A stretch of DNA of 64,000 nucleotides from Cyanidium caldarium (lineage: Eukaryota; Rhodophyta; Bangiophyceae; Cyanidiales; Cyanidiaceae). The translations under genes and the position numbers were made by a program. The notes below the pieces were generated by a model. That model did no database searches, was not told the origin of the DNA, and saw nothing but the letters and a program-made list of their open reading frames with translations. Every line of letters starts with the position of its first letter. Position 1 is the first letter of the stretch. Below are positions 1-64,000 of this stretch, in pieces. The stretch spans positions 163,330 through 227,329 of the forward strand of contig JANCYW010000020.1 of the NCBI GenBank assembly GCA_026184775.1. Reading direction: 5' to 3'.

Positions 1-1629
1 GCGCTGTTCACCTGCCTGTGGGCGCTCAGTCCGTGGTGTGTGCCGATGTCGGCATCGCACCCGCCGGGCATCTGCCGGGCGTATCTGGTGCTCGGCCAAG
101 TGCTGAGCGATCACCTGCGCGATGCCGAGGTGTTGCGACTGTGCCGCGTGGCCGCCGGCGAGCCGCCATTTCCGCCCGCCGATGCTGCTGGGGCGGTGCC
201 GCGTTGGTTCACCGCGAATGCAGCGACGACGACGACGACGACAGCAGGCACGTGGCGTTTCCCACCGCGCCAACTGCTCACCTTCGAGATGTACGACTGC
301 CTGTGGCAGTGTCGGGAGCGGATGCGGTCGGCGACGGAGACAGCTGCTTCCCGTCATCGATTGTTGATGTTGTTGAGTTTGCCGTACCGTCTATGTGTGG
401 CACAGGCGCTGAACGAGATGGGCATGGCGCTGTGCACGCTGCGATACTGCGAGTCGATGTTGAGCGTGTGCCAGCAGCATCGTGACCAGGTGGTGCAGAC
501 GCTCACGCCGGTCTTCTTCACCCGGCTGGAGCAGCTGCAGCACGAGGTGGCCACACAGGTGTCACTGTTGCGAGTGGGCGGGGCGCATGCGGCAGAGGGC
601 GAGGCGATACGGCAGCGCGGGTTGGGGCTGGCGCGGGTGTTGTCGATGCTGCGGTTGCGGCGGCCGAGTGCGGAAGGCGTCGATGCGAGTGAGAAGACGG
701 GAGAGCGCGACCTGAGTGACCGGACGACGCGGCCATCGCGCACTTGGAGCGACCTGGCGGCGGCGGCGGTGTCGGCGGTGGCCGGCAGCGAATCGCCCAC
801 CGCCCGACAGGGAGAGGCGGCGAAGACGACGGAAAGTGCTTTCGGGGGTAATCCGGTGCGGGTGTCGGAGCGCCCAGCGTCGGCCACATCGGCGCCGGCG
901 GGAGTGGTGCCGCCTCCACCACCACCACCACCACCACCACCACCTGCTCCGCTTCCGGCAACAACGCCGAGGGTTCCACAAGAGGCGACACCGCCGTCGA
1001 ACCGGGCGAGGATGGACGACGACAAGCACCAGGACACCCCACCACCAATACCGCGCGATGCCCGTCCCAGCACCTCGTCGTCGACGTCGACGTCATGGGG
1101 CGGGCGACTGACCTCGCGCGTGCGCGGATGGTTGCAGCGCGGCAAGCAAGCCAATCTGGGACGCGACAACCAGTTCTATTACGACACCGCGCGCGGTCAG
1201 TGGGTATGTCGCGACGACGACGACGGCGGCGACGACGACGACGAGGCGGACGCGAATGCGCGGCGACCGCCACCGCCACCGGACGACACGCAACTGCGGC
1301 GACCGCCGCCGAACGGAACAGTGGTCAGTGGCAGAGAGGAGGCGGATGCGAGTCGGAATGCAGTGTCGGCGTCGAGACCGCCTGCCGGCGCCTCGTCGGA
1401 CAACAAGTTTTACTCCGTCGGGCCGCGGGTGTCGGCGCGTTCACGATACGTCGACCCGTTCGCCGCCAGGAATGCTGACGGGGATGTCGGCGGGAATGCT
1501 CACCAGCGGCCGTTGCCGTTGCCGCCGCGTCCGCCACCGCTGCGAGCGCCATCGACGCTTGACGCCTCATCGTCTTCCGTGGCGGCGGTGCATGCCCCGG
1601 GCGAGTCGTCGTCGCCACATCGAGCATGA
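1..1629 (+). CDS. SEC16: Sec16-type COPII scaffold protein, C-terminal part (5' end outside window)
   Basis: Sec16 organises ER exit sites and scaffolds COPII coat assembly. The frame is open from base 1 without a stop, so the first ATG (46) is not taken as the start; 542 codons are inside the window. The first ~190 residues resemble the end of the alpha-helical Sec16 central domain, with the YCE-type helix ALNEMGMALCTLRYCESML. A low-complexity part follows with a polyproline run (residues ~304-316) and acidic runs. Two short C-terminal motifs known from plant Sec16 are present: KQANLGRDNQFYYDTARGQW (residues ~380-400) and SRYVDPFAARN (~480-490). The order helical domain, Pro-rich linker, FYYD motif, RYVD motif fits the family. 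Family assignment is inferred from these motifs. It ends 91 bp from the convergent GH13 gene. Confidence 0.75.
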   Translation, partial: ALFTCLWALSPWCVPMSASHPPGICRAYLVLGQVLSDHLRDAEVLRLCRVAAGEPPFPPADAAGAVPRWFTANAATTTTTTAGTWRFPPRQLLTFEMYDCLWQCRERMRSATETAASRHRLLMLLSLPYRLCVAQALNEMGMALCTLRYCESMLSVCQQHRDQVVQTLTPVFFTRLEQLQHEVATQVSLLRVGGAHAAEGEAIRQRGLGLARVLSMLRLRRPSAEGVDASEKTGERDLSDRTTRPSRTWSDLAAAAVSAVAGSESPTARQGEAAKTTESAFGGNPVRVSERPASATSAPAGVVPPPPPPPPPPPPAPLPATTPRVPQEATPPSNRARMDDDKHQDTPPPIPRDARPSTSSSTSTSWGGRLTSRVRGWLQRGKQANLGRDNQFYYDTARGQWVCRDDDDGGDDDDEADANARRPPPPPDDTQLRRPPPNGTVVSGREEADASRNAVSASRPPAGASSDNKFYSVGPRVSARSRYVDPFAARNADGDVGGNAHQRPLPLPPRPPPLRAPSTLDASSSSVAAVHAPGESSSPHRA

Positions 1630-1720
1630 CCTCCGCGACACTCGCTGATCGTTGGCGTTTCTATCGCCGCGGCGTCTTACCCATGCCGCCTATTCCTCCC
1701 TATCGGAGATGCGTTGCGCA

Positions 1721-4693
1721 TCAGGCATCACGGCTGGTGACACCCAACAGCGGTTGTCGCTCGGCACCGACCGCCGCAGCGACACGCGCTCCACCACCAC
1801 CACCACCACCACCACGACGGCGGCGACCGATATACCGAACCGCATAAAGGCATACCACAATCGTCACCATTACGAATAACAACAACAACCCGATTCCATA
1901 CGGGCGCGCTCGCCCTACCACCCCCTCCACCACTCCGCCACCTTCGCTGCCCTCCGCGCTGTCGAGGTGAGACGGCAAGAACGCGCTCACCGGGATGGTG
2001 TGCGTGCCGGCCACGCCAGTCTGCTGATCCAGCGGCACCACGATATAGTACAGCGAGCGGCCGCCCAACTCGCTGCCCGGCGCGCCGGACGGCATCGACA
2101 CTCGTAGCGGCTCCAGGCGATCCACGTAACCGACGCGCTGCACCGACACATCCGCTGTTGCTGGGACGGCGGCCGCCCGTCCCACCTCCCGGAACCCGCT
2201 ATCCGGCAGCACCGACCGCTTCACCACGTACACGCAGCCGTCGTCGGGATCGCAGCCGGCCTGCCGTTCCCACTCCAATTGCACCGCCATGTTGCCGCGA
2301 TGGTCCACGCTGACGTTCACCTGCGGCACCATCGGCGGGCGACGGCGCCAGGCCGCCTCCAATTGTGACAGGTTGCGCGGCACCACCACGGCGGTCTCGC
2401 GCAGCGGCAGCGTCACGTACAGCGTGCCGGAGGCGGCGTCCAGGTTGACGCTGCGCGCCACGCCCATGTAGTCGTGATACTCCACGGTGCGCAGCGGCAT
2501 GTCGGTGTCGCGCACGTCGATGGCGACGGTGGCCTCCGCGCGTTCGGTGCGATTGGGCACGCCGCGGTACTGCACCACCACGGCGATGTCGACCGGCATG
2601 CCGGGCACCTCCGGGTAGCTGCCGCGCACGAACGCCACCACCCCGCGCTCGTCATCGGTGAGCAGCAGGCGGTAGCGGCCGCGGCGCAGGGCGGCGTGCT
2701 CGCGGCGCGCGTGCAACAGCCGGCGCACGGTGTCGCGCACGTACGCCTGCCCGGATTCGGTGCGCAGATGGCGCGCCCACGGCTGATACGCATCGCGGTC
2801 CTCGTCCAGCCACGGCATGGTCACGCGACAGTACGGGTCGTCGCTCCACAAGCGCCGATCCGACCCGGCGCCCAGTTGTTGCGGCGCCACCAGCCCGACC
2901 TCGTCGCCGTAGTAGATGGTGGGCACGCCCGGCAGGGTGGCGATCAGGGCGAACGCGCCGCGCAACCGCGACAACGCGTCCGACCAGTCGTAGTCGCGGC
3001 TGTACACCGACGGGTCGTAGCGTTGCGCTTGGTGGTCGAGCAGAAACAGCGCGCGGGAGGTGTCGTGCGAGCTGAGCATATTGAGTGAGGCGTGAAACGC
3101 CTCCGGGGCGTACAGCGCCTGCAGCGCGTACACCCGGCTGGCAAAGGCGGTGGCGGTGATGGGCGTCAACACCGGGTTGCTGCCGTCGTGGTCGTTGTCG
3201 CGCAACTCCGAGTCGCGCCAAAACTGCAGCACCGCGCTCAGCACCAGGTAGTCGGTCCACGAGTCCCATCCGGCGCCGTGGTTGATCGAGTCGCCGGTGA
3301 AATGCCACGCCTCGCCGATGATGCACGCGTCGGCGTTCTTGGTCTTGACTGCCTGGCGAAAGCCGGCCCAGAAATTGGCGGACAGCTGTTGCGGCGAGTC
3401 CAACCGCCAGCCGTCCGCCCCAGAAGACACCGCCGCGGAGGTGTTGTTGGTGTTGTCCGTTCCCGGCGGGTCGGCCAGCCACCGCCGGGCGATGGAGTGG
3501 TTCGCCCGGAACATATACATCTGCACCGCCGGATCCTCGGTGCGCAGCGTGGGCAGCGTGTCGTAGCGGCCCCACCACGATAAATACCAGTTGCCGTCGA
3601 AGCAGGGTCCTTTGATGTTGGTGCGGATGAAGGTGAAGAAATCGTGATACGGGCTGTCGCGGGAGGTGCACGCGCCGACGGTGCCGCGCTCCCGCTGGAA
3701 GCGGCGATAGCGATCGAACAGCACCGAGTCGCTGGAGGCGGTGCCGAAGATGCCGTCCAGGATGACGTGCATGCCACGGCGGTGTGCCTCCTCGGTCAGT
3801 CGGAGGAGCAGGTCGGTGCCGCCGAGGGCGCGCGACACACCTTCAAAGTCGGACACGTCGTAGCCGGCGTACGACGGCGACTGGAACACCGGCATCAGAT
3901 ACAGGATGTCGATGCCGAGGTCCTGCAAGTAATCCAATTTGTCCAAGACGCCCTGCAGATCGCCGCCGTAGAACTGATTCTGGTAGGCACCGGTCCACGG
4001 GCGGTCCGGCTCCTGCGGGTCGTACATCGGCTCGTGCCAGGACGCGTGGTAGAACACGGGCGCGCCGTAGCAGTAGGTGTTGTTGGGCGTGGGGTCATTG
4101 CGGCGATCACCGTTGCGGAAGCGGTCCGGCAGGATGTGGTACACCGCCACGCCGTCCTTGAGCCAATCGGGGGTGGAAAACTCCGGGTTGTACGTGGCCA
4201 CCGTCCACTGCGACTCTAGCAAGCTGGGGTAGCGCGCCGGCCGCGATACCCCCAGATTGGCCGCGTCATACAGCAGGAAGAAGGTGCCGCGCCTCCAACT
4301 GCACTCGAACGAGTAACTGAGCAGCGAGGCCACCTCGCCAGTGCTCAGCGAATAGTCCGAATACCACCACTCGGTGTCGGCGTCGTAGTTGCCCACGTGC
4401 ATGGCCGACTTGGTGACCGTCTGGTGCGCCACATTGTACAGCAGCACCGACACCCCGGTGAGCAGACCACGCGGGGCACGCACGCGCACAGTAAACGGTA
4501 TGGCGCGCTCCAGTGCCCCTTGCGGCACTCGAAAGCGTTCGTCGTAGGCGTCATGCACCACCAGGTGCGCGTTGGACGGCAGCAGCAGGAACGCCGGCGG
4601 AAAGAGACGTACAACCCCCAGGAGGGACGCTAAAAGCACGATCACCGTGCAGGTAACCAGCACCGTCAGAGCGATGAGGTGAGGTGTGCGCAT
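1721..4693 (-). CDS. membrane-anchored GH13 alpha-amylase family glucanohydrolase
   Basis: 990-residue protein of the alpha-amylase (GH13) family, nearest in layout to neopullulanase/amylopullulanase enzymes that act on alpha-glucans. ATG 4693 is chosen because it directly precedes a hydrophobic signal-anchor (residues ~7-30); the open frame upstream has no hydrophobic or domain content. A beta-rich N-terminal module (~40-190) precedes the barrel. Seen motifs: region II DGWRLD (~428, nucleophile Asp), region III GEAW (~459, acid Glu), region IV SSHDTSR (~542, transition-state Asp). Region I is DGIFGTAS (~312): the usual N-H pair after the Asp is absent. A second membrane segment (GIGLLLLFVMVTIVVCLYAV) lies near the C-terminus, followed by Arg-rich and Gly-rich stretches, so the enzyme domain would face the lumen or exterior. 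Substrate is not determinable. Confidence 0.88.
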   Translation of the reverse strand: MRTPHLIALTVLVTCTVIVLLASLLGVVRLFPPAFLLLPSNAHLVVHDAYDERFRVPQGALERAIPFTVRVRAPRGLLTGVSVLLYNVAHQTVTKSAMHVGNYDADTEWWYSDYSLSTGEVASLLSYSFECSWRRGTFFLLYDAANLGVSRPARYPSLLESQWTVATYNPEFSTPDWLKDGVAVYHILPDRFRNGDRRNDPTPNNTYCYGAPVFYHASWHEPMYDPQEPDRPWTGAYQNQFYGGDLQGVLDKLDYLQDLGIDILYLMPVFQSPSYAGYDVSDFEGVSRALGGTDLLLRLTEEAHRRGMHVILDGIFGTASSDSVLFDRYRRFQRERGTVGACTSRDSPYHDFFTFIRTNIKGPCFDGNWYLSWWGRYDTLPTLRTEDPAVQMYMFRANHSIARRWLADPPGTDNTNNTSAAVSSGADGWRLDSPQQLSANFWAGFRQAVKTKNADACIIGEAWHFTGDSINHGAGWDSWTDYLVLSAVLQFWRDSELRDNDHDGSNPVLTPITATAFASRVYALQALYAPEAFHASLNMLSSHDTSRALFLLDHQAQRYDPSVYSRDYDWSDALSRLRGAFALIATLPGVPTIYYGDEVGLVAPQQLGAGSDRRLWSDDPYCRVTMPWLDEDRDAYQPWARHLRTESGQAYVRDTVRRLLHARREHAALRRGRYRLLLTDDERGVVAFVRGSYPEVPGMPVDIAVVVQYRGVPNRTERAEATVAIDVRDTDMPLRTVEYHDYMGVARSVNLDAASGTLYVTLPLRETAVVVPRNLSQLEAAWRRRPPMVPQVNVSVDHRGNMAVQLEWERQAGCDPDDGCVYVVKRSVLPDSGFREVGRAAAVPATADVSVQRVGYVDRLEPLRVSMPSGAPGSELGGRSLYYIVVPLDQQTGVAGTHTIPVSAFLPSHLDSAEGSEGGGVVEGVVGRARPYGIGLLLLFVMVTIVVCLYAVRYIGRRRRGGGGGGGGARVAAAVGAERQPLLGVTSRDA

Positions 4694-5348
4694 GGGCAGG
4701 GCGATCGGCGATGGAGGGAAGCAACCGAGTTGCAGTGGAGCGAGAAACAGCCGACCTCTGCGCGCGCGCGCGTCGCCCGATGGCCCCCGTCGATCGATCG
4801 ATCGATCGCAACCGATCCCCTTCTCTCCCTCTCCTCCACGGGTGCGGGTCGATGCCGGACGGCGCCGGAGCACCGCTCAGGGGAGAGCGAGGGATCTATG
4901 GGGATGGAGAGGGGGTGGAGGTAGTGTCCGAGGTGATGGTAGGCTGGCGTGCGTGGTGCAACCGTCCTCTCCGTCTCGATACGTACGCGAGGTGCTGACC
5001 GGTGGGGGCGTTCCCCTATCTTCCTCGCGGACACTCCACTCCACTCCGCTACGACTTCTACGACGACACGTTCCGTGTGATACGCTCGCCCGGAGCGACG
5101 ATCGGATGCGGGTGTCGATACGCGCCGACACCGTCCGAAAATGGGGCGATGGCGGCAGAACAACATCCGGCGGCGGCCGCGGCCGGGCGTCGATCGTGTC
5201 CTCGCGTTCGACACCCGCATCCGATCACGGCGCGTCACTGGGTGATGACATCGTAAAGCGTGCTATGCAATGCATACCAATGGATCCTACTGAATCCTCG
5301 TGATGCACAGCTGCTAGATTCGTCTGACTGGACGCGCCTCGGTGCCTC
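4694..5348. other. 655-bp divergent intergenic region with a long inverted repeat
   Basis: Lies between the divergent GH13 gene and the uL10m-like gene, so it should carry both promoters. It contains a CG run (~4760-4772), an ATCG tetranucleotide run (4791-4808) and a 19-bp perfect inverted repeat (listed separately). Several open frames cross it on both strands, but they start at non-ATG codons or encode Arg/Ser-rich low-complexity sequence; I see no supported gene. Confidence 0.6.
5100..5226. repeat. 19-bp inverted repeat, arms 5100-5118 and 5208-5226
   Basis: The left arm GATCGGATGCGGGTGTCGA is the exact reverse complement of the right arm TCGACACCCGCATCCGATC. The spacer is 89 nt, and after a one-base bulge five more inner pairs (ACGCG/CGCGT) can form. 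It sits ~120 bp upstream of the uL10m-like ATG. It could be a transcript hairpin, a footprint of an excised element, or a structured RNA. No coding content supports an element. Confidence 0.8.
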
Positions 5349-5918
5349 ATGCGGCTGCGCAACGCGGTGGTGGTGGCGCGGTGGCAGGCGGCGCTGCGCA
5401 CGTCGCAGTACGTTGGGGTGGTGATGTTGACGCGCTCCACCTCCTGGGGCAGGAGTGGGGCGCGCGGTCGCATTCTGCGCGAGGCCGACGCCACCGCCAG
5501 CGACGTCGACGTGCGTTTCGGGGTGCCGCGGTGGCTGCGGCTGGCTGCGGAGCTGGTCGGCCTGCCGCAGCTGTCGCCACTCTTCCGCGCCGGGCCGCTG
5601 TTGCTGGTGTATGGCAATGATTCGGCGGCGTGGCTGCGGGTGATGCAGCGCGCCGAGCAGGTGATGGACGGCGCCACGGTGATCGGGGCCAAAATCGGTG
5701 ACGAGGCGGCGGTGCGGGAGGGCACCGTGCGCACGTTGCGCTCGCTGCCGGACACCTTGGCCGAGGTGGTACCGCTGCTGGAGGCGCCGGCGCGCGGTCT
5801 GGCGCAGGCGCTGGATGGAGTGGGCGTCGCGGTGGTGCATAGCGTGCAACGGGTCGGCGGCGACGGGATGGGGACGATGAGGGACGCCCCGTCGGCGTCT
5901 GTCGCGGAGACGGTGTGA
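5349..5918 (+). CDS. uL10m-like (mitochondrial) ribosomal protein
   Basis: 189 residues from ATG 5349. The central part (PLFRAGPLLLVYGNDSAAW, then a strand-turn around VIGAKIGD) and the following helical part with RSLPDTLAEVVPLLEAPARG match the pattern of L10/P0-type ribosomal stalk proteins, where a glycine-rich sheet is followed by a leucine/proline helix binding L7/L12 at its end. Length fits organellar L10 (cytosolic P0 is ~310 residues). The N-terminus is short, basic and without acidic residues for ~40 positions, compatible with a mitochondrial protein. The match is by pattern only, and a chloroplast or highly divergent bacterial-type L10 cannot be excluded. It is convergent with the V-ATPase C gene, 225 bp away. 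Confidence 0.5.
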   Translation: MRLRNAVVVARWQAALRTSQYVGVVMLTRSTSWGRSGARGRILREADATASDVDVRFGVPRWLRLAAELVGLPQLSPLFRAGPLLLVYGNDSAAWLRVMQRAEQVMDGATVIGAKIGDEAAVREGTVRTLRSLPDTLAEVVPLLEAPARGLAQALDGVGVAVVHSVQRVGGDGMGTMRDAPSASVAETV

Positions 5919-6143
5919 CGGGTGCCCGGACGGTGCCGAGCATCGGATGTCGCCGCGGAGCGGTGCGCACAAGGTGATGGCGTCCGGGCAACGATGAAGC
6001 GCAATAGAGAATCTGTCAATCATCTGCAGTGCCATCGCACGGCGTGATGAGTCGGTACGTCCGCAGTGTCCCTCTGAGAAGTTCTGAGCCCGACAAAGTG
6101 CGCATCACCGCTTGTGATGCTCGTTCGATGGTTTACCGGTGCG

Positions 6144-7364
6144 TTATCGGCCGACGGTGACGCCGAGCTGCAGCGAAAACGATACGTACGGCTCGTCGTC
6201 GCCGTCGCCGTCGATGCCGTCGGTGGCGGTACCTCCGACAGCATTCGTTATGGCGGTTGCCGGAGCGGCGCGGCGCTGCAGACCCAGCGCGGCCGCCAAG
6301 GCGTTGGCACTGCCACCGCCGCCGTCCTCCTCCTCCTCTCGATAGCCGAACGCTAAATGGCGATATCGATGGCGCAACGCCTGACGCACGCGCGCCTCCT
6401 GTTTCTCCTCCGGTTGAATGCAGGCGGCCTCGAAGGTCACCGGCAGTCCGTACCGCAGCACGCTCTCCACGAACAACCGCACCACTTTGAGGTGCAAGAG
6501 CGCTTCGGTGGCCTCGGTGTAGGCCACGCGGCACCACTGACGCAGTTGCCCGCCGCGTTGCGTCACCTCCTGCGCCAGCTGCTCGTATCGCCCACGCGCA
6601 TCCGGGGCGCCGTCGGCAGCGCCATTGTCGTTGCTGTTGCTGTGCTGATACTCCCGCACTTGATAGCGTCGCTCGCGGGCGGCGCGTCGAAACTCGGCAG
6701 CGCCTCGGCGCAACACCACTACCGAGAAGAGCGCCCACTCCTTGTCCTCGGTGATAAGCGTGGCACTGCGCGGCACCACCGCCGCGGCCGACAGCGACTC
6801 GTAGCTGTTGAGGAAGTCGGCAGTGGCGTAACGCGGCACCACCACGTACAGACTGAGCAGATGCTCGGTGTTCAGCACCTGCGCCGCGGGCACCCAGTCG
6901 GCCAGGCTGCGGGTCAAAAGGCCGCCCTCCCCATGGCGGCGCACGGTGGCCAACTCCTGTTTGGCGTTGGCGTAAGCGTTGGCACGCGCCGTCAGATCTC
7001 GCTCGAGCTGCTCGGCGTCGCGCACGATGCCCTGCACGATGTTCGACAGCGGCGTGCTGCTGTTGGCGGCGTACTTGGCGTCGTTCCAGCGAAACCGCAT
7101 CAACAACTCCTCGGCGACAGCCAGTCCTTCCGCACCACCCTCATCTTCCATTCCGTCGTCCTCTATTTCTCGAAACTGTTTCCCGATCCGATGACACAGT
7201 TGCGACACCGCCGCATCGTCCTTGGCCGCGCCATCCGACAGCGCCATGAGCGCGTCCAGCGTGCCCACTCGAAACGCCGGCAGCTCCAGCCGACTCACTC
7301 GCGCCCGCTCCAGCGACGGCGCCAGCTGTGGCACCGATATCAACCAATAGGTCCGCGTGGGCAT
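6144..7364 (-). CDS. VMA5: V-type H+-ATPase subunit C
   Basis: 406 residues, close to the usual ~380-390 of the V1 subunit C, which joins the V1 peripheral stalks to the membrane sector and is released on reversible disassembly. Starts with the family signature TYWLISVPQ (residues 5-13). Further diagnostic segments: FRWNDAKYA in the helical foot domain, VVPRSATLITEDKEWALFSV in the middle and YREATEA-like/LRYGLPVTFEA in the C-terminal head, followed by YVSFSLQLGV at the very end. A species-specific insertion rich in Asn/Asp/Gly (around residue 235) and an acidic/Gly insertion near residue 365 enlarge it. The first ATG of the frame is used. It is divergent from eRF3 across 458 bp. Confidence 0.93.
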   Translation of the reverse strand: MPTRTYWLISVPQLAPSLERARVSRLELPAFRVGTLDALMALSDGAAKDDAAVSQLCHRIGKQFREIEDDGMEDEGGAEGLAVAEELLMRFRWNDAKYAANSSTPLSNIVQGIVRDAEQLERDLTARANAYANAKQELATVRRHGEGGLLTRSLADWVPAAQVLNTEHLLSLYVVVPRYATADFLNSYESLSAAAVVPRSATLITEDKEWALFSVVVLRRGAAEFRRAARERRYQVREYQHSNSNDNGAADGAPDARGRYEQLAQEVTQRGGQLRQWCRVAYTEATEALLHLKVVRLFVESVLRYGLPVTFEAACIQPEEKQEARVRQALRHRYRHLAFGYREEEEDGGGGSANALAAALGLQRRAAPATAITNAVGGTATDGIDGDGDDEPYVSFSLQLGVTVGR

Positions 7365-7822
7365 ATCCCGAGCGCGCTATGCCACCGCGGAACGAGGTGC
7401 GTCGGTGTCTACGGGTGTGTGGGTGTAGGGGTGCGCGACACGCGCCAACAACCCACGTGTCCCGATGGAATGCGGAGTGGCAATGGTCACGCGCGATGCC
7501 ATCCCATTGTGTCACAGACGACGGGCGGGCCGCGTCAGGCCGCGCACCCATCGTGTCGACGGTGGGTGCACGTTGGCGTGACGGTCGGTCATACGTTGAC
7601 GCACTTTCGTCGTGTTCCGCTGGGCGTCTGGGAGCGTGAGGGTGCGTGGACGTGCTGACGGACGTGTGAGAGGCGCGTGCTGGAGAGGGAGCGGTGGAAA
7701 CAGCGATAAAACGACGGGCCGCGTTGGCGTCCCGGTCGGACGTGGTGAGGTGTGGGTTGGCTGCGGGGTGTTCTGCGACCAGCGTCGCCGCCACCTTTTC
7801 ACCTCTCACACAGTCTGTCGCT
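7365..7822. promoter_or_regulatory. 458-bp divergent intergenic region between VMA5 and eRF3
   Basis: Must contain the start regions of both divergent genes. Open frames cross it, including an in-frame extension upstream of eRF3, but they begin at GTG and have no domain content. I see no TATA-like element, repeat or RNA gene that can be supported. Confidence 0.5.
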
Positions 7823-9238
7823 ATGGAGGCGGTTGAAAAGGATGGCGTGGTGCAGGCTGCCGAGCAGGCGGTGCGGAAGATGCAGTTATCGACGGACAGT
7901 GAGGGCGAAGGCGACGCCGCCAAGCGCCACCATGTGAATATCGTCTTTATTGGCCACGTCGACGCGGGCAAGTCGACGTTGTGCGGCCACCTGCTGTACC
8001 TCACCGGCAATGTGGACGACCGCACGATGGAAAAGTACGAGCGGGAGGCGAAGAGCAAAGGCCGCGACACCTGGAAGTACGCCTGGGCGATGGACCTGAC
8101 CGAGCAGGAGCGCAGCAAGGGCAAGACCACCGAGTACGGGGTGGCGACGTTTCACACGCGCCACAAGCACGTGACCATCATTGACGCGCCCGGGCACAAG
8201 TCTTACGTGCCGTCGATGATCAGCGGAGCCGGACAGGCCGACGTGGGCATTCTGGTGATATCGGCACGCAAGGGCGAGTTCGAGGCCGGTTTCGAGCGCG
8301 GCGGACAGACGCGCGAACACGCCATGTTGGCCAAGACCGCCGGCGTGCGTCAGCTGATCGTGGCGGTGAACAAGATGGATGAGCCGACGGTGCAGTGGAG
8401 CGAGGAACGATACCGGGAGATATGCGGCAAGCTGGCGCCGTTCCTGAAGCAGGTCGGCTTCCGCGCCAACGACATCGTCTGGGTGCCGGTGAGCGGCTAC
8501 ACCGGGGCGAACCTGCGGGAGCGCATCGACGCGGCACAGTGTCCGTGGTATCGCGGCGAGTCGCTGTTGGAGCTGCTGGATGGGCTGCAGCTGCCGCCGC
8601 GACCGGTGGACGCCCCGCTGCGCATGACCGTGGTGGACAAGTATAAGGAGATGGGCGTGTGCATGCTGGGACGCATCGAATCGGGCACGCTGCGCAACGG
8701 TGACCGCCTGTTGCTGATGCCGCCGCGCACCCCGATCACCGTCACCGGCGTCTGGAACGATGCCGAGGAGGTGAGCGCCGCCGGACCCGGCGACAGCGTC
8801 AAACTGACCGTCAAGGGCGTCGAGGAGGACGACATCCATGCCGGCTTCGTGTTGTGTGCCGAGTCGGCGCCGGTGGAACCGACCACCGAGTTTGACGCGC
8901 AGGTGATGCTGCTGGAGCACCGATCGATCCTCACCGCCGGCTACAGGTGTGTAGCGCACATTCAGGCCGCGTCGGAGGAGGTCGTGTTCGAGCGGCTGTT
9001 GGCGGAGATGGACAAGCGCACCGGGCAGATCGCCAAACGGTATCCGAAGTTTGTGCGACCGGGCTCGACGTTTATCGCGCGGCTATCGGTGTCGCAGCCG
9101 GTGTGCGTGATGCCGTTCAAGGCGTTTGCACCGCTGGGACGGTTCATGTTGCGGGACGAGGGCACCACCATCGGCGCGGGCGTGGTGTTGAAAGTGCGGC
9201 ACAGCGCCTCCAAAGTGTCCAGTGAAGGGAGCGGGTGA
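7823..9238 (+). CDS. SUP35: eukaryotic peptide chain release factor 3 (eRF3, GTPase)
   Basis: 471-residue translational GTPase that works with eRF1 in termination. ATG 7823 is the first ATG of the frame. Motifs: G1 GHVDAGKST (residues 44-52), switch region with KGKTTEYG, G3 DAPGHKSYVPSMI (~121), G4 NKMD (~183). The phrases RTMEKYEREAKSKGRD, ARKGEFEAGFERGGQTREHA and MDEPTVQWSEERY are typical of eRF3 rather than eEF1A or Hbs1. Two beta-barrel domains follow, ending near SKVSSEGSG. The N-terminal extension that in yeast carries the prion domain and in animals the PABP-binding site is reduced to ~43 residues. It is convergent with PLAA, 52 bp apart. Confidence 0.93.
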   Translation: MEAVEKDGVVQAAEQAVRKMQLSTDSEGEGDAAKRHHVNIVFIGHVDAGKSTLCGHLLYLTGNVDDRTMEKYEREAKSKGRDTWKYAWAMDLTEQERSKGKTTEYGVATFHTRHKHVTIIDAPGHKSYVPSMISGAGQADVGILVISARKGEFEAGFERGGQTREHAMLAKTAGVRQLIVAVNKMDEPTVQWSEERYREICGKLAPFLKQVGFRANDIVWVPVSGYTGANLRERIDAAQCPWYRGESLLELLDGLQLPPRPVDAPLRMTVVDKYKEMGVCMLGRIESGTLRNGDRLLLMPPRTPITVTGVWNDAEEVSAAGPGDSVKLTVKGVEEDDIHAGFVLCAESAPVEPTTEFDAQVMLLEHRSILTAGYRCVAHIQAASEEVVFERLLAEMDKRTGQIAKRYPKFVRPGSTFIARLSVSQPVCVMPFKAFAPLGRFMLRDEGTTIGAGVVLKVRHSASKVSSEGSG

Positions 9239-9290
9239 AGGGAGGCAGGAGGTGCTGGTGTCTGCTCTCGTTCTCTCGTTCTCTCACTCT

Positions 9291-11588
9291 CTACGATAGC
9301 CACCGCGTCAGGGCGTCTTGTACGGATGACGGCAGCTGGGGACATTCCAGCAAGCCGGCGGACACGGCCAGCTGGGCGCGATGCGCATCGGTCAACAGCG
9401 ACGACACCACCGACTGCAGGCGCGTCGTGGCGGCGGCGTGGTCCCCGTCATCGGCCTTCATGGCGTGCACGGCGCGCTGCAGTATATCGTCGGCGATGTC
9501 TCCAGCGCGCGCATCGCTGCGTTGCAGCCGCTGCGTCAGGCCGGCGTAATTGAAGCACAGCGCGTAAAAGGTGTCGCGCAACTTGCCCGCAGCACCCGCG
9601 GCATCGGGCGGCGTCGCCGTCATCACCGTGTCCGCCAACGCTTGCATCACGCGCGGATACGCCCGCAACAGCGCGTCGCTGATGGCAGGCGTGTGCTGAT
9701 GGGCGAAAGCGTTGCACAGCAGGCGGCACACGAACACGCGCACCGCTACCGGGGCATCCGGGGCGTGGGCCAGCGCTAAACACCGCTGCAGCACCGCGCC
9801 GTCGTCGGTCACTAGAAACCGCTGCGCTCCGGCCAGCTCCACCACCGCCAATCGCGCCAAATCCATGGCCGCCGCCGCCGCCCGTCCAGCATCCAGTTCG
9901 CTCACCATGCGCGCGACGTGCTCCACTCGCTCCGTGGTCCACGGTCGATAGGCGGTGGGCGATAACGGCGGCGTGCGGTACGCCTCGGGCAGATGTTGCC
10001 ATAGACGGGCGTACGAATCGGTGCTGGGGAAGAGAATCGGGGTGAAGGTGGAAGGGGAGGAGGAGGAGGAGCCGTCGGGGATGTAGCGTGCGTCGCCCGT
10101 CAACGGATCCGATGCGGCACCGACCACACTGGTGCCCAGATCCGCGGCGGGCACGTTGCGCGTCAGGAACTCGACCACCTGCGACAGATACGCCGACGGC
10201 AGCTGTTCGCGTTCGAGAAAACGGGTGGCGGCTTCGTACGGGTCCTCTCCGCGGCGGAATCCCAACTGCCGCCGCGGACGTGGGTGCTGCGGATCGGGCG
10301 CCGTCGCTGGTCCGCTCCCACCCCTCTCATCGTCCACATCCACCTCAAACACATAATCATACCCGCTGAGGCCGGCATTGCCGTTGCCTGCGGCGGACGC
10401 CCCCAGCGGCTGTCCGTGCCCATCGACGACGTCGCCGGTCTTGAGCCACTTGTGCTGCGCGGCCGACCACATGTACACCTGTGCGCCACCGGGTGCTCGC
10501 ACCAACCGGGTCTGTCCGTCGCGGGTGCCAGGCACTGCCAGAGCCTCCTCCATCGGTGGCAGGGCGCCCCAGTCGATAGAGGATGGCTGTTCCTGCTCCA
10601 CCTGTTGCCGCGCCATCGTCTGGCGCGCCAGGCTGTCCTCCCATGCGGCCAGCTCGGCCGGCGGCGCTACCCGGCCGGGTACGCGCGTCCACAGCCGCGC
10701 ACGGCCATCCGCACAACCGGTGAGGCAGTCGCCATCGGCGTCGGGGACGAACGCCACGCACCATACCGTGTCCGGATGCGGCACCGTCTGCACCACCTGG
10801 CCGCACCTCCAGTTGCTGATCTTCAGGGTGCGGTCTTCGCTCACCGTCACCAACCACTCACCCCGACAGGCGGCCGCGTACACGAAACTGTCGTGCACGC
10901 GCGACAACCGTCGTTGCAGCTGGCCGTCGGAGGACCACAGCAACACGTCGCCGTCGTTGCCAGTGGACGCGAACGCCTCCGCCGTAGACGTATCGGGCGG
11001 CAGCAGGTCCGGATGCAGTCGCACCAGCGCGCGCACGGCGTCGGTGTGGGCGCGGAGCACCTGGAGGCAAGCGCCACTGGACCGATTCCACAACCGCACG
11101 GTGCGGTCGGCCGAGGCGGTCACCACCACCTCCGCACTGAGTTGCAGCACCGCCCAGACCGCCGCCTGGTGCCCGCGCAGCACCGTCTGCAGACCGCCGT
11201 CCGAGCGCCACAGACGGGCGGTCTGGTCCCAGGAACCGGTCATATAGCCGTCCGGCTGTTGCAGGGCGGTTATGGCACAGACGACGTCGTCGTGTGCTTG
11301 CCACACTTGCGGCGGCTGCGCAGCGTCCAGGTGATGGCGGGCTACCCGCCGATCCGCACCGCCACTCACGAACGCATCAGCAGACGCTCGCGCCACACAC
11401 TGCACGTAAGCGGGAGCGTGCACGCTGCGCGCTGGCAGACATGGCTGCCGGTCACGCCACACCAGCAGCGTGCCATCGCGCGAGCCGGTCACCCACACGT
11501 CGCGACGCAAGCCGGCCACACAGCGTACGTCGCCTTGATGCGCCTCCAACGTGCTGGAGAGTCGGTAGGGAGGGGCATCACCCTCCAT
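9291..11588 (-). CDS. DOA1: PLAA/Doa1-type ubiquitin-binding WD40-PFU-PUL protein
   Basis: 765 residues. ATG 11588 is used because the WD40 propeller starts at once (LSSTLEAHQGDVRCVAGL); the open frame upstream is antisense of the neighbouring aminotransferase. Layout: seven WD40-type blades (~1-290, e.g. TGSWDQTARLW, TASADRTVRLWN), the PFU ubiquitin-binding domain (~355-475, with VYMWSAAQHKWLKTGDVV and YDYVFEVDVDDE), and a C-terminal helical PUL domain (~500-765) that binds Cdc48/p97. The protein routes ubiquitinated cargo with Cdc48. Length agrees with yeast Doa1 (715) and human PLAA (795). The ATG overlaps by two bases an ATG on the other strand at 11587, but the divergent aminotransferase probably starts 368 bp away. 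Confidence 0.92.
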   Translation of the reverse strand: MEGDAPPYRLSSTLEAHQGDVRCVAGLRRDVWVTGSRDGTLLVWRDRQPCLPARSVHAPAYVQCVARASADAFVSGGADRRVARHHLDAAQPPQVWQAHDDVVCAITALQQPDGYMTGSWDQTARLWRSDGGLQTVLRGHQAAVWAVLQLSAEVVVTASADRTVRLWNRSSGACLQVLRAHTDAVRALVRLHPDLLPPDTSTAEAFASTGNDGDVLLWSSDGQLQRRLSRVHDSFVYAAACRGEWLVTVSEDRTLKISNWRCGQVVQTVPHPDTVWCVAFVPDADGDCLTGCADGRARLWTRVPGRVAPPAELAAWEDSLARQTMARQQVEQEQPSSIDWGALPPMEEALAVPGTRDGQTRLVRAPGGAQVYMWSAAQHKWLKTGDVVDGHGQPLGASAAGNGNAGLSGYDYVFEVDVDDERGGSGPATAPDPQHPRPRRQLGFRRGEDPYEAATRFLEREQLPSAYLSQVVEFLTRNVPAADLGTSVVGAASDPLTGDARYIPDGSSSSSPSTFTPILFPSTDSYARLWQHLPEAYRTPPLSPTAYRPWTTERVEHVARMVSELDAGRAAAAAMDLARLAVVELAGAQRFLVTDDGAVLQRCLALAHAPDAPVAVRVFVCRLLCNAFAHQHTPAISDALLRAYPRVMQALADTVMTATPPDAAGAAGKLRDTFYALCFNYAGLTQRLQRSDARAGDIADDILQRAVHAMKADDGDHAAATTRLQSVVSSLLTDAHRAQLAVSAGLLECPQLPSSVQDALTRWLS

Positions 11589-11955
11589 GAACTGGGGGCG
11601 AGGGGATGGACGGGTGCAATGGGGGGGGGGCGATGCGTGTGCACCGTCTGTGGTGACTCGTGCACTCGTCCGCCCCGCTCCTCGTCCGCAGACAGAGGCG
11701 GGGGCACGCCTCGCACGGCGCGACGACTTGGCGTCCGCACAGACGGCCGTTCCGTGGTCGGTGGTCGCACCGCCCGCGAGGTGTCGGTCTGTCGACCAGC
11801 ACCCGGAGAGCTTGAGCGTATTCCCACCGCCGAATCGCCCGAAGCTCACCGTAGAAAGGGAGCCACTTTGGACAGCTGAGAAAGGCTTCAGCTCATCGAC
11901 CGGGTCCGGCCGACGGCGGCGCGCCAGGGGTTCTCGCCTCGTCGCTCCTGTCGCC
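11589..11955. promoter_or_regulatory. 367-bp divergent intergenic region between PLAA and aspartate aminotransferase
   Basis: Holds both promoters. A run of ten G (11621-11630) preceded by CAAT resembles one telomere unit (AATGGGGGG), but only one unit is present. The aminotransferase frame stays open through the region from an ATG at 11587; a 123-residue extension without domain content seems unlikely. Confidence 0.5.
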
Positions 11956-13275
11956 ATGGACTTGGGCAATGGAGTGGCGCCCGTTGGGGCACCGGTTACG
12001 AGCACCAGCGCCACCACATCGGTGTTTGCTTCGGTGCCGGAGGCGCCCCAAGATCCCATCCTCGGCCTGAACGAGTTGTTCCGCGAGGATCCGTCGCCGC
12101 ACAAGGTCAACTTGGGCGTGGGCGCGTACCGCACCGACGAGAACCGCCCGTACGTGTTGGGCGTGGTGAAGCGCATCGAGCAGGAGATGGCCGCGGACAC
12201 GGCCACCGTGCACGAGTACTTGCCGATCGAGGGCTGGCCCGAGTTTCGGCGCCTCTCGGCACACCTGGTATTCGGGGCGGATGCGCCGGCGCTGCGCGAA
12301 GAGCGCGTCGTGACGCTGCAGTCGCTGTCGGGCACGGGGTCGTTGCGGGTGGTGGCGGAGTTTCTGGCGCATTTTTACCGGCCAGGAACGGTGTGCTGCA
12401 TTCCGCAGCCGACCTGGGGCAACCACAAGAACATCTTTCCGCGCGCCGGGTTGCCCGTGCGCGAGTATCGCTACTATGACGATGCCAACCGCGGGCTGGA
12501 TTATGATGGCATGGTGGAGGATTTGGAGGCGGCACCTACCGGATCGATTGTGGTGCTGCACGCCTGTGCGCACAATCCCACCGGTGCCGACCCCGACATG
12601 CAACAGTGGCAGGGCGTGTTGGAGGTGGTGCGGCGGCGCCGGCACTTTCCCCTGTTCGATTGCGCGTATCAGGGGTTCGCGTCCGGCTCGTTCGAGCGCG
12701 ATGCGGCGGCGATACGGCTGTTTGCCGCGGCCACGCCTCCGTTGGAGATGGCCGTCACGCAGTCGTTCGCCAAGAATATGGGCTTGTACGGCGAGCGCGT
12801 CGGCGCCCTGCACGTTGTGTGTGCCGAGGCGGCGGTGACCCGTGCGGTGATGAGCCAGTTGAAACAGGTGGCGCGTGCGATGTACTCCAGTCCGCCCGGA
12901 CACGGCGCCGCCATCGTCACGCGGGTGCTGCGCGACCCGGCGCTGTTCGCCGAGTGGGAGACCGAGGTGCAGGTCATGAGCGGGCGCATCATGCGTATGC
13001 GCCGCGAGCTACACCAGGCACTGCAGGAGAACGGCACCCCGGGCAACTGGGGACACGTGCTCACCCAGATTGGCATGTTCAGTTTCACCGGCCTGAGTGC
13101 CTCGCAGTGCCTGTATCTGCGCGAGCGATACTACATCTACATGACCAGCAACGGGCGCATCTCCATGGCCGGCCTGACGTCGGACAAGGTGCGTTACCTG
13201 GCGGACGCTATGAAGGACGCGGTGTTGCACGCCGGCAAAGACGGTGGCAGTGGCGGAATGGCGCCGAAGATCTAG
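11956..13275 (+). CDS. aspartate aminotransferase (class I)
   Basis: PLP enzyme that interconverts aspartate + 2-oxoglutarate and oxaloacetate + glutamate; 439 residues. ATG 11956 leaves a ~35-residue Ser/Thr/Pro-rich leader before the core begins at PQDPILGLNELFREDPSP. Core motifs: VNLGVGAYRT, SGTGSLR, PTWGNHKNIF, HACAHNPTG, DCAYQGFASG, and the PLP lysine in SFAKNMGLYGERVG (Lys ~273). The substrate-carboxylate Arg is expected in the C-terminal domain near MTSNGRISMAGL, where the family has N-GR-S. The leader could be an organellar presequence, but it has no arginine, so a cytosolic isoform is at least as likely. It is convergent with the small gene at 13,310, 34 bp away. Confidence 0.92.
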   Translation: MDLGNGVAPVGAPVTSTSATTSVFASVPEAPQDPILGLNELFREDPSPHKVNLGVGAYRTDENRPYVLGVVKRIEQEMAADTATVHEYLPIEGWPEFRRLSAHLVFGADAPALREERVVTLQSLSGTGSLRVVAEFLAHFYRPGTVCCIPQPTWGNHKNIFPRAGLPVREYRYYDDANRGLDYDGMVEDLEAAPTGSIVVLHACAHNPTGADPDMQQWQGVLEVVRRRRHFPLFDCAYQGFASGSFERDAAAIRLFAAATPPLEMAVTQSFAKNMGLYGERVGALHVVCAEAAVTRAVMSQLKQVARAMYSSPPGHGAAIVTRVLRDPALFAEWETEVQVMSGRIMRMRRELHQALQENGTPGNWGHVLTQIGMFSFTGLSASQCLYLRERYYIYMTSNGRISMAGLTSDKVRYLADAMKDAVLHAGKDGGSGGMAPKI

Positions 13276-13309
13276 TCGCGGGGAGGACAGGCGTAAAGAG
13301 GGACGCGCC

Positions 13310-13597
13310 TTACGGCGTCGCCCGGTGCAACGTGGCGCTCGCTACCGGGTCGCCCACCGCCTCTCCGGAATCGCCTCGAGCAGTGAGTCGTCGCACCTCA
13401 TCTCGCAGCCAGGACACGTCACGCTCCATCTCAAACGACGTCTGGCGCAGGGTCAGCACGCGCTCTTGCAGCTCCTGCACGGAGCGATCCACCAGGGCGC
13501 CCGCGCGCACCACCTCACGCTGCAGACGGTAGTAACCAGCGCCGGCAGCCAGTGCAGCCCCCATAAAGAAAGCGCACAGGTTGGATCGGAGCGCCAT
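13310..13597 (-). CDS. small single-pass membrane protein with coiled coil, unknown function
   Basis: 95 residues from a genuine ATG. The N-terminus is basic then hydrophobic (LCAFFMGAALAAGAGYYRL, residues ~7-25), followed by a heptad-like amphipathic helix (~28-75, ALVDRSVQELQERVLTLRQT) and a polar tail. This single N-terminal membrane segment plus coiled coil is the form of several small mitochondrial inner-membrane proteins (MICOS-type subunits among them), but no diagnostic motif is seen. It fills an otherwise empty slot between two convergent/divergent genes with ordinary spacing, which supports it as real. It is divergent from the phosphoglycerate dehydrogenase gene. Confidence 0.6.
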   Translation of the reverse strand: MALRSNLCAFFMGAALAAGAGYYRLQREVVRAGALVDRSVQELQERVLTLRQTSFEMERDVSWLRDEVRRLTARGDSGEAVGDPVASATLHRATP

Positions 13598-13843
13598 AAC
13601 GGGCAGCGTGCGTGTCGAGCGGGCGTTTCGGTGGTGGGCGCGGTGCGGCGAGCGACCCGCCGGAAGCGGTGTGGTTTCGCTGCGCGCGCTCCCGTCCCCC
13701 GCGCGCGCGCGCGCGTGGGCGATGGCGGCGACGACACATCGATCGCGGCGACATCGCCGTTTCGGATGGCGCGGCGTCGGTTCCGCGGCGGCGTCTCTCG
13801 AGCGTCGTCACCGCTCATCGCCGCCAACGGCAGATCGAGTTGT

Positions 13844-15724
13844 ATGCCTGTCGCGGACGCGCAAACAAGCTTAGCGTTCGCATCAGCCATCGCGGTATCA
13901 GGGGGCGGGGCACGAGGGCACTTTTCGCTTCGCCACCGACGTGGTTGCGGACGCGTTCCGCGGCGCGCGATCGCTCCGTCGGCCTTCGCCGCCAGACCGT
14001 TTCGCCCGCTGGCCGCCACCATGAGCACTTCATCCACTCCCGCAGGCAAATGGAAAGGCCCTGGGGTCAGCGCTATGGCCGTCGGTGGCAGTTCCCAGAG
14101 CCTGAACGGCGTGGCCGATCTCTCGCAGATGGCGGTGCTGGTGCCTGAGCGGCTGGACGCTGACGGCGTCCAGATCCTGCAGCAGGCGCAGCTACAGGTG
14201 GACTGCCGGTACGACCTGAGTGAGGAGGAGTTTCGCGCTGCTCTACCGCAGTATGACGCGCTGATCGTGCGCTCCGGCACCAAAGTGACCCGCGAGCTGC
14301 TCGAGACGGTCAACCCGGCGCGTCTGCGGGTGATCGGGCGCGCCGGCGTCGGTGTGGACAATATCGACCTGGCGGCGGCATCGGAGCGCGGCATTGTGGT
14401 GGTGAATGCGCCCACCGGCAACTGCGTGGCCGCGGCCGAGCACACGGTGGCGTTGTTGTTGGGCATGGCGCGCAACATCGCCGCGGCGGATGCCGCCTTG
14501 AAACGCGGCACCTGGGGTCGCAACCAGTACATGGGCGTGTCGCTGGTGGATAAGACGCTGGGCGTGTGCGGTTTCGGACGGATTGGGCGTGAGGTGGCGC
14601 GTCGGTGCCGGGGCCTCGGCATGAAGCTGGTGGCGTACGATCCGTACTGTCCGGTGGAGGTGGCCAAGGCGGCCGGAGTGGAGTTGGTGGCGTCGCTGGA
14701 GACGCTGTTGCGGGCGGCGGATTTCCTCACGGTGCACCTGCCGCTCACCGATGCCACCCGCGGTATCATCGATGGCGCGGCACTGGCGCAGTGCAAACGG
14801 GGCGTGCGCGTGCTGAACGTGGCCCGCGGCGGCATCGTGAACGAGGCGGCGCTGCTGGGCGCGCTCGAATCCGGACAGGTGGCTGCGGCCGCCATGGATG
14901 TGTTCGAGCACGAGCCGCCGCACAAGTATCCGGAGTCGGCGTCGGCCAAACTGGTGGCGCACCCGGCGGTGCTGGCCACGCCGCATCTCGGCGCCAGCAC
15001 CGTGGAGGCGCAACTGGACGTGGCGCTGGAGGTGAGCGAGGCGGTGGTGACGGCGTTGCGAGGTGATTTCGCGCCCACCACGGTGAATGCGCCGTCGCTG
15101 CCTCCGGAGCTGCTGGCGTCGCTCAAGCCGATGGCGGACCTGGCGCAGGAACTGGGGCAGTTGGCGGCGGCGCTGGCGGACCGCGTCAACCACGTCACCA
15201 TCACGTATGCGCTGCGTGATGCCGAGAAACGCAACGCCTCCCGCTTCCTGCGCGCCTCGGTGCTGAAGGGAATGCTGCAGGCGTCCTCGGCGGTCGCCAT
15301 CAACTACGTGAACGCCGACGTGGTGGCGGAGCGGCGCGGCCTCACCTGGACCGAAGTGACCGAATCGTCGCTGGCCACCGTCGAGTCGGAGCACCTGCGG
15401 CTGCAGGTGGACGGACACCTGGTGGAGGGACGGGTCATGTCGGGCGCGCCGCGGGTCACCCGCATAGACACGTTCGACATCGACATCGGTCTGAGCGGGC
15501 GCGTGCTGGTGTACGAGCAGGTGGACCGGCCGGGCATGATCGGCCTGGTGGGCTCGCTGCTGGGCGATGCACACGTGAACATCAGCTTCATGACGCTGGG
15601 GCGGGAGGCGCAAGGCGGCCGAGCGCTGGTCGTGCTGGGCGTGGACTCGGAACCGGACCGCGAGGTGTTGGATGCCATCGCTGCCAAGATCGGCAGTCGG
15701 CCGCGGATGATCGTGTTCAGTTAG
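13844..15724 (+). CDS. D-3-phosphoglycerate dehydrogenase, probably plastid-targeted
   Basis: First enzyme of the phosphorylated serine pathway: oxidises 3-phosphoglycerate to 3-phosphohydroxypyruvate with NAD+. ATG 13844 gives 626 residues with a ~60-residue leader rich in Ala, Ser, Arg and Phe (e.g. SLAFASAIAVSGGGARGHFS), which looks like a plastid transit peptide; ATG 13766 in the same frame would add 26 residues, and ATG 14021 would remove the leader. Domain order: substrate/nucleotide-binding domains with RSGTKVTRELL, GRAGVGVDNID, the dinucleotide fold GFGRIGREVARR (~243), NVARGGIVNEAAL, the catalytic His in TPHLGAST (~381), then an allosteric substrate-binding domain and a C-terminal ACT domain (YEQVDRPGMIGLVGSLLGD). 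Length fits the long plant/bacterial type. Confidence 0.93.
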   Translation: MPVADAQTSLAFASAIAVSGGGARGHFSLRHRRGCGRVPRRAIAPSAFAARPFRPLAATMSTSSTPAGKWKGPGVSAMAVGGSSQSLNGVADLSQMAVLVPERLDADGVQILQQAQLQVDCRYDLSEEEFRAALPQYDALIVRSGTKVTRELLETVNPARLRVIGRAGVGVDNIDLAAASERGIVVVNAPTGNCVAAAEHTVALLLGMARNIAAADAALKRGTWGRNQYMGVSLVDKTLGVCGFGRIGREVARRCRGLGMKLVAYDPYCPVEVAKAAGVELVASLETLLRAADFLTVHLPLTDATRGIIDGAALAQCKRGVRVLNVARGGIVNEAALLGALESGQVAAAAMDVFEHEPPHKYPESASAKLVAHPAVLATPHLGASTVEAQLDVALEVSEAVVTALRGDFAPTTVNAPSLPPELLASLKPMADLAQELGQLAAALADRVNHVTITYALRDAEKRNASRFLRASVLKGMLQASSAVAINYVNADVVAERRGLTWTEVTESSLATVESEHLRLQVDGHLVEGRVMSGAPRVTRIDTFDIDIGLSGRVLVYEQVDRPGMIGLVGSLLGDAHVNISFMTLGREAQGGRALVVLGVDSEPDREVLDAIAAKIGSRPRMIVFS

Positions 15725-15874
15725 AGAGCGTGGGAAGAGGGATGTGCGGTAGAGGCAAGGGGCATCTCCAATCGTAGCGCAATATGCCCGCAGCCGCCAC
15801 CTTGTCGACCGTCTCCTCCGGGCTTGTAAACTAGACGCCGGCGCTCCGCACATCGATCTCCGCTCCTCCCTATT

Positions 15875-17245
15875 CTACAGCCTTACGTCCACGCGGCTGT
15901 ATCGCGCACCTAACAGCGTGGCCCGCTCCAGCAACGCTGCAAAGCGGTTCTCAAACTCGCGGCTGGCGGCGCCGGCCAGCCGGTCCAGTGCCGCGGCGCA
16001 CGCGGTATCGGCGGCGAGGGACGACTCGAGGGGGGTGAGCGCGTCGCCGTTGCGAGCGCGCTGGCGCAACGCTTTGAGGTAGGTGTTGCGGAAGCGCTCG
16101 CTGCCGAGGGTGAGCGAGCGGGTGGAGGTGTTCACCGCCACCGGGCGACCGCGGTCAGCACGGCCGCTTCCATCACCTGAGGAGAGGCCGCGTCGACGCA
16201 CCTTGCCGTAGGTGACCGCGGCGGCGGTGGGATCAAAGGCATCGTCATCGGCATCTTCGGTGCCCGACCCGCTGGACGGCTCCGCGGCGGCAGACAGCAG
16301 CGTGTCCTGAATGCGGCAGAGTTCGCCCAGGGCGCCCACCACCAACACGCACGCAGTGGCTGCGCTGTCGTCATCGCTCGCCAGTCCGCTACGCCGCAGC
16401 AACGCCCGGATGTCGTGCACCGTCAGCGGGCTGGCGCCGCCGGCATCGCCTGTCGCCCAGGTCAGAAAGCGCCAATACGGCGCGTACCCGTGCAGCGCCT
16501 GCAGCACCGCCTGCCGTTGTTCGGCGCCGGCATCCTCCCGCCCGTTTTGCACTTTCATGCGCGGACCGCCGGTCACCTCCAGCGCCACCGAACCGCCAAA
16601 GGCGATGGTGTCCGCCCAGGAGGTGTCTTGCACGTAGCGTCGGATGGTGCCCAGCGCCTGCAGCGCCTCGGATATCCCCTGAGCGCCCTCGGCATCGACG
16701 CCATCCGGTGGCGTCGCGGCCGCCGTGCCGCCGTCGGCCGATCGGAGCAGGCCGAGCAGGGAGCGCACCGTGCCGCTGCTGCCGCCGACGTCGGTGCGCT
16801 GGTCGTAGGTGAGCGCGTCGGCCAGCGCCAGCCGCAGCAGATGCTCCAGATGCCACGGGCGCTCCGACAGCACGTTGCGCAAGTTTTGCTTCAGGCGATT
16901 CAGGGTAGAGACGCGGATCTCCTTGTCGCCGTAGCGGTTGACGTCGAAATCGACAAACGCCGAGGTAGGTGCGGGCGTGCGCAGGAGCGACCCGATCCCG
17001 GTGCCGACCACGAGGTACTGCAACAGTTGTCGGCGAGTATACCGTGGGGTAGAGAGGCAGGCGTGGAGAGCATGGAGAGGAGCGCGGTGGAGGCGGGCGC
17101 GCCTCAACCAGAATGGAGGAGGCGGCGTGAGCGGAACGAAGCACGCGATGGGGAGCGCGGCGGACGCATGGGAGGATGCGAATTGCAGGACAACCGAGGG
17201 CTCACGATGAGGCCATGCTGTGTTTTGGAATGTTCCCCCACTCAT
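15875..17245 (-). CDS. thylakoid-lumen APX-fold protein lacking peroxidase residues (TL29/APX4-like)
   Basis: 456 residues from ATG 17245 (an ATG at 17395 is also in frame). The leader is bipartite: a basic Ser/Ala-rich plastid part, then a twin-arginine signal RRQLLQYLVVGTGIGSLL (~71-88) with a TSA/F cleavage-like site, implying Tat transport into the thylakoid lumen. The mature part resembles class I haem peroxidases: HLLRLALADALTYD (~136-149) aligns with the distal LVRLAWHDAGTYD motif, and SWADTIAFGGSVALEVTGGP (~208-227) with the SYADLF-GGP motif. Distal Trp and His are replaced by Leu and Ala, and no proximal ALSGAHT-type motif is found. It therefore probably does not bind haem as a peroxidase, as reported for plant TL29. 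Its length is larger because of acidic and Gly-rich insertions. Confidence 0.65.
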   Translation of the reverse strand: MSGGTFQNTAWPHREPSVVLQFASSHASAALPIACFVPLTPPPPFWLRRARLHRAPLHALHACLSTPRYTRRQLLQYLVVGTGIGSLLRTPAPTSAFVDFDVNRYGDKEIRVSTLNRLKQNLRNVLSERPWHLEHLLRLALADALTYDQRTDVGGSSGTVRSLLGLLRSADGGTAAATPPDGVDAEGAQGISEALQALGTIRRYVQDTSWADTIAFGGSVALEVTGGPRMKVQNGREDAGAEQRQAVLQALHGYAPYWRFLTWATGDAGGASPLTVHDIRALLRRSGLASDDDSAATACVLVVGALGELCRIQDTLLSAAAEPSSGSGTEDADDDAFDPTAAAVTYGKVRRRGLSSGDGSGRADRGRPVAVNTSTRSLTLGSERFRNTYLKALRQRARNGDALTPLESSLAADTACAAALDRLAGAASREFENRFAALLERATLLGARYSRVDVRL

Positions 17246-17497
17246 CGCCTCTCCCTGTCTCGCCGTGATGCTTTTCCAATTCCCCTGTCGACCGGCACTG
17301 CAATGCGTGCTGCCGTGAAGGGCAACCGGCGCGCGCGGTTGTGGGCGCGGAGCTCCCCGCGCGGTGGCGCGCGTTTCGCGGAGACCATCTCTCATGTAGA
17401 CACCCTCACATCCGAGGGTACGCGAGGGGGCGTCTGCTGATGCACCGCATACCACGACGCCGCATCGGGGCGTCTTACAGAGCGCTCGCGCCTTTAC

Positions 17498-19090
17498 TCA
17501 CCACTGCATATCCTCATCCACCTCCTCTTCGCCTACCGCTTCGGCGGGCGGCACCGGTTCGAATTCGTAATCGCTCGCGGCGTCCTCCTGCATGGTCTGC
17601 CCTGCCTCCACTCGATCGTTTGACGGTCGCGCCGGCGGCAACGACAACAGACGATACACCACCCCTTCCTCCTGCCCCTCTTCTTCTCCCTCTCCCGTAT
17701 CGCCACTCTCTACGCGCACCGGTTCGGTCTCGTCCAGTTCAAACTCGCGCGTCCACTCTCCCACCACCGCCGCGCCGAGTTGCACTCGTTCCGGCAATCC
17801 GATACGCCGCGGCAACGTGTAATACGGGATGGTGCCGTCGGCCCAATCACTCACCAACAGCCGCGCCGCCGCCTCCACGTCCAGCACGCCGCCTTTGCGC
17901 AACTTGCCGCGACGCTTGGCCAACAGACTCAGGAACAGTCGGGTCAGAGCGGGTGCACGCTCGTCGGCCTCCTCCACATCGGCCAACGTGCAGGCCGGCA
18001 GCTGATACCGCAGCGACAAGGCGCCGTCGGCATTGTAGCCACATCGCCGCAGCACCAACTCCGCTGCCAGGACAGGATCCTCCAAGCGATCCACCGGAAT
18101 GGCATTGCGCAGCGCCAGCAGCGCCGCTTGTCGCGACGCTCCGACCGCACTCTCCGTCGCCTCACCGGGTACCACCTCCAACTGTTCGGCGAACGGGTTC
18201 AGGATCACCCCGGGCGAGTCCAACAACCGCACCTGACGATCCAGTTTCACCTCCTGGATCGATTGGGTAACTCCGGGCACGGCGCCGGTGCGCGCCACCT
18301 GTTTCCCGCGCATCAGCGCATTCACCAGCGTTGATTTGCCCACGTTGGGTGCGCCCACCACACCCACCACTACGGCGGCACCACCGCGGGCGCGCGCGTA
18401 CGCTTTGAGCGCCGCCAACAACGGGTCGGTGCGCAGCCGTCGGGCGGAATGGTTCGATGCCGAGGCACGGAAGCGATGCGTGTCGTCGTGATATCCACTG
18501 CCCAGTGCAATGGTCGGCAGCTCGGCGCTCAACCGGCGCCGCCAGGCCTGTACCGCATGCCGCGGCACCAGATCGCACTTGCTCAACACCAACAGCAGCC
18601 GCTTGCCGCCCGCCGCCGACGCGCCCGCCGCCAGCACCTGTCGCTCCAGCGCCGCACACCGACACTCCAGCGGGTTGCGCGCATCCAAGACCTGAACAAC
18701 AACGTCCGACGTGGTGATGATATGGTGCAGCTGACTCGCAAACGCCCGTCGACTGTGCTGCGCCAGTTGCAGCGTGCGATCGGCACCTCGAGTGCCTACG
18801 CCCTCATCTCGTTCCTCCTGGTCCTTCCCTCCCCGCTGCACACTCGACTCCAGCGCCATCCTCCTAGCGGCCCGCTCCAGCATCTGCCGCTTGTACGGCC
18901 ACAAGTGCGGCACCCCGGGGTCTTTGCGGCGGCGGTGTCCCGGCGGCGGCGGCGGCAGCGGCGATGCACCGGCCCCACGTCGCTGCCGTCGCATCAACTT
19001 GCGCACCTGACGGTGGTGCTCTGCCACCTTACGCTTCACTTTATACTTGTGTTTCAGCGTCTCCCGCTTGGAGTGCACGTGTTTGCTCAT
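17498..19090 (-). CDS. GNL3: nucleolar circularly permuted GTPase of the GNL3/nucleostemin (Grn1) type
   Basis: 530 residues. ATG 19090 is chosen because it opens with the basic family N-terminus (KRETLKHKYKVKRKVAEHHR), and KDPGVPHLWPYKRQML follows at ~63. The G motifs are in permuted order: DARNPLECRC, G4 SKCDL, then G1 GAPNVGKST (~246-254), G2 PGVT, G3 DSPG. This order and the basic coiled-coil front are those of nucleolar 60S-biogenesis GTPases (GNL3, GNL3L, Grn1, NUG1). The C-terminal half has the helical domain with ALRNAIPVDRLEDPVLAAEL and VSDWADGTIPYYTLP, and ends in an acidic tail. It is divergent from the IFRD gene across 238 bp. Confidence 0.9.
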   Translation of the reverse strand: MSKHVHSKRETLKHKYKVKRKVAEHHRQVRKLMRRQRRGAGASPLPPPPPGHRRRKDPGVPHLWPYKRQMLERAARRMALESSVQRGGKDQEERDEGVGTRGADRTLQLAQHSRRAFASQLHHIITTSDVVVQVLDARNPLECRCAALERQVLAAGASAAGGKRLLLVLSKCDLVPRHAVQAWRRRLSAELPTIALGSGYHDDTHRFRASASNHSARRLRTDPLLAALKAYARARGGAAVVVGVVGAPNVGKSTLVNALMRGKQVARTGAVPGVTQSIQEVKLDRQVRLLDSPGVILNPFAEQLEVVPGEATESAVGASRQAALLALRNAIPVDRLEDPVLAAELVLRRCGYNADGALSLRYQLPACTLADVEEADERAPALTRLFLSLLAKRRGKLRKGGVLDVEAAARLLVSDWADGTIPYYTLPRRIGLPERVQLGAAVVGEWTREFELDETEPVRVESGDTGEGEEEGQEEGVVYRLLSLPPARPSNDRVEAGQTMQEDAASDYEFEPVPPAEAVGEEEVDEDMQW

Positions 19091-19328
19091 GACGGCCGAG
19101 AGAGACAGAGATAGGAAGAGGTGATGCGATGAGCGGAGAGTGCACTGCAGACCAGCGTCGCCAAGGAAGAGCGACGCCGCCGTGCTCGTCGAGAACGGCC
19201 GTTTGGCTGCGCGACGCTCTTCCCCACTCGGCCGCTCCTCGGTTCGCCCTCTGCCTCCCATTTTATGGGTCGCCACCCCGCCGCCATCGTCTTTCACCCG
19301 CAACCGACTCCGATCATTCCCCACGCAC

Positions 19329-20969
19329 ATGGCGCGAAAGCGACGCGGACGGGTCAAGGAGGACGGCAAGACGGTGCGCGACTCGGACGCCGGGGAGACG
19401 CCGCGCTCCGACAGCGGCAGCGGCTCCTGGAACGCGTCGTGGCGTAGTGGCGGTGGTGGGGGATCGGCGCGCCGTTCGGGCGGCGTGCTGGCTGGCGTCG
19501 GTAGTGACCGTGCTTCCGGTGGGCGCGATCGACCGGCCTGGGCGGCGGTCGACGACGGCGACGACCGTTTGCGAAACCTCTCTGACAAGCACATCTGGAA
19601 CGACTGTCTCGAGTCGTTGCGGGATCGGCGACGGTGGTTGCGCGAGTGGGCGCTGCAGCGCGCCGTGCGCCTGTCGGAATCCGGATACCGCGCCGATCTG
19701 TGGGACGCCACCGACGCCTATTGGGTGTTCGAGGCGGTGCGGCGGGTGGTGTTGCGCCGAGGCACCGCGGCGGAGATGCAGCTGGCCGCACGGTTGGTGA
19801 GCATCGGTGCGCTGACCGTGGCCGGCGTCGAGGGTCCCGACGCGGTGGCGTCGCTGCTGCGCGACACCGGCCTGCACGAGGCGTTGTTGGCGCAGTTGCG
19901 GGGTCGGGTGGTCGAGGAGCCCTGCATTGCCGCCGACGACCGCCTGGTGGAGGCGTTGAGCTTGTCGGCGTTTGCCGCCAACGCACACAATGCCGACGCA
20001 CTGGAGTCGGTCATGGTTGCCTTGGCGGATATGATGCGGGCGTCGCGGACGAGCGCCAGCGCAACAGGCTCGTCGTCGGGAGCATTCGACCGCGTCCGAT
20101 TGGAGGGCGTCATCCGCGGATGGGCGCTGCTGGCGAGCGTGTTATCGCCGCCGGAGGCGCTATGGCGACATGTGACCGAAATGCGAGTGCAAGAGACGCT
20201 GCGCGACTGGGCCACTGAGCCGCATCGCGGCGACGCGGCCCACGCCGAGTTGCAACGCGCCGCCGTGGAGGCGGTCGCGCTGATTATGGAACGGTGCAAT
20301 CTGTCGTCGCCACCCACCCCCAAGGACGGTGATGTCGACATCGGGGCGTCGCCCGCGCTGTCCACCCCGATCGGCAGCGATACCGATGACGATGACACGG
20401 GCCGTGAGCGCGACGGCATTCGGGCATCCCCCGCCCGGCCACCGCGTCATCCCGCGCGAGCCACGGCGGCAGCAGCCGACGACGACAACGCCGTCGCCCG
20501 ACTCGGTTCCACTCTGCAAGACGTGGTATCGGTGACGCAAGCGCGTCGACATCGCCTCGGACGACGGCATCGCAGCGCCGTGCGCCATCTGGAACGTTCT
20601 GCCTCCGGCAACCTCCTGGCCGACCGCGTCATCGTGTCCGACGGACGCGAGCAGGTTTGTGCCACGTCGTACGCGGCCCGACGGCAATTGGACGCGGCGC
20701 GACGGGTGCTCGGCGGCGGTCTGACGGCACACCTGCAACACAACGCCTTCCTGCGGGAATTCCTCCACCTCCTCCCACATGCACCACCGCTTCCCGCCCT
20801 CGATGATCGTTCCGCATCGCCGTCTCTATCGGATTACAGCGCCGGCCGATCGGTCATCGACACCGCTCGCGAACGATCAGCGCCGCGTCAGCACAAACGC
20901 GAACGACAACGGGCGCGCCGCCTCAAACACATCCGGCTTCAAGCCCACAACGGGGATGAAGTTGCATAG
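19329..20969 (+). CDS. IFRD1: interferon-related developmental regulator (IFRD) family protein
   Basis: 546 residues. IFRD proteins are ARM/HEAT-like; animal and yeast members associate with translationally inactive ribosomes. A basic, Ser/Gly-rich start (~1-75) leads into the helical IFRD N-terminal domain (LRNLSDKHIWNDCLESLRDRR onward to ~330). After an acidic/Pro linker, the C-terminal domain shows RHRLGRRHRSAVRHLE, then YAARRQLDAARRVLGGGLTA and HLQHNAFLREFLHLLPH, which matches the family pattern of a basic segment, a strand-turn and LQ-NxFLR-F. A basic tail closes the protein. The first ATG of the frame that precedes any domain content is used. It is convergent with the PNUTS gene, 28 bp apart. 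Confidence 0.82.
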   Translation: MARKRRGRVKEDGKTVRDSDAGETPRSDSGSGSWNASWRSGGGGGSARRSGGVLAGVGSDRASGGRDRPAWAAVDDGDDRLRNLSDKHIWNDCLESLRDRRRWLREWALQRAVRLSESGYRADLWDATDAYWVFEAVRRVVLRRGTAAEMQLAARLVSIGALTVAGVEGPDAVASLLRDTGLHEALLAQLRGRVVEEPCIAADDRLVEALSLSAFAANAHNADALESVMVALADMMRASRTSASATGSSSGAFDRVRLEGVIRGWALLASVLSPPEALWRHVTEMRVQETLRDWATEPHRGDAAHAELQRAAVEAVALIMERCNLSSPPTPKDGDVDIGASPALSTPIGSDTDDDDTGRERDGIRASPARPPRHPARATAAAADDDNAVARLGSTLQDVVSVTQARRHRLGRRHRSAVRHLERSASGNLLADRVIVSDGREQVCATSYAARRQLDAARRVLGGGLTAHLQHNAFLREFLHLLPHAPPLPALDDRSASPSLSDYSAGRSVIDTARERSAPRQHKRERQRARRLKHIRLQAHNGDEVA

Positions 20970-20997
20970 GAAACTGTATAGAGTAAACCCCCCTTCG

Positions 20998-23139
20998 TCA
21001 GGCGTTGCGCGGGTGCACGAACCAACACTTGTCCCCGTATCGGCACTTGCCCTGTAGCGCGTACTTGCATACTTTGCGTGGTCGCGCGCCGGTGGATGTT
21101 CCGGTCGGTGGAGCGACGCGACGCTGGTCCGGCGGTATGACCGCCGCCGTCGTCGTCGCGTCTGGCGGCGCCGGCGGATACCCGGTGGCATTCGCCGCGG
21201 CCGAACCGCCATCGGCATGCCCTAGACCGACGGTTGTCGCCGTCGGCAGTGGTGCATTCCCCAGCGGTGGCGCGATCGTCGGCGTCATCTCCACCGATTG
21301 TTGTTGTTGTTGTTGTTGTTGCTCGGCGACATACCGAGTTACGATCCCATACATCCGATCATTGGACAGCAATCGCATCTGCTCTTCGGGGTCGGTCGTG
21401 GCCAAAAAGCGCTGCAGCAACTCTTCATCCGACCGCACCGATGCTGGTTGCGATGCGGGCGCCGCCAGCGTGGGTGCGGCGATGGTGGCGGCCGCTTTGG
21501 CGTTGGGCAGCACCGGCTCGGTGGCGCGGCGATTCTCCGGGATGACCAGAAAGTGGCCGAAACGAGAACGGCCGGCGGCCTGTTCGTCTACGGCACTCTC
21601 GATCGGTGCCTCGGCGGGTGATTCCGTGGCCGAGCACGGGCCGTCATCGGTCGTCGGGTTGCTAATGGACGATGACGACGACTGCAACGACGGCAGGAGA
21701 CCGGCTCGTTCCAGCGCCTCCAGGCGGCGCGCCTCACTGCTGCCGGAAGCTGCAGTTGCCGCCGTGTGGTGCGCGCCAGTTTTCTTTCCCACAACCGGCG
21801 TTGCTGCTTCGGTCGCTTCCTCTGCCGCATGCCTCGGCAGCGACACGCAGCCAAAGACATGAGGTGGTGTGTAATACGGTGCTTCTTCGTGCATTTCGTC
21901 CAACGCCTTGCGACGACGCTGGCGCATGCGTTGCATGAGTCGGCCCTCTTCGGCCACCTCGGAGAAGGCGCCGGCACCGTCTCCCGCCGACCACTCATCC
22001 GCTGCCTTGACGGCAGCATCGCTGGCGAATCGGTGGTGTTGGTCGCCCTTGTGCTCGTCACCATCGCCGTCGTTGTCGTCGCCGCCGCCGTCGTCGTCGT
22101 CGTCGTCATGAAAGTGGATGTTGATGGGTGCATGGGTGCGTTCGCCCGGCACCCACTCAATGTAATGCACGGTGGCGAGACGGTCGACGGGGGCGAACGT
22201 CACCCGCTTGCGCCGATCAACGTGCAGAGCGGTCTTTGCAGAGGACGCGGGCGCCATCGGGGCGGTTGCCAAAGCGGTCCGAGGTGGCGCAGTCGCCTTG
22301 TTGTTCTTGGCCTTCGATTCTCGGGCAGCATGCGCGGTCGGCTCCGGTCCGCTCGCTGACGGTCGTTTGCACGGTATGGGCGCCTCCGATTCGTCTGCAA
22401 TTACATCGCATCGGGTCGGTAACGCGTGCGGCGGCGCCGGATCGGTGCTACAGAGATCCGCCGTCGCCGCCATCGCCATCGCCGATGACTCCTCCACGTC
22501 CTCTCTCGTTTCGGGGCGCGGACGTTTGCTGGTCGGTTCGCTGGACACCAACTTATCGGTATGGGCGGGTGGCACCTCCGCCGTGGCGGTGGTGTCGAGA
22601 TGGCCGTTCGGGGCGGATGCCTCCCTCCGCGCCGCCGTGTGTTTGCCAGCAATACGCTCCATCGCGGACACCAAACCGGCAGCCTCTTGCTGGATGCTCT
22701 GCTCCCCTGACCATTCCAGCATCGTCTTGCTCTTCTTCAACAGTTTGAGCGCCTTGACGAGCGCCTTGCTCTCGTCGGCGCACTCCACAATGTCCTCGCG
22801 ACGCATGTGCTGCACGAGTTGCTGAACCGCCCGCACCGCGTTGAGAAGCAGGGATGGGTGCGGAGGCGTGTCATTCAGGGCGTCAGCGATGCACTGCGCC
22901 AGCATGGACCGCACGCGAGTGTCCCGCATCCATCGTCGGCACTCGGACGGGCCGCCGAGGCGGGAACGCAGCGTGTCGATGGCGGTCGTGCGTTCCCCGG
23001 GATCGCGCGTCGCCCGCAGCGCGTCCAGAAGTGATTCTCGACGATCCTCGTCAGGGCCGCGTTGCAGCTGTTCGCTTCGTCCGGCGACTGACATGCCTTT
23101 CTGGCGCGAAGAGGAGAGCGTGCGCACCCGCGCACACAT
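20998..23139 (-). CDS. PPP1R10: PNUTS-like PP1 regulatory subunit (TFIIS-N, RVxF motif, CCCH finger)
   Basis: 713 residues from ATG 23139; ATG 23094 would remove 15 residues. PNUTS targets protein phosphatase 1 to chromatin and to the transcription termination machinery. Three marks support the call: a helical TFIIS N-terminal-like domain (~30-170, with VQQLVQHMRREDIVECADES); a PP1-docking motif RKRVTFAPVDRLATVHYIEW (~310-330), where R-V-x-F is followed by the same spacing to an aromatic-rich strand as in animal PNUTS; and one C-terminal CCCH zinc finger CKYALQGKCRYGDKCWFVH (C-x7-C-x5-C-x3-H, last 25 residues). The linkers are acidic and low complexity, with a polyQ run encoded by the TTG/TTGTTG run near 21,300. 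It forms a minus-strand pair with the helicase upstream. Confidence 0.8.
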   Translation of the reverse strand: MCARVRTLSSSRQKGMSVAGRSEQLQRGPDEDRRESLLDALRATRDPGERTTAIDTLRSRLGGPSECRRWMRDTRVRSMLAQCIADALNDTPPHPSLLLNAVRAVQQLVQHMRREDIVECADESKALVKALKLLKKSKTMLEWSGEQSIQQEAAGLVSAMERIAGKHTAARREASAPNGHLDTTATAEVPPAHTDKLVSSEPTSKRPRPETREDVEESSAMAMAATADLCSTDPAPPHALPTRCDVIADESEAPIPCKRPSASGPEPTAHAARESKAKNNKATAPPRTALATAPMAPASSAKTALHVDRRKRVTFAPVDRLATVHYIEWVPGERTHAPINIHFHDDDDDDGGGDDNDGDGDEHKGDQHHRFASDAAVKAADEWSAGDGAGAFSEVAEEGRLMQRMRQRRRKALDEMHEEAPYYTPPHVFGCVSLPRHAAEEATEAATPVVGKKTGAHHTAATAASGSSEARRLEALERAGLLPSLQSSSSSISNPTTDDGPCSATESPAEAPIESAVDEQAAGRSRFGHFLVIPENRRATEPVLPNAKAAATIAAPTLAAPASQPASVRSDEELLQRFLATTDPEEQMRLLSNDRMYGIVTRYVAEQQQQQQQQSVEMTPTIAPPLGNAPLPTATTVGLGHADGGSAAANATGYPPAPPDATTTAAVIPPDQRRVAPPTGTSTGARPRKVCKYALQGKCRYGDKCWFVHPRNA

Positions 23140-23476
23140 GAAACGGCCGCGACCACGCGACCCAGCCCCGTAGGGTGTAGTGTCCGCCGCTCCGTTGCTG
23201 CTCTGTCCCTTCGGTTTCCAGTCGATGACCCGTCCGCGGCCGTAAGGTGTCGGGCTAGACCGGGCGCGTCCACCATTCCATCCTGCGGGCAGGAGGTCAC
23301 GGTGGGCAGACGGGTTCTGGCGGCTACGACGGAGAACGCCGCACGACGCAGCGGAGGCACCCGAGCGTCACGTGACAAAACTGGGAAGGCAACCGCACCT
23401 GAGCCGACAACCACCAAGTCGGGAACCGGATGCACACACCGCACGACGACAACCTGTGCATTGGGTTTATGACCGC
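23140..23476. other. 337-bp intergenic region between two minus-strand genes
   Basis: Contains the 3' end region of the helicase gene and the promoter of the PNUTS gene. A palindromic CACGTG core occurs near 23,370. No gene, RNA or repeat is supported. Confidence 0.45.
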
Positions 23477-26400
23477 TCACGCTTCCGACTGCAGCAACTG
23501 CAGTACCGCGCGCCGCAGCGCCGGCGATGCCCACTCTCGCTGCCCCTCTCCGGTGCCGGACGTCCGCCGCCCGAAGGCGGCCTCCAGTGCCGCATCCATC
23601 GCTCGCCGCACCTCCCGCACCAACACGCCGATGCGCGCCGGCACTCGGAAGCGCGCCCACCGGTCTACGGTGATCAGCTGCTGCTGGTGCTGCACTTCAA
23701 TGACACCGTCGCCGCCGAAAAGCAATACCGCATACGTGGGCACCGGAGTCACCGCCCGCAGATACGCTTTGGTGGTGGTCACGCAAGACACGTAGGTGAG
23801 CCAGCGGTATGACCTGCACCAGCCGGTGTTGCGGAACGCTACCGACGACGGATGCAGAAACACGCGCCGTCCCGCCTCGTTCACCAGGCGTAGTGAGCGC
23901 GCCTCGGGCACACAAGCGATAGTGCCGCCGGCGGTGTCGCGGTATTTGGGGCGCTCGGGCAGGTCGACGCGCACCAAATGCGGAAACAGCGCCGCGAAGA
24001 CGATGCCGCACACCAGTCGCGGATCGGGAGGCGAGTCATTGGCACCACCATCTATTTCCCAGTCGCGTAGCAGCCGTTGCAGTTGCCGGCGTGTGTCGCG
24101 TATCGCGTATAGCGTGCGTCGGGACAGACCGCACTCCTCTAACCACGCCTCCAGCGCTCGGCTCTTCTCCGGACTCTTCTGGGCTCGTTCCGCCTTCTCC
24201 TGCCAGGCCTCGAACGCCGCGGCGTCGGTCAGCAGGTCGCTGTGCGCTCGGCCGAAGCGCTGTTCGCACGCCCGCCGCACCCGCTCCGCATCATCGGGCG
24301 AGCGGCGGAACGGCGTGCCCTCCGTTACAACAGCCGCCAACGTCAGCACCGCATGCACACACCCAAACAGCGCACCGTACAGCAACAACTTGCCCACGGC
24401 CGCATCCAGTGGCATCGTCGCCAGATGCGTACCCAGCGGCGTCAGCATCCCGGCCGATGCCGTCTGTTGCGCGTTGCGCACCGCCCCCATGCGTTCCAGC
24501 CGCCGCGCGCTCTGCTGCACGTGCGCCAACGGCGGCGGGTCCAGCGCGTCCTGCAACAACACGTCCATCGCCTCCTGCAACGAGGGTGTCTTGGACGGCG
24601 CGCCCGTCGTCGTCGTCGTCGTCGTCATCATCATCATCATCATCAGCGATAACAACAACCGGTCGACGGGCAGTCGCACCATTTCCGGCGAAGTGTGCGC
24701 CTCCATCTCCCGCTCCCACACCGTCTCCCGATCCACCAACCGATAACACACCCCCGGGCGCACCCGACCGGCACGCCCGGCGCGTTGCACCGCCGACGCC
24801 CGCGAACACCACGTCTCGCGCAGCTGCACGCCAGACATCTCAATGTCCACCGCGTGCATCTGTCGGACGCGGCACGTGTCCACCACCGCCACCACGTCCT
24901 CCACGGTCACACTCGACTCGGCGATGTTGGTGGCGCACACCACTTTGCGCTGCTGCGTTGCCGGCCGCGGACACGGCCGAAACGCGAGCGCCTGCGCTTC
25001 TGGCGATAACGATGCGTGCAGCCGCACTACGTGGTATCGGGCGTGCCGCGCCAGGCGCGCGCGCAGCTGCTCAATCTCCGCGACACCCGGCAAGAACACC
25101 AGAATCGATGCCGCCGGGTGCGGAGGTGTAGGTGAAGGGGAGAGCGGTTGCGACGCCTCGCGCAGCAACTCTCGGTCAGCGTAGCGCACCGCCTGCTCCA
25201 CCAAGGCCAACGAAGCACCATGCCGCACATCCCATCGAGTCTGTGAGGCGGATGATGCGGCCGCTGGCGGATCTACCTTTTCAACGCCATCTTCCATTCC
25301 GTCCGAGGCACCGGTGTCGTCGCCGTCGTCTGCCTCGTCATCGGTACTCGCCTCCCTCTCGCCCCGCTTCTCCCATTCTGTCCACATTTCATCCCACCAC
25401 CGCATGCGTACCGAAAAGGTGCGTCCCTCGATGGGCACCACGGGCATGGCGTCGGGCGCAGCGTGCTCGCCGTAAAAGTACTCGCGCAGCCGCTCCGCGT
25501 CCACCGTGGCGCTCATCAGCACGACGCGTAGCGGATCGCCCTCGTCGCGGCAGCCACTGCGCAACAGCCGACGTACCAGCAGCAACAAAAAGTCGGTGTC
25601 CAAATCGCGCTCGTGCACCTCGTCCACCACCAGATGCGACACGGCACGCAACTGCGGGTCGCTGTGCAGCATGCGCAACACAATGCCGGTGGTACAGAAC
25701 AGCAGCCGGGTGGAGCGCGAGCGGTGTGCCTGGGCGCGCACCTGATACCCCACCAGGGACGAGTCGTCGTCGTCGACGGCGGCGGCGGCGGCGGTAGCGT
25801 CATCGCCCAGCGCCCGTTCGCCGCGCTCCCACGCCACCCGCTGCGCCACCGACACGGCGGCAATGCGGCGCGGTTGCGTGACCAGGATGAAGGTGCGCGA
25901 TACCTCGCCGCGCAACAGGGCGTCCTCTAGCAGGATCGCCGGGCACTGGGTGGTCTTGCCAGAGCCGGTGGCGCCCTGGATGAGAGATACGAGTGCGCCC
26001 GGCGCGTGTACGGCGGTCAACACGCGCTCTGTCGCTGCCCGCGCTGGCAACCGCGATGGCGAGGGCGTTGCGCGCGCCCGCCGCTGCTGTTCGCGCTGTT
26101 GCCACAGCCGATCCAGTTGGGTGTCGCGTTGGCGATGTCGCGCCGGTCGTCGTGGCGGAGGGCGTCGCGGCATCGACGGTCTCTGGGGCGGCGGCACCTC
26201 TGCCGGTGTTGCGCCTCTGGGCAGACTGGTACCGGTGGTTTTGGCAGCGCCGGGCATTTCCCCCTGTTGCATGCGGCGACAGGCTTCCACCACGCCAAAC
26301 AGCACCGGTTCCCGTTCGGTCACTGCCGCGGTGTCCTCACGCCCGCGGGTACGTCGGTGCGCTTCCCGAAGCACCGTCCGCAACAGCGCCCGCTGTCGGT

Positions 26401-27982
26401 TGCGCGACGGCGGCGGATCGCACCACTCCGCCAACCACAGCAGCGGCGCGCCGAAGGGATATCGATCGGCTGCGACACACAGCGTCACTGTTGGCGATGA
26501 CGAGGAGGCGCGGGATGCATTGTCCGCCTCGGCGCAATCTAGCGGCACTCGCAGTTGAAAGGCGAACGGACCATCGCCGTCGGCACCGTTCAGCCGCAGT
26601 GCTCGCACGGCCGACAGCGGTAGCCGCGTCTGAAACGCCTCCCCGAAGGTGCTGTGCAACGCCTGCCACTCCTCTTGCAATGCCGCCACCGCTTGCGCAC
26701 GCTCCGCGGACGACAACGTCGACCACACGTCTCGATCGTCCGGGTCTGGCACTTGCGCCACATGGCCGTACAACAGATATCGCAGGGCAGTGCACGCATC
26801 GCCGCGATGCTCCCGCCAGGCCCGTTCGGCACGGGCGCGACCGACACAGGCGGCGCGTGCTAGCCACTCCACTGCGTGCTGCCGATCCGCCAGCAGCTCG
26901 TCGGTTCGTGGCGGCGTCTCTGAACGGCGCGCGTCCGCATCGCGGCCGCTATTCGACGGGGCATTGGCGTTCACCTCGGCGGCATATCGCACCACCTCGA
27001 CGTCCCGCGATGGCCGATACCGCTCCGGCAGATCCTCCTCGTCCAAATGCAGACACAGCCAATCCAAGGCGGCACGGAAGCGGACGCGAGGCGAAGTCGA
27101 TGACGTGGCGTCCGTTGCAGCCACCGCCCCGAGCGCCGCCCGAGCGTCCGCCGGGAGGAATCCCTCCCGCACCAACTGGTGCTGCACCGGGGCGAACGCC
27201 GCATCAGCGGTTATCGACGGCGATGCGTCCGACACCCGCGTCTGCAGCGACAGTTGCCCTAGCGCCTCTTCCACCAGCTGCCGGCTGGTCTCGTTCATAT
27301 TCAGCTCGACGGTCTGGAGCTCGAAACGCTGCTGCCGCCGGATAGCCTCCTGTTCCGCTCGCTGCCGTCGCGCGGCGTCCGCCTGCCGCGCTCGCTCCAT
27401 CTGCTCTCGTCGCGCCGCCTCCTCCTGATACAGCTGCCATTGTCGAGCAAATGCCGGCGAGAGCGCCCGTTCGTACGAACGTTGCGCATCCACTTGAAAG
27501 AGCGCCTTGAGGGCCGCATACTCTTCCCACCTTTCCTCCTCGGGATACCCGACGACACCATCGCCACTTGCCCTAGAGGCAGCACCAGTGGCCGCATCAA
27601 ACCATATCACTTGTGCTCGGCTGCCCGGAGTCGCGTCTGGCGACGACGGCAGCACCACTTTCCAGCGCTCGCCAGACGCCCGCTCTATCCGCAGTCGGCC
27701 GCGGCGGCGTTCCCGGCGCAGCCACTCGCGTAACAACGACTGCGGCGTAGCGCCAGTCCATTTCCGTAGCGAGGAACGTGTTGCTGTCCCGCCGTCGTTG
27801 TCGGCGTCGGCGTCGCTGCACGCCGCCAACTTTTGCTGTCGGCGCTGCTGCTTGAACGCGGCCACCGCGTCCACCGACTGTTCATCGCCCTCCGGTCTAC
27901 CTCGCACCACTCCACCTGGCCGAATCGACAGCGATGACACCACCGCGCCACCCGGACCTACCCGTCCTCGTCGTCGACCCAT
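23477..27982 (-). CDS. DHX57: DExH-box RNA helicase of the DHX57/DHX29 group
   Basis: 1,501 residues, ATG 27982. Large eukaryotic RNA helicase; DHX29 relatives help the small ribosomal subunit scan structured 5' leaders, while DHX57 is less known. The N-terminal ~600 residues hold charged coiled-coil segments, the FRAALDWLCLHLDEEDLPER motif shared by this group, and UBA/RWD-like stretches (WLARAACVGRARAERAWREH). Helicase motifs: I GATGSGKTTQ (~666), Ia TQPRRIAAVSVAQRV, II DEVH (~788), III SATVD, V-like TNIAESSVTVEDV, VI QRAGRAGRVRPG. HA2/winged-helix and OB-fold domains follow (e.g. LDPPPLAHVQ, HPSSV-FRNTGW), ending at LQSEA. I cannot separate DHX57 from DHX29 by reading alone. The start is 56 bp from the next divergent ATG. 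Confidence 0.9.
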   Translation of the reverse strand: MGRRRGRVGPGGAVVSSLSIRPGGVVRGRPEGDEQSVDAVAAFKQQRRQQKLAACSDADADNDGGTATRSSLRKWTGATPQSLLREWLRRERRRGRLRIERASGERWKVVLPSSPDATPGSRAQVIWFDAATGAASRASGDGVVGYPEEERWEEYAALKALFQVDAQRSYERALSPAFARQWQLYQEEAARREQMERARQADAARRQRAEQEAIRRQQRFELQTVELNMNETSRQLVEEALGQLSLQTRVSDASPSITADAAFAPVQHQLVREGFLPADARAALGAVAATDATSSTSPRVRFRAALDWLCLHLDEEDLPERYRPSRDVEVVRYAAEVNANAPSNSGRDADARRSETPPRTDELLADRQHAVEWLARAACVGRARAERAWREHRGDACTALRYLLYGHVAQVPDPDDRDVWSTLSSAERAQAVAALQEEWQALHSTFGEAFQTRLPLSAVRALRLNGADGDGPFAFQLRVPLDCAEADNASRASSSSPTVTLCVAADRYPFGAPLLWLAEWCDPPPSRNRQRALLRTVLREAHRRTRGREDTAAVTEREPVLFGVVEACRRMQQGEMPGAAKTTGTSLPRGATPAEVPPPQRPSMPRRPPPRRPARHRQRDTQLDRLWQQREQQRRARATPSPSRLPARAATERVLTAVHAPGALVSLIQGATGSGKTTQCPAILLEDALLRGEVSRTFILVTQPRRIAAVSVAQRVAWERGERALGDDATAAAAAVDDDDSSLVGYQVRAQAHRSRSTRLLFCTTGIVLRMLHSDPQLRAVSHLVVDEVHERDLDTDFLLLLVRRLLRSGCRDEGDPLRVVLMSATVDAERLREYFYGEHAAPDAMPVVPIEGRTFSVRMRWWDEMWTEWEKRGEREASTDDEADDGDDTGASDGMEDGVEKVDPPAAASSASQTRWDVRHGASLALVEQAVRYADRELLREASQPLSPSPTPPHPAASILVFLPGVAEIEQLRARLARHARYHVVRLHASLSPEAQALAFRPCPRPATQQRKVVCATNIAESSVTVEDVVAVVDTCRVRQMHAVDIEMSGVQLRETWCSRASAVQRAGRAGRVRPGVCYRLVDRETVWEREMEAHTSPEMVRLPVDRLLLSLMMMMMMTTTTTTTGAPSKTPSLQEAMDVLLQDALDPPPLAHVQQSARRLERMGAVRNAQQTASAGMLTPLGTHLATMPLDAAVGKLLLYGALFGCVHAVLTLAAVVTEGTPFRRSPDDAERVRRACEQRFGRAHSDLLTDAAAFEAWQEKAERAQKSPEKSRALEAWLEECGLSRRTLYAIRDTRRQLQRLLRDWEIDGGANDSPPDPRLVCGIVFAALFPHLVRVDLPERPKYRDTAGGTIACVPEARSLRLVNEAGRRVFLHPSSVAFRNTGWCRSYRWLTYVSCVTTTKAYLRAVTPVPTYAVLLFGGDGVIEVQHQQQLITVDRWARFRVPARIGVLVREVRRAMDAALEAAFGRRTSGTGEGQREWASPALRRAVLQLLQSEA

Positions 27983-28038
27983 GAAGAGGGCGTCAGACCG
28001 CAGTGACACTGCTGCCAAAGTCTGCTCCTCGCGAGAGA

Positions 28039-29376
28039 ATGCTCGACAAGACGTCGCACGGGCGACGAACCGTTTCGTCGACCGATGTCCTTCGCCCCGA
28101 TGTTCGCACCTGCCGCATGCCGGAAGCTGTGGAAGGCGACCGAAATGACCGAGGAGACGAAGATGAGCAGGTGCACGGTGGTGAATGGTACACTCGGCTG
28201 CGGCAGGTGTGCCTCAGCGAGCCGGCGGGGGACGAGGGACCGGATCGCCGCCCCGCTGCACCTCCGGGCGCCGACCGTCCGGGACCGTCGGCCGCCGCGG
28301 AGGACGACGTGACCGATCCCGAGAAGGAGGAGCACCGGCGCGAGTTGCGCCAGTGGTATGACGTGCTGTTCGAGGGTCCGTACACGCTCAAGTATCCGGC
28401 GCTGCCTACCGGACCGGTGCGGTTGCCGGGCAGGACGCACGCGGACATGCTGCGCAGCAACCCGAGCACGCGACACCTGCTGGCGGACTTGGAGTCGGAT
28501 TTGGGCGTGGGCGGGTCATTGCGGGGAACGTATCGAGCTGCCAGTCGGTCGCGACGCGAGCGGCATGGGGAGCGCGGGGCTGGCGAGTCGGCGGAGACGT
28601 CATCACCGTCCAGCTCGGACGCCTCCGCGGCCACGTCGACGGTGGTATCGTCGTCGTGGACGACGTCGGCGCTGAACGGGATAATGCAACACCGTGCGCC
28701 CGAGCACTCCAGCGTGTCCGGAGGCGGCATGTATCGCTCTGTCGCGGCGCCATCGACGCCGCAATGGGCCGCTCCGGTGCCGATATCGGCCGCCGCCGAC
28801 GCCGAGCCCCTGTCGGCATCGTCACCGGCCTCGGCCAGCACCGGCAACGTGCGCCGCTGGCTGGAGCAGCCGGTGCGCGCGCCCAGCCGTGAGCCATTCC
28901 GCCACCGCCCGCATTGGGTGTTCGTGTATGGCACCCTGAAGCGCGGCTGGCCCAATCACCCGCTGCTGCGGCACTGTCTGTTCGAGGGCGTGTTCGTCAC
29001 CTGCGAGCGATATCCGTTGGTCATCGCCGGGACGCACTACACGCCCTTTCTGTTGTGGTGCAGTCAGCGCGGCAAGCACGTGCGCGGCGAGGTGTACCGC
29101 GTGGACGACGACGAGTTGGCCATGCTGGACGTGTTGGAGAACGTGGGCGAGAATTACCGCCGAGAGCGCATTCTGGTGCGCCACGTGCACGACCACAACT
29201 TTATGGTGGAGACGTTTGCCTACTTCAAGTGTCATTTCGACCATTCGTTGCTATCGCTGGAGCACCACGAGGAGTACCGCGATCGCCGATACGTGCCACG
29301 GCATCTGCGGGCGCGCTCGGCCAGCGCATCCGGCTCTCCCCGTCGCTCGGAGACGGCCTCGCCAGCACCCTCCTAA
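28039..29376 (+). CDS. AIG2/gamma-glutamylcyclotransferase-like protein with long N-terminal extension
   Basis: 445 residues from ATG 28039; ATG 28117 is also in frame and would leave a longer promoter (134 bp instead of 56 bp to the divergent helicase start). The C-terminal ~150 residues form an AIG2/GGACT-type domain: FVYGTLKRGWPNHPLL (~294) is the substrate-binding loop, GEVYRVDDDELAMLDVLENV with the expected acidic residue, then YRRERILV. Members open gamma-glutamyl amides to 5-oxoproline. The ~290-residue N-terminal part is unusual for the family: acidic/polar, with EKEEHRRELRQWYDVLFEGP and a serine-rich linker, and I recognise no domain in it. It could be an organellar presequence plus linker, or a regulatory region. 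Confidence 0.78.
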   Translation: MLDKTSHGRRTVSSTDVLRPDVRTCRMPEAVEGDRNDRGDEDEQVHGGEWYTRLRQVCLSEPAGDEGPDRRPAAPPGADRPGPSAAAEDDVTDPEKEEHRRELRQWYDVLFEGPYTLKYPALPTGPVRLPGRTHADMLRSNPSTRHLLADLESDLGVGGSLRGTYRAASRSRRERHGERGAGESAETSSPSSSDASAATSTVVSSSWTTSALNGIMQHRAPEHSSVSGGGMYRSVAAPSTPQWAAPVPISAAADAEPLSASSPASASTGNVRRWLEQPVRAPSREPFRHRPHWVFVYGTLKRGWPNHPLLRHCLFEGVFVTCERYPLVIAGTHYTPFLLWCSQRGKHVRGEVYRVDDDELAMLDVLENVGENYRRERILVRHVHDHNFMVETFAYFKCHFDHSLLSLEHHEEYRDRRYVPRHLRARSASASGSPRRSETASPAPS

Positions 29377-29398
29377 ACCGCAATCGATGCGTATGTGC

Positions 29399-29956
29399 TT
29401 ATTGTAGCAGATCCTGCCATTCGGTGGGCAATGTGTGTCCTTTGCACTCGTGGCACGGCAGCCAGCCGAACCCGCAACAGTGCCGGCAACGCGCCACTCG
29501 CCGCTCAATGAGAAACGCGTCACCCTCGAGCAAGCGCCGGTGCTTCTCGTCGTCGCTGTGCAGCATGCGCTCGTAGTCGTGTCGCCGCGAGCTGCCCCAA
29601 AAGGTGCGGTGTCCCCACGAGTTGCAGAAGCGACACGCGTCGAAGCCGGTATTGCCGCACGCCTCGCAGTACTCGCGTCGCCTCTTCTTATTCCGCGGAT
29701 AAAACGTCTCCAGTGTGTCGTTGTCCTTCACGTCGCGCAAGGTGTTGTACCAGTCCACGAAAAACCCGAAAAAGTACGACGTCTGGCGGTCCAGCTGCGA
29801 GCGCAACCACCGCCAGTCCTGCTCCGCGCGTCGATGCACCAACCGCGAGCGACAATGCAGAGCGCCGAGAAGAACGGAGGTGGATGGAGGAGGGAGAGCG
29901 TCCCGCTGGGAGCGTTTGTGCCGAAGCCTGAGGTGAGGATTGGCTGACGCCCACAT
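29399..29956 (-). CDS. BSD2/DnaJ-type zinc-finger protein
   Basis: 185 residues from ATG 29956. The C-terminal half has four Cys pairs in the DnaJ central-domain style: CEACGNTGFDACRFC and CRHCCGFGWLPCHECKG, i.e. C-x2-C-x-G-x-G repeats without a J domain. Such stand-alone fingers occur in BSD2-like plastid chaperones (Rubisco assembly) and related plastid proteins. The N-terminal ~60 residues are basic, with few acidic residues, and could be a plastid leader. A middle helix (FFGFFVDWYNTLRDVKDND) is not part of BSD2. The open frame upstream of the ATG only reads through a duplicated promoter sequence. It is convergent with the AIG2-like gene, 22 bp apart. Confidence 0.65.
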   Translation of the reverse strand: MWASANPHLRLRHKRSQRDALPPPSTSVLLGALHCRSRLVHRRAEQDWRWLRSQLDRQTSYFFGFFVDWYNTLRDVKDNDTLETFYPRNKKRRREYCEACGNTGFDACRFCNSWGHRTFWGSSRRHDYERMLHSDDEKHRRLLEGDAFLIERRVARCRHCCGFGWLPCHECKGHTLPTEWQDLLQ

Positions 29957-30340
29957 TTCGGGTCGAGCGGTCGGTGCGTGGGCGAGTGGGTCGAACGGTG
30001 TGCGGCCCGGGCGAGGGGAACGGGCACGAAATGTCACGGTGCGCAATGCGTGACGAGTCTGACGCTGCCAGCATCTCGAGTGGAACGGTGTGCGGCCCGG
30101 GCGAGGGGAACGGGCACGAAATGTCACGGTGCGCAATGCGTGACGAGTCTGACGCTGCCAAGATCGACTGCGCGTCCGCTCGCTCGCTTGCTCGCCAAGC
30201 GGCGCCACCTTCACGCATCATGGTGTGCGCTCGCACTCGCTGGACGCCTGACCGATACTGCAAGGCACACCCTCTAGAGCGTCTTTGCATGTTTTAAGCG
30301 CAACGCACCCTCGTTCTCTCCTCATCTTTTCAAAACGACG
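29957..30340. promoter_or_regulatory. divergent intergenic region carrying a 78-bp direct duplication
   Basis: Lies between the BSD2-like gene and PEX16. Two copies of a 78-bp segment (29,993-30,070 and 30,083-30,160) repeat with a 90-bp period and look identical by eye. Further 3' there is an ATG at ~30,220 and a CTGAC plus TCTAG string at ~30,248-30,277 that could be a branch site and 3' splice site for the PEX16 transcript (see finding). Confidence 0.7.
29993..30160. repeat. 78-bp direct repeat, two copies at 90-bp period
   Basis: Copy 1 is 29,993-30,070 and copy 2 is 30,083-30,160. Both begin GAACGGTGTGCGGCCCGG and end GACGCTGCCA. The 12-bp spacer is unique. Perfect identity points to a recent tandem duplication in a promoter region, beginning 37 bp upstream of the BSD2-like ATG. 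Confidence 0.9.
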
Positions 30341-31669
30341 TTGCGGGAGTGGGATCGAGCGCTGCGGCTGCTGCTGCACGAGCATGCCCGCGTGGTGGAG
30401 GCTTGCGCCGAGGCGCTGCACGCCTGGGCGTGGCTGGGTGCGAGTGGGCGCGGTGAGTCGGCCGAGGTGACGGCAGAGGGCGTGTCGACGTTATTGGGGC
30501 TGTTGGAGGTGTATAGAGAGGCGCGGCCTGTGGAAGTGCGGGGAGAGGACGGCGCGGTCGAGTCGGAGGATGCGGGCGAGCGCCACACCGGGCGATGGCT
30601 GCCGTGGCTGTTGCGGGCGGTGCTCACCAGCGAGTTGTGGTGGGAGATGTGGGCGCGACGGCGATGGTCGCAGCCGTGGGGATCGGCTTTCGAAGAGGGT
30701 GACGAGTCGGCACCGCGCACGCACTGGTTCGAGACGATGCAATGCATGCCTGCAGCGATCGCGCCGCCGCCGGTACACCGACTGGTCCTGTGCATCGAAT
30801 TGCTCAAAGCGGGGCTGCGTCTACTGTGGTTGAGGAGGGCGGCGACGGCGGCCGCCACCGCTGCCAAAACCCCACCGGCAGCCCCGGATGTACGCTGCTG
30901 GCCGCCGGCCATACGACAGGCGTGGACACGGGCGCGACAAGAGCGCCGAGCGCTGTTGCGGACGTTGCAACAGCTACGCGCCGACGCCCACAAGCGTTTC
31001 GGGATCGGCACGCGGTGCGGTCGACACACCGGCCGCACGTTTCTGACCCGACACGCGGCGGCCGTCGACCACGAGGAACAGGGCACCCGACAGTGTCTGT
31101 CAACGCTGGCGCCCGACCAACGTCTCCCGTTCGACCCGCAGATTCTCTTCGCGCACGCTGACGACCGCCGGTGTGTGCTGTTAGCGGCGTATCTGTGGTG
31201 CGACGCCGAGCGCCGCATTCGCGCGCAGGCCCTCGAGGCGCTGCAGCGACAGTGGCAAACGCGCGCCTCCATGAACGCCACCGCACGGCACTGGCAACGC
31301 TGCGCCCGCGTTCTGCCCATTCTGCGCCCGGTGCTGTATCTGCTGTTCGTGCCGCGCGTGCCATCCTGGTGCAGTTGGCTGGTTTCGCTCATGGTGGATG
31401 GCACCGCATGGCGCGCGCGAGCGCGTTTGGCGGTGGCGGGCTACTCGACGGACGTCGGCCTGCCGATCGGCGAGCGCGAGCAGCCGCTGCTGTGTCCACC
31501 ATCGCCCTGGCTGTGGTACGCGCTGCGTCAGCCGGTGTACGCGTGGCTGGTGGAGCAGCGTCTGGGGAGGTATGTGCGGCGAGCCCGCTGGACTCGCGCT
31601 CCCGTAGCGTTGGTCATGGAGGTGCTGCGCGCCAGCGCGCACTACTACTTTTACACCGCCGCTTCTTAA
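30341..31669 (+). CDS. PEX16: peroxin-16 (PEX16), N-terminal start unresolved
   Basis: About 440 residues. PEX16 is the integral membrane receptor that recruits PEX3 and starts peroxisomal membrane assembly. Support: the N-terminal helical part LRLLLHEHARVVEACAEALHA followed by VSTLLGLLEVYREA, and the C-terminal signature LRPVLYLLFVPRVPSWCSWL then SLMVDG, LRQPVYAWLVEQRLG. The coordinate given starts at a TTG because the frame has no ATG between the in-frame TAG (30,275) and residue ~100. The real start may lie in an upstream exon or be non-AUG. The length fits PEX16 (336-367 residues) with a Pro/Ala insertion. It ends 186 bp from the convergent CHORD-like gene. Confidence 0.7.
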   Translation: MREWDRALRLLLHEHARVVEACAEALHAWAWLGASGRGESAEVTAEGVSTLLGLLEVYREARPVEVRGEDGAVESEDAGERHTGRWLPWLLRAVLTSELWWEMWARRRWSQPWGSAFEEGDESAPRTHWFETMQCMPAAIAPPPVHRLVLCIELLKAGLRLLWLRRAATAAATAAKTPPAAPDVRCWPPAIRQAWTRARQERRALLRTLQQLRADAHKRFGIGTRCGRHTGRTFLTRHAAAVDHEEQGTRQCLSTLAPDQRLPFDPQILFAHADDRRCVLLAAYLWCDAERRIRAQALEALQRQWQTRASMNATARHWQRCARVLPILRPVLYLLFVPRVPSWCSWLVSLMVDGTAWRARARLAVAGYSTDVGLPIGEREQPLLCPPSPWLWYALRQPVYAWLVEQRLGRYVRRARWTRAPVALVMEVLRASAHYYFYTAAS

Positions 31670-31855
31670 AGTAGAGACTGCACCCGACCAGAGCATCGAT
31701 GTGGGCAGGGGTGGGGAGCGGCATGGGCGCAACCATCGCCTCGGTGGCCGGCTCTTTACATAGACGTGGTCACAGCAATGTGCACCGGCTATGACGTGGC
31801 ACGTCGCGACTCCCCACTGCACACGCTTCTGGTGGGCTCCTCGTGCACCTCTCCC

Positions 31856-32350
31856 TCACCATTGTGTGCGCAGCCGCATGCTCGCGTGTTGGGCGTCGTA
31901 GAACGCTTTCCCGTTGTTCTCCACCTCCTCATCCCAGGCGAGATGCCGATCCATGCGGCAACCGACCGAGTCGCGTACCGCCGCACCGCAGCACGACCAG
32001 CGCCACTGCAGCGTCCACGGCGAGCGCGATGCCTGCGGCGAGGCGGTGGAAGCGTGCGGATGCGCCGCGGCATCCTCGCGCAGCACCAGAAACTGCCGAT
32101 AGTAACCACGGTCACCCAGCGGGTGCCCGTGGAAGACGCACGCGTCCTTGACGTTGAAGCGCGGGTCGAACAGCGCGCCGCAACGGCGACACCGCTGCAG
32201 GTAGAGCACCATCGGGTCGCGGCGGTTCTGCGCTCCGGGCAGAGAAGCAGACGAGGACGGTCGTGGTAACGGAGCAGGGGCGTGGTGTCCGTGGTCCTCG
32301 TTACCGTCTCGGTCGCCGTTCATGTCATCGCTTGGCGTTGTGCCGCACAT
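31856..32350 (-). CDS. small CHORD-like zinc-binding protein
   Basis: 164 residues from ATG 32350 (a second ATG nine codons on is possible). One CHORD-type zinc module is visible: CRRCGALFDPRFNVKDACVF-H, then after a 45-residue loop WSCCGAAVRDSVGCRMDRH. The C-x2-C, C-x2-H, W-x-C-C, G-C-x4-H order is that of CHORD domains, which bind two zinc ions and in RAR1/CHP proteins contact HSP90 and SGT1. Here the domain is single and the central loop longer than usual, so a CHORD-like rather than canonical member is inferred. The acidic/His-rich start has no targeting features. The gene follows the RCC1-repeat gene on the same strand (172 bp). Confidence 0.65.
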   Translation of the reverse strand: MCGTTPSDDMNGDRDGNEDHGHHAPAPLPRPSSSASLPGAQNRRDPMVLYLQRCRRCGALFDPRFNVKDACVFHGHPLGDRGYYRQFLVLREDAAAHPHASTASPQASRSPWTLQWRWSCCGAAVRDSVGCRMDRHLAWDEEVENNGKAFYDAQHASMRLRTQW

Positions 32351-32522
32351 TTTATGAATGGAGACAGGGTGAGCGCGTCGGCGACTCCACGGCGCGGCCG
32401 TCAGAAACGCTGCCGTCTGCATTCGCGCATCCTCACTCACCCGTCTCCCGGTGCGAACCAGGCTCCTCGTGACCGCTTGGCGACACGCTGCGGAACCTCC
32501 AGTCCCTGGCACGCGTCCCTCT

Positions 32523-34319
32523 TCACTCGGCGCCATCGACACTGGCACTTTTGCGTCGCACGAACACCGCTCCGAACTGGAAACCGGCAACGACGTGCGC
32601 GCTCCAGTCGCAGCAGGAGACGGCGCGCGCTGCGTCCGATCCCTCCTCAGCGACACCCTCACCGGGAACGTCGCGCAGCTGCCAGCAGGCGGCATGCATC
32701 GGTTGCCACAGATCGACGCTGCCGACAGGACTCATGGCAGTGCCTTTCAACAGCACCGCGGGCGGCTTCTGTGATGGTTCTGTCCCTTCTGCTGCTGTCG
32801 TCGGCGGTCGTCGACGACCAAGTCCCATTCCGAGGGCGCCGCTCAGGCCGCAGCCCCAACTGTACAGGTGTATCGAGCGGTCGGCGGCGTTGCAGGTGAC
32901 CGCATAGCTGGTTTTGAAGCCGGCAGCGATATCGCTGAAGGTTTCGCGGCGGTTGCGCAGCGGCACAGTGACGGACACGGCGCGCGCCAGGGCGTTCGAG
33001 TCGCCCAGCAGGAAACGGCTGCCGTCGTCGACGACGTCAGGCGGCAGCGGTTGGTCGGCGTGTTCGACGCCCAGGCAGCCGTTCTCGTTGTTGCCCCACG
33101 CATACAGGGTGCTGTGGGTGCCTTCCGCCTGCACCAGCGCCAGTGCATGCGCATACCCGAGGGCGATGCGCTGCACGCGGCCGGGCAGCGCGGGCACCGG
33201 CTGCGGTTCGCGCTCCGTGCCGTGCGGCAAGTGGCCCCAGGCGAGCGCGCGGCCTGAACGCTGCAGGATGGCGGCGGCACTGCTGGGTCCGGCGACGATG
33301 GAGGTCACCGGTTCGCCGGCCAGCGTCCACAGCCGCCGCGGCAGCGGCAGGATGCGCGTGCCGCTGGCCACTTCCAGCAGCTCGCCCTCGCCGGCCGGTA
33401 TACCCAGCTGGCCGAAACGCATCGCCCCAAAACCGTACACGCTGCCGTCGCGACCGAGTACCAGGGTGAAATCGTTGCCGGCGGCGGCCGCCACCACATG
33501 CACGCCAGCGTCGGCCAGCGTGTCCACGCGCCGCGGTTGCTGCAGGCGCGACGGCGGCCAGCGCGAACCGTCGGCGCAACGCTCGAGTACCCCCAGCTGG
33601 CCGCTGCTGCCGCGCCCCAGGGTGTACACCTCGCCGGCGTCGGTCACCAACACCGAATGCGCCGCGCCGGCGGCCACGCTGCACACGCGGCCCGACACGC
33701 CCGGCAGCTGAATGCGTTGCGGCGCCCAACGCGACCGTCGCTGCCGCCGCTCAGCGCGCCATTCGCGCCACAGATCATGCGTCGCCGCCAACATCCGCGT
33801 CCACCCGCTCGTCCAGTGCGTGAGCGCTGTGTCAACGGTTTCGGCGGTCGCCTCGTCGCCCCTGACATCCGCTGCGTGGCCCAGCTGTCCGTCGGCGGCC
33901 AGACCGGACGCCCACACGCTGCCGTCCTGCAGCAGCACCAACGAGTGCGCCGCCCCCAGAGCGACGTCCCGAATAGGTGCCGCAAACGGTCCCACCGCCG
34001 TCGGCGTGCCCTGACACAGCCCCAGACCGCTGCAGTCCGGGTCGGCGTAGACTGCCGGACGCGACAGCCCCAGTCGCCCGTTGTCCGCACTGCCCCAAAA
34101 GTGCGCCTCGGTGCACCGCGCGGAACGTGGGGCATCCTGGTACCACGACTCGGGACGGGAAGTGGTGTGGGATAGACGTCGTCGACCACTCCACTCATTA
34201 CATTGTCGGTTGCCGGCCAGAGCGGTCCGTCGCAAGCGCCTCCACGCGCGACATCTCCGCAGTGTCCGCAACACCGGCGACGGCCCGGTGAGCACAGCAC
34301 CCGCGTCACGCAACACCAT
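32523..34319 (-). CDS. RCC1-repeat protein, possibly mitochondrial (RCC1L/Fmp25-like)
   Basis: 598 residues, genuine ATG at 34319. RCC1 blades are visible: FWGSADNGRLGLS, ALGAAHSLVLLQDGSVWASG, AAGAAHSVLVTDAGEVYTLG with SSGQLG, AAGNDFTLVLGRDGSVYGFG with FGQLG, LGYAHALALVQAEG with AWGNNENGCLG, and YSWGCGLSGALGMGLG. The first ~50 residues are rich in Arg, Leu and Ala with few acids, as expected of a mitochondrial presequence, and mitochondrial RCC1 proteins exist (RCC1L, Fmp25). Without a search the orthologue cannot be fixed, and a Ran exchange factor or an unrelated RCC1 protein remains possible. Confidence 0.78.
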   Translation of the reverse strand: MVLRDAGAVLTGPSPVLRTLRRCRAWRRLRRTALAGNRQCNEWSGRRRLSHTTSRPESWYQDAPRSARCTEAHFWGSADNGRLGLSRPAVYADPDCSGLGLCQGTPTAVGPFAAPIRDVALGAAHSLVLLQDGSVWASGLAADGQLGHAADVRGDEATAETVDTALTHWTSGWTRMLAATHDLWREWRAERRQRRSRWAPQRIQLPGVSGRVCSVAAGAAHSVLVTDAGEVYTLGRGSSGQLGVLERCADGSRWPPSRLQQPRRVDTLADAGVHVVAAAAGNDFTLVLGRDGSVYGFGAMRFGQLGIPAGEGELLEVASGTRILPLPRRLWTLAGEPVTSIVAGPSSAAAILQRSGRALAWGHLPHGTEREPQPVPALPGRVQRIALGYAHALALVQAEGTHSTLYAWGNNENGCLGVEHADQPLPPDVVDDGSRFLLGDSNALARAVSVTVPLRNRRETFSDIAAGFKTSYAVTCNAADRSIHLYSWGCGLSGALGMGLGRRRPPTTAAEGTEPSQKPPAVLLKGTAMSPVGSVDLWQPMHAACWQLRDVPGEGVAEEGSDAARAVSCCDWSAHVVAGFQFGAVFVRRKSASVDGAE

Positions 34320-34602
34320 ACCTCACTTCAGCCAGCCTGCCTGCCTGCCTTGATCGCACACGCATCGTCTTCTTCCACATACCCCGCAACCTCTCCCACG
34401 GCTCCTTTACCCTCTCTTCACAGTCCTCTCTCGAGTGCGCACGCGCACTCGTTCACCGCAGGCGGCGTCGCGCGCTGCGGGCATCGCCTCTGCTGCCTGT
34501 CGCCGCGCGGGTCGCATGGCCGCTGCTGCATGGTCCGGGATCTCCGTCCCGATCCGCGGCAAGTGATGCCCATTTCCGCGTCACCATCGGTCTGTGCGGG
34601 TC

Positions 34603-35658
34603 ATGCTGCCGGTGGACGAGCGCGGGAGCGATGGCGGGGGTCGGCAGTCGTCGGGCGGCGCGGCGCCCGTGTTGGGCAGCGGCGAGCGAGCGCACAACTT
34701 TGCGTTCGACTGTGTGGCCGGCGGCGTAGCCGGTTTGGTGGCGGACTTGATGATGCATCCGTTGGATACTATCAAGGCGCGATTGCAGGCGCAAGTGTCT
34801 ATGCGTTACGTGGCGGGCGGTCGGGAGGGCGCGTCCGAGTACCGACCGCGGCCGTATCGCGGGGTGTGGGACTGCGCGCTGCGGGTATACCGAGAGCAGG
34901 GTATGCGACGCGGGCTGTACGCCGGGCTGTCGGCGGTGTTGTTGGGTAGCGTGCCGGCGAGCGCGTTGACGTTCGGGTCGTACAAGTTGATCAAGTCGGT
35001 GCTGCCGGGTGAGGAGGCGTGGATGGGCGGCGGCGGGAGTGCCTGGTGGCGCGACTTGGCGGCGGCCTCGGTGGCCGATGTGGCGGCACTGGTGACCTAT
35101 GTGCCAGCCGAGGTGGTGGCCAAACGGCTGCAAGTGGCGGGCATGGGGCCGGCACGCGATTACACCTCGCCGTTGCAGGCGTTGCGAGTGATCGCCCGCA
35201 CCGAGGGCATATGGCGTGGAGTGTACGCAGGCACCGGTGCGACGCTGCTGCGCGACGTGCCGTTCACCGCCTTGCAGTTTGCCTTTTTTGAACAGCTCAA
35301 GGCGCTGCTGGGGCCGTCCGCTTGGACGCCCGACGGCCTGTTGCTCTGCGGCCTGGCAGCGGGCGCCGGAGCGGGCGCCGCCACCACCCCGCTGGATGTG
35401 GTGAAGACGCGATTACAGACGCAGCCGACCGGCGCCGACCGTCCCTACACCGGGGTGTGGCAGTGCCTGCGCACCATTGCGGCACAGGAGGGACCGCAAG
35501 CACTGTTCAAAGGCATCGGCCCGCGCATACTCTGGGTAGCGCCGGCGTCCGCCATCACCTTGTCGGTGTACGAGTCGGCGATACAGTTGCTGCAGCCGCG
35601 ACGCTACGAGCGCGTCGTGGAGGCGCAAGTCATCGAGGTGGTGCCCGACGCACGATAG
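34603..35658 (+). CDS. mitochondrial carrier family (SLC25) transporter
   Basis: 351 residues from ATG 34603. The three-fold carrier repeat is clear: signature motifs HPLDTIKARLQ (repeat 1), VPAEVVAKRLQ (repeat 2, the Asp replaced by Glu-like spacing) and TPLDVVKTRLQ (repeat 3), each followed by a GLYAG/GVYAG/LFKGIG-type second half. Six membrane helices are expected. A 25-residue insertion rich in Gly and Arg follows the first odd helix. The ADLMMHPLDTIKARLQ start and the GLAAGAGAGAATTPLDVVKT third repeat recall the S-adenosylmethionine carrier and the Mme1-type branch, but substrate contact residues cannot be assigned by eye. Confidence 0.88.
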   Translation: MLPVDERGSDGGGRQSSGGAAPVLGSGERAHNFAFDCVAGGVAGLVADLMMHPLDTIKARLQAQVSMRYVAGGREGASEYRPRPYRGVWDCALRVYREQGMRRGLYAGLSAVLLGSVPASALTFGSYKLIKSVLPGEEAWMGGGGSAWWRDLAAASVADVAALVTYVPAEVVAKRLQVAGMGPARDYTSPLQALRVIARTEGIWRGVYAGTGATLLRDVPFTALQFAFFEQLKALLGPSAWTPDGLLLCGLAAGAGAGAATTPLDVVKTRLQTQPTGADRPYTGVWQCLRTIAAQEGPQALFKGIGPRILWVAPASAITLSVYESAIQLLQPRRYERVVEAQVIEVVPDAR

Positions 35659-35916
35659 CCAGAGGTGGAAGGCGTCGAGAGGAGGTGCGTCCGTGATATC
35701 CTGTAAGTAAATTGGGTGTTTGGTGCACTCGGTGACCGCCACACGCGCCCGAGGGCACGCGCCACCGCCCATCGACACCGCAACGGCGGCGCGCCGGTTT
35801 GGCGCGAACTCGCTCGCGTGTGGTCGCACCCGCATTCGCGTTTGTTGGGCGATTGGCCGGTTCGACGGGTATGATGCGCTTTGGGGGCGCACACACACAC
35901 GCACACACGCACACCC

Positions 35917-37227
35917 ATGCCCAAACTGCGAGGCACACGCGTGCGAGTGGCGCACGCTAGGGTGATCGTGTTGGGGCTGGTGGTGGTCCTCCTGATCGTG
36001 GCGGCAGCTTGGCGGCAGCTGACGTTTTCTGTTTCGGGCACGGGTCTCGCGGCGGCGATGGTCGCCGGCCGATCCCGCCGCGTCGACCGCGACGACCTCG
36101 CTCACCTCCTGGGATCGGTCTGTGCGTTGTTGGTGAAACATCGGCAGGCGTGTCGGGGGCAGTATCGGTGTTTGGTGAATGTGGTGTTGCGCCAGCCGGC
36201 TCGGTGGCTTCAACCGCCGCGTCCGCACCCTTGGTGGTCGCTGTTCGCGTGGACGCCGTCGTCGTGGCCGCCGCCGCCGCCGCCGCGAGCGGCTGTGCAG
36301 CGGTGTCGCTCCACTGACAGCTTCTGGCGGATCACGCCCGCGGCGCTGGAGCGCGTTGCTTATGCGAATCAGTGCTCGCGGGATGGCAAGTTCTTGTGGG
36401 TGCAGATCGCGGTGCGCGACGACGCCCGGCTGCTGGTGGAAAACGTGCTCTACCACCTGTCGCTGGGCGTGGAGCACTTTATCATCCACGACTACCAGTC
36501 GACCGACAACCTGCGGCAGGCGTTGCGGCCGTTGGTGGAGGCCGGTCTGGTCACGCATCGGCTGGTGGACGGCCGGAGCACCCTACTCGATGCGTACGCC
36601 CAGGGACTGCAGATCGCCCGTCAGGAGAGCGTGCGCTGGTTGGTGGCGCTCGAGCCGTCGGAGTTTTTCGTGTCGTCGCGGTCGTCCTGCATTTCCGAGA
36701 TCTTGATTCGCATCGAGGTGCAGTTCCCGGACACGCTCGGCGGCTATGCGGTCAACCGGCGTGCGGTGTACGCCGACGCGCAGCTGGACGCGCACGACCG
36801 GTTGCAGCCGGAACGGTCGGCGTTGTCGATTGGCGAGGCCAACGAGCGCATCAAATCGTTCGGGCTGGTGAGCCGCATTCTCGCGTACCGCGACCGGCAT
36901 CAGGTGGAATTCAACAGCGCCTACCAGGGCCTGAGCCCCAACGGCCGCATGGTCACGCAGGCGTTCCAGGTGCCGCCCGACGCCGAGGACGCCGCCCTGC
37001 TGCATTACGTGGCCCGGTCGCCCATCGACTGGCTGCGCACATCGCTGCCCGAACGACGGGGTGATGCTGACGCGGTGCGCCTGTTGCGAGCGTGGCTGAG
37101 CTTCCCGGTGGCCACGCCGCTGCCGGGCCATCGATTGACCCGGGCGTTGGAGGACAATGTGGTGCGGCTGCGTCGTGCGCTGCACAACGTGTCGAAGCTA
37201 GAAGAGGAGCATAGGTGGATGGGCTAG
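35917..37227 (+). CDS. GT92/DUF23-like type II membrane glycosyltransferase, array copy 1 (degenerate active site)
   Basis: 436 residues from ATG 35917, directly after a CA-rich stretch (35,890-35,914). One N-terminal signal anchor (VIVLGLVVVLLIVAAAW) makes it a Golgi-type type II membrane protein. The catalytic domain is recognisable from WVQIAVRDDARLLVENVLYH, SLGVEHFIIHDYQSTDNL and PPDAEDAALLHYVARSP. Compared with the three paralogues that follow, key positions differ: RNEARLL is RDDARLL, the DDGSTDN-type motif is DYQSTDN, the DxDE metal site is EPSEFF (VALEPSEFFVSSR), and INWR is VNRR. It may be inactive or have changed function, but the reading frame is intact. Confidence 0.8.
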   Translation: MPKLRGTRVRVAHARVIVLGLVVVLLIVAAAWRQLTFSVSGTGLAAAMVAGRSRRVDRDDLAHLLGSVCALLVKHRQACRGQYRCLVNVVLRQPARWLQPPRPHPWWSLFAWTPSSWPPPPPPRAAVQRCRSTDSFWRITPAALERVAYANQCSRDGKFLWVQIAVRDDARLLVENVLYHLSLGVEHFIIHDYQSTDNLRQALRPLVEAGLVTHRLVDGRSTLLDAYAQGLQIARQESVRWLVALEPSEFFVSSRSSCISEILIRIEVQFPDTLGGYAVNRRAVYADAQLDAHDRLQPERSALSIGEANERIKSFGLVSRILAYRDRHQVEFNSAYQGLSPNGRMVTQAFQVPPDAEDAALLHYVARSPIDWLRTSLPERRGDADAVRLLRAWLSFPVATPLPGHRLTRALEDNVVRLRRALHNVSKLEEEHRWMG

Positions 37228-37382
37228 GCATAGAGGATGCTCCCGTTTTTCGGCGCCTCCGTAAACCGGCTCGCGTTTTCGATGCCCACAGCGGGCCACG
37301 CGAAATGCGGTTATCGAAAGTGTTGGCGGGAAAAGTTCGGATTTTGGCTTGTACTTTACCCAAACCGCAATCTCCCTCAGAC

Positions 37383-38705
37383 ATGGGTCTCTGGCACCGT
37401 ATAACTCGTTCGCGAAGCTTGAAACTGGTGCTTGCACTGCATGTACTGTTCGTCGGCGTGTAGCTTGTGGTCAGGCCGACGCGATGGTGCGCTTGGTGGG
37501 ATCGTCGCGACCTCGAGGAGGCGGTGTACGGCGCGGTGATTTCCGCGCCCGACAACCAACGCGCGCAGCTGCAGGCGTCGTTGGCGCGGCAGCTGTTTCG
37601 GATGTGTGAGTTTTTCGTGCAGCATCGACGGGAGTGTCATAACGAATATCGGTGTCTGATGGAACGGTTGTCGCAGCAACCGGCGGGGTTTTTGCGCCCG
37701 TCGCACCGCTCTTGTCGACGGGCGGCGTGGGCAGCGCTGCGCGATCCGCTGGCGTCGCAACTGGTGCGCCAGTGTTATTCCTCCAACAGCACCCGCCGGC
37801 TGGATATAGAGACGTTGCAGCGCGTCAGCGGAGTGCACGGATGTTCGCGGGAGAAGAACCGGCTGTGGATGGTGCTGATGGTGCGCAACGAGGCGCACCT
37901 GCTGATCGAGAACCTATTGTATCACTTGGCGTTGGGCGTGGATCACTTTCTGGTGTATGACGATCACTCGGCGGATAACTTGCGCCCGGCGCTGCAGCCA
38001 TTTGTAGACGCGGGTCTGGCGACGCATATTCCGGTGGCAGACGGGTTGCGGCAGCTGGAGGTGTATGACGCGGCCGTGGCGTACGCGCGTGACCGCCAGG
38101 TGCGATGGCTGGCGGTGATCGACGTGGACGAGTTTTTCGTGTCCGCTCGATCGGCCTGCATGGCGGCGTTGCTGGAGGAGGTGTATCGGCAACACGTCGA
38201 GCGCCTCAGCATCGTGGCCATCAACTGGCGGTTCGTGCACACCGACGTCTTCTTCGACGACCGCGGCATGTTTCAGGCGGAGCGCGCCAACGATTCGGTG
38301 GGTGCGGCCAACTTTCACGTCAAAGCGATTGTCATTCCCAATCGCGTGGGCCGTTTCACTTCCCCACACGATACCGCCCCGGTGGGACAGTGGCAGGCGT
38401 TCAGCCCCGGCGGGCGAGAGGTGAACGGACCGTTCTTGGAACCGCCCGATGCCGAGGACACCGCGCTGCTGCATTTTCACGCACAGTCGCCGGCGGGATG
38501 GATCCGCAAACGGATTCGCGGTCGCGCTGACTTTCGCCACTCGGACATGGAGGCCCGAAAAGAGACGTTCTTGAATGACGACGCCATGCAACTGCTGCAG
38601 GAGTGGTCCACGCACACGGGGCATGCGGCACCGCCGGATCACCCGCTGGAGAAGGCACTGCGAGAGACGATAAGCAAGTTGCGCAGGGCGCTGGATGGTC
38701 TGTAA
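37383..38705 (+). pseudogene. GT92/DUF23-like glycosyltransferase, array copy 2, interrupted by in-frame TAG
   Basis: A frame starting at ATG 37383 encodes a basic start and hydrophobic anchor (SLKLVLALHVLFVGV) and then meets TAG at 37,461-37,463. The very same frame continues without another stop to 38,705 and encodes a complete catalytic domain: FRMCEFFVQHRRECHNEYRC, WMVLMVRNEAHLLIENLLYH, DDHSADN, AVIDVDEFFVS, INWRFVHTD, PPDAEDTALLHFHAQSP. All motifs lost in copy 1 are kept. Ignoring the TAG, the length would be 440 codons, equal to its neighbours. Either the gene was inactivated very recently, the TAG is read through, a downstream start makes a soluble protein, or there is a sequencing error. 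Confidence 0.65.
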
Positions 38706-38932
38706 AAGGCACTGCGCCCGATATACACGAGACCCGTTCGGGAGCGCATTGGATGCGCAGTGTCGAGCGCGGGTCGATCGGGCATTGCGGCCTCCACACT
38801 GCGACGTCTGCGGCTTCCACGTGTGCAGCGGAGATCGCGCCCGATCGGATGGCGTCTCCGGACGCGTGGCGGGAGATTCGGGTCGCAGCGGTGTTTCTCC
38901 TCACGCGTTTCCGACGTTGTCCGCAGCAAACC

Positions 38933-40252
38933 ATGCGATCGCGGAGGCCATTCTATGTGCTTTGCCGCTCCGGCTTGCTAGGGTTGGCGTCGCTGCTCTT
39001 GTGTGTTGCGTATTTTACGTACCGATCCGGACGGATGTGCAGGCTGTTGGGCGTGGACACTGCCGCGGACGCCGAGCACGGTGCGGTCGTCCGCGAGCCG
39101 GACAATGACCGCGCGGAGGTGCAGGCGTCGCTGGCGCGGCAGACGTTTCGGATGTGTGAGTTTTTTGTGCAGCACCGGCGCGAGTGCCGCAACGAATACC
39201 GCTGTTTGGTGGACCGACTGATGCAGCAGCCGCCCGGCTTTCTGCGGCAGTCGGCAACGCCTTGTTGGCGAGCGGTGGCGGCGGCATTGCGCGATCCGTG
39301 GTCACCACGACTGGTGCGCAGATGCTACTCGTCGAACAGCACTCGCCGGCTGGATGCCGACGCTGTCGTTCGGGTGCAGCAAGTGAACCAGTGTGCCGGC
39401 GACGGCAGACAAGTGTGGATGGTGCTGATGGTGCGCAACGAGGCGCGCCTGCTCATCGAAAACCTGCTGTATCATCTGTCGCTGGGCGTGGAACGCTTCC
39501 TGGTGTTTGATGACGGCTCCACCGATAATGTGCGCGCGGCGCTGCAGCCATTCATCGACGCCCGCGTCGTCCGCTACACCCGCTTGACCGGCCGCTATCG
39601 GCAGCTGGTGGTGTACGACGTGGCCACCGAGCTGTGTCGCCAGCACGGCGTGCGCTGGCTCGGCGTGGTCGACACCGACGAATTCTTTGTGTCCACGCGC
39701 GCCACCTGCATCCGCACCGTGCTGGACGAGGTGTACCGACGCAACGAGTCGCAGCTGGGGGCGGTAGCTCTGAACTGGCGCTTCGTCGGTGCCGATCCGC
39801 TGTTGGACGAGCGCGGCGCCTGGCAGTGGGAGCGTTCGCGCTTCTCGATCGGCGCGCCCGACAAGCACGTACGGGTGTTTGTGATGCCGGATCGGGTGGG
39901 TGCCTTTGCCGGCCCGCATCATACGCGCTCGCGGGGGCCCTGGCACGCCCTGAGCGTCGACGGGCGGGTGGTGGACGGGCCATTCCTGGAGCCGCCCGAG
40001 GCGAACCAGACGGTGCTGCTGCACGTTCAGGCCAAGACGCCGGCCGAGTGGGTGCGCAAGCGCATCCGCGGCAAGGCGGACTTTTACAACTCAGTGCTTC
40101 GCGGAGAGTCGAATCTGTTCTACAACGAGGACGCCATCGCGCTGCTGCACGAATGGCGGCAGACGCCACTGGCGGCGCCGCTACCGAATCATCCGCTCAC
40201 CGCGTCGCTGAAGAACAACGTGCAGCAGTTGCACAGGGCGTTGGATGGGTGA
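38933..40252 (+). CDS. GT92/DUF23-like type II membrane glycosyltransferase, array copy 3
   Basis: 439 residues from ATG 38933; ATGs at 38,752 and 38,849 are in frame but would put ~28-60 polar residues before the anchor. Signal anchor SGLLGLASLLLCVAYFTY (~13-30). It has the Cys-containing stem motif FRMCEFFVQHRRECRNEYRC shared with copy 2, then WMVLMVRNEARLLIENLLYH, FDDGSTDN, GVVDTDEFFVS (DxD-type metal/nucleotide-sugar site), LNWRFVGADPLL, and PPEANQTVLLHVQ. GT92 members transfer galactose or related sugars onto glycans; acceptor and donor here are unknown. It is the closest relative of copy 2. Confidence 0.85.
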   Translation: MRSRRPFYVLCRSGLLGLASLLLCVAYFTYRSGRMCRLLGVDTAADAEHGAVVREPDNDRAEVQASLARQTFRMCEFFVQHRRECRNEYRCLVDRLMQQPPGFLRQSATPCWRAVAAALRDPWSPRLVRRCYSSNSTRRLDADAVVRVQQVNQCAGDGRQVWMVLMVRNEARLLIENLLYHLSLGVERFLVFDDGSTDNVRAALQPFIDARVVRYTRLTGRYRQLVVYDVATELCRQHGVRWLGVVDTDEFFVSTRATCIRTVLDEVYRRNESQLGAVALNWRFVGADPLLDERGAWQWERSRFSIGAPDKHVRVFVMPDRVGAFAGPHHTRSRGPWHALSVDGRVVDGPFLEPPEANQTVLLHVQAKTPAEWVRKRIRGKADFYNSVLRGESNLFYNEDAIALLHEWRQTPLAAPLPNHPLTASLKNNVQQLHRALDG

Positions 40253-40554
40253 CGAATGGGAGGAGCCGCGACAGAGAGACGTGCCGGGCAGTCAACGTGG
40301 TACGGGTCAGGTGCGTGGAGGATAGGTCGGTATCGAGTCGATAACGCAGTGTACAACGCACAATGTGCCGATACAGTGCACCTGCACAGTCGGTATGGAA
40401 TTCCTTTGCGATCACAGCGAGCGCGTGAGCTGCACGTTACGTGTGTGTGTGTGTGTGAGAAAATCGATCACGCTGATGGCGCGAAATTCTCCGCGCGGGA
40501 ACCTCCGCTGGAGCGTTGGCGCTGTGGCTCCCCGCTCCTCCGTGTGCTTCAAAG
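40253..40554. other. 302-bp intergenic spacer between array copies 3 and 4
   Basis: Contains a (GT)8 dinucleotide run at 40,441-40,456, about 100 bp upstream of the copy 4 start. The upstream spacer of copy 1 likewise carries a CA run. No gene is seen. Confidence 0.5.
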
Positions 40555-41898
40555 ATGAAGCTCTCTTCTCCCGTGATCACGCCACTGCGACGTTTCTGCG
40601 GTATGCGACGGACGCAGTTCGCCATACTCGTGCTGGTCCTCCTGATCATACTGACTGTCGGGGCCACTCGGCAGTGCCCACTGCTCCCTGACCACCACCC
40701 TGGCAGCGCGCAGGCCGGCGAGGGATGGGTGGCGGCGCCCGACCAAGACGGCCGCGCGGCTGTGCGGGCGTCGCTTTCCCGCCAGGTGTCGCATATGTGT
40801 GAGTTTTTCGTGGAGAGGCAGCACGCCTGTCGGCGTGATTACAACTGTTTGTTGCGGTTGTTGGCGCGCCAGCCACCCGAGAGGCTGCTTCGGCCCGTGC
40901 GCCGCTGCTGGCGACTGTTGGGGGGGATGTGGAAGCGCACGTCCGTGCCTCTGGCAGTGCGACTGTGCACCTCTACCAACAGCTACCGGCGCGTCACTCC
41001 CGAGATACTGGAGCGGGTCATGTCGGTCAACGGGTGCCCGCGGCTCGGCAAGTACGTGTGGTTTCAGATTCTCATCCGCAACGAGGCGCGCCTGCTCACC
41101 GAGAATCTGCTGTATCATCTGTCGCTCGGTGTGGAGCACTTTATCATTCACGATCACGGCTCCAGCGATAATCTGCTAGAGGCGCTGCAACCGTTTATGG
41201 CCCGCGGCCTGGTAACGTACCGCACGCTGCCCGCTGGCAGAGTGCTGCCGTGGGTATACGACCAGGGCGTCGACATCGCCCGCCAACAGGGCGTGCGCTG
41301 GGTGTTCGCCATCGACACCGACGAGTTGGTCGTGTCCAACCGGAGCACCTGCCTGGCGCCCATCCTGCAGGGCGTCGAGCAGCAGCACGCTGACACCGTC
41401 GGCTCGTTCGCCATAAATTGGCGCATGGTCGGACGCGATCCGCTGCTGGACACGAGCGGCATGCTGCAGCCGGAGCGGTCGGCGCTTTCCATCGGAGAGG
41501 CCGACCAGCACATCAAGTCGTTTGTGCGCCCCGACCGGAGCTTGCACTATCTGGATCCGCATCACGTCAATCATCCGGCGCCGTATGTGTGCGTCAGCCC
41601 CAACGGCAACACGGTGCACGGACCGTTCCACATCCCGCCGGATGCCGAGGACACCGCGCTGCTGCACTTTTTCGGCAAGTCGCCGGCCGAGTGGGTGCGC
41701 AAACGGATGCGGGGCCGCGGCGATATGGATAATGACGCTTTGAAGCTCGAGCAGCATCATTTTTACAATGACAACGCGCTGAGCATACTGCAAGAGTGGT
41801 CGAGCATGAAGATCGCCTCACCACTACCGGATCATCCGCTCACCGCGTCGCTGACGAACAACGTGCAGCGTCTGCGCCAAGCGATAGAGGGTGCATGA
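40555..41898 (+). CDS. GT92/DUF23-like type II membrane glycosyltransferase, array copy 4
   Basis: 447 residues from ATG 40555; ATG 40603 just before the anchor (TQFAILVLVLLIILTVGAT) is also possible. Motifs: VSHMCEFFVERQHACRRDYN, WFQILIRNEARLLTENLLYH, HDHGSSDN, FAIDTDELVVS, INWRMVGRDPLL, PPDAEDTALLHFFGKSP. Its sequence HFIIHD, and the SALSIGEAD/HIKSF stretch, are shared specifically with copy 1, whereas copies 2 and 3 share HFLVYD/RFLVFD. This pairs 1 with 4 and 2 with 3, so the array probably grew by at least two duplication steps. Copy 4 keeps the DxD-type site that copy 1 lost. Confidence 0.85.
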   Translation: MKLSSPVITPLRRFCGMRRTQFAILVLVLLIILTVGATRQCPLLPDHHPGSAQAGEGWVAAPDQDGRAAVRASLSRQVSHMCEFFVERQHACRRDYNCLLRLLARQPPERLLRPVRRCWRLLGGMWKRTSVPLAVRLCTSTNSYRRVTPEILERVMSVNGCPRLGKYVWFQILIRNEARLLTENLLYHLSLGVEHFIIHDHGSSDNLLEALQPFMARGLVTYRTLPAGRVLPWVYDQGVDIARQQGVRWVFAIDTDELVVSNRSTCLAPILQGVEQQHADTVGSFAINWRMVGRDPLLDTSGMLQPERSALSIGEADQHIKSFVRPDRSLHYLDPHHVNHPAPYVCVSPNGNTVHGPFHIPPDAEDTALLHFFGKSPAEWVRKRMRGRGDMDNDALKLEQHHFYNDNALSILQEWSSMKIASPLPDHPLTASLTNNVQRLRQAIEGA

Positions 41899-42144
41899 GG
41901 AGGGTTGTCGAGCGGGGTAGCTGCGGATGAAGATGTCCGCGCCCGCTACCTGAATGGCCAAGGTCGTTTCGGGACGCGCGGCGCGTCCATATTACACCCT
42001 TTTCAGCGTCGACGATCTTCCCACGCATCGTATGTGCCGCCATCAGCGCGGAACACGCACGACCGTCTTGCTGTCCCGTCGACCGTTTCTTGTTGTCGAG
42101 CGCGACTCGATCTCGTGCTTTTCCCTCCCTGACGACGTCACTCC

Positions 42145-43773
42145 ATGGCTCATCTTCGCCTCCCGATGCGACTCGCTACCATCTTTCGCCGACCACTCCT
42201 CCTCATCCTCCTCTTACTGGGGGTGCTGCGAGTCGGCGCGGCGGCGACGTCATCAGGCACCTCGGTCGCCCTGACGGACGAGACGTTCGACGCACACGTC
42301 TGCTCGCAGCCGCTGGCACTGATCAAGTTCATCGCTCCGTGGTGCGGCCACTGCAAGCGCATGAAAGCCGACTGGGACGCGGCCGCCAAAGCTTTGGCAG
42401 GCCGCGACGGCGTGCTGCTGGCGGAGGTGGACGCCACCACCGAGACCAAACTGCGCGATCGGTACGGTGTGCGCGGTTTCCCGACCATAAAACTGTTTGT
42501 GAGTGGCGAGCCGGTGGCCGACTACAACGGCGACCGCTCCACGGCGTCGTTGGTGTCGTTTGTGGAGCGCCAGCTGTCGCCGCCGGTGCACGAGGTGCGC
42601 ACCGCCGCGGCCGCGGAGCGGTGGACGCAGGCGGAGGCGGCCTCGGCGCCGCGGGTGGTGCTGGCGCTGACTGACTCGAAACTGGATGCGGCGAAGCGGT
42701 CGGCGCTGCGGACGACGTTGGAAGGTGTGGCACGTCAGTTGCGCGAGACGCTGACCAATGTGACCTTTCTGGTGGCGGAACAGGCGGAGGTGTTGAAAGC
42801 GCTGGGCGCGGATGCATCCGCGGATGGCACCGCAGTGCTGGTGTTGCGCGCCGCCGACGATGTGGCGGCCGGTCGAGAGCGCATCGCGCGCTTGCCGCTG
42901 GATACCGTCGCGCTGGGTAAGGCCGGCAAAAAGGCGGCGGCGATGAAGCCGGAGCTGGAACGGCTGGCGGATCAAGTCACCCAGTTCGTGCGGCGGCAGG
43001 CGGCGCCGCTGGTGGGTGAGATATCGCAAGCGACGGCGTCGCTGTACGAGGAGCTGGGCAAGCCGCTGTTTATTCTGTTCGATCCGTCGCCGGCAGCGCC
43101 CGAGCCACGCGGCCGGCAGTTGATGCGCCAGCTGGCCGCAAAGTATCACGAGCGCCTCAGCTTTGTGATGGCCGACGACGCCGCGCTGGGGCAGTTTCGC
43201 AAGTACGTCGGCTGCAGCGGCAGCAAGCGCTTTGCCCTTCACGTGCTCGGACAGGACGTCAACTTCGCGTACGACGGCGAGGAGGACGAGCCCGCCATGG
43301 CGGCGTTTCTGGAGCAGTACCTGTCGGGCGAGCTGAAGCCGACGCTGCGCTCCGAGGAGCCGCCCGCCGACAACACCGGTGCGGTCCGCGTGGTGGTCGG
43401 CAAGACGTGGGAGTCGATCGTGATGGATCCGGGCAAGGATGTACTCGTGGAACAGTACGCGCCGTGGTGCGGCCATTGTCGCAAACTGGAGCCGGCGTAC
43501 GAGGAGCTGGCGCGCCAGCTGGCGCACGTGCCCACGCTGGTCATCGCCAAGATGGACGCGACGGTGAACGATGCGCCCGGCGAGCACAAAGCGCGCGGCT
43601 TTCCCACCATCCTCTTCTTCCCGGCCGGCGCCGACAAGAAAGCGGTGCGGTACGAGGGCGACCGCAGCGTGGCCGATATGGCCGCCTTTTTGCGCAAGCA
43701 CGCCACCCACAAGTTTACCATCGGCGGCGGCGGCGATGGGGCGTCCGCCGCCGGCGCCAAAGATGAACTCTAG
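42145..43773 (+). CDS. PDI: protein disulfide isomerase with KDEL retention signal
   Basis: 542 residues. Oxidises and rearranges disulfides in the ER. Signal peptide LLLILLLLGVLRVGAAA (~18-34). Two thioredoxin domains with CGHC active sites: APWCGHCKRMKADW (~63-76) and APWCGHCRKLEPAY (~437-450), each followed by the buried GFPTI proline loop. Two redox-inactive thioredoxin-like domains (b, b') lie between, the second with PLFILFDPSP and YDGEEDEPAM. The protein ends in Gly/Ala plus KDEL. The a-b-b'-a' layout and length match classical PDI. It is convergent with the TPR-Tic22 gene, 75 bp apart. Confidence 0.95.
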   Translation: MAHLRLPMRLATIFRRPLLLILLLLGVLRVGAAATSSGTSVALTDETFDAHVCSQPLALIKFIAPWCGHCKRMKADWDAAAKALAGRDGVLLAEVDATTETKLRDRYGVRGFPTIKLFVSGEPVADYNGDRSTASLVSFVERQLSPPVHEVRTAAAAERWTQAEAASAPRVVLALTDSKLDAAKRSALRTTLEGVARQLRETLTNVTFLVAEQAEVLKALGADASADGTAVLVLRAADDVAAGRERIARLPLDTVALGKAGKKAAAMKPELERLADQVTQFVRRQAAPLVGEISQATASLYEELGKPLFILFDPSPAAPEPRGRQLMRQLAAKYHERLSFVMADDAALGQFRKYVGCSGSKRFALHVLGQDVNFAYDGEEDEPAMAAFLEQYLSGELKPTLRSEEPPADNTGAVRVVVGKTWESIVMDPGKDVLVEQYAPWCGHCRKLEPAYEELARQLAHVPTLVIAKMDATVNDAPGEHKARGFPTILFFPAGADKKAVRYEGDRSVADMAAFLRKHATHKFTIGGGGDGASAAGAKDEL

Positions 43774-43848
43774 GCGCACCGACGGGCGCGAGCGAGTCCA
43801 GCACCTGCACCCCCTTATCGAGTCGTCGTCCGCACCCGGTAAAACGCC

Positions 43849-44852
43849 CTAGGCCGGTGTGTCGTGTTGATCGCGGCGGTCCGCCTCGGCCGTCTGGGGC
43901 GGCTCCCGCTCGGCGCGCCGTTTGGCCAGTTCCGCCTCCAGAAACTCGCGGATGGTCTCGCGGTCACCGCCGCGGCGGGCCAGCTCACGCGCCGTCAACG
44001 GCCGGGAGGTCGGTGCGGGCGTGCTGGCATTCGCCGCGCGCCCCGTGTTGTGACCGCCGCCACGCCGCGTCGCTGCCGCGGTTTTCTCCAGCATCCGGCG
44101 CACAGTGAGCTGGTGGAGCAGCGTGCGCAACTGCTCGGCGGTGAGCGCCTGGGTGGCCGGCGCCGCTCCTTTCCTCTGTTCCTTCTTCTCCGGCGGCACC
44201 TCCTCTTCGCTCTTGTTCAGGTCGTCCAGCGGGAACGGCAGGCCCAGGAAATCCATCGAGCGACGCGGCGGCACGAAGAGGATGGAGGAGAATTCGTCCG
44301 AGTTCTCGTCGGCGGCCTCGGCCATGCGCCGCAGCACATCGTCCAGCGTGCCGACGTCGATGTCGCACGTCTCCGGCACCTGCTCGAGCGGCAGCGGCTC
44401 GCCGACGTTGTGCTCGGTGACCGGCATCTCCACCGGCTTGCCGGAGGCGATCGCCGCCTCGGCCGCCTTGCGCAGCTCGGTCCAGGCGAAATCCAGATCG
44501 TCCTTGTCGAAGAAGAGCGGCATGTACTGGCGCTTGTCGCGCAACAGCGTCAGGCCCTTGGCCTGGAAAACGGGGATGCCGTTAAAGTTGTCCGGAGTCA
44601 GTTCTTCGTACTCGCCAGGCGGTGCCTCGTCGTTATGCGCCACTGCGGGTGCATCGACTGCAGTGACCGGTGGTGGCATCTCGGTGGTCGTGTCGGCGGT
44701 TGGCGCTTTCGCATCGCAGAGGGCTACTTCGGCACCCATCGCAGCAGGCGGTGCTGATTTCTCACCGGTGGCCACTTTGTGGGCGACCTCTGTAGATGGC
44801 GCTTTCACATCGCTGGACGCTGCTTCGGCATCCGCCTCCGCCTCCGCCGCCA

Positions 44853-44886
<34 letters not shown>

Positions 44887-45748
44887 ATCGTAGCTCTTCA
44901 TGATCTCAATGGCCGTCTGCACCGACACCAGTGATGGTCGCAGCTGGTTCAGGGTGCGCGGTTGCGAGTACGCCTCCAGGCCGGCCTCGGGACCCTCCTC
45001 CAGGCCGCGCCGCACCACCTCCGCCAGCAGCGCTGCCTGCTCGTTGCGAACGATCTTGAGCACTTGCGGCACGTCCAGGGACACGATGCGGGCGCGCTCG
45101 TTGGCGGTCTCCTCGTTGTCGCGCACCCACTGCAGCATCTCCTGCGCATCCCGCACATCCAGATACAGCGGATACATGCCGTTGCCGCCATCGTACGCAA
45201 TGTAGAAGGGCGCGCCGTTGGCGCCCACCACCGTAAACGCCGGCACGCCCTTCAGCATGTTAAGCATCGGCTCTGGCGGCAGCACGTACATCATGGCCTC
45301 CAGCTCGAAGCAGGCGTGCGCAAAGTCGGCCAGGGTGGTGAGCTTGGCGAAATGCGGCGGCAGCGGCGGCATAGCCGGCAGCGCCGCGTTCGGCTGGAAT
45401 GCGTCCAGCTCGCCCTTCTCCTCGGCCTCCGCCCGCCGCTGCTGCTCCGCCAGCATCTCCTCTATCGGGTGTCCCTCGCGGACCATGTCCTCCTTCCACA
45501 CGCGCTCGGCGTGCACGAGCGCCTGCTCTAGCGCCTCCGCCGCCTCCTCGAAGCGGCGCAGGTGCAGCAGCACCTGTCCACGTCGCTGGTGCGCCTTGAA
45601 CCAGTTGCCGCGCAGGGCAACACAGGCGTCAGCGTCCTCCAGCGCCTTGGCGTGCTTTTGAAGGTTGTAGTACGCCGCCGAGCGATTGGAACGCAACGTC
45701 GCCTCCAGCTCGCCCAGCACCGACGCCTCAGCGTCCGCGCTCCGGTTG

Positions 45749-45787
<39 letters not shown>

Positions 45788-45987
45788 AGCACATTCAGCG
45801 CCTGCGTATAGCAGCGCACCGCCTTGCCGTACGCTCGCTTCCTCAGGTACTCGTTCCCCGTCGCGCTCATGCGTTGCACCATGCTCACCACCCCGGCGGC
45901 GGCAGCGGAGGACGTCGGCGAGTGGGCGGTGGCGTTGGCAGGTTGCGATACCGTATGAGTCGCTTCCGCCACTTTCGTTTGTTCCAT
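43849..45987 (-). CDS. TIC22: TPR-Tic22 fusion protein
   Basis: 712 residues from ATG 45987. Residues ~35-175 form a TPR domain (GNEYLRKRAYGKAVRCYTQA, NRSAAYYNLQKHAKALEDAD, AHQRRGQVLLHLRRFEEAAE) interrupted by a polyQ run. A Tic22 domain follows in two halves: LKGVPAFTVVGANGAPFYIA (~243) and, after a polyQ/acidic linker, FNGIPVFQAKGLTLLRDKRQ with YMPLFFDKDDLDFAWTELRK (~465-510), ending in the SSILFVPP strand (~565). Tic22 is an intermembrane-space component of the plastid protein import route, normally ~250 residues. A TPR front is not part of known Tic22, and no transit peptide is evident. The C-terminal ~130 residues are basic/charged. The Tic22 call rests on motif similarity. Confidence 0.7.
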
Positions 45988-46557
45988 GTTGAGAGAGAAT
46001 GGGGCGCGCCGCTACCCAATTGCGTGCAGAGACGAGAGAATACGCGGCGCTCGCACCACCCGGCTCCCGACAGGCAGAGCGCCGCCCGGCCCGTGAATGG
46101 CCGCAGCGCCCGACGGCAGCGCGCGGCCGTGAGAAACGCGCGATTCGGCGTCGGTCACGCGGCGTTGCGGGCATTTTGTCACAGAGGGAAGAGGAGGCAC
46201 CGCCGCGGTCGACACGGTCCGCTGCGAGACGGAACCCGATACCCGCCCGTGGTCAGCATCAGGCCTGAAGCACGTCCTCATACAGACTACCGATGTCGCC
46301 AGCACGGCTCCACGTGGCATATCTCCCCTCGGCACCTATGCTCCGGCCCGTATCAGTCTCCCTGTGGCAACTCCGCCTCGCCTGCTCGCTCTCGTCTCCC
46401 TACCTCCGTGTCTCCGCGTCTCTGTATGCTGCCTCTCCGCATGCCCTAGGCACCTCTTCCGTGCCGCTCCTCCGTCATTCCGGCCATCGCATCTCGGCAC
46501 CGTTCGGTGGCCGCTGCCTGCGCGTTGGCCGCATGCGGTGACTCGCCCTCCCATCGA
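45988..46557. promoter_or_regulatory. 570-bp divergent intergenic region between TPR-Tic22 and VPS13
   Basis: Should carry both promoters. Short open frames (80-107 residues) cross it on both strands, but they are Arg/Ser-rich, overlap each other and lack motifs. I see no RNA gene or repeat. Confidence 0.5.
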
Positions 46558-49500
46558 ATGTTGGAGGAGCACTTGGCGCGCTACATAAGCAACCGACTGT
46601 CCAAGTATGTGCGCGGCGGCCTCGATGAGGATCGGTTGCGGGTGGCGTTGGGGCGATCGGGCCGCGTGGAGTTCACCGAGGTGGAGCTGGAGACCGCCGC
46701 AGCCGAGCGGTTTGTGGCCGACGCCCTCGGCCTCCGCGGCTGGCGACTGCGAGAGGCGCGCGTCGGGCAGCTACTGGTGGATGTGCAGTGGAGCGGCTGG
46801 ATCACCGTGCAGCTGAACGCCGTGAGTGTGTGCGTGGGCACGGAGGACGCCGACGACCGTGCGCCCGATGCCGGGTTCGCGGTGTGGAAGCGGTCGGTGT
46901 TGGCGGCCGATGAGCGGCGGCGACAGCTGTCGCGTGCACTGTTGGTGGCGTTGTGGGAGCGCCAGCGCGCGGGCACGTCGGCGCCCGAGGCAACTCCTGG
47001 ACGTACCTCATCCGGCTGGTGGTCGGTGTTGACCGACCGCGCTGCCGCTTATGTATTGCGGCGGCTGCGAGTGCGGGTGGAGCGGGTGCATATTCGTGTA
47101 CAGGACGATGCGCCGTCGTCGGTCGCCAGACGTGACCGAGAACGCCGCGTGGGATACGGTGCCTGCTGGGGGCTGGTGCTGCGCAAGTTGGCGTTGGACG
47201 ATGTCGCGCCGACGGCCGCAGCGTCCGAGGCAAACGACGATGACCCTGCCGCCGCCGGCAACGATGCTGCGGTGCTGGATCGTTGCCTGAGCGTTTGGGA
47301 TATGGGCTTGTATTTTGACGAGAGCGGCACCACTGCCAGCGCTGCCGGCGATGGCCTCCTCGGCTTGGACGGGTGGCTGGCGCACATCGCACCGCATTTT
47401 GTCCTGACGCCGGCGTCGGGGCACGTGCGGCTGCGCATTGGGCACTTGTACTCGTCGTCGTCGTCGTCGTCGGCGACGCATACGGTGACGGCTGCGGCGC
47501 GGGTGGACGACGCCTCGTTGCGGCTGCGGCGCGGGCAGTATCGCGGCGTGGTGGTGGGCATCGAGCGGCTGTCGTCATCGACGCTGATGAGTGCGGCGGC
47601 CGCAGCGGCGTACGCCACGGAGCAGCGCTTTCGACAGGCGGCTGCATGCCACCAAGTGCTGCTACAAGAGCCGCCGACGGGCACGCCTGTGGCGCGGCGG
47701 CGTTGGCGATTCGCGTTGGCATGTGCGCGCACGTTGGCGCAAAAGCACTCGTGGCGGCGCTCGCCGGCGCAATGGCGGCAACGCCAACAACAGCGCCTCC
47801 GATATCGAGAGCTGTACGTGGCGGCGCACGGCCGTGCCGACGCGGCCGCACGGGAGGCGCTGTTGGCGTTGGAGGCGCAGCTGGACCTGGAGGACGTGCT
47901 GTGGTTTCGCACCCTGGCCGAATCGCGCGTGCGCGCCGCGCTGCAAGCGCCCTACGCCGACTCACCACCGCCAGCAACAACAGTGACGAATTCTCGTACG
48001 GAGCGTCGCCAAACCTGGTCCCAATGGGCGGCATCGTGGTGGTGGCAGAGCAGCGACACCGCCGCCGACGCGGAAGACGCATCGCCGGCCGACCCGTTGG
48101 AGCAGGAGGTCACTGCGGAGTTGCAACAGCGGTTTCGGGAGTGGGTGGACGAGGGCCGCTCGGCCGACGACGACGACGACGCCATCGACGACGACGTGCA
48201 GCAGGTGTCCGCGTCGCTGGAGGCGATGGCCGCCGCAGAGGAGCAGCCGGCACTGCACTTGTCCTTTGCCGTCGCCCACGCCAGCGTGCAACTGGATTGG
48301 GATGACCATCTTCCTTTTGTGGCGATGCGTCTGCAGGACATGACGGCCGCCTTGTGGCGTTCGCACAGCGCCACGCGCGTCCGTCTGGAGGCCCGCGATC
48401 TGGAGGTGCACGCCGACGAGGACGGTGCAGGGGAATTGCCGCAGCGGGTGGTGTTTGTGCGTCGCGCCCGCGACGAGCGGCTGCTGCGACTGCAATTCGA
48501 CAGCCCGCACCCGGAGCGCGCCCCGGAGTTCCGCTCGCGGCTGTCGCTGCGGGGCATGCCGCTGTCGGTGGTGCTGGCGCCGCACTACTTGCAAAGGCTG
48601 TCGACGTTTGTGTCGGTGCAGGATGCGCAGTTGCAGGCGCTGAGAGCGGCGGCCGGCGAGGCGCTGACCTCGGCGGTGCAGCAGTTGGGCCGTCTGGCGT
48701 CCGACAGCCTGGCCAACTGGAGCGGCCTCGGCACCGAGCTGGACATTCACGTCGCTGCGCCGCGGGTGTATGTGCTGAGTCGGTTGCGTGCGGCCGGGCA
48801 GTTTTCCGCCCTGAACGGTGTGGAGGGTGCTCCTCCATCGTCGTCGTCGTCGTCGTCGTCGTCCCGGCAGACCTCCGTGTTCCAGCGGGTGCGTCGGGCG
48901 TGCAGTGTGGACGGGGCGATGGTGGTGTTGGCGTTTGGCGAGTTCTCGTTGCAGAGTTGCGGGGGTGCTCAGACGCCTCTGCAACGACGGCTGGCGGAGA
49001 TGGACGCGCTGGAGCGACAGACCGAGCTGTCGTCGTGGAGCGGGGATGCGCTGCGCCCGACGCAGTACGGCGAGCGCAACAGCGACACCCGATGGGAGCT
49101 GGCGTGCGAGTTGGTGGCGCGCGACTTGCACTGTCATCTGGAGTATTCGACGGATGCGGCCGCGCTGCGTGGTGCAGAATCGTGTCCGATTCTGTCGCCG
49201 AGCATGGCGCGGGTGTTTGTGGGCGTGGCGCGGACGACGCCGGCGGCAGCGGCAGCAGCCAGCACGTCGGAAGGGGTGATGCGGGCGAATCGACGGGCGG
49301 TGCTGATATCGGCCGAGTTGGCGTCCGTCGCTGCCACGCTTTCCACCGAGGTGAGTGTGCGGGTGCGTCGGCTGTTGCGGCACTTGTCGCGGGCGATGCG
49401 CGACGGGAGCGCCGTGTCGCCTTCGGTGCCGGAGGCTTCCCGTGGCCGTGCGGAATGGGAGGCGCCGGAGCCGTTCCGCCTAGAGACGGGAGAGACGACC

Positions 49501-52500
49501 CCACGCCCTGCACCCGATCATCCGTCGGGTGGCCCTTTGCGGCCGGCACTGGCGCTGGATGTGCAGGTGCGCGGCGATGGCGCGCAGCTGACGCTGGTGG
49601 GTGAGCATCGCCAACAGATGCTGCTGAGCGCTTCGCGATGGGAGTGGGGCCTGAAAGCGCTGCACGATGCCGATGCCCTGAGCGTGGCGATGGCGTATGC
49701 GGTGCGCGACTTGGCGGTGCGGCTGCGCGGTCGGGATGGCCGCGGCGGCGCCTCGTTGGATGGGGTCGCGCCAGTGTCGGTGCGGGCGCGAGCGACGCTG
49801 CGTCGTGACGGCCCCCGCGGCACGCGCCTGTGCGCGGCGGTGTCCACCACGGCGTTGGATGTGGCGTTGCGGCGGCGCGATCTGCTCACGTGGTATCGGT
49901 GGGGTGCGCAGTTGCTGGGTGGAACGCATTCCACGGCACCGTCGTCTTCGTCGTCCGCATCGGACAGTTCGTGGTCGGCCGCGGTGACCCGGCTGCTGCA
50001 GGCGGCGCGGCGCTATCGTCGAGGGCGCGGACGTCCGGGTCGGGCGCGCATCACGCCGCGCCACGGTAGCGTGGTGCGACTGCGCGACGTCAGCACCGGT
50101 CTGCGGTGTGTGCTGCAGTGGGATGCCGCGCTGCACGCGTATGTTTTGGCGCTGGAGCAGGCGGCGACGGCAGACGCGGCGTCGTCGTCGGCGGAGGTGT
50201 TGCGCGAGTTTGTGGTGCAGCGCGCCGACCGCGCCGACGCCACCGCTTTCCGATTGCTGTCGCGCGCTGTCCGCTGCAACGGCGCGCCGTCGCCTCTGGG
50301 CGCATTGCCGTCGACGTCGACGTCGCCGCGGTGGGTGGGGTGTCCGACCGACGCCACGCCACTGCGAGCCACCACCGGCAGCAGCAGCAGCAACGACAGG
50401 AAACCCGATGCTTCATCACCGAGCCGTCTGCCCACCGATTCGGTGTGGCGCGCGGCGTTGGCGTCGGTGGACGGCGTCTGTCTGCTGCAGACGAGCAGCG
50501 GACGATGCCTGCAGTGGAGCGACACGGGCGTGGCCTGTTTGGCGGAGGCGCCCACGACGCGCGTACAACTGGAGGATGCCGAAGGCGATGCGATGGTGGA
50601 CGCTGCGGAGGCCTGGCGTTGCAGCTTCCGCTTCGACAGCGACGGCACGACGTGTCGGGTGTTGGACGATACCGGAAATGGTGACGACGGTGACGATGCC
50701 TTGGCGGTGCCGCTGGTGGCGGCCGCTGCGACCGACACCCACCTCGAGATGGTATACGGCACGCGACTGCCACGCCATTCGGTGCGGTTGCAGTCGACGC
50801 TGTCGCTGCAGGTGTACGACCTGGGAGCGGACGCGTATCGGCCGCTTCTGGCGCCGTGTCGGGCGAGCGTGCGGCTGGAACGGCAGCTGGGTGACGCCTG
50901 CGCCACCGCGATGCTGAGCGTCCACCCGGAGCAGCCGTTGCGCCTGTCCGGCTCCGAGCAGGACTGGTGCGAGCTGTGGCGCATATACCAGTACATGTGG
51001 CTGCGACGCGCCGACTTGCCAGAGGCGTCTCGCCGGGTGTACCGCTTCACCAACGCCACCGACTCGGATGTGTCGGTGGCGATATGGTGCTGCCGGGGGC
51101 GTGACCCCGTGGGAGAGCATGTCGGACCGGGTGCGCAACGCTTTCCGCTGGGCGTGGTGGCGGCGGGGCGGTGCGATGCGCCGTTACGTCTGCCGCCAGC
51201 GGCACTGCCCAACGCCCGGGGGCGGCTTGTGGATCGTGCTGCGTTGCATTCCGGTGTTGCGCCTGTCGTGCGACAGCTGGAGCTGAACGTGTTGCAGAGC
51301 GGTGCTTTGGTGCGCGTGCCGCTGCACGACTCGGTGCCGGTGGTGTCGGTGGACGGTCGACCGCTGTCGTGGCAAGTGCGGCGGACGTTGCGGTCGTTGT
51401 CGCTGACGTTGCGGGCGCCGTTGCGACTGCACAATCTATCGCGACAGAGCACGCTGCTGGTGCGTGGCTATTGTCGGGCGGACGGGGCGGAATCGTCGCT
51501 GGTGTCGTGGCGTCTGTTGCCGCAGCAGACGGTGTATGCGGGGGCGGCGCAAGAGGTGCGCGCACTGTCCATCGCGTTTGTCGACGGCGACGGGGAGTGG
51601 TGTGAGATGTTCTCGGTGCAGGGCGGTGCCATGTTGGAGATGTATGGCGGTGCGGTGCGCATTGCACACGTAGCCGAGTGCGGTGCGGCGCAGTGTGTGC
51701 GGGTGACGCGCCTGGTGCACGCGGACCGCTCGATGGAGGTGGTGTTGGCGCCGCCGCTGGAGGTGCGCAACGCACTACCGCTGTCGTTGGTGTTGACAGT
51801 GCATCGGCGAGTATGGGTGGCCGAGCCGCTGCAATCGTTGGAGCTGTTTCGGGTGCCACTGGCGGCGCGCTGCGAGCTGGGCGTATCGGTGGGCGACTAC
51901 GACCCGGAGCAGCATCGCACGGTGACTGTGTTTCGGTTGTCGTCCAAGGAGAGCGTGGAGACGTTGTCGTCGGCAGCAGGTGGAGACGACGACGGTTCGG
52001 CGGCGGCGACGACGCCGCTGTTTGACAAGGTGGTGCGTTGCGCGCAAGGCACGGCGCGGCTGCGCGGCTATTTGGGGCAGGTCGGTCGGAACGCCGTGGT
52101 GGTAGCGTACGCGTCCTGTGTGGTGCACAATCGGGTGGAGGGGCAAGCGGTGACGTTTGTGGAGGTGGGCACGGGACGGAACGAGCGCGGCCAAGAGCCA
52201 CCGGCACCGCTGCGGTGTGCGCCCGGTTCGGCGGTGTTGTTGTCGGCGGCGCGCTTCCGGCTGGTCGGCTGCGACGAGCCGGTACGCTGGGAGGTGGTGT
52301 CGAATCAGGGCTACTTTTTGCGGCTGAGCGGGATGGCGTTGACGCTGGCGCCGGCCACCTCGATGCAAGAGGAGGAGGTGGTGCTGAAGCGGCTGTTGGC
52401 GGGCATCGGGCTGGACGGTCCTCTGAGCGTGGGCAGCGCCAAGCAGGCGCCGGTGTTGGGCATGCGCACGCTGGCGTTGCGTCCGGAGTTGGTGTTGGTG

Positions 52501-54423
52501 AACGAGTTGGCGGCGGCGGATGATGCGTTGGTGGTGCAGGGCGAGCGCGGCACGTTGCGGTTGCCGGCGGGGTCGGCGGTGCCGTATCTGGAGCCGGTGG
52601 CGGGTGATGCTGCCGCCTCCATTCGGGTGGCGTGCGCCGCGGAGCTGGCGTGGTCGGGGCGTCTGCCGTTGCAGGAGTCGGGCAGCTGTTTCCTGTGGCT
52701 GGACGGCCCGACGAACCGGCTGTTGTCGGTGAGCTCGCTGGTGGAGCGCGGCGGCTGCCATGTGGTGCGTTTCCGGGCGGTACGTGACGAAAACGCGCCG
52801 TACCGCCTGGTGAACCGTTCGTCGGTGACGTTGCGGCTGTCCCAAGCGGCAGACACCCCAACGCCGATGGTGTGGCTGCCGCCGGACACCGACTGTGCGT
52901 ATGCTTTCTACGAGCCGACGCTGCGACACACGTTGCGCGGCGTGATCGAGGACGCGGGCGGCGAGGAGGTGTTCGAGCTGCCGGATTTGGAGGCGGCGTT
53001 TCTGGATGCACCGGCCGACGACGACGACGACGACGACGACGACGGCGACGAGAGTGCGTGGCATCGACCGCTGAGCGGGCTGCAGCGCCACCCGTTGTGG
53101 GTGCGCATGCGGGCGCACGGGGCCACCCGGGTGGTAGAGTGGCTGGATACGCCGCGGGTGCAGCTGACGGTGTTGGATACGGCGGCCGTCAGCGCGTCGC
53201 CCGGGCCGCTGGAGCGGGTGTTGTTGTCGGCGTTGGTGCCGTCGGCCAGCATCGAGTTGGACGCGTCGGCGGCTGCTGGCGGGGTGCAGTTGACGCTGCA
53301 GCTGGACGACTTGCTGGTGAGTGTGTCGGCGGATCTGGCCAGTCGGGCGCGTTATCGCCACTGGCAGTGCTGGCTGGGGGACGTGCGGGTGCGGGATCGG
53401 GCGTCGGACGCCAGTTTCCGCACGGTGCTGGCGGCGCAGGTGACGTCGCCGGGCGTGCCGGCGCTGGACGCGGAGTTGGTGTCGTACACGCGGTACGGCG
53501 AGTGGGAGTGGGCGCCGCTGCGCATCGGCCTGTCACCGGTGCGGGTGAGTGTGGATGCGCACTTTGCGGCCAGTGCGATGGCGTTTCAGGCGGCGCTGCC
53601 GCGGGTGCTGACGGAGGAGGAGACGCGGCAAGATACCGGGCTGGGCACGATCGTGGCGGAGGTGTGGATGCCGCATCCGGAACCGGCGGGTGAGCGCTGG
53701 GAGGGCGGTACCGGTAGCGGGCCGTTGACGGTGGCGCTGATGCGCCTGTCGGCGGTGGAGGTGGAGTTGTCGTTTCGGCAGCGCCAGCGGGAATCGCGGC
53801 GCGCCACCTCGACCGACGCCGTGTGCGCGGAGGCGGCGGCGGCGTACGTCGTGTTTCAAAACACGGTGGCGATCATGCCGTCGTTGGAGCGCGCCAAGGT
53901 GCAGCTGGCGGGGTTGGAGTTGCGCAACCACTCGGTGCTGCATCGGTACGAGCTGGCGACGATGGTGACGTCGAGCTGGCTGCGCAGCTTGACGCGGCAG
54001 TGGTATAAGCTGGTCGGGGCGATGGATGTCGCCGGCGCCCCGCTGACGGCGATGCGCACGCCGGTGTCGCAGTTTCGGGAGCTGTACACGACGTTGGCCA
54101 CCGGGCGGGCGACGGCCAAGTCGTTGTCGTACGGGGCGGTGAGCGCGTTCGGGTCGTCGGCGATGGCGGCCAGCGAGATCGGGCAGGCCACCGCCGGCAG
54201 CTCGATCAGGGCGGCGGCGCGGACGGTGGGCAACACCGGGATGACGCTACTGTCGCGCGGGCTGATGCGATTGGGTGAGCGCCAGTGGCAGAGAGGCGAG
54301 GAAGAGGGAGAGACGGCGAAAGGATCACGAATGGTAAGCGAGGGGAGGCGCGAGGAAGCCGACTGGGAGGATGAGTTTGTGTCTGGGCTGAGCGGCGTAG
54401 CGGCCGACCATTGGATAAAATGA
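46558..54423 (+). CDS. VPS13: VPS13-family bridge-like lipid transfer protein
   Basis: 2,621 residues from ATG 46558, which opens with the chorein motif MLEEHLARYISNRLSKYV. VPS13 proteins form a long hydrophobic groove that moves lipids between membranes at contact sites. Visible parts: chorein_N (~1-120, with FTEVELETAAAERF and WRLREARVGQLLVDVQWSGW); a long beta-rich rod with low-complexity Asp/Ser insertions; a VAB/SHR-BD-like region (~1,500-2,150) containing repeated strand pairs such as LRLHNLSRQSTLLVRGYC, LEVRNALPLSLVLTVHR and PYRLVNRSSVTLRLSQA; and a C-terminal region with SFGSSAMAASEIGQ-type helices. It is shorter than human VPS13A-D (>3,000). The codons are very GC-rich, unlike the sequence just downstream. 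Confidence 0.9.
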   Translation: MLEEHLARYISNRLSKYVRGGLDEDRLRVALGRSGRVEFTEVELETAAAERFVADALGLRGWRLREARVGQLLVDVQWSGWITVQLNAVSVCVGTEDADDRAPDAGFAVWKRSVLAADERRRQLSRALLVALWERQRAGTSAPEATPGRTSSGWWSVLTDRAAAYVLRRLRVRVERVHIRVQDDAPSSVARRDRERRVGYGACWGLVLRKLALDDVAPTAAASEANDDDPAAAGNDAAVLDRCLSVWDMGLYFDESGTTASAAGDGLLGLDGWLAHIAPHFVLTPASGHVRLRIGHLYSSSSSSSATHTVTAAARVDDASLRLRRGQYRGVVVGIERLSSSTLMSAAAAAAYATEQRFRQAAACHQVLLQEPPTGTPVARRRWRFALACARTLAQKHSWRRSPAQWRQRQQQRLRYRELYVAAHGRADAAAREALLALEAQLDLEDVLWFRTLAESRVRAALQAPYADSPPPATTVTNSRTERRQTWSQWAASWWWQSSDTAADAEDASPADPLEQEVTAELQQRFREWVDEGRSADDDDDAIDDDVQQVSASLEAMAAAEEQPALHLSFAVAHASVQLDWDDHLPFVAMRLQDMTAALWRSHSATRVRLEARDLEVHADEDGAGELPQRVVFVRRARDERLLRLQFDSPHPERAPEFRSRLSLRGMPLSVVLAPHYLQRLSTFVSVQDAQLQALRAAAGEALTSAVQQLGRLASDSLANWSGLGTELDIHVAAPRVYVLSRLRAAGQFSALNGVEGAPPSSSSSSSSSRQTSVFQRVRRACSVDGAMVVLAFGEFSLQSCGGAQTPLQRRLAEMDALERQTELSSWSGDALRPTQYGERNSDTRWELACELVARDLHCHLEYSTDAAALRGAESCPILSPSMARVFVGVARTTPAAAAAASTSEGVMRANRRAVLISAELASVAATLSTEVSVRVRRLLRHLSRAMRDGSAVSPSVPEASRGRAEWEAPEPFRLETGETTPRPAPDHPSGGPLRPALALDVQVRGDGAQLTLVGEHRQQMLLSASRWEWGLKALHDADALSVAMAYAVRDLAVRLRGRDGRGGASLDGVAPVSVRARATLRRDGPRGTRLCAAVSTTALDVALRRRDLLTWYRWGAQLLGGTHSTAPSSSSSASDSSWSAAVTRLLQAARRYRRGRGRPGRARITPRHGSVVRLRDVSTGLRCVLQWDAALHAYVLALEQAATADAASSSAEVLREFVVQRADRADATAFRLLSRAVRCNGAPSPLGALPSTSTSPRWVGCPTDATPLRATTGSSSSNDRKPDASSPSRLPTDSVWRAALASVDGVCLLQTSSGRCLQWSDTGVACLAEAPTTRVQLEDAEGDAMVDAAEAWRCSFRFDSDGTTCRVLDDTGNGDDGDDALAVPLVAAAATDTHLEMVYGTRLPRHSVRLQSTLSLQVYDLGADAYRPLLAPCRASVRLERQLGDACATAMLSVHPEQPLRLSGSEQDWCELWRIYQYMWLRRADLPEASRRVYRFTNATDSDVSVAIWCCRGRDPVGEHVGPGAQRFPLGVVAAGRCDAPLRLPPAALPNARGRLVDRAALHSGVAPVVRQLELNVLQSGALVRVPLHDSVPVVSVDGRPLSWQVRRTLRSLSLTLRAPLRLHNLSRQSTLLVRGYCRADGAESSLVSWRLLPQQTVYAGAAQEVRALSIAFVDGDGEWCEMFSVQGGAMLEMYGGAVRIAHVAECGAAQCVRVTRLVHADRSMEVVLAPPLEVRNALPLSLVLTVHRRVWVAEPLQSLELFRVPLAARCELGVSVGDYDPEQHRTVTVFRLSSKESVETLSSAAGGDDDGSAAATTPLFDKVVRCAQGTARLRGYLGQVGRNAVVVAYASCVVHNRVEGQAVTFVEVGTGRNERGQEPPAPLRCAPGSAVLLSAARFRLVGCDEPVRWEVVSNQGYFLRLSGMALTLAPATSMQEEEVVLKRLLAGIGLDGPLSVGSAKQAPVLGMRTLALRPELVLVNELAAADDALVVQGERGTLRLPAGSAVPYLEPVAGDAAASIRVACAAELAWSGRLPLQESGSCFLWLDGPTNRLLSVSSLVERGGCHVVRFRAVRDENAPYRLVNRSSVTLRLSQAADTPTPMVWLPPDTDCAYAFYEPTLRHTLRGVIEDAGGEEVFELPDLEAAFLDAPADDDDDDDDDGDESAWHRPLSGLQRHPLWVRMRAHGATRVVEWLDTPRVQLTVLDTAAVSASPGPLERVLLSALVPSASIELDASAAAGGVQLTLQLDDLLVSVSADLASRARYRHWQCWLGDVRVRDRASDASFRTVLAAQVTSPGVPALDAELVSYTRYGEWEWAPLRIGLSPVRVSVDAHFAASAMAFQAALPRVLTEEETRQDTGLGTIVAEVWMPHPEPAGERWEGGTGSGPLTVALMRLSAVEVELSFRQRQRESRRATSTDAVCAEAAAAYVVFQNTVAIMPSLERAKVQLAGLELRNHSVLHRYELATMVTSSWLRSLTRQWYKLVGAMDVAGAPLTAMRTPVSQFRELYTTLATGRATAKSLSYGAVSAFGSSAMAASEIGQATAGSSIRAAARTVGNTGMTLLSRGLMRLGERQWQRGEEEGETAKGSRMVSEGRREEADWEDEFVSGLSGVAADHWIK

Positions 54424-55300
54424 GAGGGGGAGTGCCAGCGGGCACGCGACTCTGCGGTGCCTCCGTGTGGGTCACGAGCGCGCAGTGTAGTCAGCCGCCC
54501 GCGACGTGACCCGGCTGCGTCCTTCATCAGGCTACACACGCTCTTCTCCGGACTGGACGAAATACGCGGTTGCCGAGTAGTCGTCTGCGTGGGTTTGACT
54601 GCGGAGGGTGCCCTCGTTCGCGGTATGATCGGTCGTTCGAGCACAGCAGTACCCGATGATGAGCGTTTAGAGTGTCAGGCTCTATCGCACAATTGTGTCC
54701 GCGCGCTGACCGTTGTGCTCATGCAGATGCAGAATTCAACTTTGTAGAAGACTCGACGAGGACGACCCAGATAGGCCGGGTTTGGGGGGTCGTGCGAAAC
54801 GGCCAACGTGATTCGCAGCAGGTTGAATACGGTATTGCTGTCGTGGTTGTGTAAACGCTTACACTTCGTATGCTGACACTGCAGCAGGCGCCACACTGTG
54901 CATGTCTTCTCGTCTCTCGCACAGCGTTTCCTCAGGTGAGACCGAGCACTGCCGGCTGCGCCGTAACCAACACACCGACCAGATGCGCTGTGCATGGCCG
55001 CGGTTGCGGTGTCGGAATACCGGTTGCCGCCGCACACTGCACCGCGACGAGAACGCCACACTCAACCGACTGCTCATCGTCGGGGGCCCATCTCCACTAC
55101 ACACAGCGATGATCCCGTTGGTGTCGTCGTACGTCGAGAAGAGCAACAACACGAATGACTCGTCGTCATCCACTTTGCCGAGTGTCATCGATGACCTAGT
55201 GGGTGAGTTCTGTCTTTTACGTGCTTTCCAACAACATCCGAGTCTACGATTCGGTGTTGGTGGCGTTGGTGCTCCCTCTTTACGCATTCGATACTGTCCT
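54424..55300. other. start of subtelomeric region, no gene recognised
   Basis: Right after the VPS13 stop the base composition falls visibly (many 60-base lines near 55 percent GC against 70 or more in VPS13). Short open frames exist on both strands with stops in all others and no recognisable domain. No tandem repeat or RNA gene is seen. Confidence 0.5.
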
Positions 55301-56560
55301 CATTCATGTGTGTCTCTCCTGAGTGCATTCTGGTCGTCTCCGTTCCCTGCATGCGATGTGCTGTGCCGCTTCTGCTCCCGCTGACCCAGCGCCATCGGTC
55401 CGTGCACACTCTCCAGTCTCCCTCCCTTCTCCCTCGCTAACGTATGGCCACGCACTCTGTATCGTTGACACCCAGCTCGTCGTCGGTGCAACAGCGCACT
55501 CTGGTGACCAAGTGGTCCGGTGATGTGGTGTAGGTGCCGCACTGCTTCGACGGGTCCCGGCACACACACAGAACGAGGTCGCGGTGTCATAGGTAGTGAA
55601 TGGTGGATGATGGTATCGCCGAGTTGCCGCTGGCTCCCGCGGTGTAGGTGCAGTCCCGGGTGGCGGTGTTGCAGCACTCGGGACCACATGGTACACACGT
55701 AGAGCTAATCGGCCCCAAACCGCTGTCGTCGGTGGCCGCCACTATCACTGCTGATTTCGCCGATTGACACACACACAACCTGCGACACCTTGTGACAACA
55801 CTCGCCGACGTCGCCGAACAGCAAGCTCGAGTGCTGTCGCTTCTGAACTCGCCGAGCTGGCGCTGCATCTCCAACAACTCTCCGTACGCGGCGTCAGCAT
55901 GCTGAAAAGGTGGACTGATCGGCACCCGGAGTGTGATCGCGGCAAACAAGTGCTTGTGGCACGGCAGACTCGACCGAAAGAGAACAAGGATCGGCGGTCC
56001 GAACGAGCACCAGCCTGCTGCAGGGGTTGGGGCTTCGGTCCCACGACCTCCTTGGTTGCACGCTGGCCAGGCACCTTCCCCACTGCTCTGGGAAGAAAAC
56101 GCAGCAGCTCTGTGTCCGGTTTCGTCAACGGCGATCGCCAAGAGGGGTGACGATACAGAGGTGGCGAGCGAGCGCTGGTCGACCTTCTGCACCGTGGCGG
56201 CTGATTTTGTCGGTGGCCGCCCTGCTGGAGGTCTCGCTGGACCCATCGTCCAGGCGTTGTTTGACACGCTGACCACGGGACATGCACCGAGCTGACAGAC
56301 AGCGACCGGGGAGGCAGCTCGATTGGCGGAGGGCGAAATCGCGCGACCAAAGTACCGCGAGTTTTCCGGTGTTTTGCGTCACCGACAGAGAGCGGTGTCC
56401 TCTGCTCTCCGAGTTGTGGTCGCCATCGTCGGGGTCACCGCTGGGATCACCGCGTCCGCAGGAGCGTGCGCGTGCCGATACTGCTGGCGGAGCGCTCGGT
56501 CTGCTCGATGCCGCTGAGCAGCGAGAGGCCCGGGATACCGCTTCGAAGCCAGCACCAGCA
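55300..56560. other. subtelomeric region with broken coding-like frames, no intact gene
   Basis: On the minus strand a Cys-rich stretch (55,440-55,700) reads STCVPCGPECCNTATRDCTY in one frame and, after a stop/frame change near 55,590, VRCCTDDELGVNDTECVAI in another, which looks like one damaged extracellular-type protein. On the plus strand ORFs of 120-130 codons (55,764; 55,933) and a short hydrophobic segment (ALRVVVAIVGVTAGI near 56,420) occur in changing frames. None is long enough or similar enough to anything to be called a gene. Confidence 0.3.
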
Positions 56561-56639
56561 CGCCGTATTGGCTACGTTTGTCGGGATTGCCGAGATGCTC
56601 GGAGCTTTCCGCGTCACCTGCAGAACGAACACGAGGGCG

Positions 56640-57305
56640 AACCTTGCAACCTGGATCGCGATGCCCACATGGTCGTCATCCCCTCGGATGAGGCACTCGC
56701 TTTTGTGCCGCCCAACGGGGGGCGGTCAGGGACGTGTTCCCGATCCCTGCGATGCGTTTCATCTGGTGCCCCGCGAGCAGAGTGCACGTTTCGCAGGACG
56801 CGTTCTGCGAGCGAATGGAGCACGCGGAGCCGGTGCACGTACACGTGGGCATTCCGCTGTTCAGCATCCGGGGCTTTGCACTGCAGCGAGTTGTGAAGAA
56901 TGACCCAAATCGGAGACAGAGGCGAAGAGTACCCCACCGGGACGACATCAGCTTCGGCCGAGCCGCCGCTGCGAACACCCGTGTTCGTTGCGCCACAGGA
57001 TGTGCAAGCCGCCTGGGATCGTCTGCGTCCGATCAGCGGTACGCAAGGAACTGCGCTACCGTTGAGTGTGCCCCTTGGACGCATTCAAGACGCTGATTAG
57101 CGGACAGCGTTGCGGGAGATGCGTCAAGGGAGAGGCAGTTTTCAGGCCGTCGAACACCACTACGGACGATCGCTCCCCTGTGCTGCTTCCGTCGCGGTTG
57201 CCCAAAGTGGAAGCAGGTGCACCGACGTCTGGGGCAGTCGAGAATGCGGCCTCGGAGGTCACTCTCCAGTGGGACACAATTGCGAATTCAGAGCGCTCCC
57301 TCTGA
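56640..57305 (+). pseudogene. possible frame-shifted Tic22-like relic
   Basis: Reading across frames gives a series resembling the second half of Tic22: HMVVIPSDEALAF (frame of 56,282), then PAMRFIWCPASRVHVSQDAF and HVGIPLFSIRGFALQR (frame of 56,734), then TPVFVAPQDVQAAWDRLR and ALPLSVPLG (frame of 56,900), then DAFKTLIS and RSPVLLPSRLP (frame of 57,066). The order, GIPLF-x5-L followed by PVF-x3-D-x2-AW-x2-L and a late V-L-P strand, parallels the intact Tic22 domain at 43.8-46.0 kb and plant Tic22. Frame changes fall near 56,720 (a G-run), 56,930 and 57,085. It is too divergent to be a copy of the intact gene. Evidence is by eye only. Confidence 0.33.
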
Positions 57306-57400
57306 GGCAGCAGGCCGCCACGAGGGAGCGAACGCATCAGAGTCGCGTTTGATGGACCGCGAGCGAGTTTGGCTCCGAGCGCCGTGCGCTGGCAGCGATG

Positions 57401-57644
57401 AGGCGACGGGAAGATCGACTGCGTTGGTGCATGTGCGTACGACTGGGTATGTGGGTGGGTAGGCGACGGGAAGATTGACTGCGTTGGTGCATGTGCGTAC
57501 GACTGGGTATGTGGGTGGGTAGGCGACGGGAATAGCGACTGCGTTGGTGCATGTGCGTACGACTGGGTATGTGGGTGGGTAGGCGACGGGAATAGCGACT
57601 GCGTTGGTGCATGTGCGTACGACTGGGTATGTGGGTGGGTAGGC
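57401..57644. repeat. 60-bp minisatellite, four copies
   Basis: Units 57,401-57,460, 57,461-57,520, 57,521-57,580 and 57,581-57,640, plus 4 bases. Each begins AGGCGACGGGAA and ends GTGGGTGGGT; units 3 and 4 are identical, and units 1 and 2 differ by one base. Because 60 is a multiple of three and several frames lack stops, ORFs appear here with a 20-residue Pro/Thr/His/Gln repeat on the minus strand. These ORFs have no ATG at the proper place and no other support. Confidence 0.95.
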
Positions 57645-60477
57645 AGCTCGGGTTGTGCAGGTGCTCGTGGGACACTCGTGTTGTGTGTCGATACCCTCTG
57701 GCTACAAACCTTCTCGAGTCGCAGAGGCGCTGATGCGCCCCCGAAACAAGCGCTGAACCATCGTGATGGGCTCGCAGACGACGCAGCCAGTCGAATGCGG
57801 GAGCAAGCGCACATCTCGTTTAGGCGCGGCTGGAAATCGATGCAAGCACCGCGGAAGCATGAGGGATACGTTTGGGCATCCGATTCCATGAATGGAATCA
57901 CTGACTTGGGCTGCGGCAGAGGAGCTGAGGTCGCGCCCGCGACTGCCCAACGCAGACAGTCAACGTGATGTGCCGGCACAGAGGCTGGAGTTTTTTATCG
58001 TGAGCGCATCGGCGGCCACGCATCCTCCACGGACATGTGCCGACGAGGTGCCCGGCGACGCTGCAAGGCGCTCTGAAGCAACAACTCGTGCGCACCGAAA
58101 GACGCTGGCACTGAAATGCCTCTCCGTGCCGTGTCTTGCGTGACGACGTTTGTCGTTCACGCAGCGGGCTCTGGCGTCATCGCAGCAGACGTGGATTCTC
58201 AAACGCTCTCGACTGCAGATCGGGCCAGGAGTTGCGCCATGTCGCAGCATTCGACAAACGCAGCACTGGGAGTGCTTTCCACCGGTGGGGTCACAGCCCC
58301 GCCACCCCATCATGCCATGCTGAGCCATTCGGCGACGAAACGCAACCATGACGCACCACGGAGTACCGCCACCGATACGCAGCTGTTACCAAAGCACCCA
58401 TCATGGCAGGCGCGGATCGACACGAAAACGACCGGGACAGGACAGCTGCTTGCGCGGTGCAGCCGTTTTGCGCGACTCACCGTCGGTGACAAAGCCCCTC
58501 ACAGAGGGTTGCAGGAGGCACGGCACCCGCAAACGGTTTCACCGTCCAGCTGTGCATATCAGCGTACACAAGGTGGCCACTGTCGTGCGCCAACGATTTC
58601 CCGTCGCTCGTTTCGACAGAGCCTCCTTCCAAAGCGAGACGCGCCCCAGCAAGACGAGGTTTCAGCTCCTCGTGATGCCGCCGACCTCGATGGAACCACT
58701 CCAGCGCCGCGTATGCGCGCGGCGAGATCGCGCAGATGTCCACGCCACATCCGTGTGCGAGCGCCTCGATCGTAGAACGCCGGACATGAGAGGGTTTCGG
58801 CGTCACATCGCACTGGCCGTAGCATGATGGCGAGGGGTACGGCATTTCGGTCGCCGTATCCGGCCGCTCCCCCGATGCGACCATACCGGATGCGGGTCCG
58901 TCGACCGTCAAGTCGTTGAGAAACGGCGAGGTGAGGGGAGCGCACAGTGGCTGCGGACCATTCCGATCTCGTCCAGGTCCCGGGAGGGCAACACCATGAG
59001 CGCCAGAGGCGACAGGTCGGGATTCTGGCAGCCAGTCGTGGTCAGGACACCCGCCACGCCCATAACCAAATCGCTGCCAACTGCACCCAATGATGGATCC
59101 ATGCGGGTGGCAGCACTCAACGCCGTCGGATCGGTGCGCCTCGGCCCCAGTGCAGGAGAGTCCTCGGCGGAGAGTCGCGAGCGCTGCCACAAGGCATAAC
59201 GGCCACTGAGCACACGTCCGTAGCCGACGACGGAGTTGCCAGTGTTGTTGTCACCCGGTGTCCCGTCAAGAGATGTCTGCGAGGAGTGCCGGAGCCCTCG
59301 ACTCACAGACATACCGACACCGAGCGCTGGGAATCCGAGTATAGGTCGAACACAGCCCGTGCTGACCGAGACGCGGCTCGTCCGAGGCACTCTGCGTCGG
59401 TGCCCAGCGAGGGAGGCGGCGGCGCACTGACTGCCAACCCAGCGCTGGTCGTCGTCGTGGCGCTGGTGAGGCCACTACCACAGCCGGTGTTCTGATCGTC
59501 GTTCAGGCCAACCGCGCGCGGTGCCGCCGCTAGAGCGCCACTCGCCAAGCTCGCGCACCGCTGCCGCCCAAAAGACGCACAGCGCCCCGGGGCCGGCGGA
59601 CTCCGGCCAAGACTCCCCAAACTCGTCAAGCGCTGGCCACCGGAGCCAGCGCCGCCCGGCATGGACGTAGCCCACAACCCCATTCCACCCCCCGCGCGCA
59701 TTTTCCGACTCCGGTCTAGCACCGGACCACAGCACAAACTCGTGTCGAACGACACCCAGCACGCGCTGCCCTGCGCAGCGACAAGACGACCGGCTCGTCC
59801 AAAACCGTCCCCGGTGCTCAGCGCCGCGGCGTCGCGGCCACTCGCTCCTCTTGCCACGCCAACATACAACTCCGAGTCGAGAACCGGTGGTGAACGCTCC
59901 CGCTGCAACGTCCTCGTCGGGCGCTCTCGACCCGTCTCCGGTGCGAGCCGAATCGAACGGAACCGAGAATCAGGCGAAACGAGTGCCATGGCGCCGCTGA
60001 CAGACGGCGATTCGAGGCGGTGGTCCCTGCGCGCACGCCTCCGTTCTTCTCCCGGGCGGGTTGTGTTTCGAGTCCAGTGACCTGCTGCGCGTTCGCTCAC
60101 CTGGGCTGAGCACAGCCGCGCTCGGCAAGATTGTCTGTGGGGCTTGCGTGTGACGCGCGATCCGGAGGGCGCGGGAAGCATACAAAGTCGCCCAGCTCGC
60201 TCCGGTGCTGGCCGCGGGGTTTGCTAGACTGTGCGTTTGCCAGGAACGTGGGCTTCCTCGAAGGTGGCGGCAGCGGCGGTCACGTCGGCGACACGGCGAG
60301 GATCTGTGGTGCCGCCACCGACCACAATGGCGAGTGGCAGACGGACAAGTAGAGTGACTGCGGCTCCGAACACGCGGCGGGTCACCTCTGCACGGAGGCT
60401 CGGGCCTGCTTCGGATTGAGAGACGCTCTCGCTCAGCCGCATTTCCCAACACTGGCACCTACACAGGCCACGGTGAG
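57645..60477. other. 2.8-kb subtelomeric stretch without an intact recognised gene
   Basis: The minus strand has long overlapping frames suggestive of damaged coding sequence: 59,303-59,989 (ATG at 59,989; 228 residues, Gly/Ser-rich, with ELYVGVARGASGRDAAALS and GSACWVSFDTSLCCGP), then 58,908-59,390 and 58,477-59,190 in other frames, then a Cys-rich frame at 57,960-58,349 (SQCCVCRMLRH, RIHVCCDDARARCVND). Only the first has a clean ATG-to-stop frame, and I do not recognise a family in it. These may be remnants of one secreted protein gene. No tRNA or repeat is seen. Confidence 0.3.
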
Positions 60478-60964
60478 GGTGTCGCTCGATGAGGAGCGGC
60501 TGGCGGCATGGGCATCCGGCGGAGCGCATCGGGTGCATCAGCAAGAGGGGGTCGTGACCCGGACCGGGACTGGCCCCGACGGATGGAATAAACGTGCGCG
60601 GTATCTGCGCCGGGGTCCCTCTTACTGAGTGTGTGCGTGGGGGGCGGTGCGACGATCGCGATTGCGACGAGGCCGTCGCTGCGGGATGTGTGGAACAGTG
60701 GAAAACCGTCACGGAGCGGCAGAGGCGTGACGGTTTTGGGGCGTACGGCTTGCGCGGACGCCCGCTTGTGGCCGCTGCCATGACAGCGGATGGAGCTGTG
60801 ATGACTGGGCCGTGTTGCGAGAAAGATGGGTCATCACGGCCGCTATCGGTTGTGGTCTTGGGCAGCGGTGCGGCGGCTATGGCGGCGGTCATTGCAGCGA
60901 CGGAACGCGGCGCGCAGGTGCACGTAGTGGAGCGCGCCACCGTTGGCGGCACCTGCGTGAATGT
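60478..60964. repeat. left copy of a ~487-bp direct duplication (merA upstream region plus merA 5' end)
   Basis: Matches 62,272-62,757 with only about three differences seen by eye: GAGGAGCGG versus GAGCAGCGG, GGAACAGTGG versus GGAATAGTGG, and six versus five G near 60,640. The copied segment comprises ~300 bp upstream of merA and its first ~62 codons. Confidence 0.92.
60702..60737. promoter_or_regulatory. 11-bp inverted repeat upstream of merA
   Basis: AAAACCGTCAC (60,702-60,712) and GTGACGGTTTT (60,727-60,737) are perfect complements separated by 14 nt, 42 bp before the merA ATG. It could be an operator-like site or a 5'-leader hairpin. The same structure is kept in the partial copy at 62,495-62,530. 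Function is inference from position and symmetry. Confidence 0.6.
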
Positions 60965-62258
60965 GGGTTGTGTGCCGTCGAAGCATCTCGTTCGGAGTGC
61001 GCACCTGCAGCACTGGTGTGATGAGCACGTGGAGATCAGCGACGGCTGCCGTTGTGACGGAGTGCCGAACGCGCACAAGCTACACGCGTCTCGTCAGGCG
61101 CTTGTTGAACGGTTGCGTTGGCAGAAGTACGAGAGCGTGCTGGACGAGAACCCTCACGTTACGGTATGGCACGGGGAGGCCAGCTTTGAGGACTCGCGCA
61201 CCGTTCGCGTTCGGTCATTGGCAGCGCAAGCGACACAGACCGAGACACTGCTTCACTTTGATCGCTGTCTGATTGCTGTCGGCGCGGAACCGTACATTCC
61301 TCCGATTGACGGGCTTGCGAGTGTGCCTTTCTGGACATCGACCGAAGCGCTGGCAAGCGATACGGTGCCGCACCGCCTCGGAGTGGTGGGCTCCTCTGCG
61401 GTGGCGCTGGAGCTGGCTCAGGCGTATGCTCGTCTTGGCAGCCGAGTGACGATCTTTGCTCGCCGCGGCCTGTGCACGCGAACAGACCCTCTCGTGGGCG
61501 AAACGTTGATGCAGGCCCTGCTGGATGATGACCGCATCCGGATCCACTGCGGGGCGCTGGTAGAGAGTGTGCAGTGCGAGGATGGGGTGTTCAAGGTGAC
61601 GCTGACGACGTCGCAAGCGGTCTTTATGACGGATGCGCTCCTAGTGGCGAGCGGCCGGAGGCCGAGCACTGCGGCGCTGAACATGGCAGCGGCTGGAGTG
61701 TCCTGGCACGCTGCTTCCGGCCAGATACCGGTGGATACGCACATGCGCACGAACGTGCCACATATTTACGCGGCGGGTGATTGTGCGCCAATGCCGCAAC
61801 TGGTGTATGTAGCGGCAGCGGCTGGCACCAGAGCTGCGATCAATATGACGGGTGGGGAGGCATGTTTGGATCTGTCGCTGGTACCGTGGGTGATTTTCTG
61901 CGAGCCGCAGGCGGCTGCTGTCGGCCTGACCGAGGCCGAAGCTCAGGCTCGCGGTCTGCGCACCGAAACTCGGACGCTTCCGATCACGAGCGTACCGAGG
62001 TGTATTGTGCATGGCGAGAAGTTTGGGTTCCTGAAACTCGTGGCGGAAACACCGAGCATGCGGATCGTTGGTGCGCAAGCCGTGGCTGCTGAGGCCAGCG
62101 ATATGATCTCGACGGTGGCTGTGGCGATGCGAGGGCACCTGACAGTGGCGGATCTGTCAGGCATGTTGCTGCCGTACCTCACCGCGAGCGAGGCGGTGAA
62201 ACTTGTGGCGCAGTCGTTCACGCGTGACGTGCATCAGCTCTCGTGCTGTGCCGGCTAG
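60780..62258 (+). CDS. merA: mercuric reductase (bacterial-type MerA)
   Basis: 492 residues. Flavoprotein that reduces Hg(II) to volatile Hg(0) with NADPH. ATG 60780 is the first ATG close to the FAD fold; MTGPCC eight codons on is an alternative. Motifs: FAD-binding [16 protein letters not shown] (~25-40), redox-active Cys59/Cys64 in GGTCVNVGCVPSKHLVRSAH, NADPH domain GVVGSSAVALELAQAYARLG, second FAD motif IYAAGDCAPMPQ, and the C-terminal vicinal cysteines in DVHQLSCCAG, which hand Hg(II) to the active site and separate MerA from lipoamide dehydrogenase. The NmerA heavy-metal domain is absent. It is of bacterial origin, and horizontally acquired merA is known in Cyanidiophyceae. It is intronless and lies less than 2 kb from the telomere. 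Confidence 0.95.
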   Translation: MTADGAVMTGPCCEKDGSSRPLSVVVLGSGAAAMAAVIAATERGAQVHVVERATVGGTCVNVGCVPSKHLVRSAHLQHWCDEHVEISDGCRCDGVPNAHKLHASRQALVERLRWQKYESVLDENPHVTVWHGEASFEDSRTVRVRSLAAQATQTETLLHFDRCLIAVGAEPYIPPIDGLASVPFWTSTEALASDTVPHRLGVVGSSAVALELAQAYARLGSRVTIFARRGLCTRTDPLVGETLMQALLDDDRIRIHCGALVESVQCEDGVFKVTLTTSQAVFMTDALLVASGRRPSTAALNMAAAGVSWHAASGQIPVDTHMRTNVPHIYAAGDCAPMPQLVYVAAAAGTRAAINMTGGEACLDLSLVPWVIFCEPQAAAVGLTEAEAQARGLRTETRTLPITSVPRCIVHGEKFGFLKLVAETPSMRIVGAQAVAAEASDMISTVAVAMRGHLTVADLSGMLLPYLTASEAVKLVAQSFTRDVHQLSCCAG

Positions 62259-62271
62259 TGGGATGCAGCAC

Positions 62272-63708
<1,437 letters not shown>

Positions 63709-63862
63709 TGTGAGTTGGGTGAGATCGGGCGAAGGGGTGTGAGTTGGGTGAGATCGGGCGACCGGGTGTGAGTTGGGTGAGATTGAGGTGGAGAGTGTGA
63801 GTTGGGTGGGATCGGGCGACCGGGTGTGCGTTGGGTGGGATCGGGCGACCGGGTGTGAATTA
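63709..63862. repeat. 29-bp subtelomeric tandem repeat, five copies
   Basis: Units 63,709-63,737, 63,738-63,766, 63,767-63,795, 63,796-63,824 and 63,825-63,853, each exactly 29 bp, typical form TGTGAGTTGGGTGAGAT then CGGGCGACCGGG. Unit 3 is the most divergent. A sixth unit stops after TGTGAATTA, where the telomere begins. It is a telomere-adjacent satellite array. Confidence 0.95.
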
Positions 63863-64000
63863 GGGGGGAATGGGGGGGAATGGGGGGGAATGGGGGGGAA
63901 TGGGGGGGAATGGGGGGGAATGGGGGGGAATGGGGGGGAATGGGGGGGAATGGGGGGGAATGGGGGGGAATGGGGGGAATGGGGGGGAATGGGGGGGAAT
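63863..64000 (+). repeat. telomere, 10-bp repeat TGGGGGGGAA
   Basis: After one imperfect unit (TAGGGGGGAA) there are ten perfect 10-bp units to 63,970, one 9-bp unit with six G (63,971-63,979) and two more 10-bp units to the window end. The G-rich strand runs 5' to 3' toward the end, the polarity of a true right telomere. The unit equals the C. merolae repeat AATGGGGGG plus one G. Confidence 0.97.

Follow-up and report, generated by a model that had tools for sequence, protein, structure and literature searches.

A red-algal protein family that joins a clamp-type TPR domain to a Tic22 domain

Results

The stretch of DNA analysed here (the window, 64 kb of the genome of Cyanidium caldarium) carries at 43849..45987 on the minus strand an uninterrupted frame of 712 aa, counted from its ATG, which the list of open reading frames, Pfam and the comparison with relatives all mark as a single gene for a TPR-Tic22 fusion protein. 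The reading frame is closed by a stop 8 codons before the ATG, which excludes an N-terminal extension within the same exon, although an unseen upstream exon might supply one. A chance open frame in GC-rich DNA was rejected, since P0001, which is 88% identical, and 66 further aligned relatives have both TPR and Tic22. The gene stands tail to tail with that of a PDI-like thioredoxin-repeat protein with a KDEL end (42145-43773, plus strand) and, on its other side, faces a long frame at 46507-54423 (plus strand) in head-to-head orientation. The latter is a single open frame of 2638 aa and appears VPS13/ATG2-like, on the strength of Pfam matches that fall short of the cut-offs within residues 1-798.

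The TPR domain covers residues about 37-165 (45493..45879, minus strand), where TPR_1 scores 35.8 bits (Pfam cut-off 27.8) and TPR_2 scores 34.2 bits (cut-off 27). Its best PDB matches are the TPR domains of RPAP3, HOP/STI1, SGT, CHIP and Sec72, the last of which belongs to the ER translocon as its TPR subunit and was solved together with a tail peptide of Ssa1 (5l0y); we know of no Tic22 domain in any of these proteins. TPR chains of OM64 match only weakly (E 0.011 and 0.015). If, as we take it, K8, N12, N43, K73 and R77 of HOP TPR1 are the residues that grip the EEVD tail, their counterparts in the window protein are S41, N45, N101, K131 and R135, that is, four of the five clamp residues with a Ser at K8, as in P0001. 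Conservation of these positions across the family alignment is nearly complete: N43 and K73 are kept in 68/68 rows and R77 in 67/68, and of the 50 rows extending into the first repeat, all have N12 and 44 have K8 (R in four, S in two), with all five residues present together in 44. Because of the Ser at K8, the full strength of the clamp is doubtful in the window species and in P0001; in Rhodosorus, Arg replaces K8 and Trp replaces R77.

The clamp was also read in six genes of the genome after a comparison with a Galdieria TPR query, in which match counts are lower bounds. The best-matching TPR gene, on C14, has three TPR stretches, on which account it is probably STI1-like, and reads KNNKR at the clamp positions against SNNKR in the fusion; four other TPR genes read TRNKR, Y-APA, ESHAL and YQNVN, one of which retains three clamp residues. 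The TPR domain of the fusion looks built as a carboxylate clamp of the Hsp70/Hsp90 kind, which would bind EEVD tails, and its original description as a chaperone-type TPR is upheld by the conservation of the clamp residues across red algae.

Pfam recognises Tic22 (PF04278) in two stretches of the window protein with an E of 8.7e-20 and a score of 71.5 bits, where the cut-off is 23. The N-terminal half, as delimited by the family alignment, comprises residues about 234-365 (44893..45288, minus strand), and the six-frame search places the first Pfam stretch at 45049-45369, also on the minus strand. The C-terminal half, residues about 460-590 (44218..44610, minus strand), is the best conserved part according to Pfam, the alignment and the family profile. 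That profile, built from the Tic22 domains of ten members with the linkers removed and searched against the PDB, matched 8xks (2.4e-31) and 8xqw (3.1e-31), whose Tic22 chains are presumably from Chlamydomonas, as well as apicoplast 4e6z (1.1e-15) and Anabaena 4ev1 (2.1e-14), with the next match at E 0.25. It also indicates that the Tic22 core motifs are retained over the fusion family. An hhalign comparison of this part of the fusion with the two Cyanidium paralogues, one of them joined by a near-identical relative, gave a probability of 99.8% over 198 columns. The window protein fails the strict cut-off of the NCBI model TIGR00995 (58.6 bits vs. 413), but this cut-off is unsuited to these sequences, since the C10 Tic22 of the same genome also fails it, with 74.9 bits. 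The predicted Tic22 identity is thus confirmed by a curated Pfam profile above its cut-off and by a family profile that finds four PDB Tic22 sequences, and at the level of sequence this part of the fusion is a true Tic22. Both Tic22 halves and the core motifs are shared with canonical Tic22 (PF04278; Arabidopsis Tic22-III and Tic22-IV; 8xks/8xqw, 4e6z and 4ev1, E 2e-31 to 2e-14), whereas the N-terminal clamp TPR, the inserted linkers and the C-terminal motif are additional in the fusion, which has no clear transit peptide.

A six-frame search of the genome (8.79 Mb in 20 contigs, with introns invisible to such searches) found three Tic22 genes: one on C10 (83.7 bits), one on C13 (40.2 bits) and the fusion on C20 (33.4 and 28.5 bits). 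Pfam shows no domain besides Tic22 in the C10 and C13 proteins. The C13 paralogue matches CDCA13G3741 of Cyanidium caldarium with 100% identity across 86% of the query frame, and a homologue search with an alignment led by it yielded 9 proteins only. The second Tic22 paralogue (P0072; L002:1384-2742, minus strand) is divergent: it contains an insertion of 28 residues and, behind its basic leader, a hydrophobic stretch. For it the homologue search returned a single close relative (P0073) besides its own database entry. In the contig scan for bacterial Tic22, none of 65 pattern matches was confirmed.

The two halves of the Tic22 domain are separated in the window protein by about 90 residues that include a polyQ tract. 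This variable linker (residues about 366-455; 44623..44892, minus strand), identified by repeat scan and alignment, holds the second of two such tracts, which the repeat scan places at 44853-44886 on the minus strand with 11.3 three-base units; the first, a three-base repeat of 13 units at 45749..45787 (minus strand), lies within the TPR region and is not conserved. Runs of five or more Q occur in the window protein alone among the 68 rows. Because such runs are absent from the other 67, P0001 included, both perfect polyQ-coding repeats look like recent expansions, and polyQ as a functional linker was rejected on the same count. In the family, the Tic22 domain is commonly interrupted at two sites by insertions that differ in length, and across the alignment the Asp+Glu content of the second ranges from 12 to 37%, with 19% in the window protein. 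Of the polyQ/acidic linker originally proposed, polyQ, seen in 1/68 rows, is not a family feature.

Near the C-terminus, residues 664-687 (43927..43998, minus strand) form a conserved motif around RRGGDRETIREFL that belongs to no known family. The pattern A(K/R)xIxxRGG(T/S/D)xxxIRxxI, which was composed after the motif had been seen, occurs in 67/68 rows, and the sole row without it, P0068 (386 aa), ends before this point. No Pfam family reached its cut-off here (one Clp_N match, at E 0.021, fell below it), and the comparison with the PDB gave no convincing match, with one at E 0.19.

Two homologue searches, one with the window protein as query and one with the Tic22 part of its Porphyridium relative, collected 71 different proteins, 67 of which were aligned with the window protein to give the 68 rows of alignment A3. 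Left out were P0025, with TPR and no Tic22, and three proteins with Tic22 and no TPR, of which P0069 and P0071, on contigs of 1322 and 992 bases, are probably truncated, and P0070 is a model starting at an internal Met. Tic22, TPR_1 and TPR_2 were matched in 68/68 rows, a count that speaks for the integrity of the fusion and not for its frequency, the rows having been chosen by similarity. With both domains above their Pfam cut-offs and present in every aligned row, the TPR-Tic22 fusion originally predicted is well founded.

We find it hardly credible that an error of assembly or gene modelling has made one gene out of two. A Tic22-only Galdieria model does exist in GenBank and could be read in that way, but its first residue aligns to residue 287 of the fusion P0066, as an internal-Met start would; moreover, the window has one open frame, and many other assemblies and transcript-looking entries show the same fusion. 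Five entries that look like transcripts from their names (P0016, P0019, P0028, P0031 and P0036) encode both domains, which for other red algae contradicts the production of two separate transcripts. Two separate genes, or an accident of the frame, were rejected because the fusion is conserved among relatives. The Galdieria model itself (P0070, Galdieria sulphuraria, named chloroplast inner membrane import protein Tic22) is a C-terminal piece of the TPR-Tic22 fusion and, since it begins at an internal Met, not a canonical Tic22; P0066 lacks a 19-residue stretch that is present in P0070.

Relatives with readable names come from Cyanidiococcus yangmingshanensis, Galdieria partita, G. sulphuraria and G. 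phlegrea (the last by database code), from Porphyridium aerugineum, P. purpureum, Erythrolobus madagascarensis and Rhodosorus marinus, and from Chondrus crispus, Gracilaria domingensis and Pyropia vietnamensis. Including the window, the fusion is thus found in 12 species of 9 genera, all of them red algae, although readable names are a minority of the 71 relatives; four of the species were checked in the taxonomy, and the remaining named ones we take to be red algae. A check of orthologues in Galdieria and C. merolae had been suggested: Galdieria has the fusion, as does Cyanidiococcus, and no readable C. merolae name occurs among the relatives from the three general homologue searches. Compared with the window protein, the aligned relatives have median identities of 41% for the TPR domain, 29% for the first and 56% for the second half of Tic22, and about 15% for linker and tail. 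Names in the databases cover parts only ('Tic22-like protein' in Gracilaria, 'tetratricopeptide (TPR) repeat protein' and, for the Porphyridium entry, 'Small glutamine-rich tetratricopeptide repeat-containing protein beta').

Cyanidium, Cyanidiococcus and Galdieria represent one side of the deepest split among red algae, and the other named genera the second side. Because it is present on both sides, the fusion probably predates the last common ancestor of the named red algae. A tree of 18 rows, a chosen subset, was computed together with two paralogues, which form very long branches (4.85 and 5.15). It strongly supports the pairing of the window protein with P0001, of Cyanidiococcus with P0003, of Porphyridium with Erythrolobus and of Chondrus with Gracilaria, and the grouping of the three Galdieria. 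Galdieria is grouped with the non-Cyanidiales at a fork of 92/94 support and several deeper forks lack resolution; with this fork and the poor support of the deeper ones, the tree neither proves nor disproves vertical descent. Judged from titles and the beginnings of abstracts, no description of a TPR-Tic22 fusion was found among the literature matches listed, a search outside which most subscription papers lay, nor does the text consulted mention one. On its sequences, the fusion is an old red-algal family that joins known parts.

Discussion

The original description had left open the side of the plastid envelope on which the protein resides. By composition, the first 40 residues of the fusion contain 2 basic, 2 acidic and 10 Ser/Thr residues, as compared with 6 basic, 0 acidic and 6 Ser/Thr in the C10 Tic22 and 4, 0 and 10 in the C13 Tic22, both of which start in a transit-peptide-like manner. 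These counts suggest that the fusion has no clear transit peptide and that its N-terminus is less transit-peptide-like than those of its two paralogues, in line with the original prediction. In many relatives the TPR domain begins within 10-20 residues of the start. The 36 residues that precede it in the window protein include many Ser, Thr and Ala and hardly any acidic ones, and in Cyanidium caldarium a weak targeting signal may be present.

The best 19-residue hydropathy mean of the window protein is 1.0, which is below the level of a membrane span, and the means of all rows except P0002-P0004 are 1.42 or less. Those three, of Cyanidiococcus type, reach 2.03-2.06 near residues 202-234, at the start of the Tic22 region, which is near the membrane-span level. 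A membrane-anchored receptor was rejected for the window protein, as it has no membrane-span stretch; the stretch in P0002-P0004 counts against this rejection. It might also be supposed that the TPR domain lies on the cytosolic surface of the plastid while the Tic22 domain reaches through or into the outer envelope, such that docking and translocation are physically coupled. The two-domain design and the long variable insertions of most relatives are what one would expect from such a protein, but the window protein has neither membrane-span hydropathy nor a match to a beta-barrel family in Pfam, the long insertions sit inside the Tic22 domain, and in P0019 (466 aa) they are short, with 21 and 42 residues. 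We consider this arrangement very improbable.

The chaperones encoded in the genome bear on the same question. Among the eight Hsp70/Hsp90 genes that were read to their ends (a ninth locus, L023, with a weak Hsp70 match, was excluded because its frame is cut by the end of the locus), two have EEVD ends, the HSP90 of L012 (MEEVD) and the HSP70 of L018 (VEEVD), and both are leaderless. The other six have no EEVD, and two of them end in RDEL or HDEL, as ER proteins do. With EEVD confined to leaderless proteins in this set, the only clamp ligands found are of the cytosolic type. This, together with the conservation of the clamp, favours the cytosol over the coupling across the envelope that was originally proposed. 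We infer from these sequence features a cytosolic location, with the fusion most likely on the cytosolic side of the envelope.

A further possibility is that the fusion resides in the intermembrane space, which it would enter without a typical cleavable transit peptide, and that its TPR domain is a scaffold of the translocon. According to the parts of PMC3652856 consulted, Tic22 is targeted by a route unlike the one most chloroplast proteins take, and in Arabidopsis the signal of a YFP-tagged Tic22 broadly resembled a cytosolic one, for which the tag was blamed; a missing signal is then weak evidence against import, and the Ser/Thr/Ala-rich start of the window protein would suit such a route. 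The restriction of EEVD to leaderless proteins among the eight chaperones read argues against this location, as does the fact that an Hsp70 of the plant intermembrane space was later assigned to the stroma (PMC12895209, from the portion consulted), so that the clamp would have been conserved in a compartment without a known ligand. We regard an intermembrane-space protein as improbable.

Alternatively, the protein may be a general holdase co-chaperone of the cytosol, in which Tic22 was recruited for the binding of clients and the link to the plastid was lost. It has no clear plastid targeting signal, its clamp TPR resembles those of HOP-type co-chaperones, and two other Tic22 genes with transit-peptide-like starts are left for the plastid. 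Against it, the Tic22 core motifs are retained throughout the family, and all relatives with readable names are red algae, though neither point is decisive. We regard this explanation as unlikely, if more tenable than a place in the intermembrane space. We infer a role in plastid import from the presence of Tic22 and from the occurrence of the family in red algae.

The explanation that we prefer, and to which we give about even credence, is that the fusion is a nucleus-encoded cytosolic co-chaperone of Hsp70/Hsp90 for plastid precursors. Its TPR clamp would grip the EEVD end of a cytosolic Hsp90 or Hsp70; the Tic22 domain, whose holdase-type fold attaches to POTRA domains of Toc75 in the plant relative, would take over or keep the unfolded precursor; and adaptor and chaperone as a pair would deliver the precursor to a Toc34-like GTPase and a Toc75-like channel at the outer envelope. 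The genome offers candidates for both. A single GTPase exceeds the AIG1 cut-off and fits Toc34 best (TIGR00991, E 2.7e-27, vs. 2.6e-21 for Toc86/159), below the strict NCBI cut-offs, and of two Omp85 proteins, L015 and L016, the latter, which was the one scanned with NCBIfam, has the Toc75 model as its best match, at E 1.5e-16 and below cut-off. In this role, the fusion would fill the place that Toc64 holds in plants. No gene for an amidase-TPR protein of the Toc64 kind was found by the intron-blind six-frame search, the genome having two amidase-family genes, neither with TPR.

Several observations weaken the case for a cytosolic adaptor. The intermembrane space is where the Tic22 proteins known so far do their work, and the literature examined, as far as its text was available, documents no cytosolic Tic22. 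The Ser at K8 in the window protein and the Arg and Trp at K8 and R77 in Rhodosorus cast doubt on the clamp, as do the Ser/Thr/Ala-rich start of 36 residues and the hydrophobic stretch of the Cyanidiococcus-type proteins on the location. Furthermore, the periplastid space of red-derived complex plastids descends from the red-algal cytosol, and a homologue search of limited sensitivity found no readable-name relative from algae with such plastids.

Toc64 is composed of an amidase-like domain, C-terminal TPRs and a membrane anchor. Toc64/OEP64 and the mitochondrial OM64 share with the fusion a clamp TPR on a component of import, whereas the TPR of the fusion is N-terminal and accompanied by a Tic22 domain, with no amidase match and no membrane-span stretch (hydropathy at most 1.0). 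In plants, Toc64 docks Hsp90-bound precursors via its TPR (PMC5296341, in the portion consulted). The portion of PMC12895209 consulted attributes to canonical Tic22-III a chaperone-like activity and a functional interaction with POTRA1 of Toc75. Among land plants, the At5g62650 clade likewise presents a divergent third Tic22-like gene beside two canonical ones (PMC3652856), but the term TPR is absent from the main text of that paper, which dates the clade to a time after red algae had branched off, and we set it apart on this description. PPP1 resembles the fusion in that it serves import in the red lineage and does so in the compartment that corresponds to the red-algal cytosol; it is described with a Q-rich patch at its C-terminus, and the parts of PMC3228799 and PMC7617431 consulted mention no TPR or Tic22 in it, so that it too is set apart by description.

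By origin, Tic22 is a periplasmic chaperone of cyanobacteria. How chaperone-held precursors are delivered to red-algal plastids is, in our judgement, poorly known, and the conserved clamp and wide red-algal occurrence of the fusion make it a candidate for a missing docking factor. Proteins held by chaperones may be passed to red-algal plastids along a path that has no counterpart described in plants, and were the adaptor model correct, a Tic22 domain would work in the cytosol, a compartment for which the literature examined, in its available parts, records none. We suggest, more tentatively and leaning against it, that red algae have a plastid import receptor of their own, in which a soluble clamp-TPR protein with its Tic22 domain turned outward takes the place of Toc64 and leads from Hsp70/Hsp90 to Toc34/Toc75, and which arose earlier than the last common ancestor of the living red algae. 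Tic22 domains would then operate on both sides of the outer envelope.

Scans of the 64-kb window for tRNAs and with Rfam returned nothing, and a scan for bacterial promoters and terminators gave 0 and 3 sites, respectively, which is of no use for this alga. Apart from the genes discussed above, the window contains two adjoining glycosyltransferase family 2 frames on the plus strand, at 38603-40252 and 40516-41898, which are perhaps a tandem pair.
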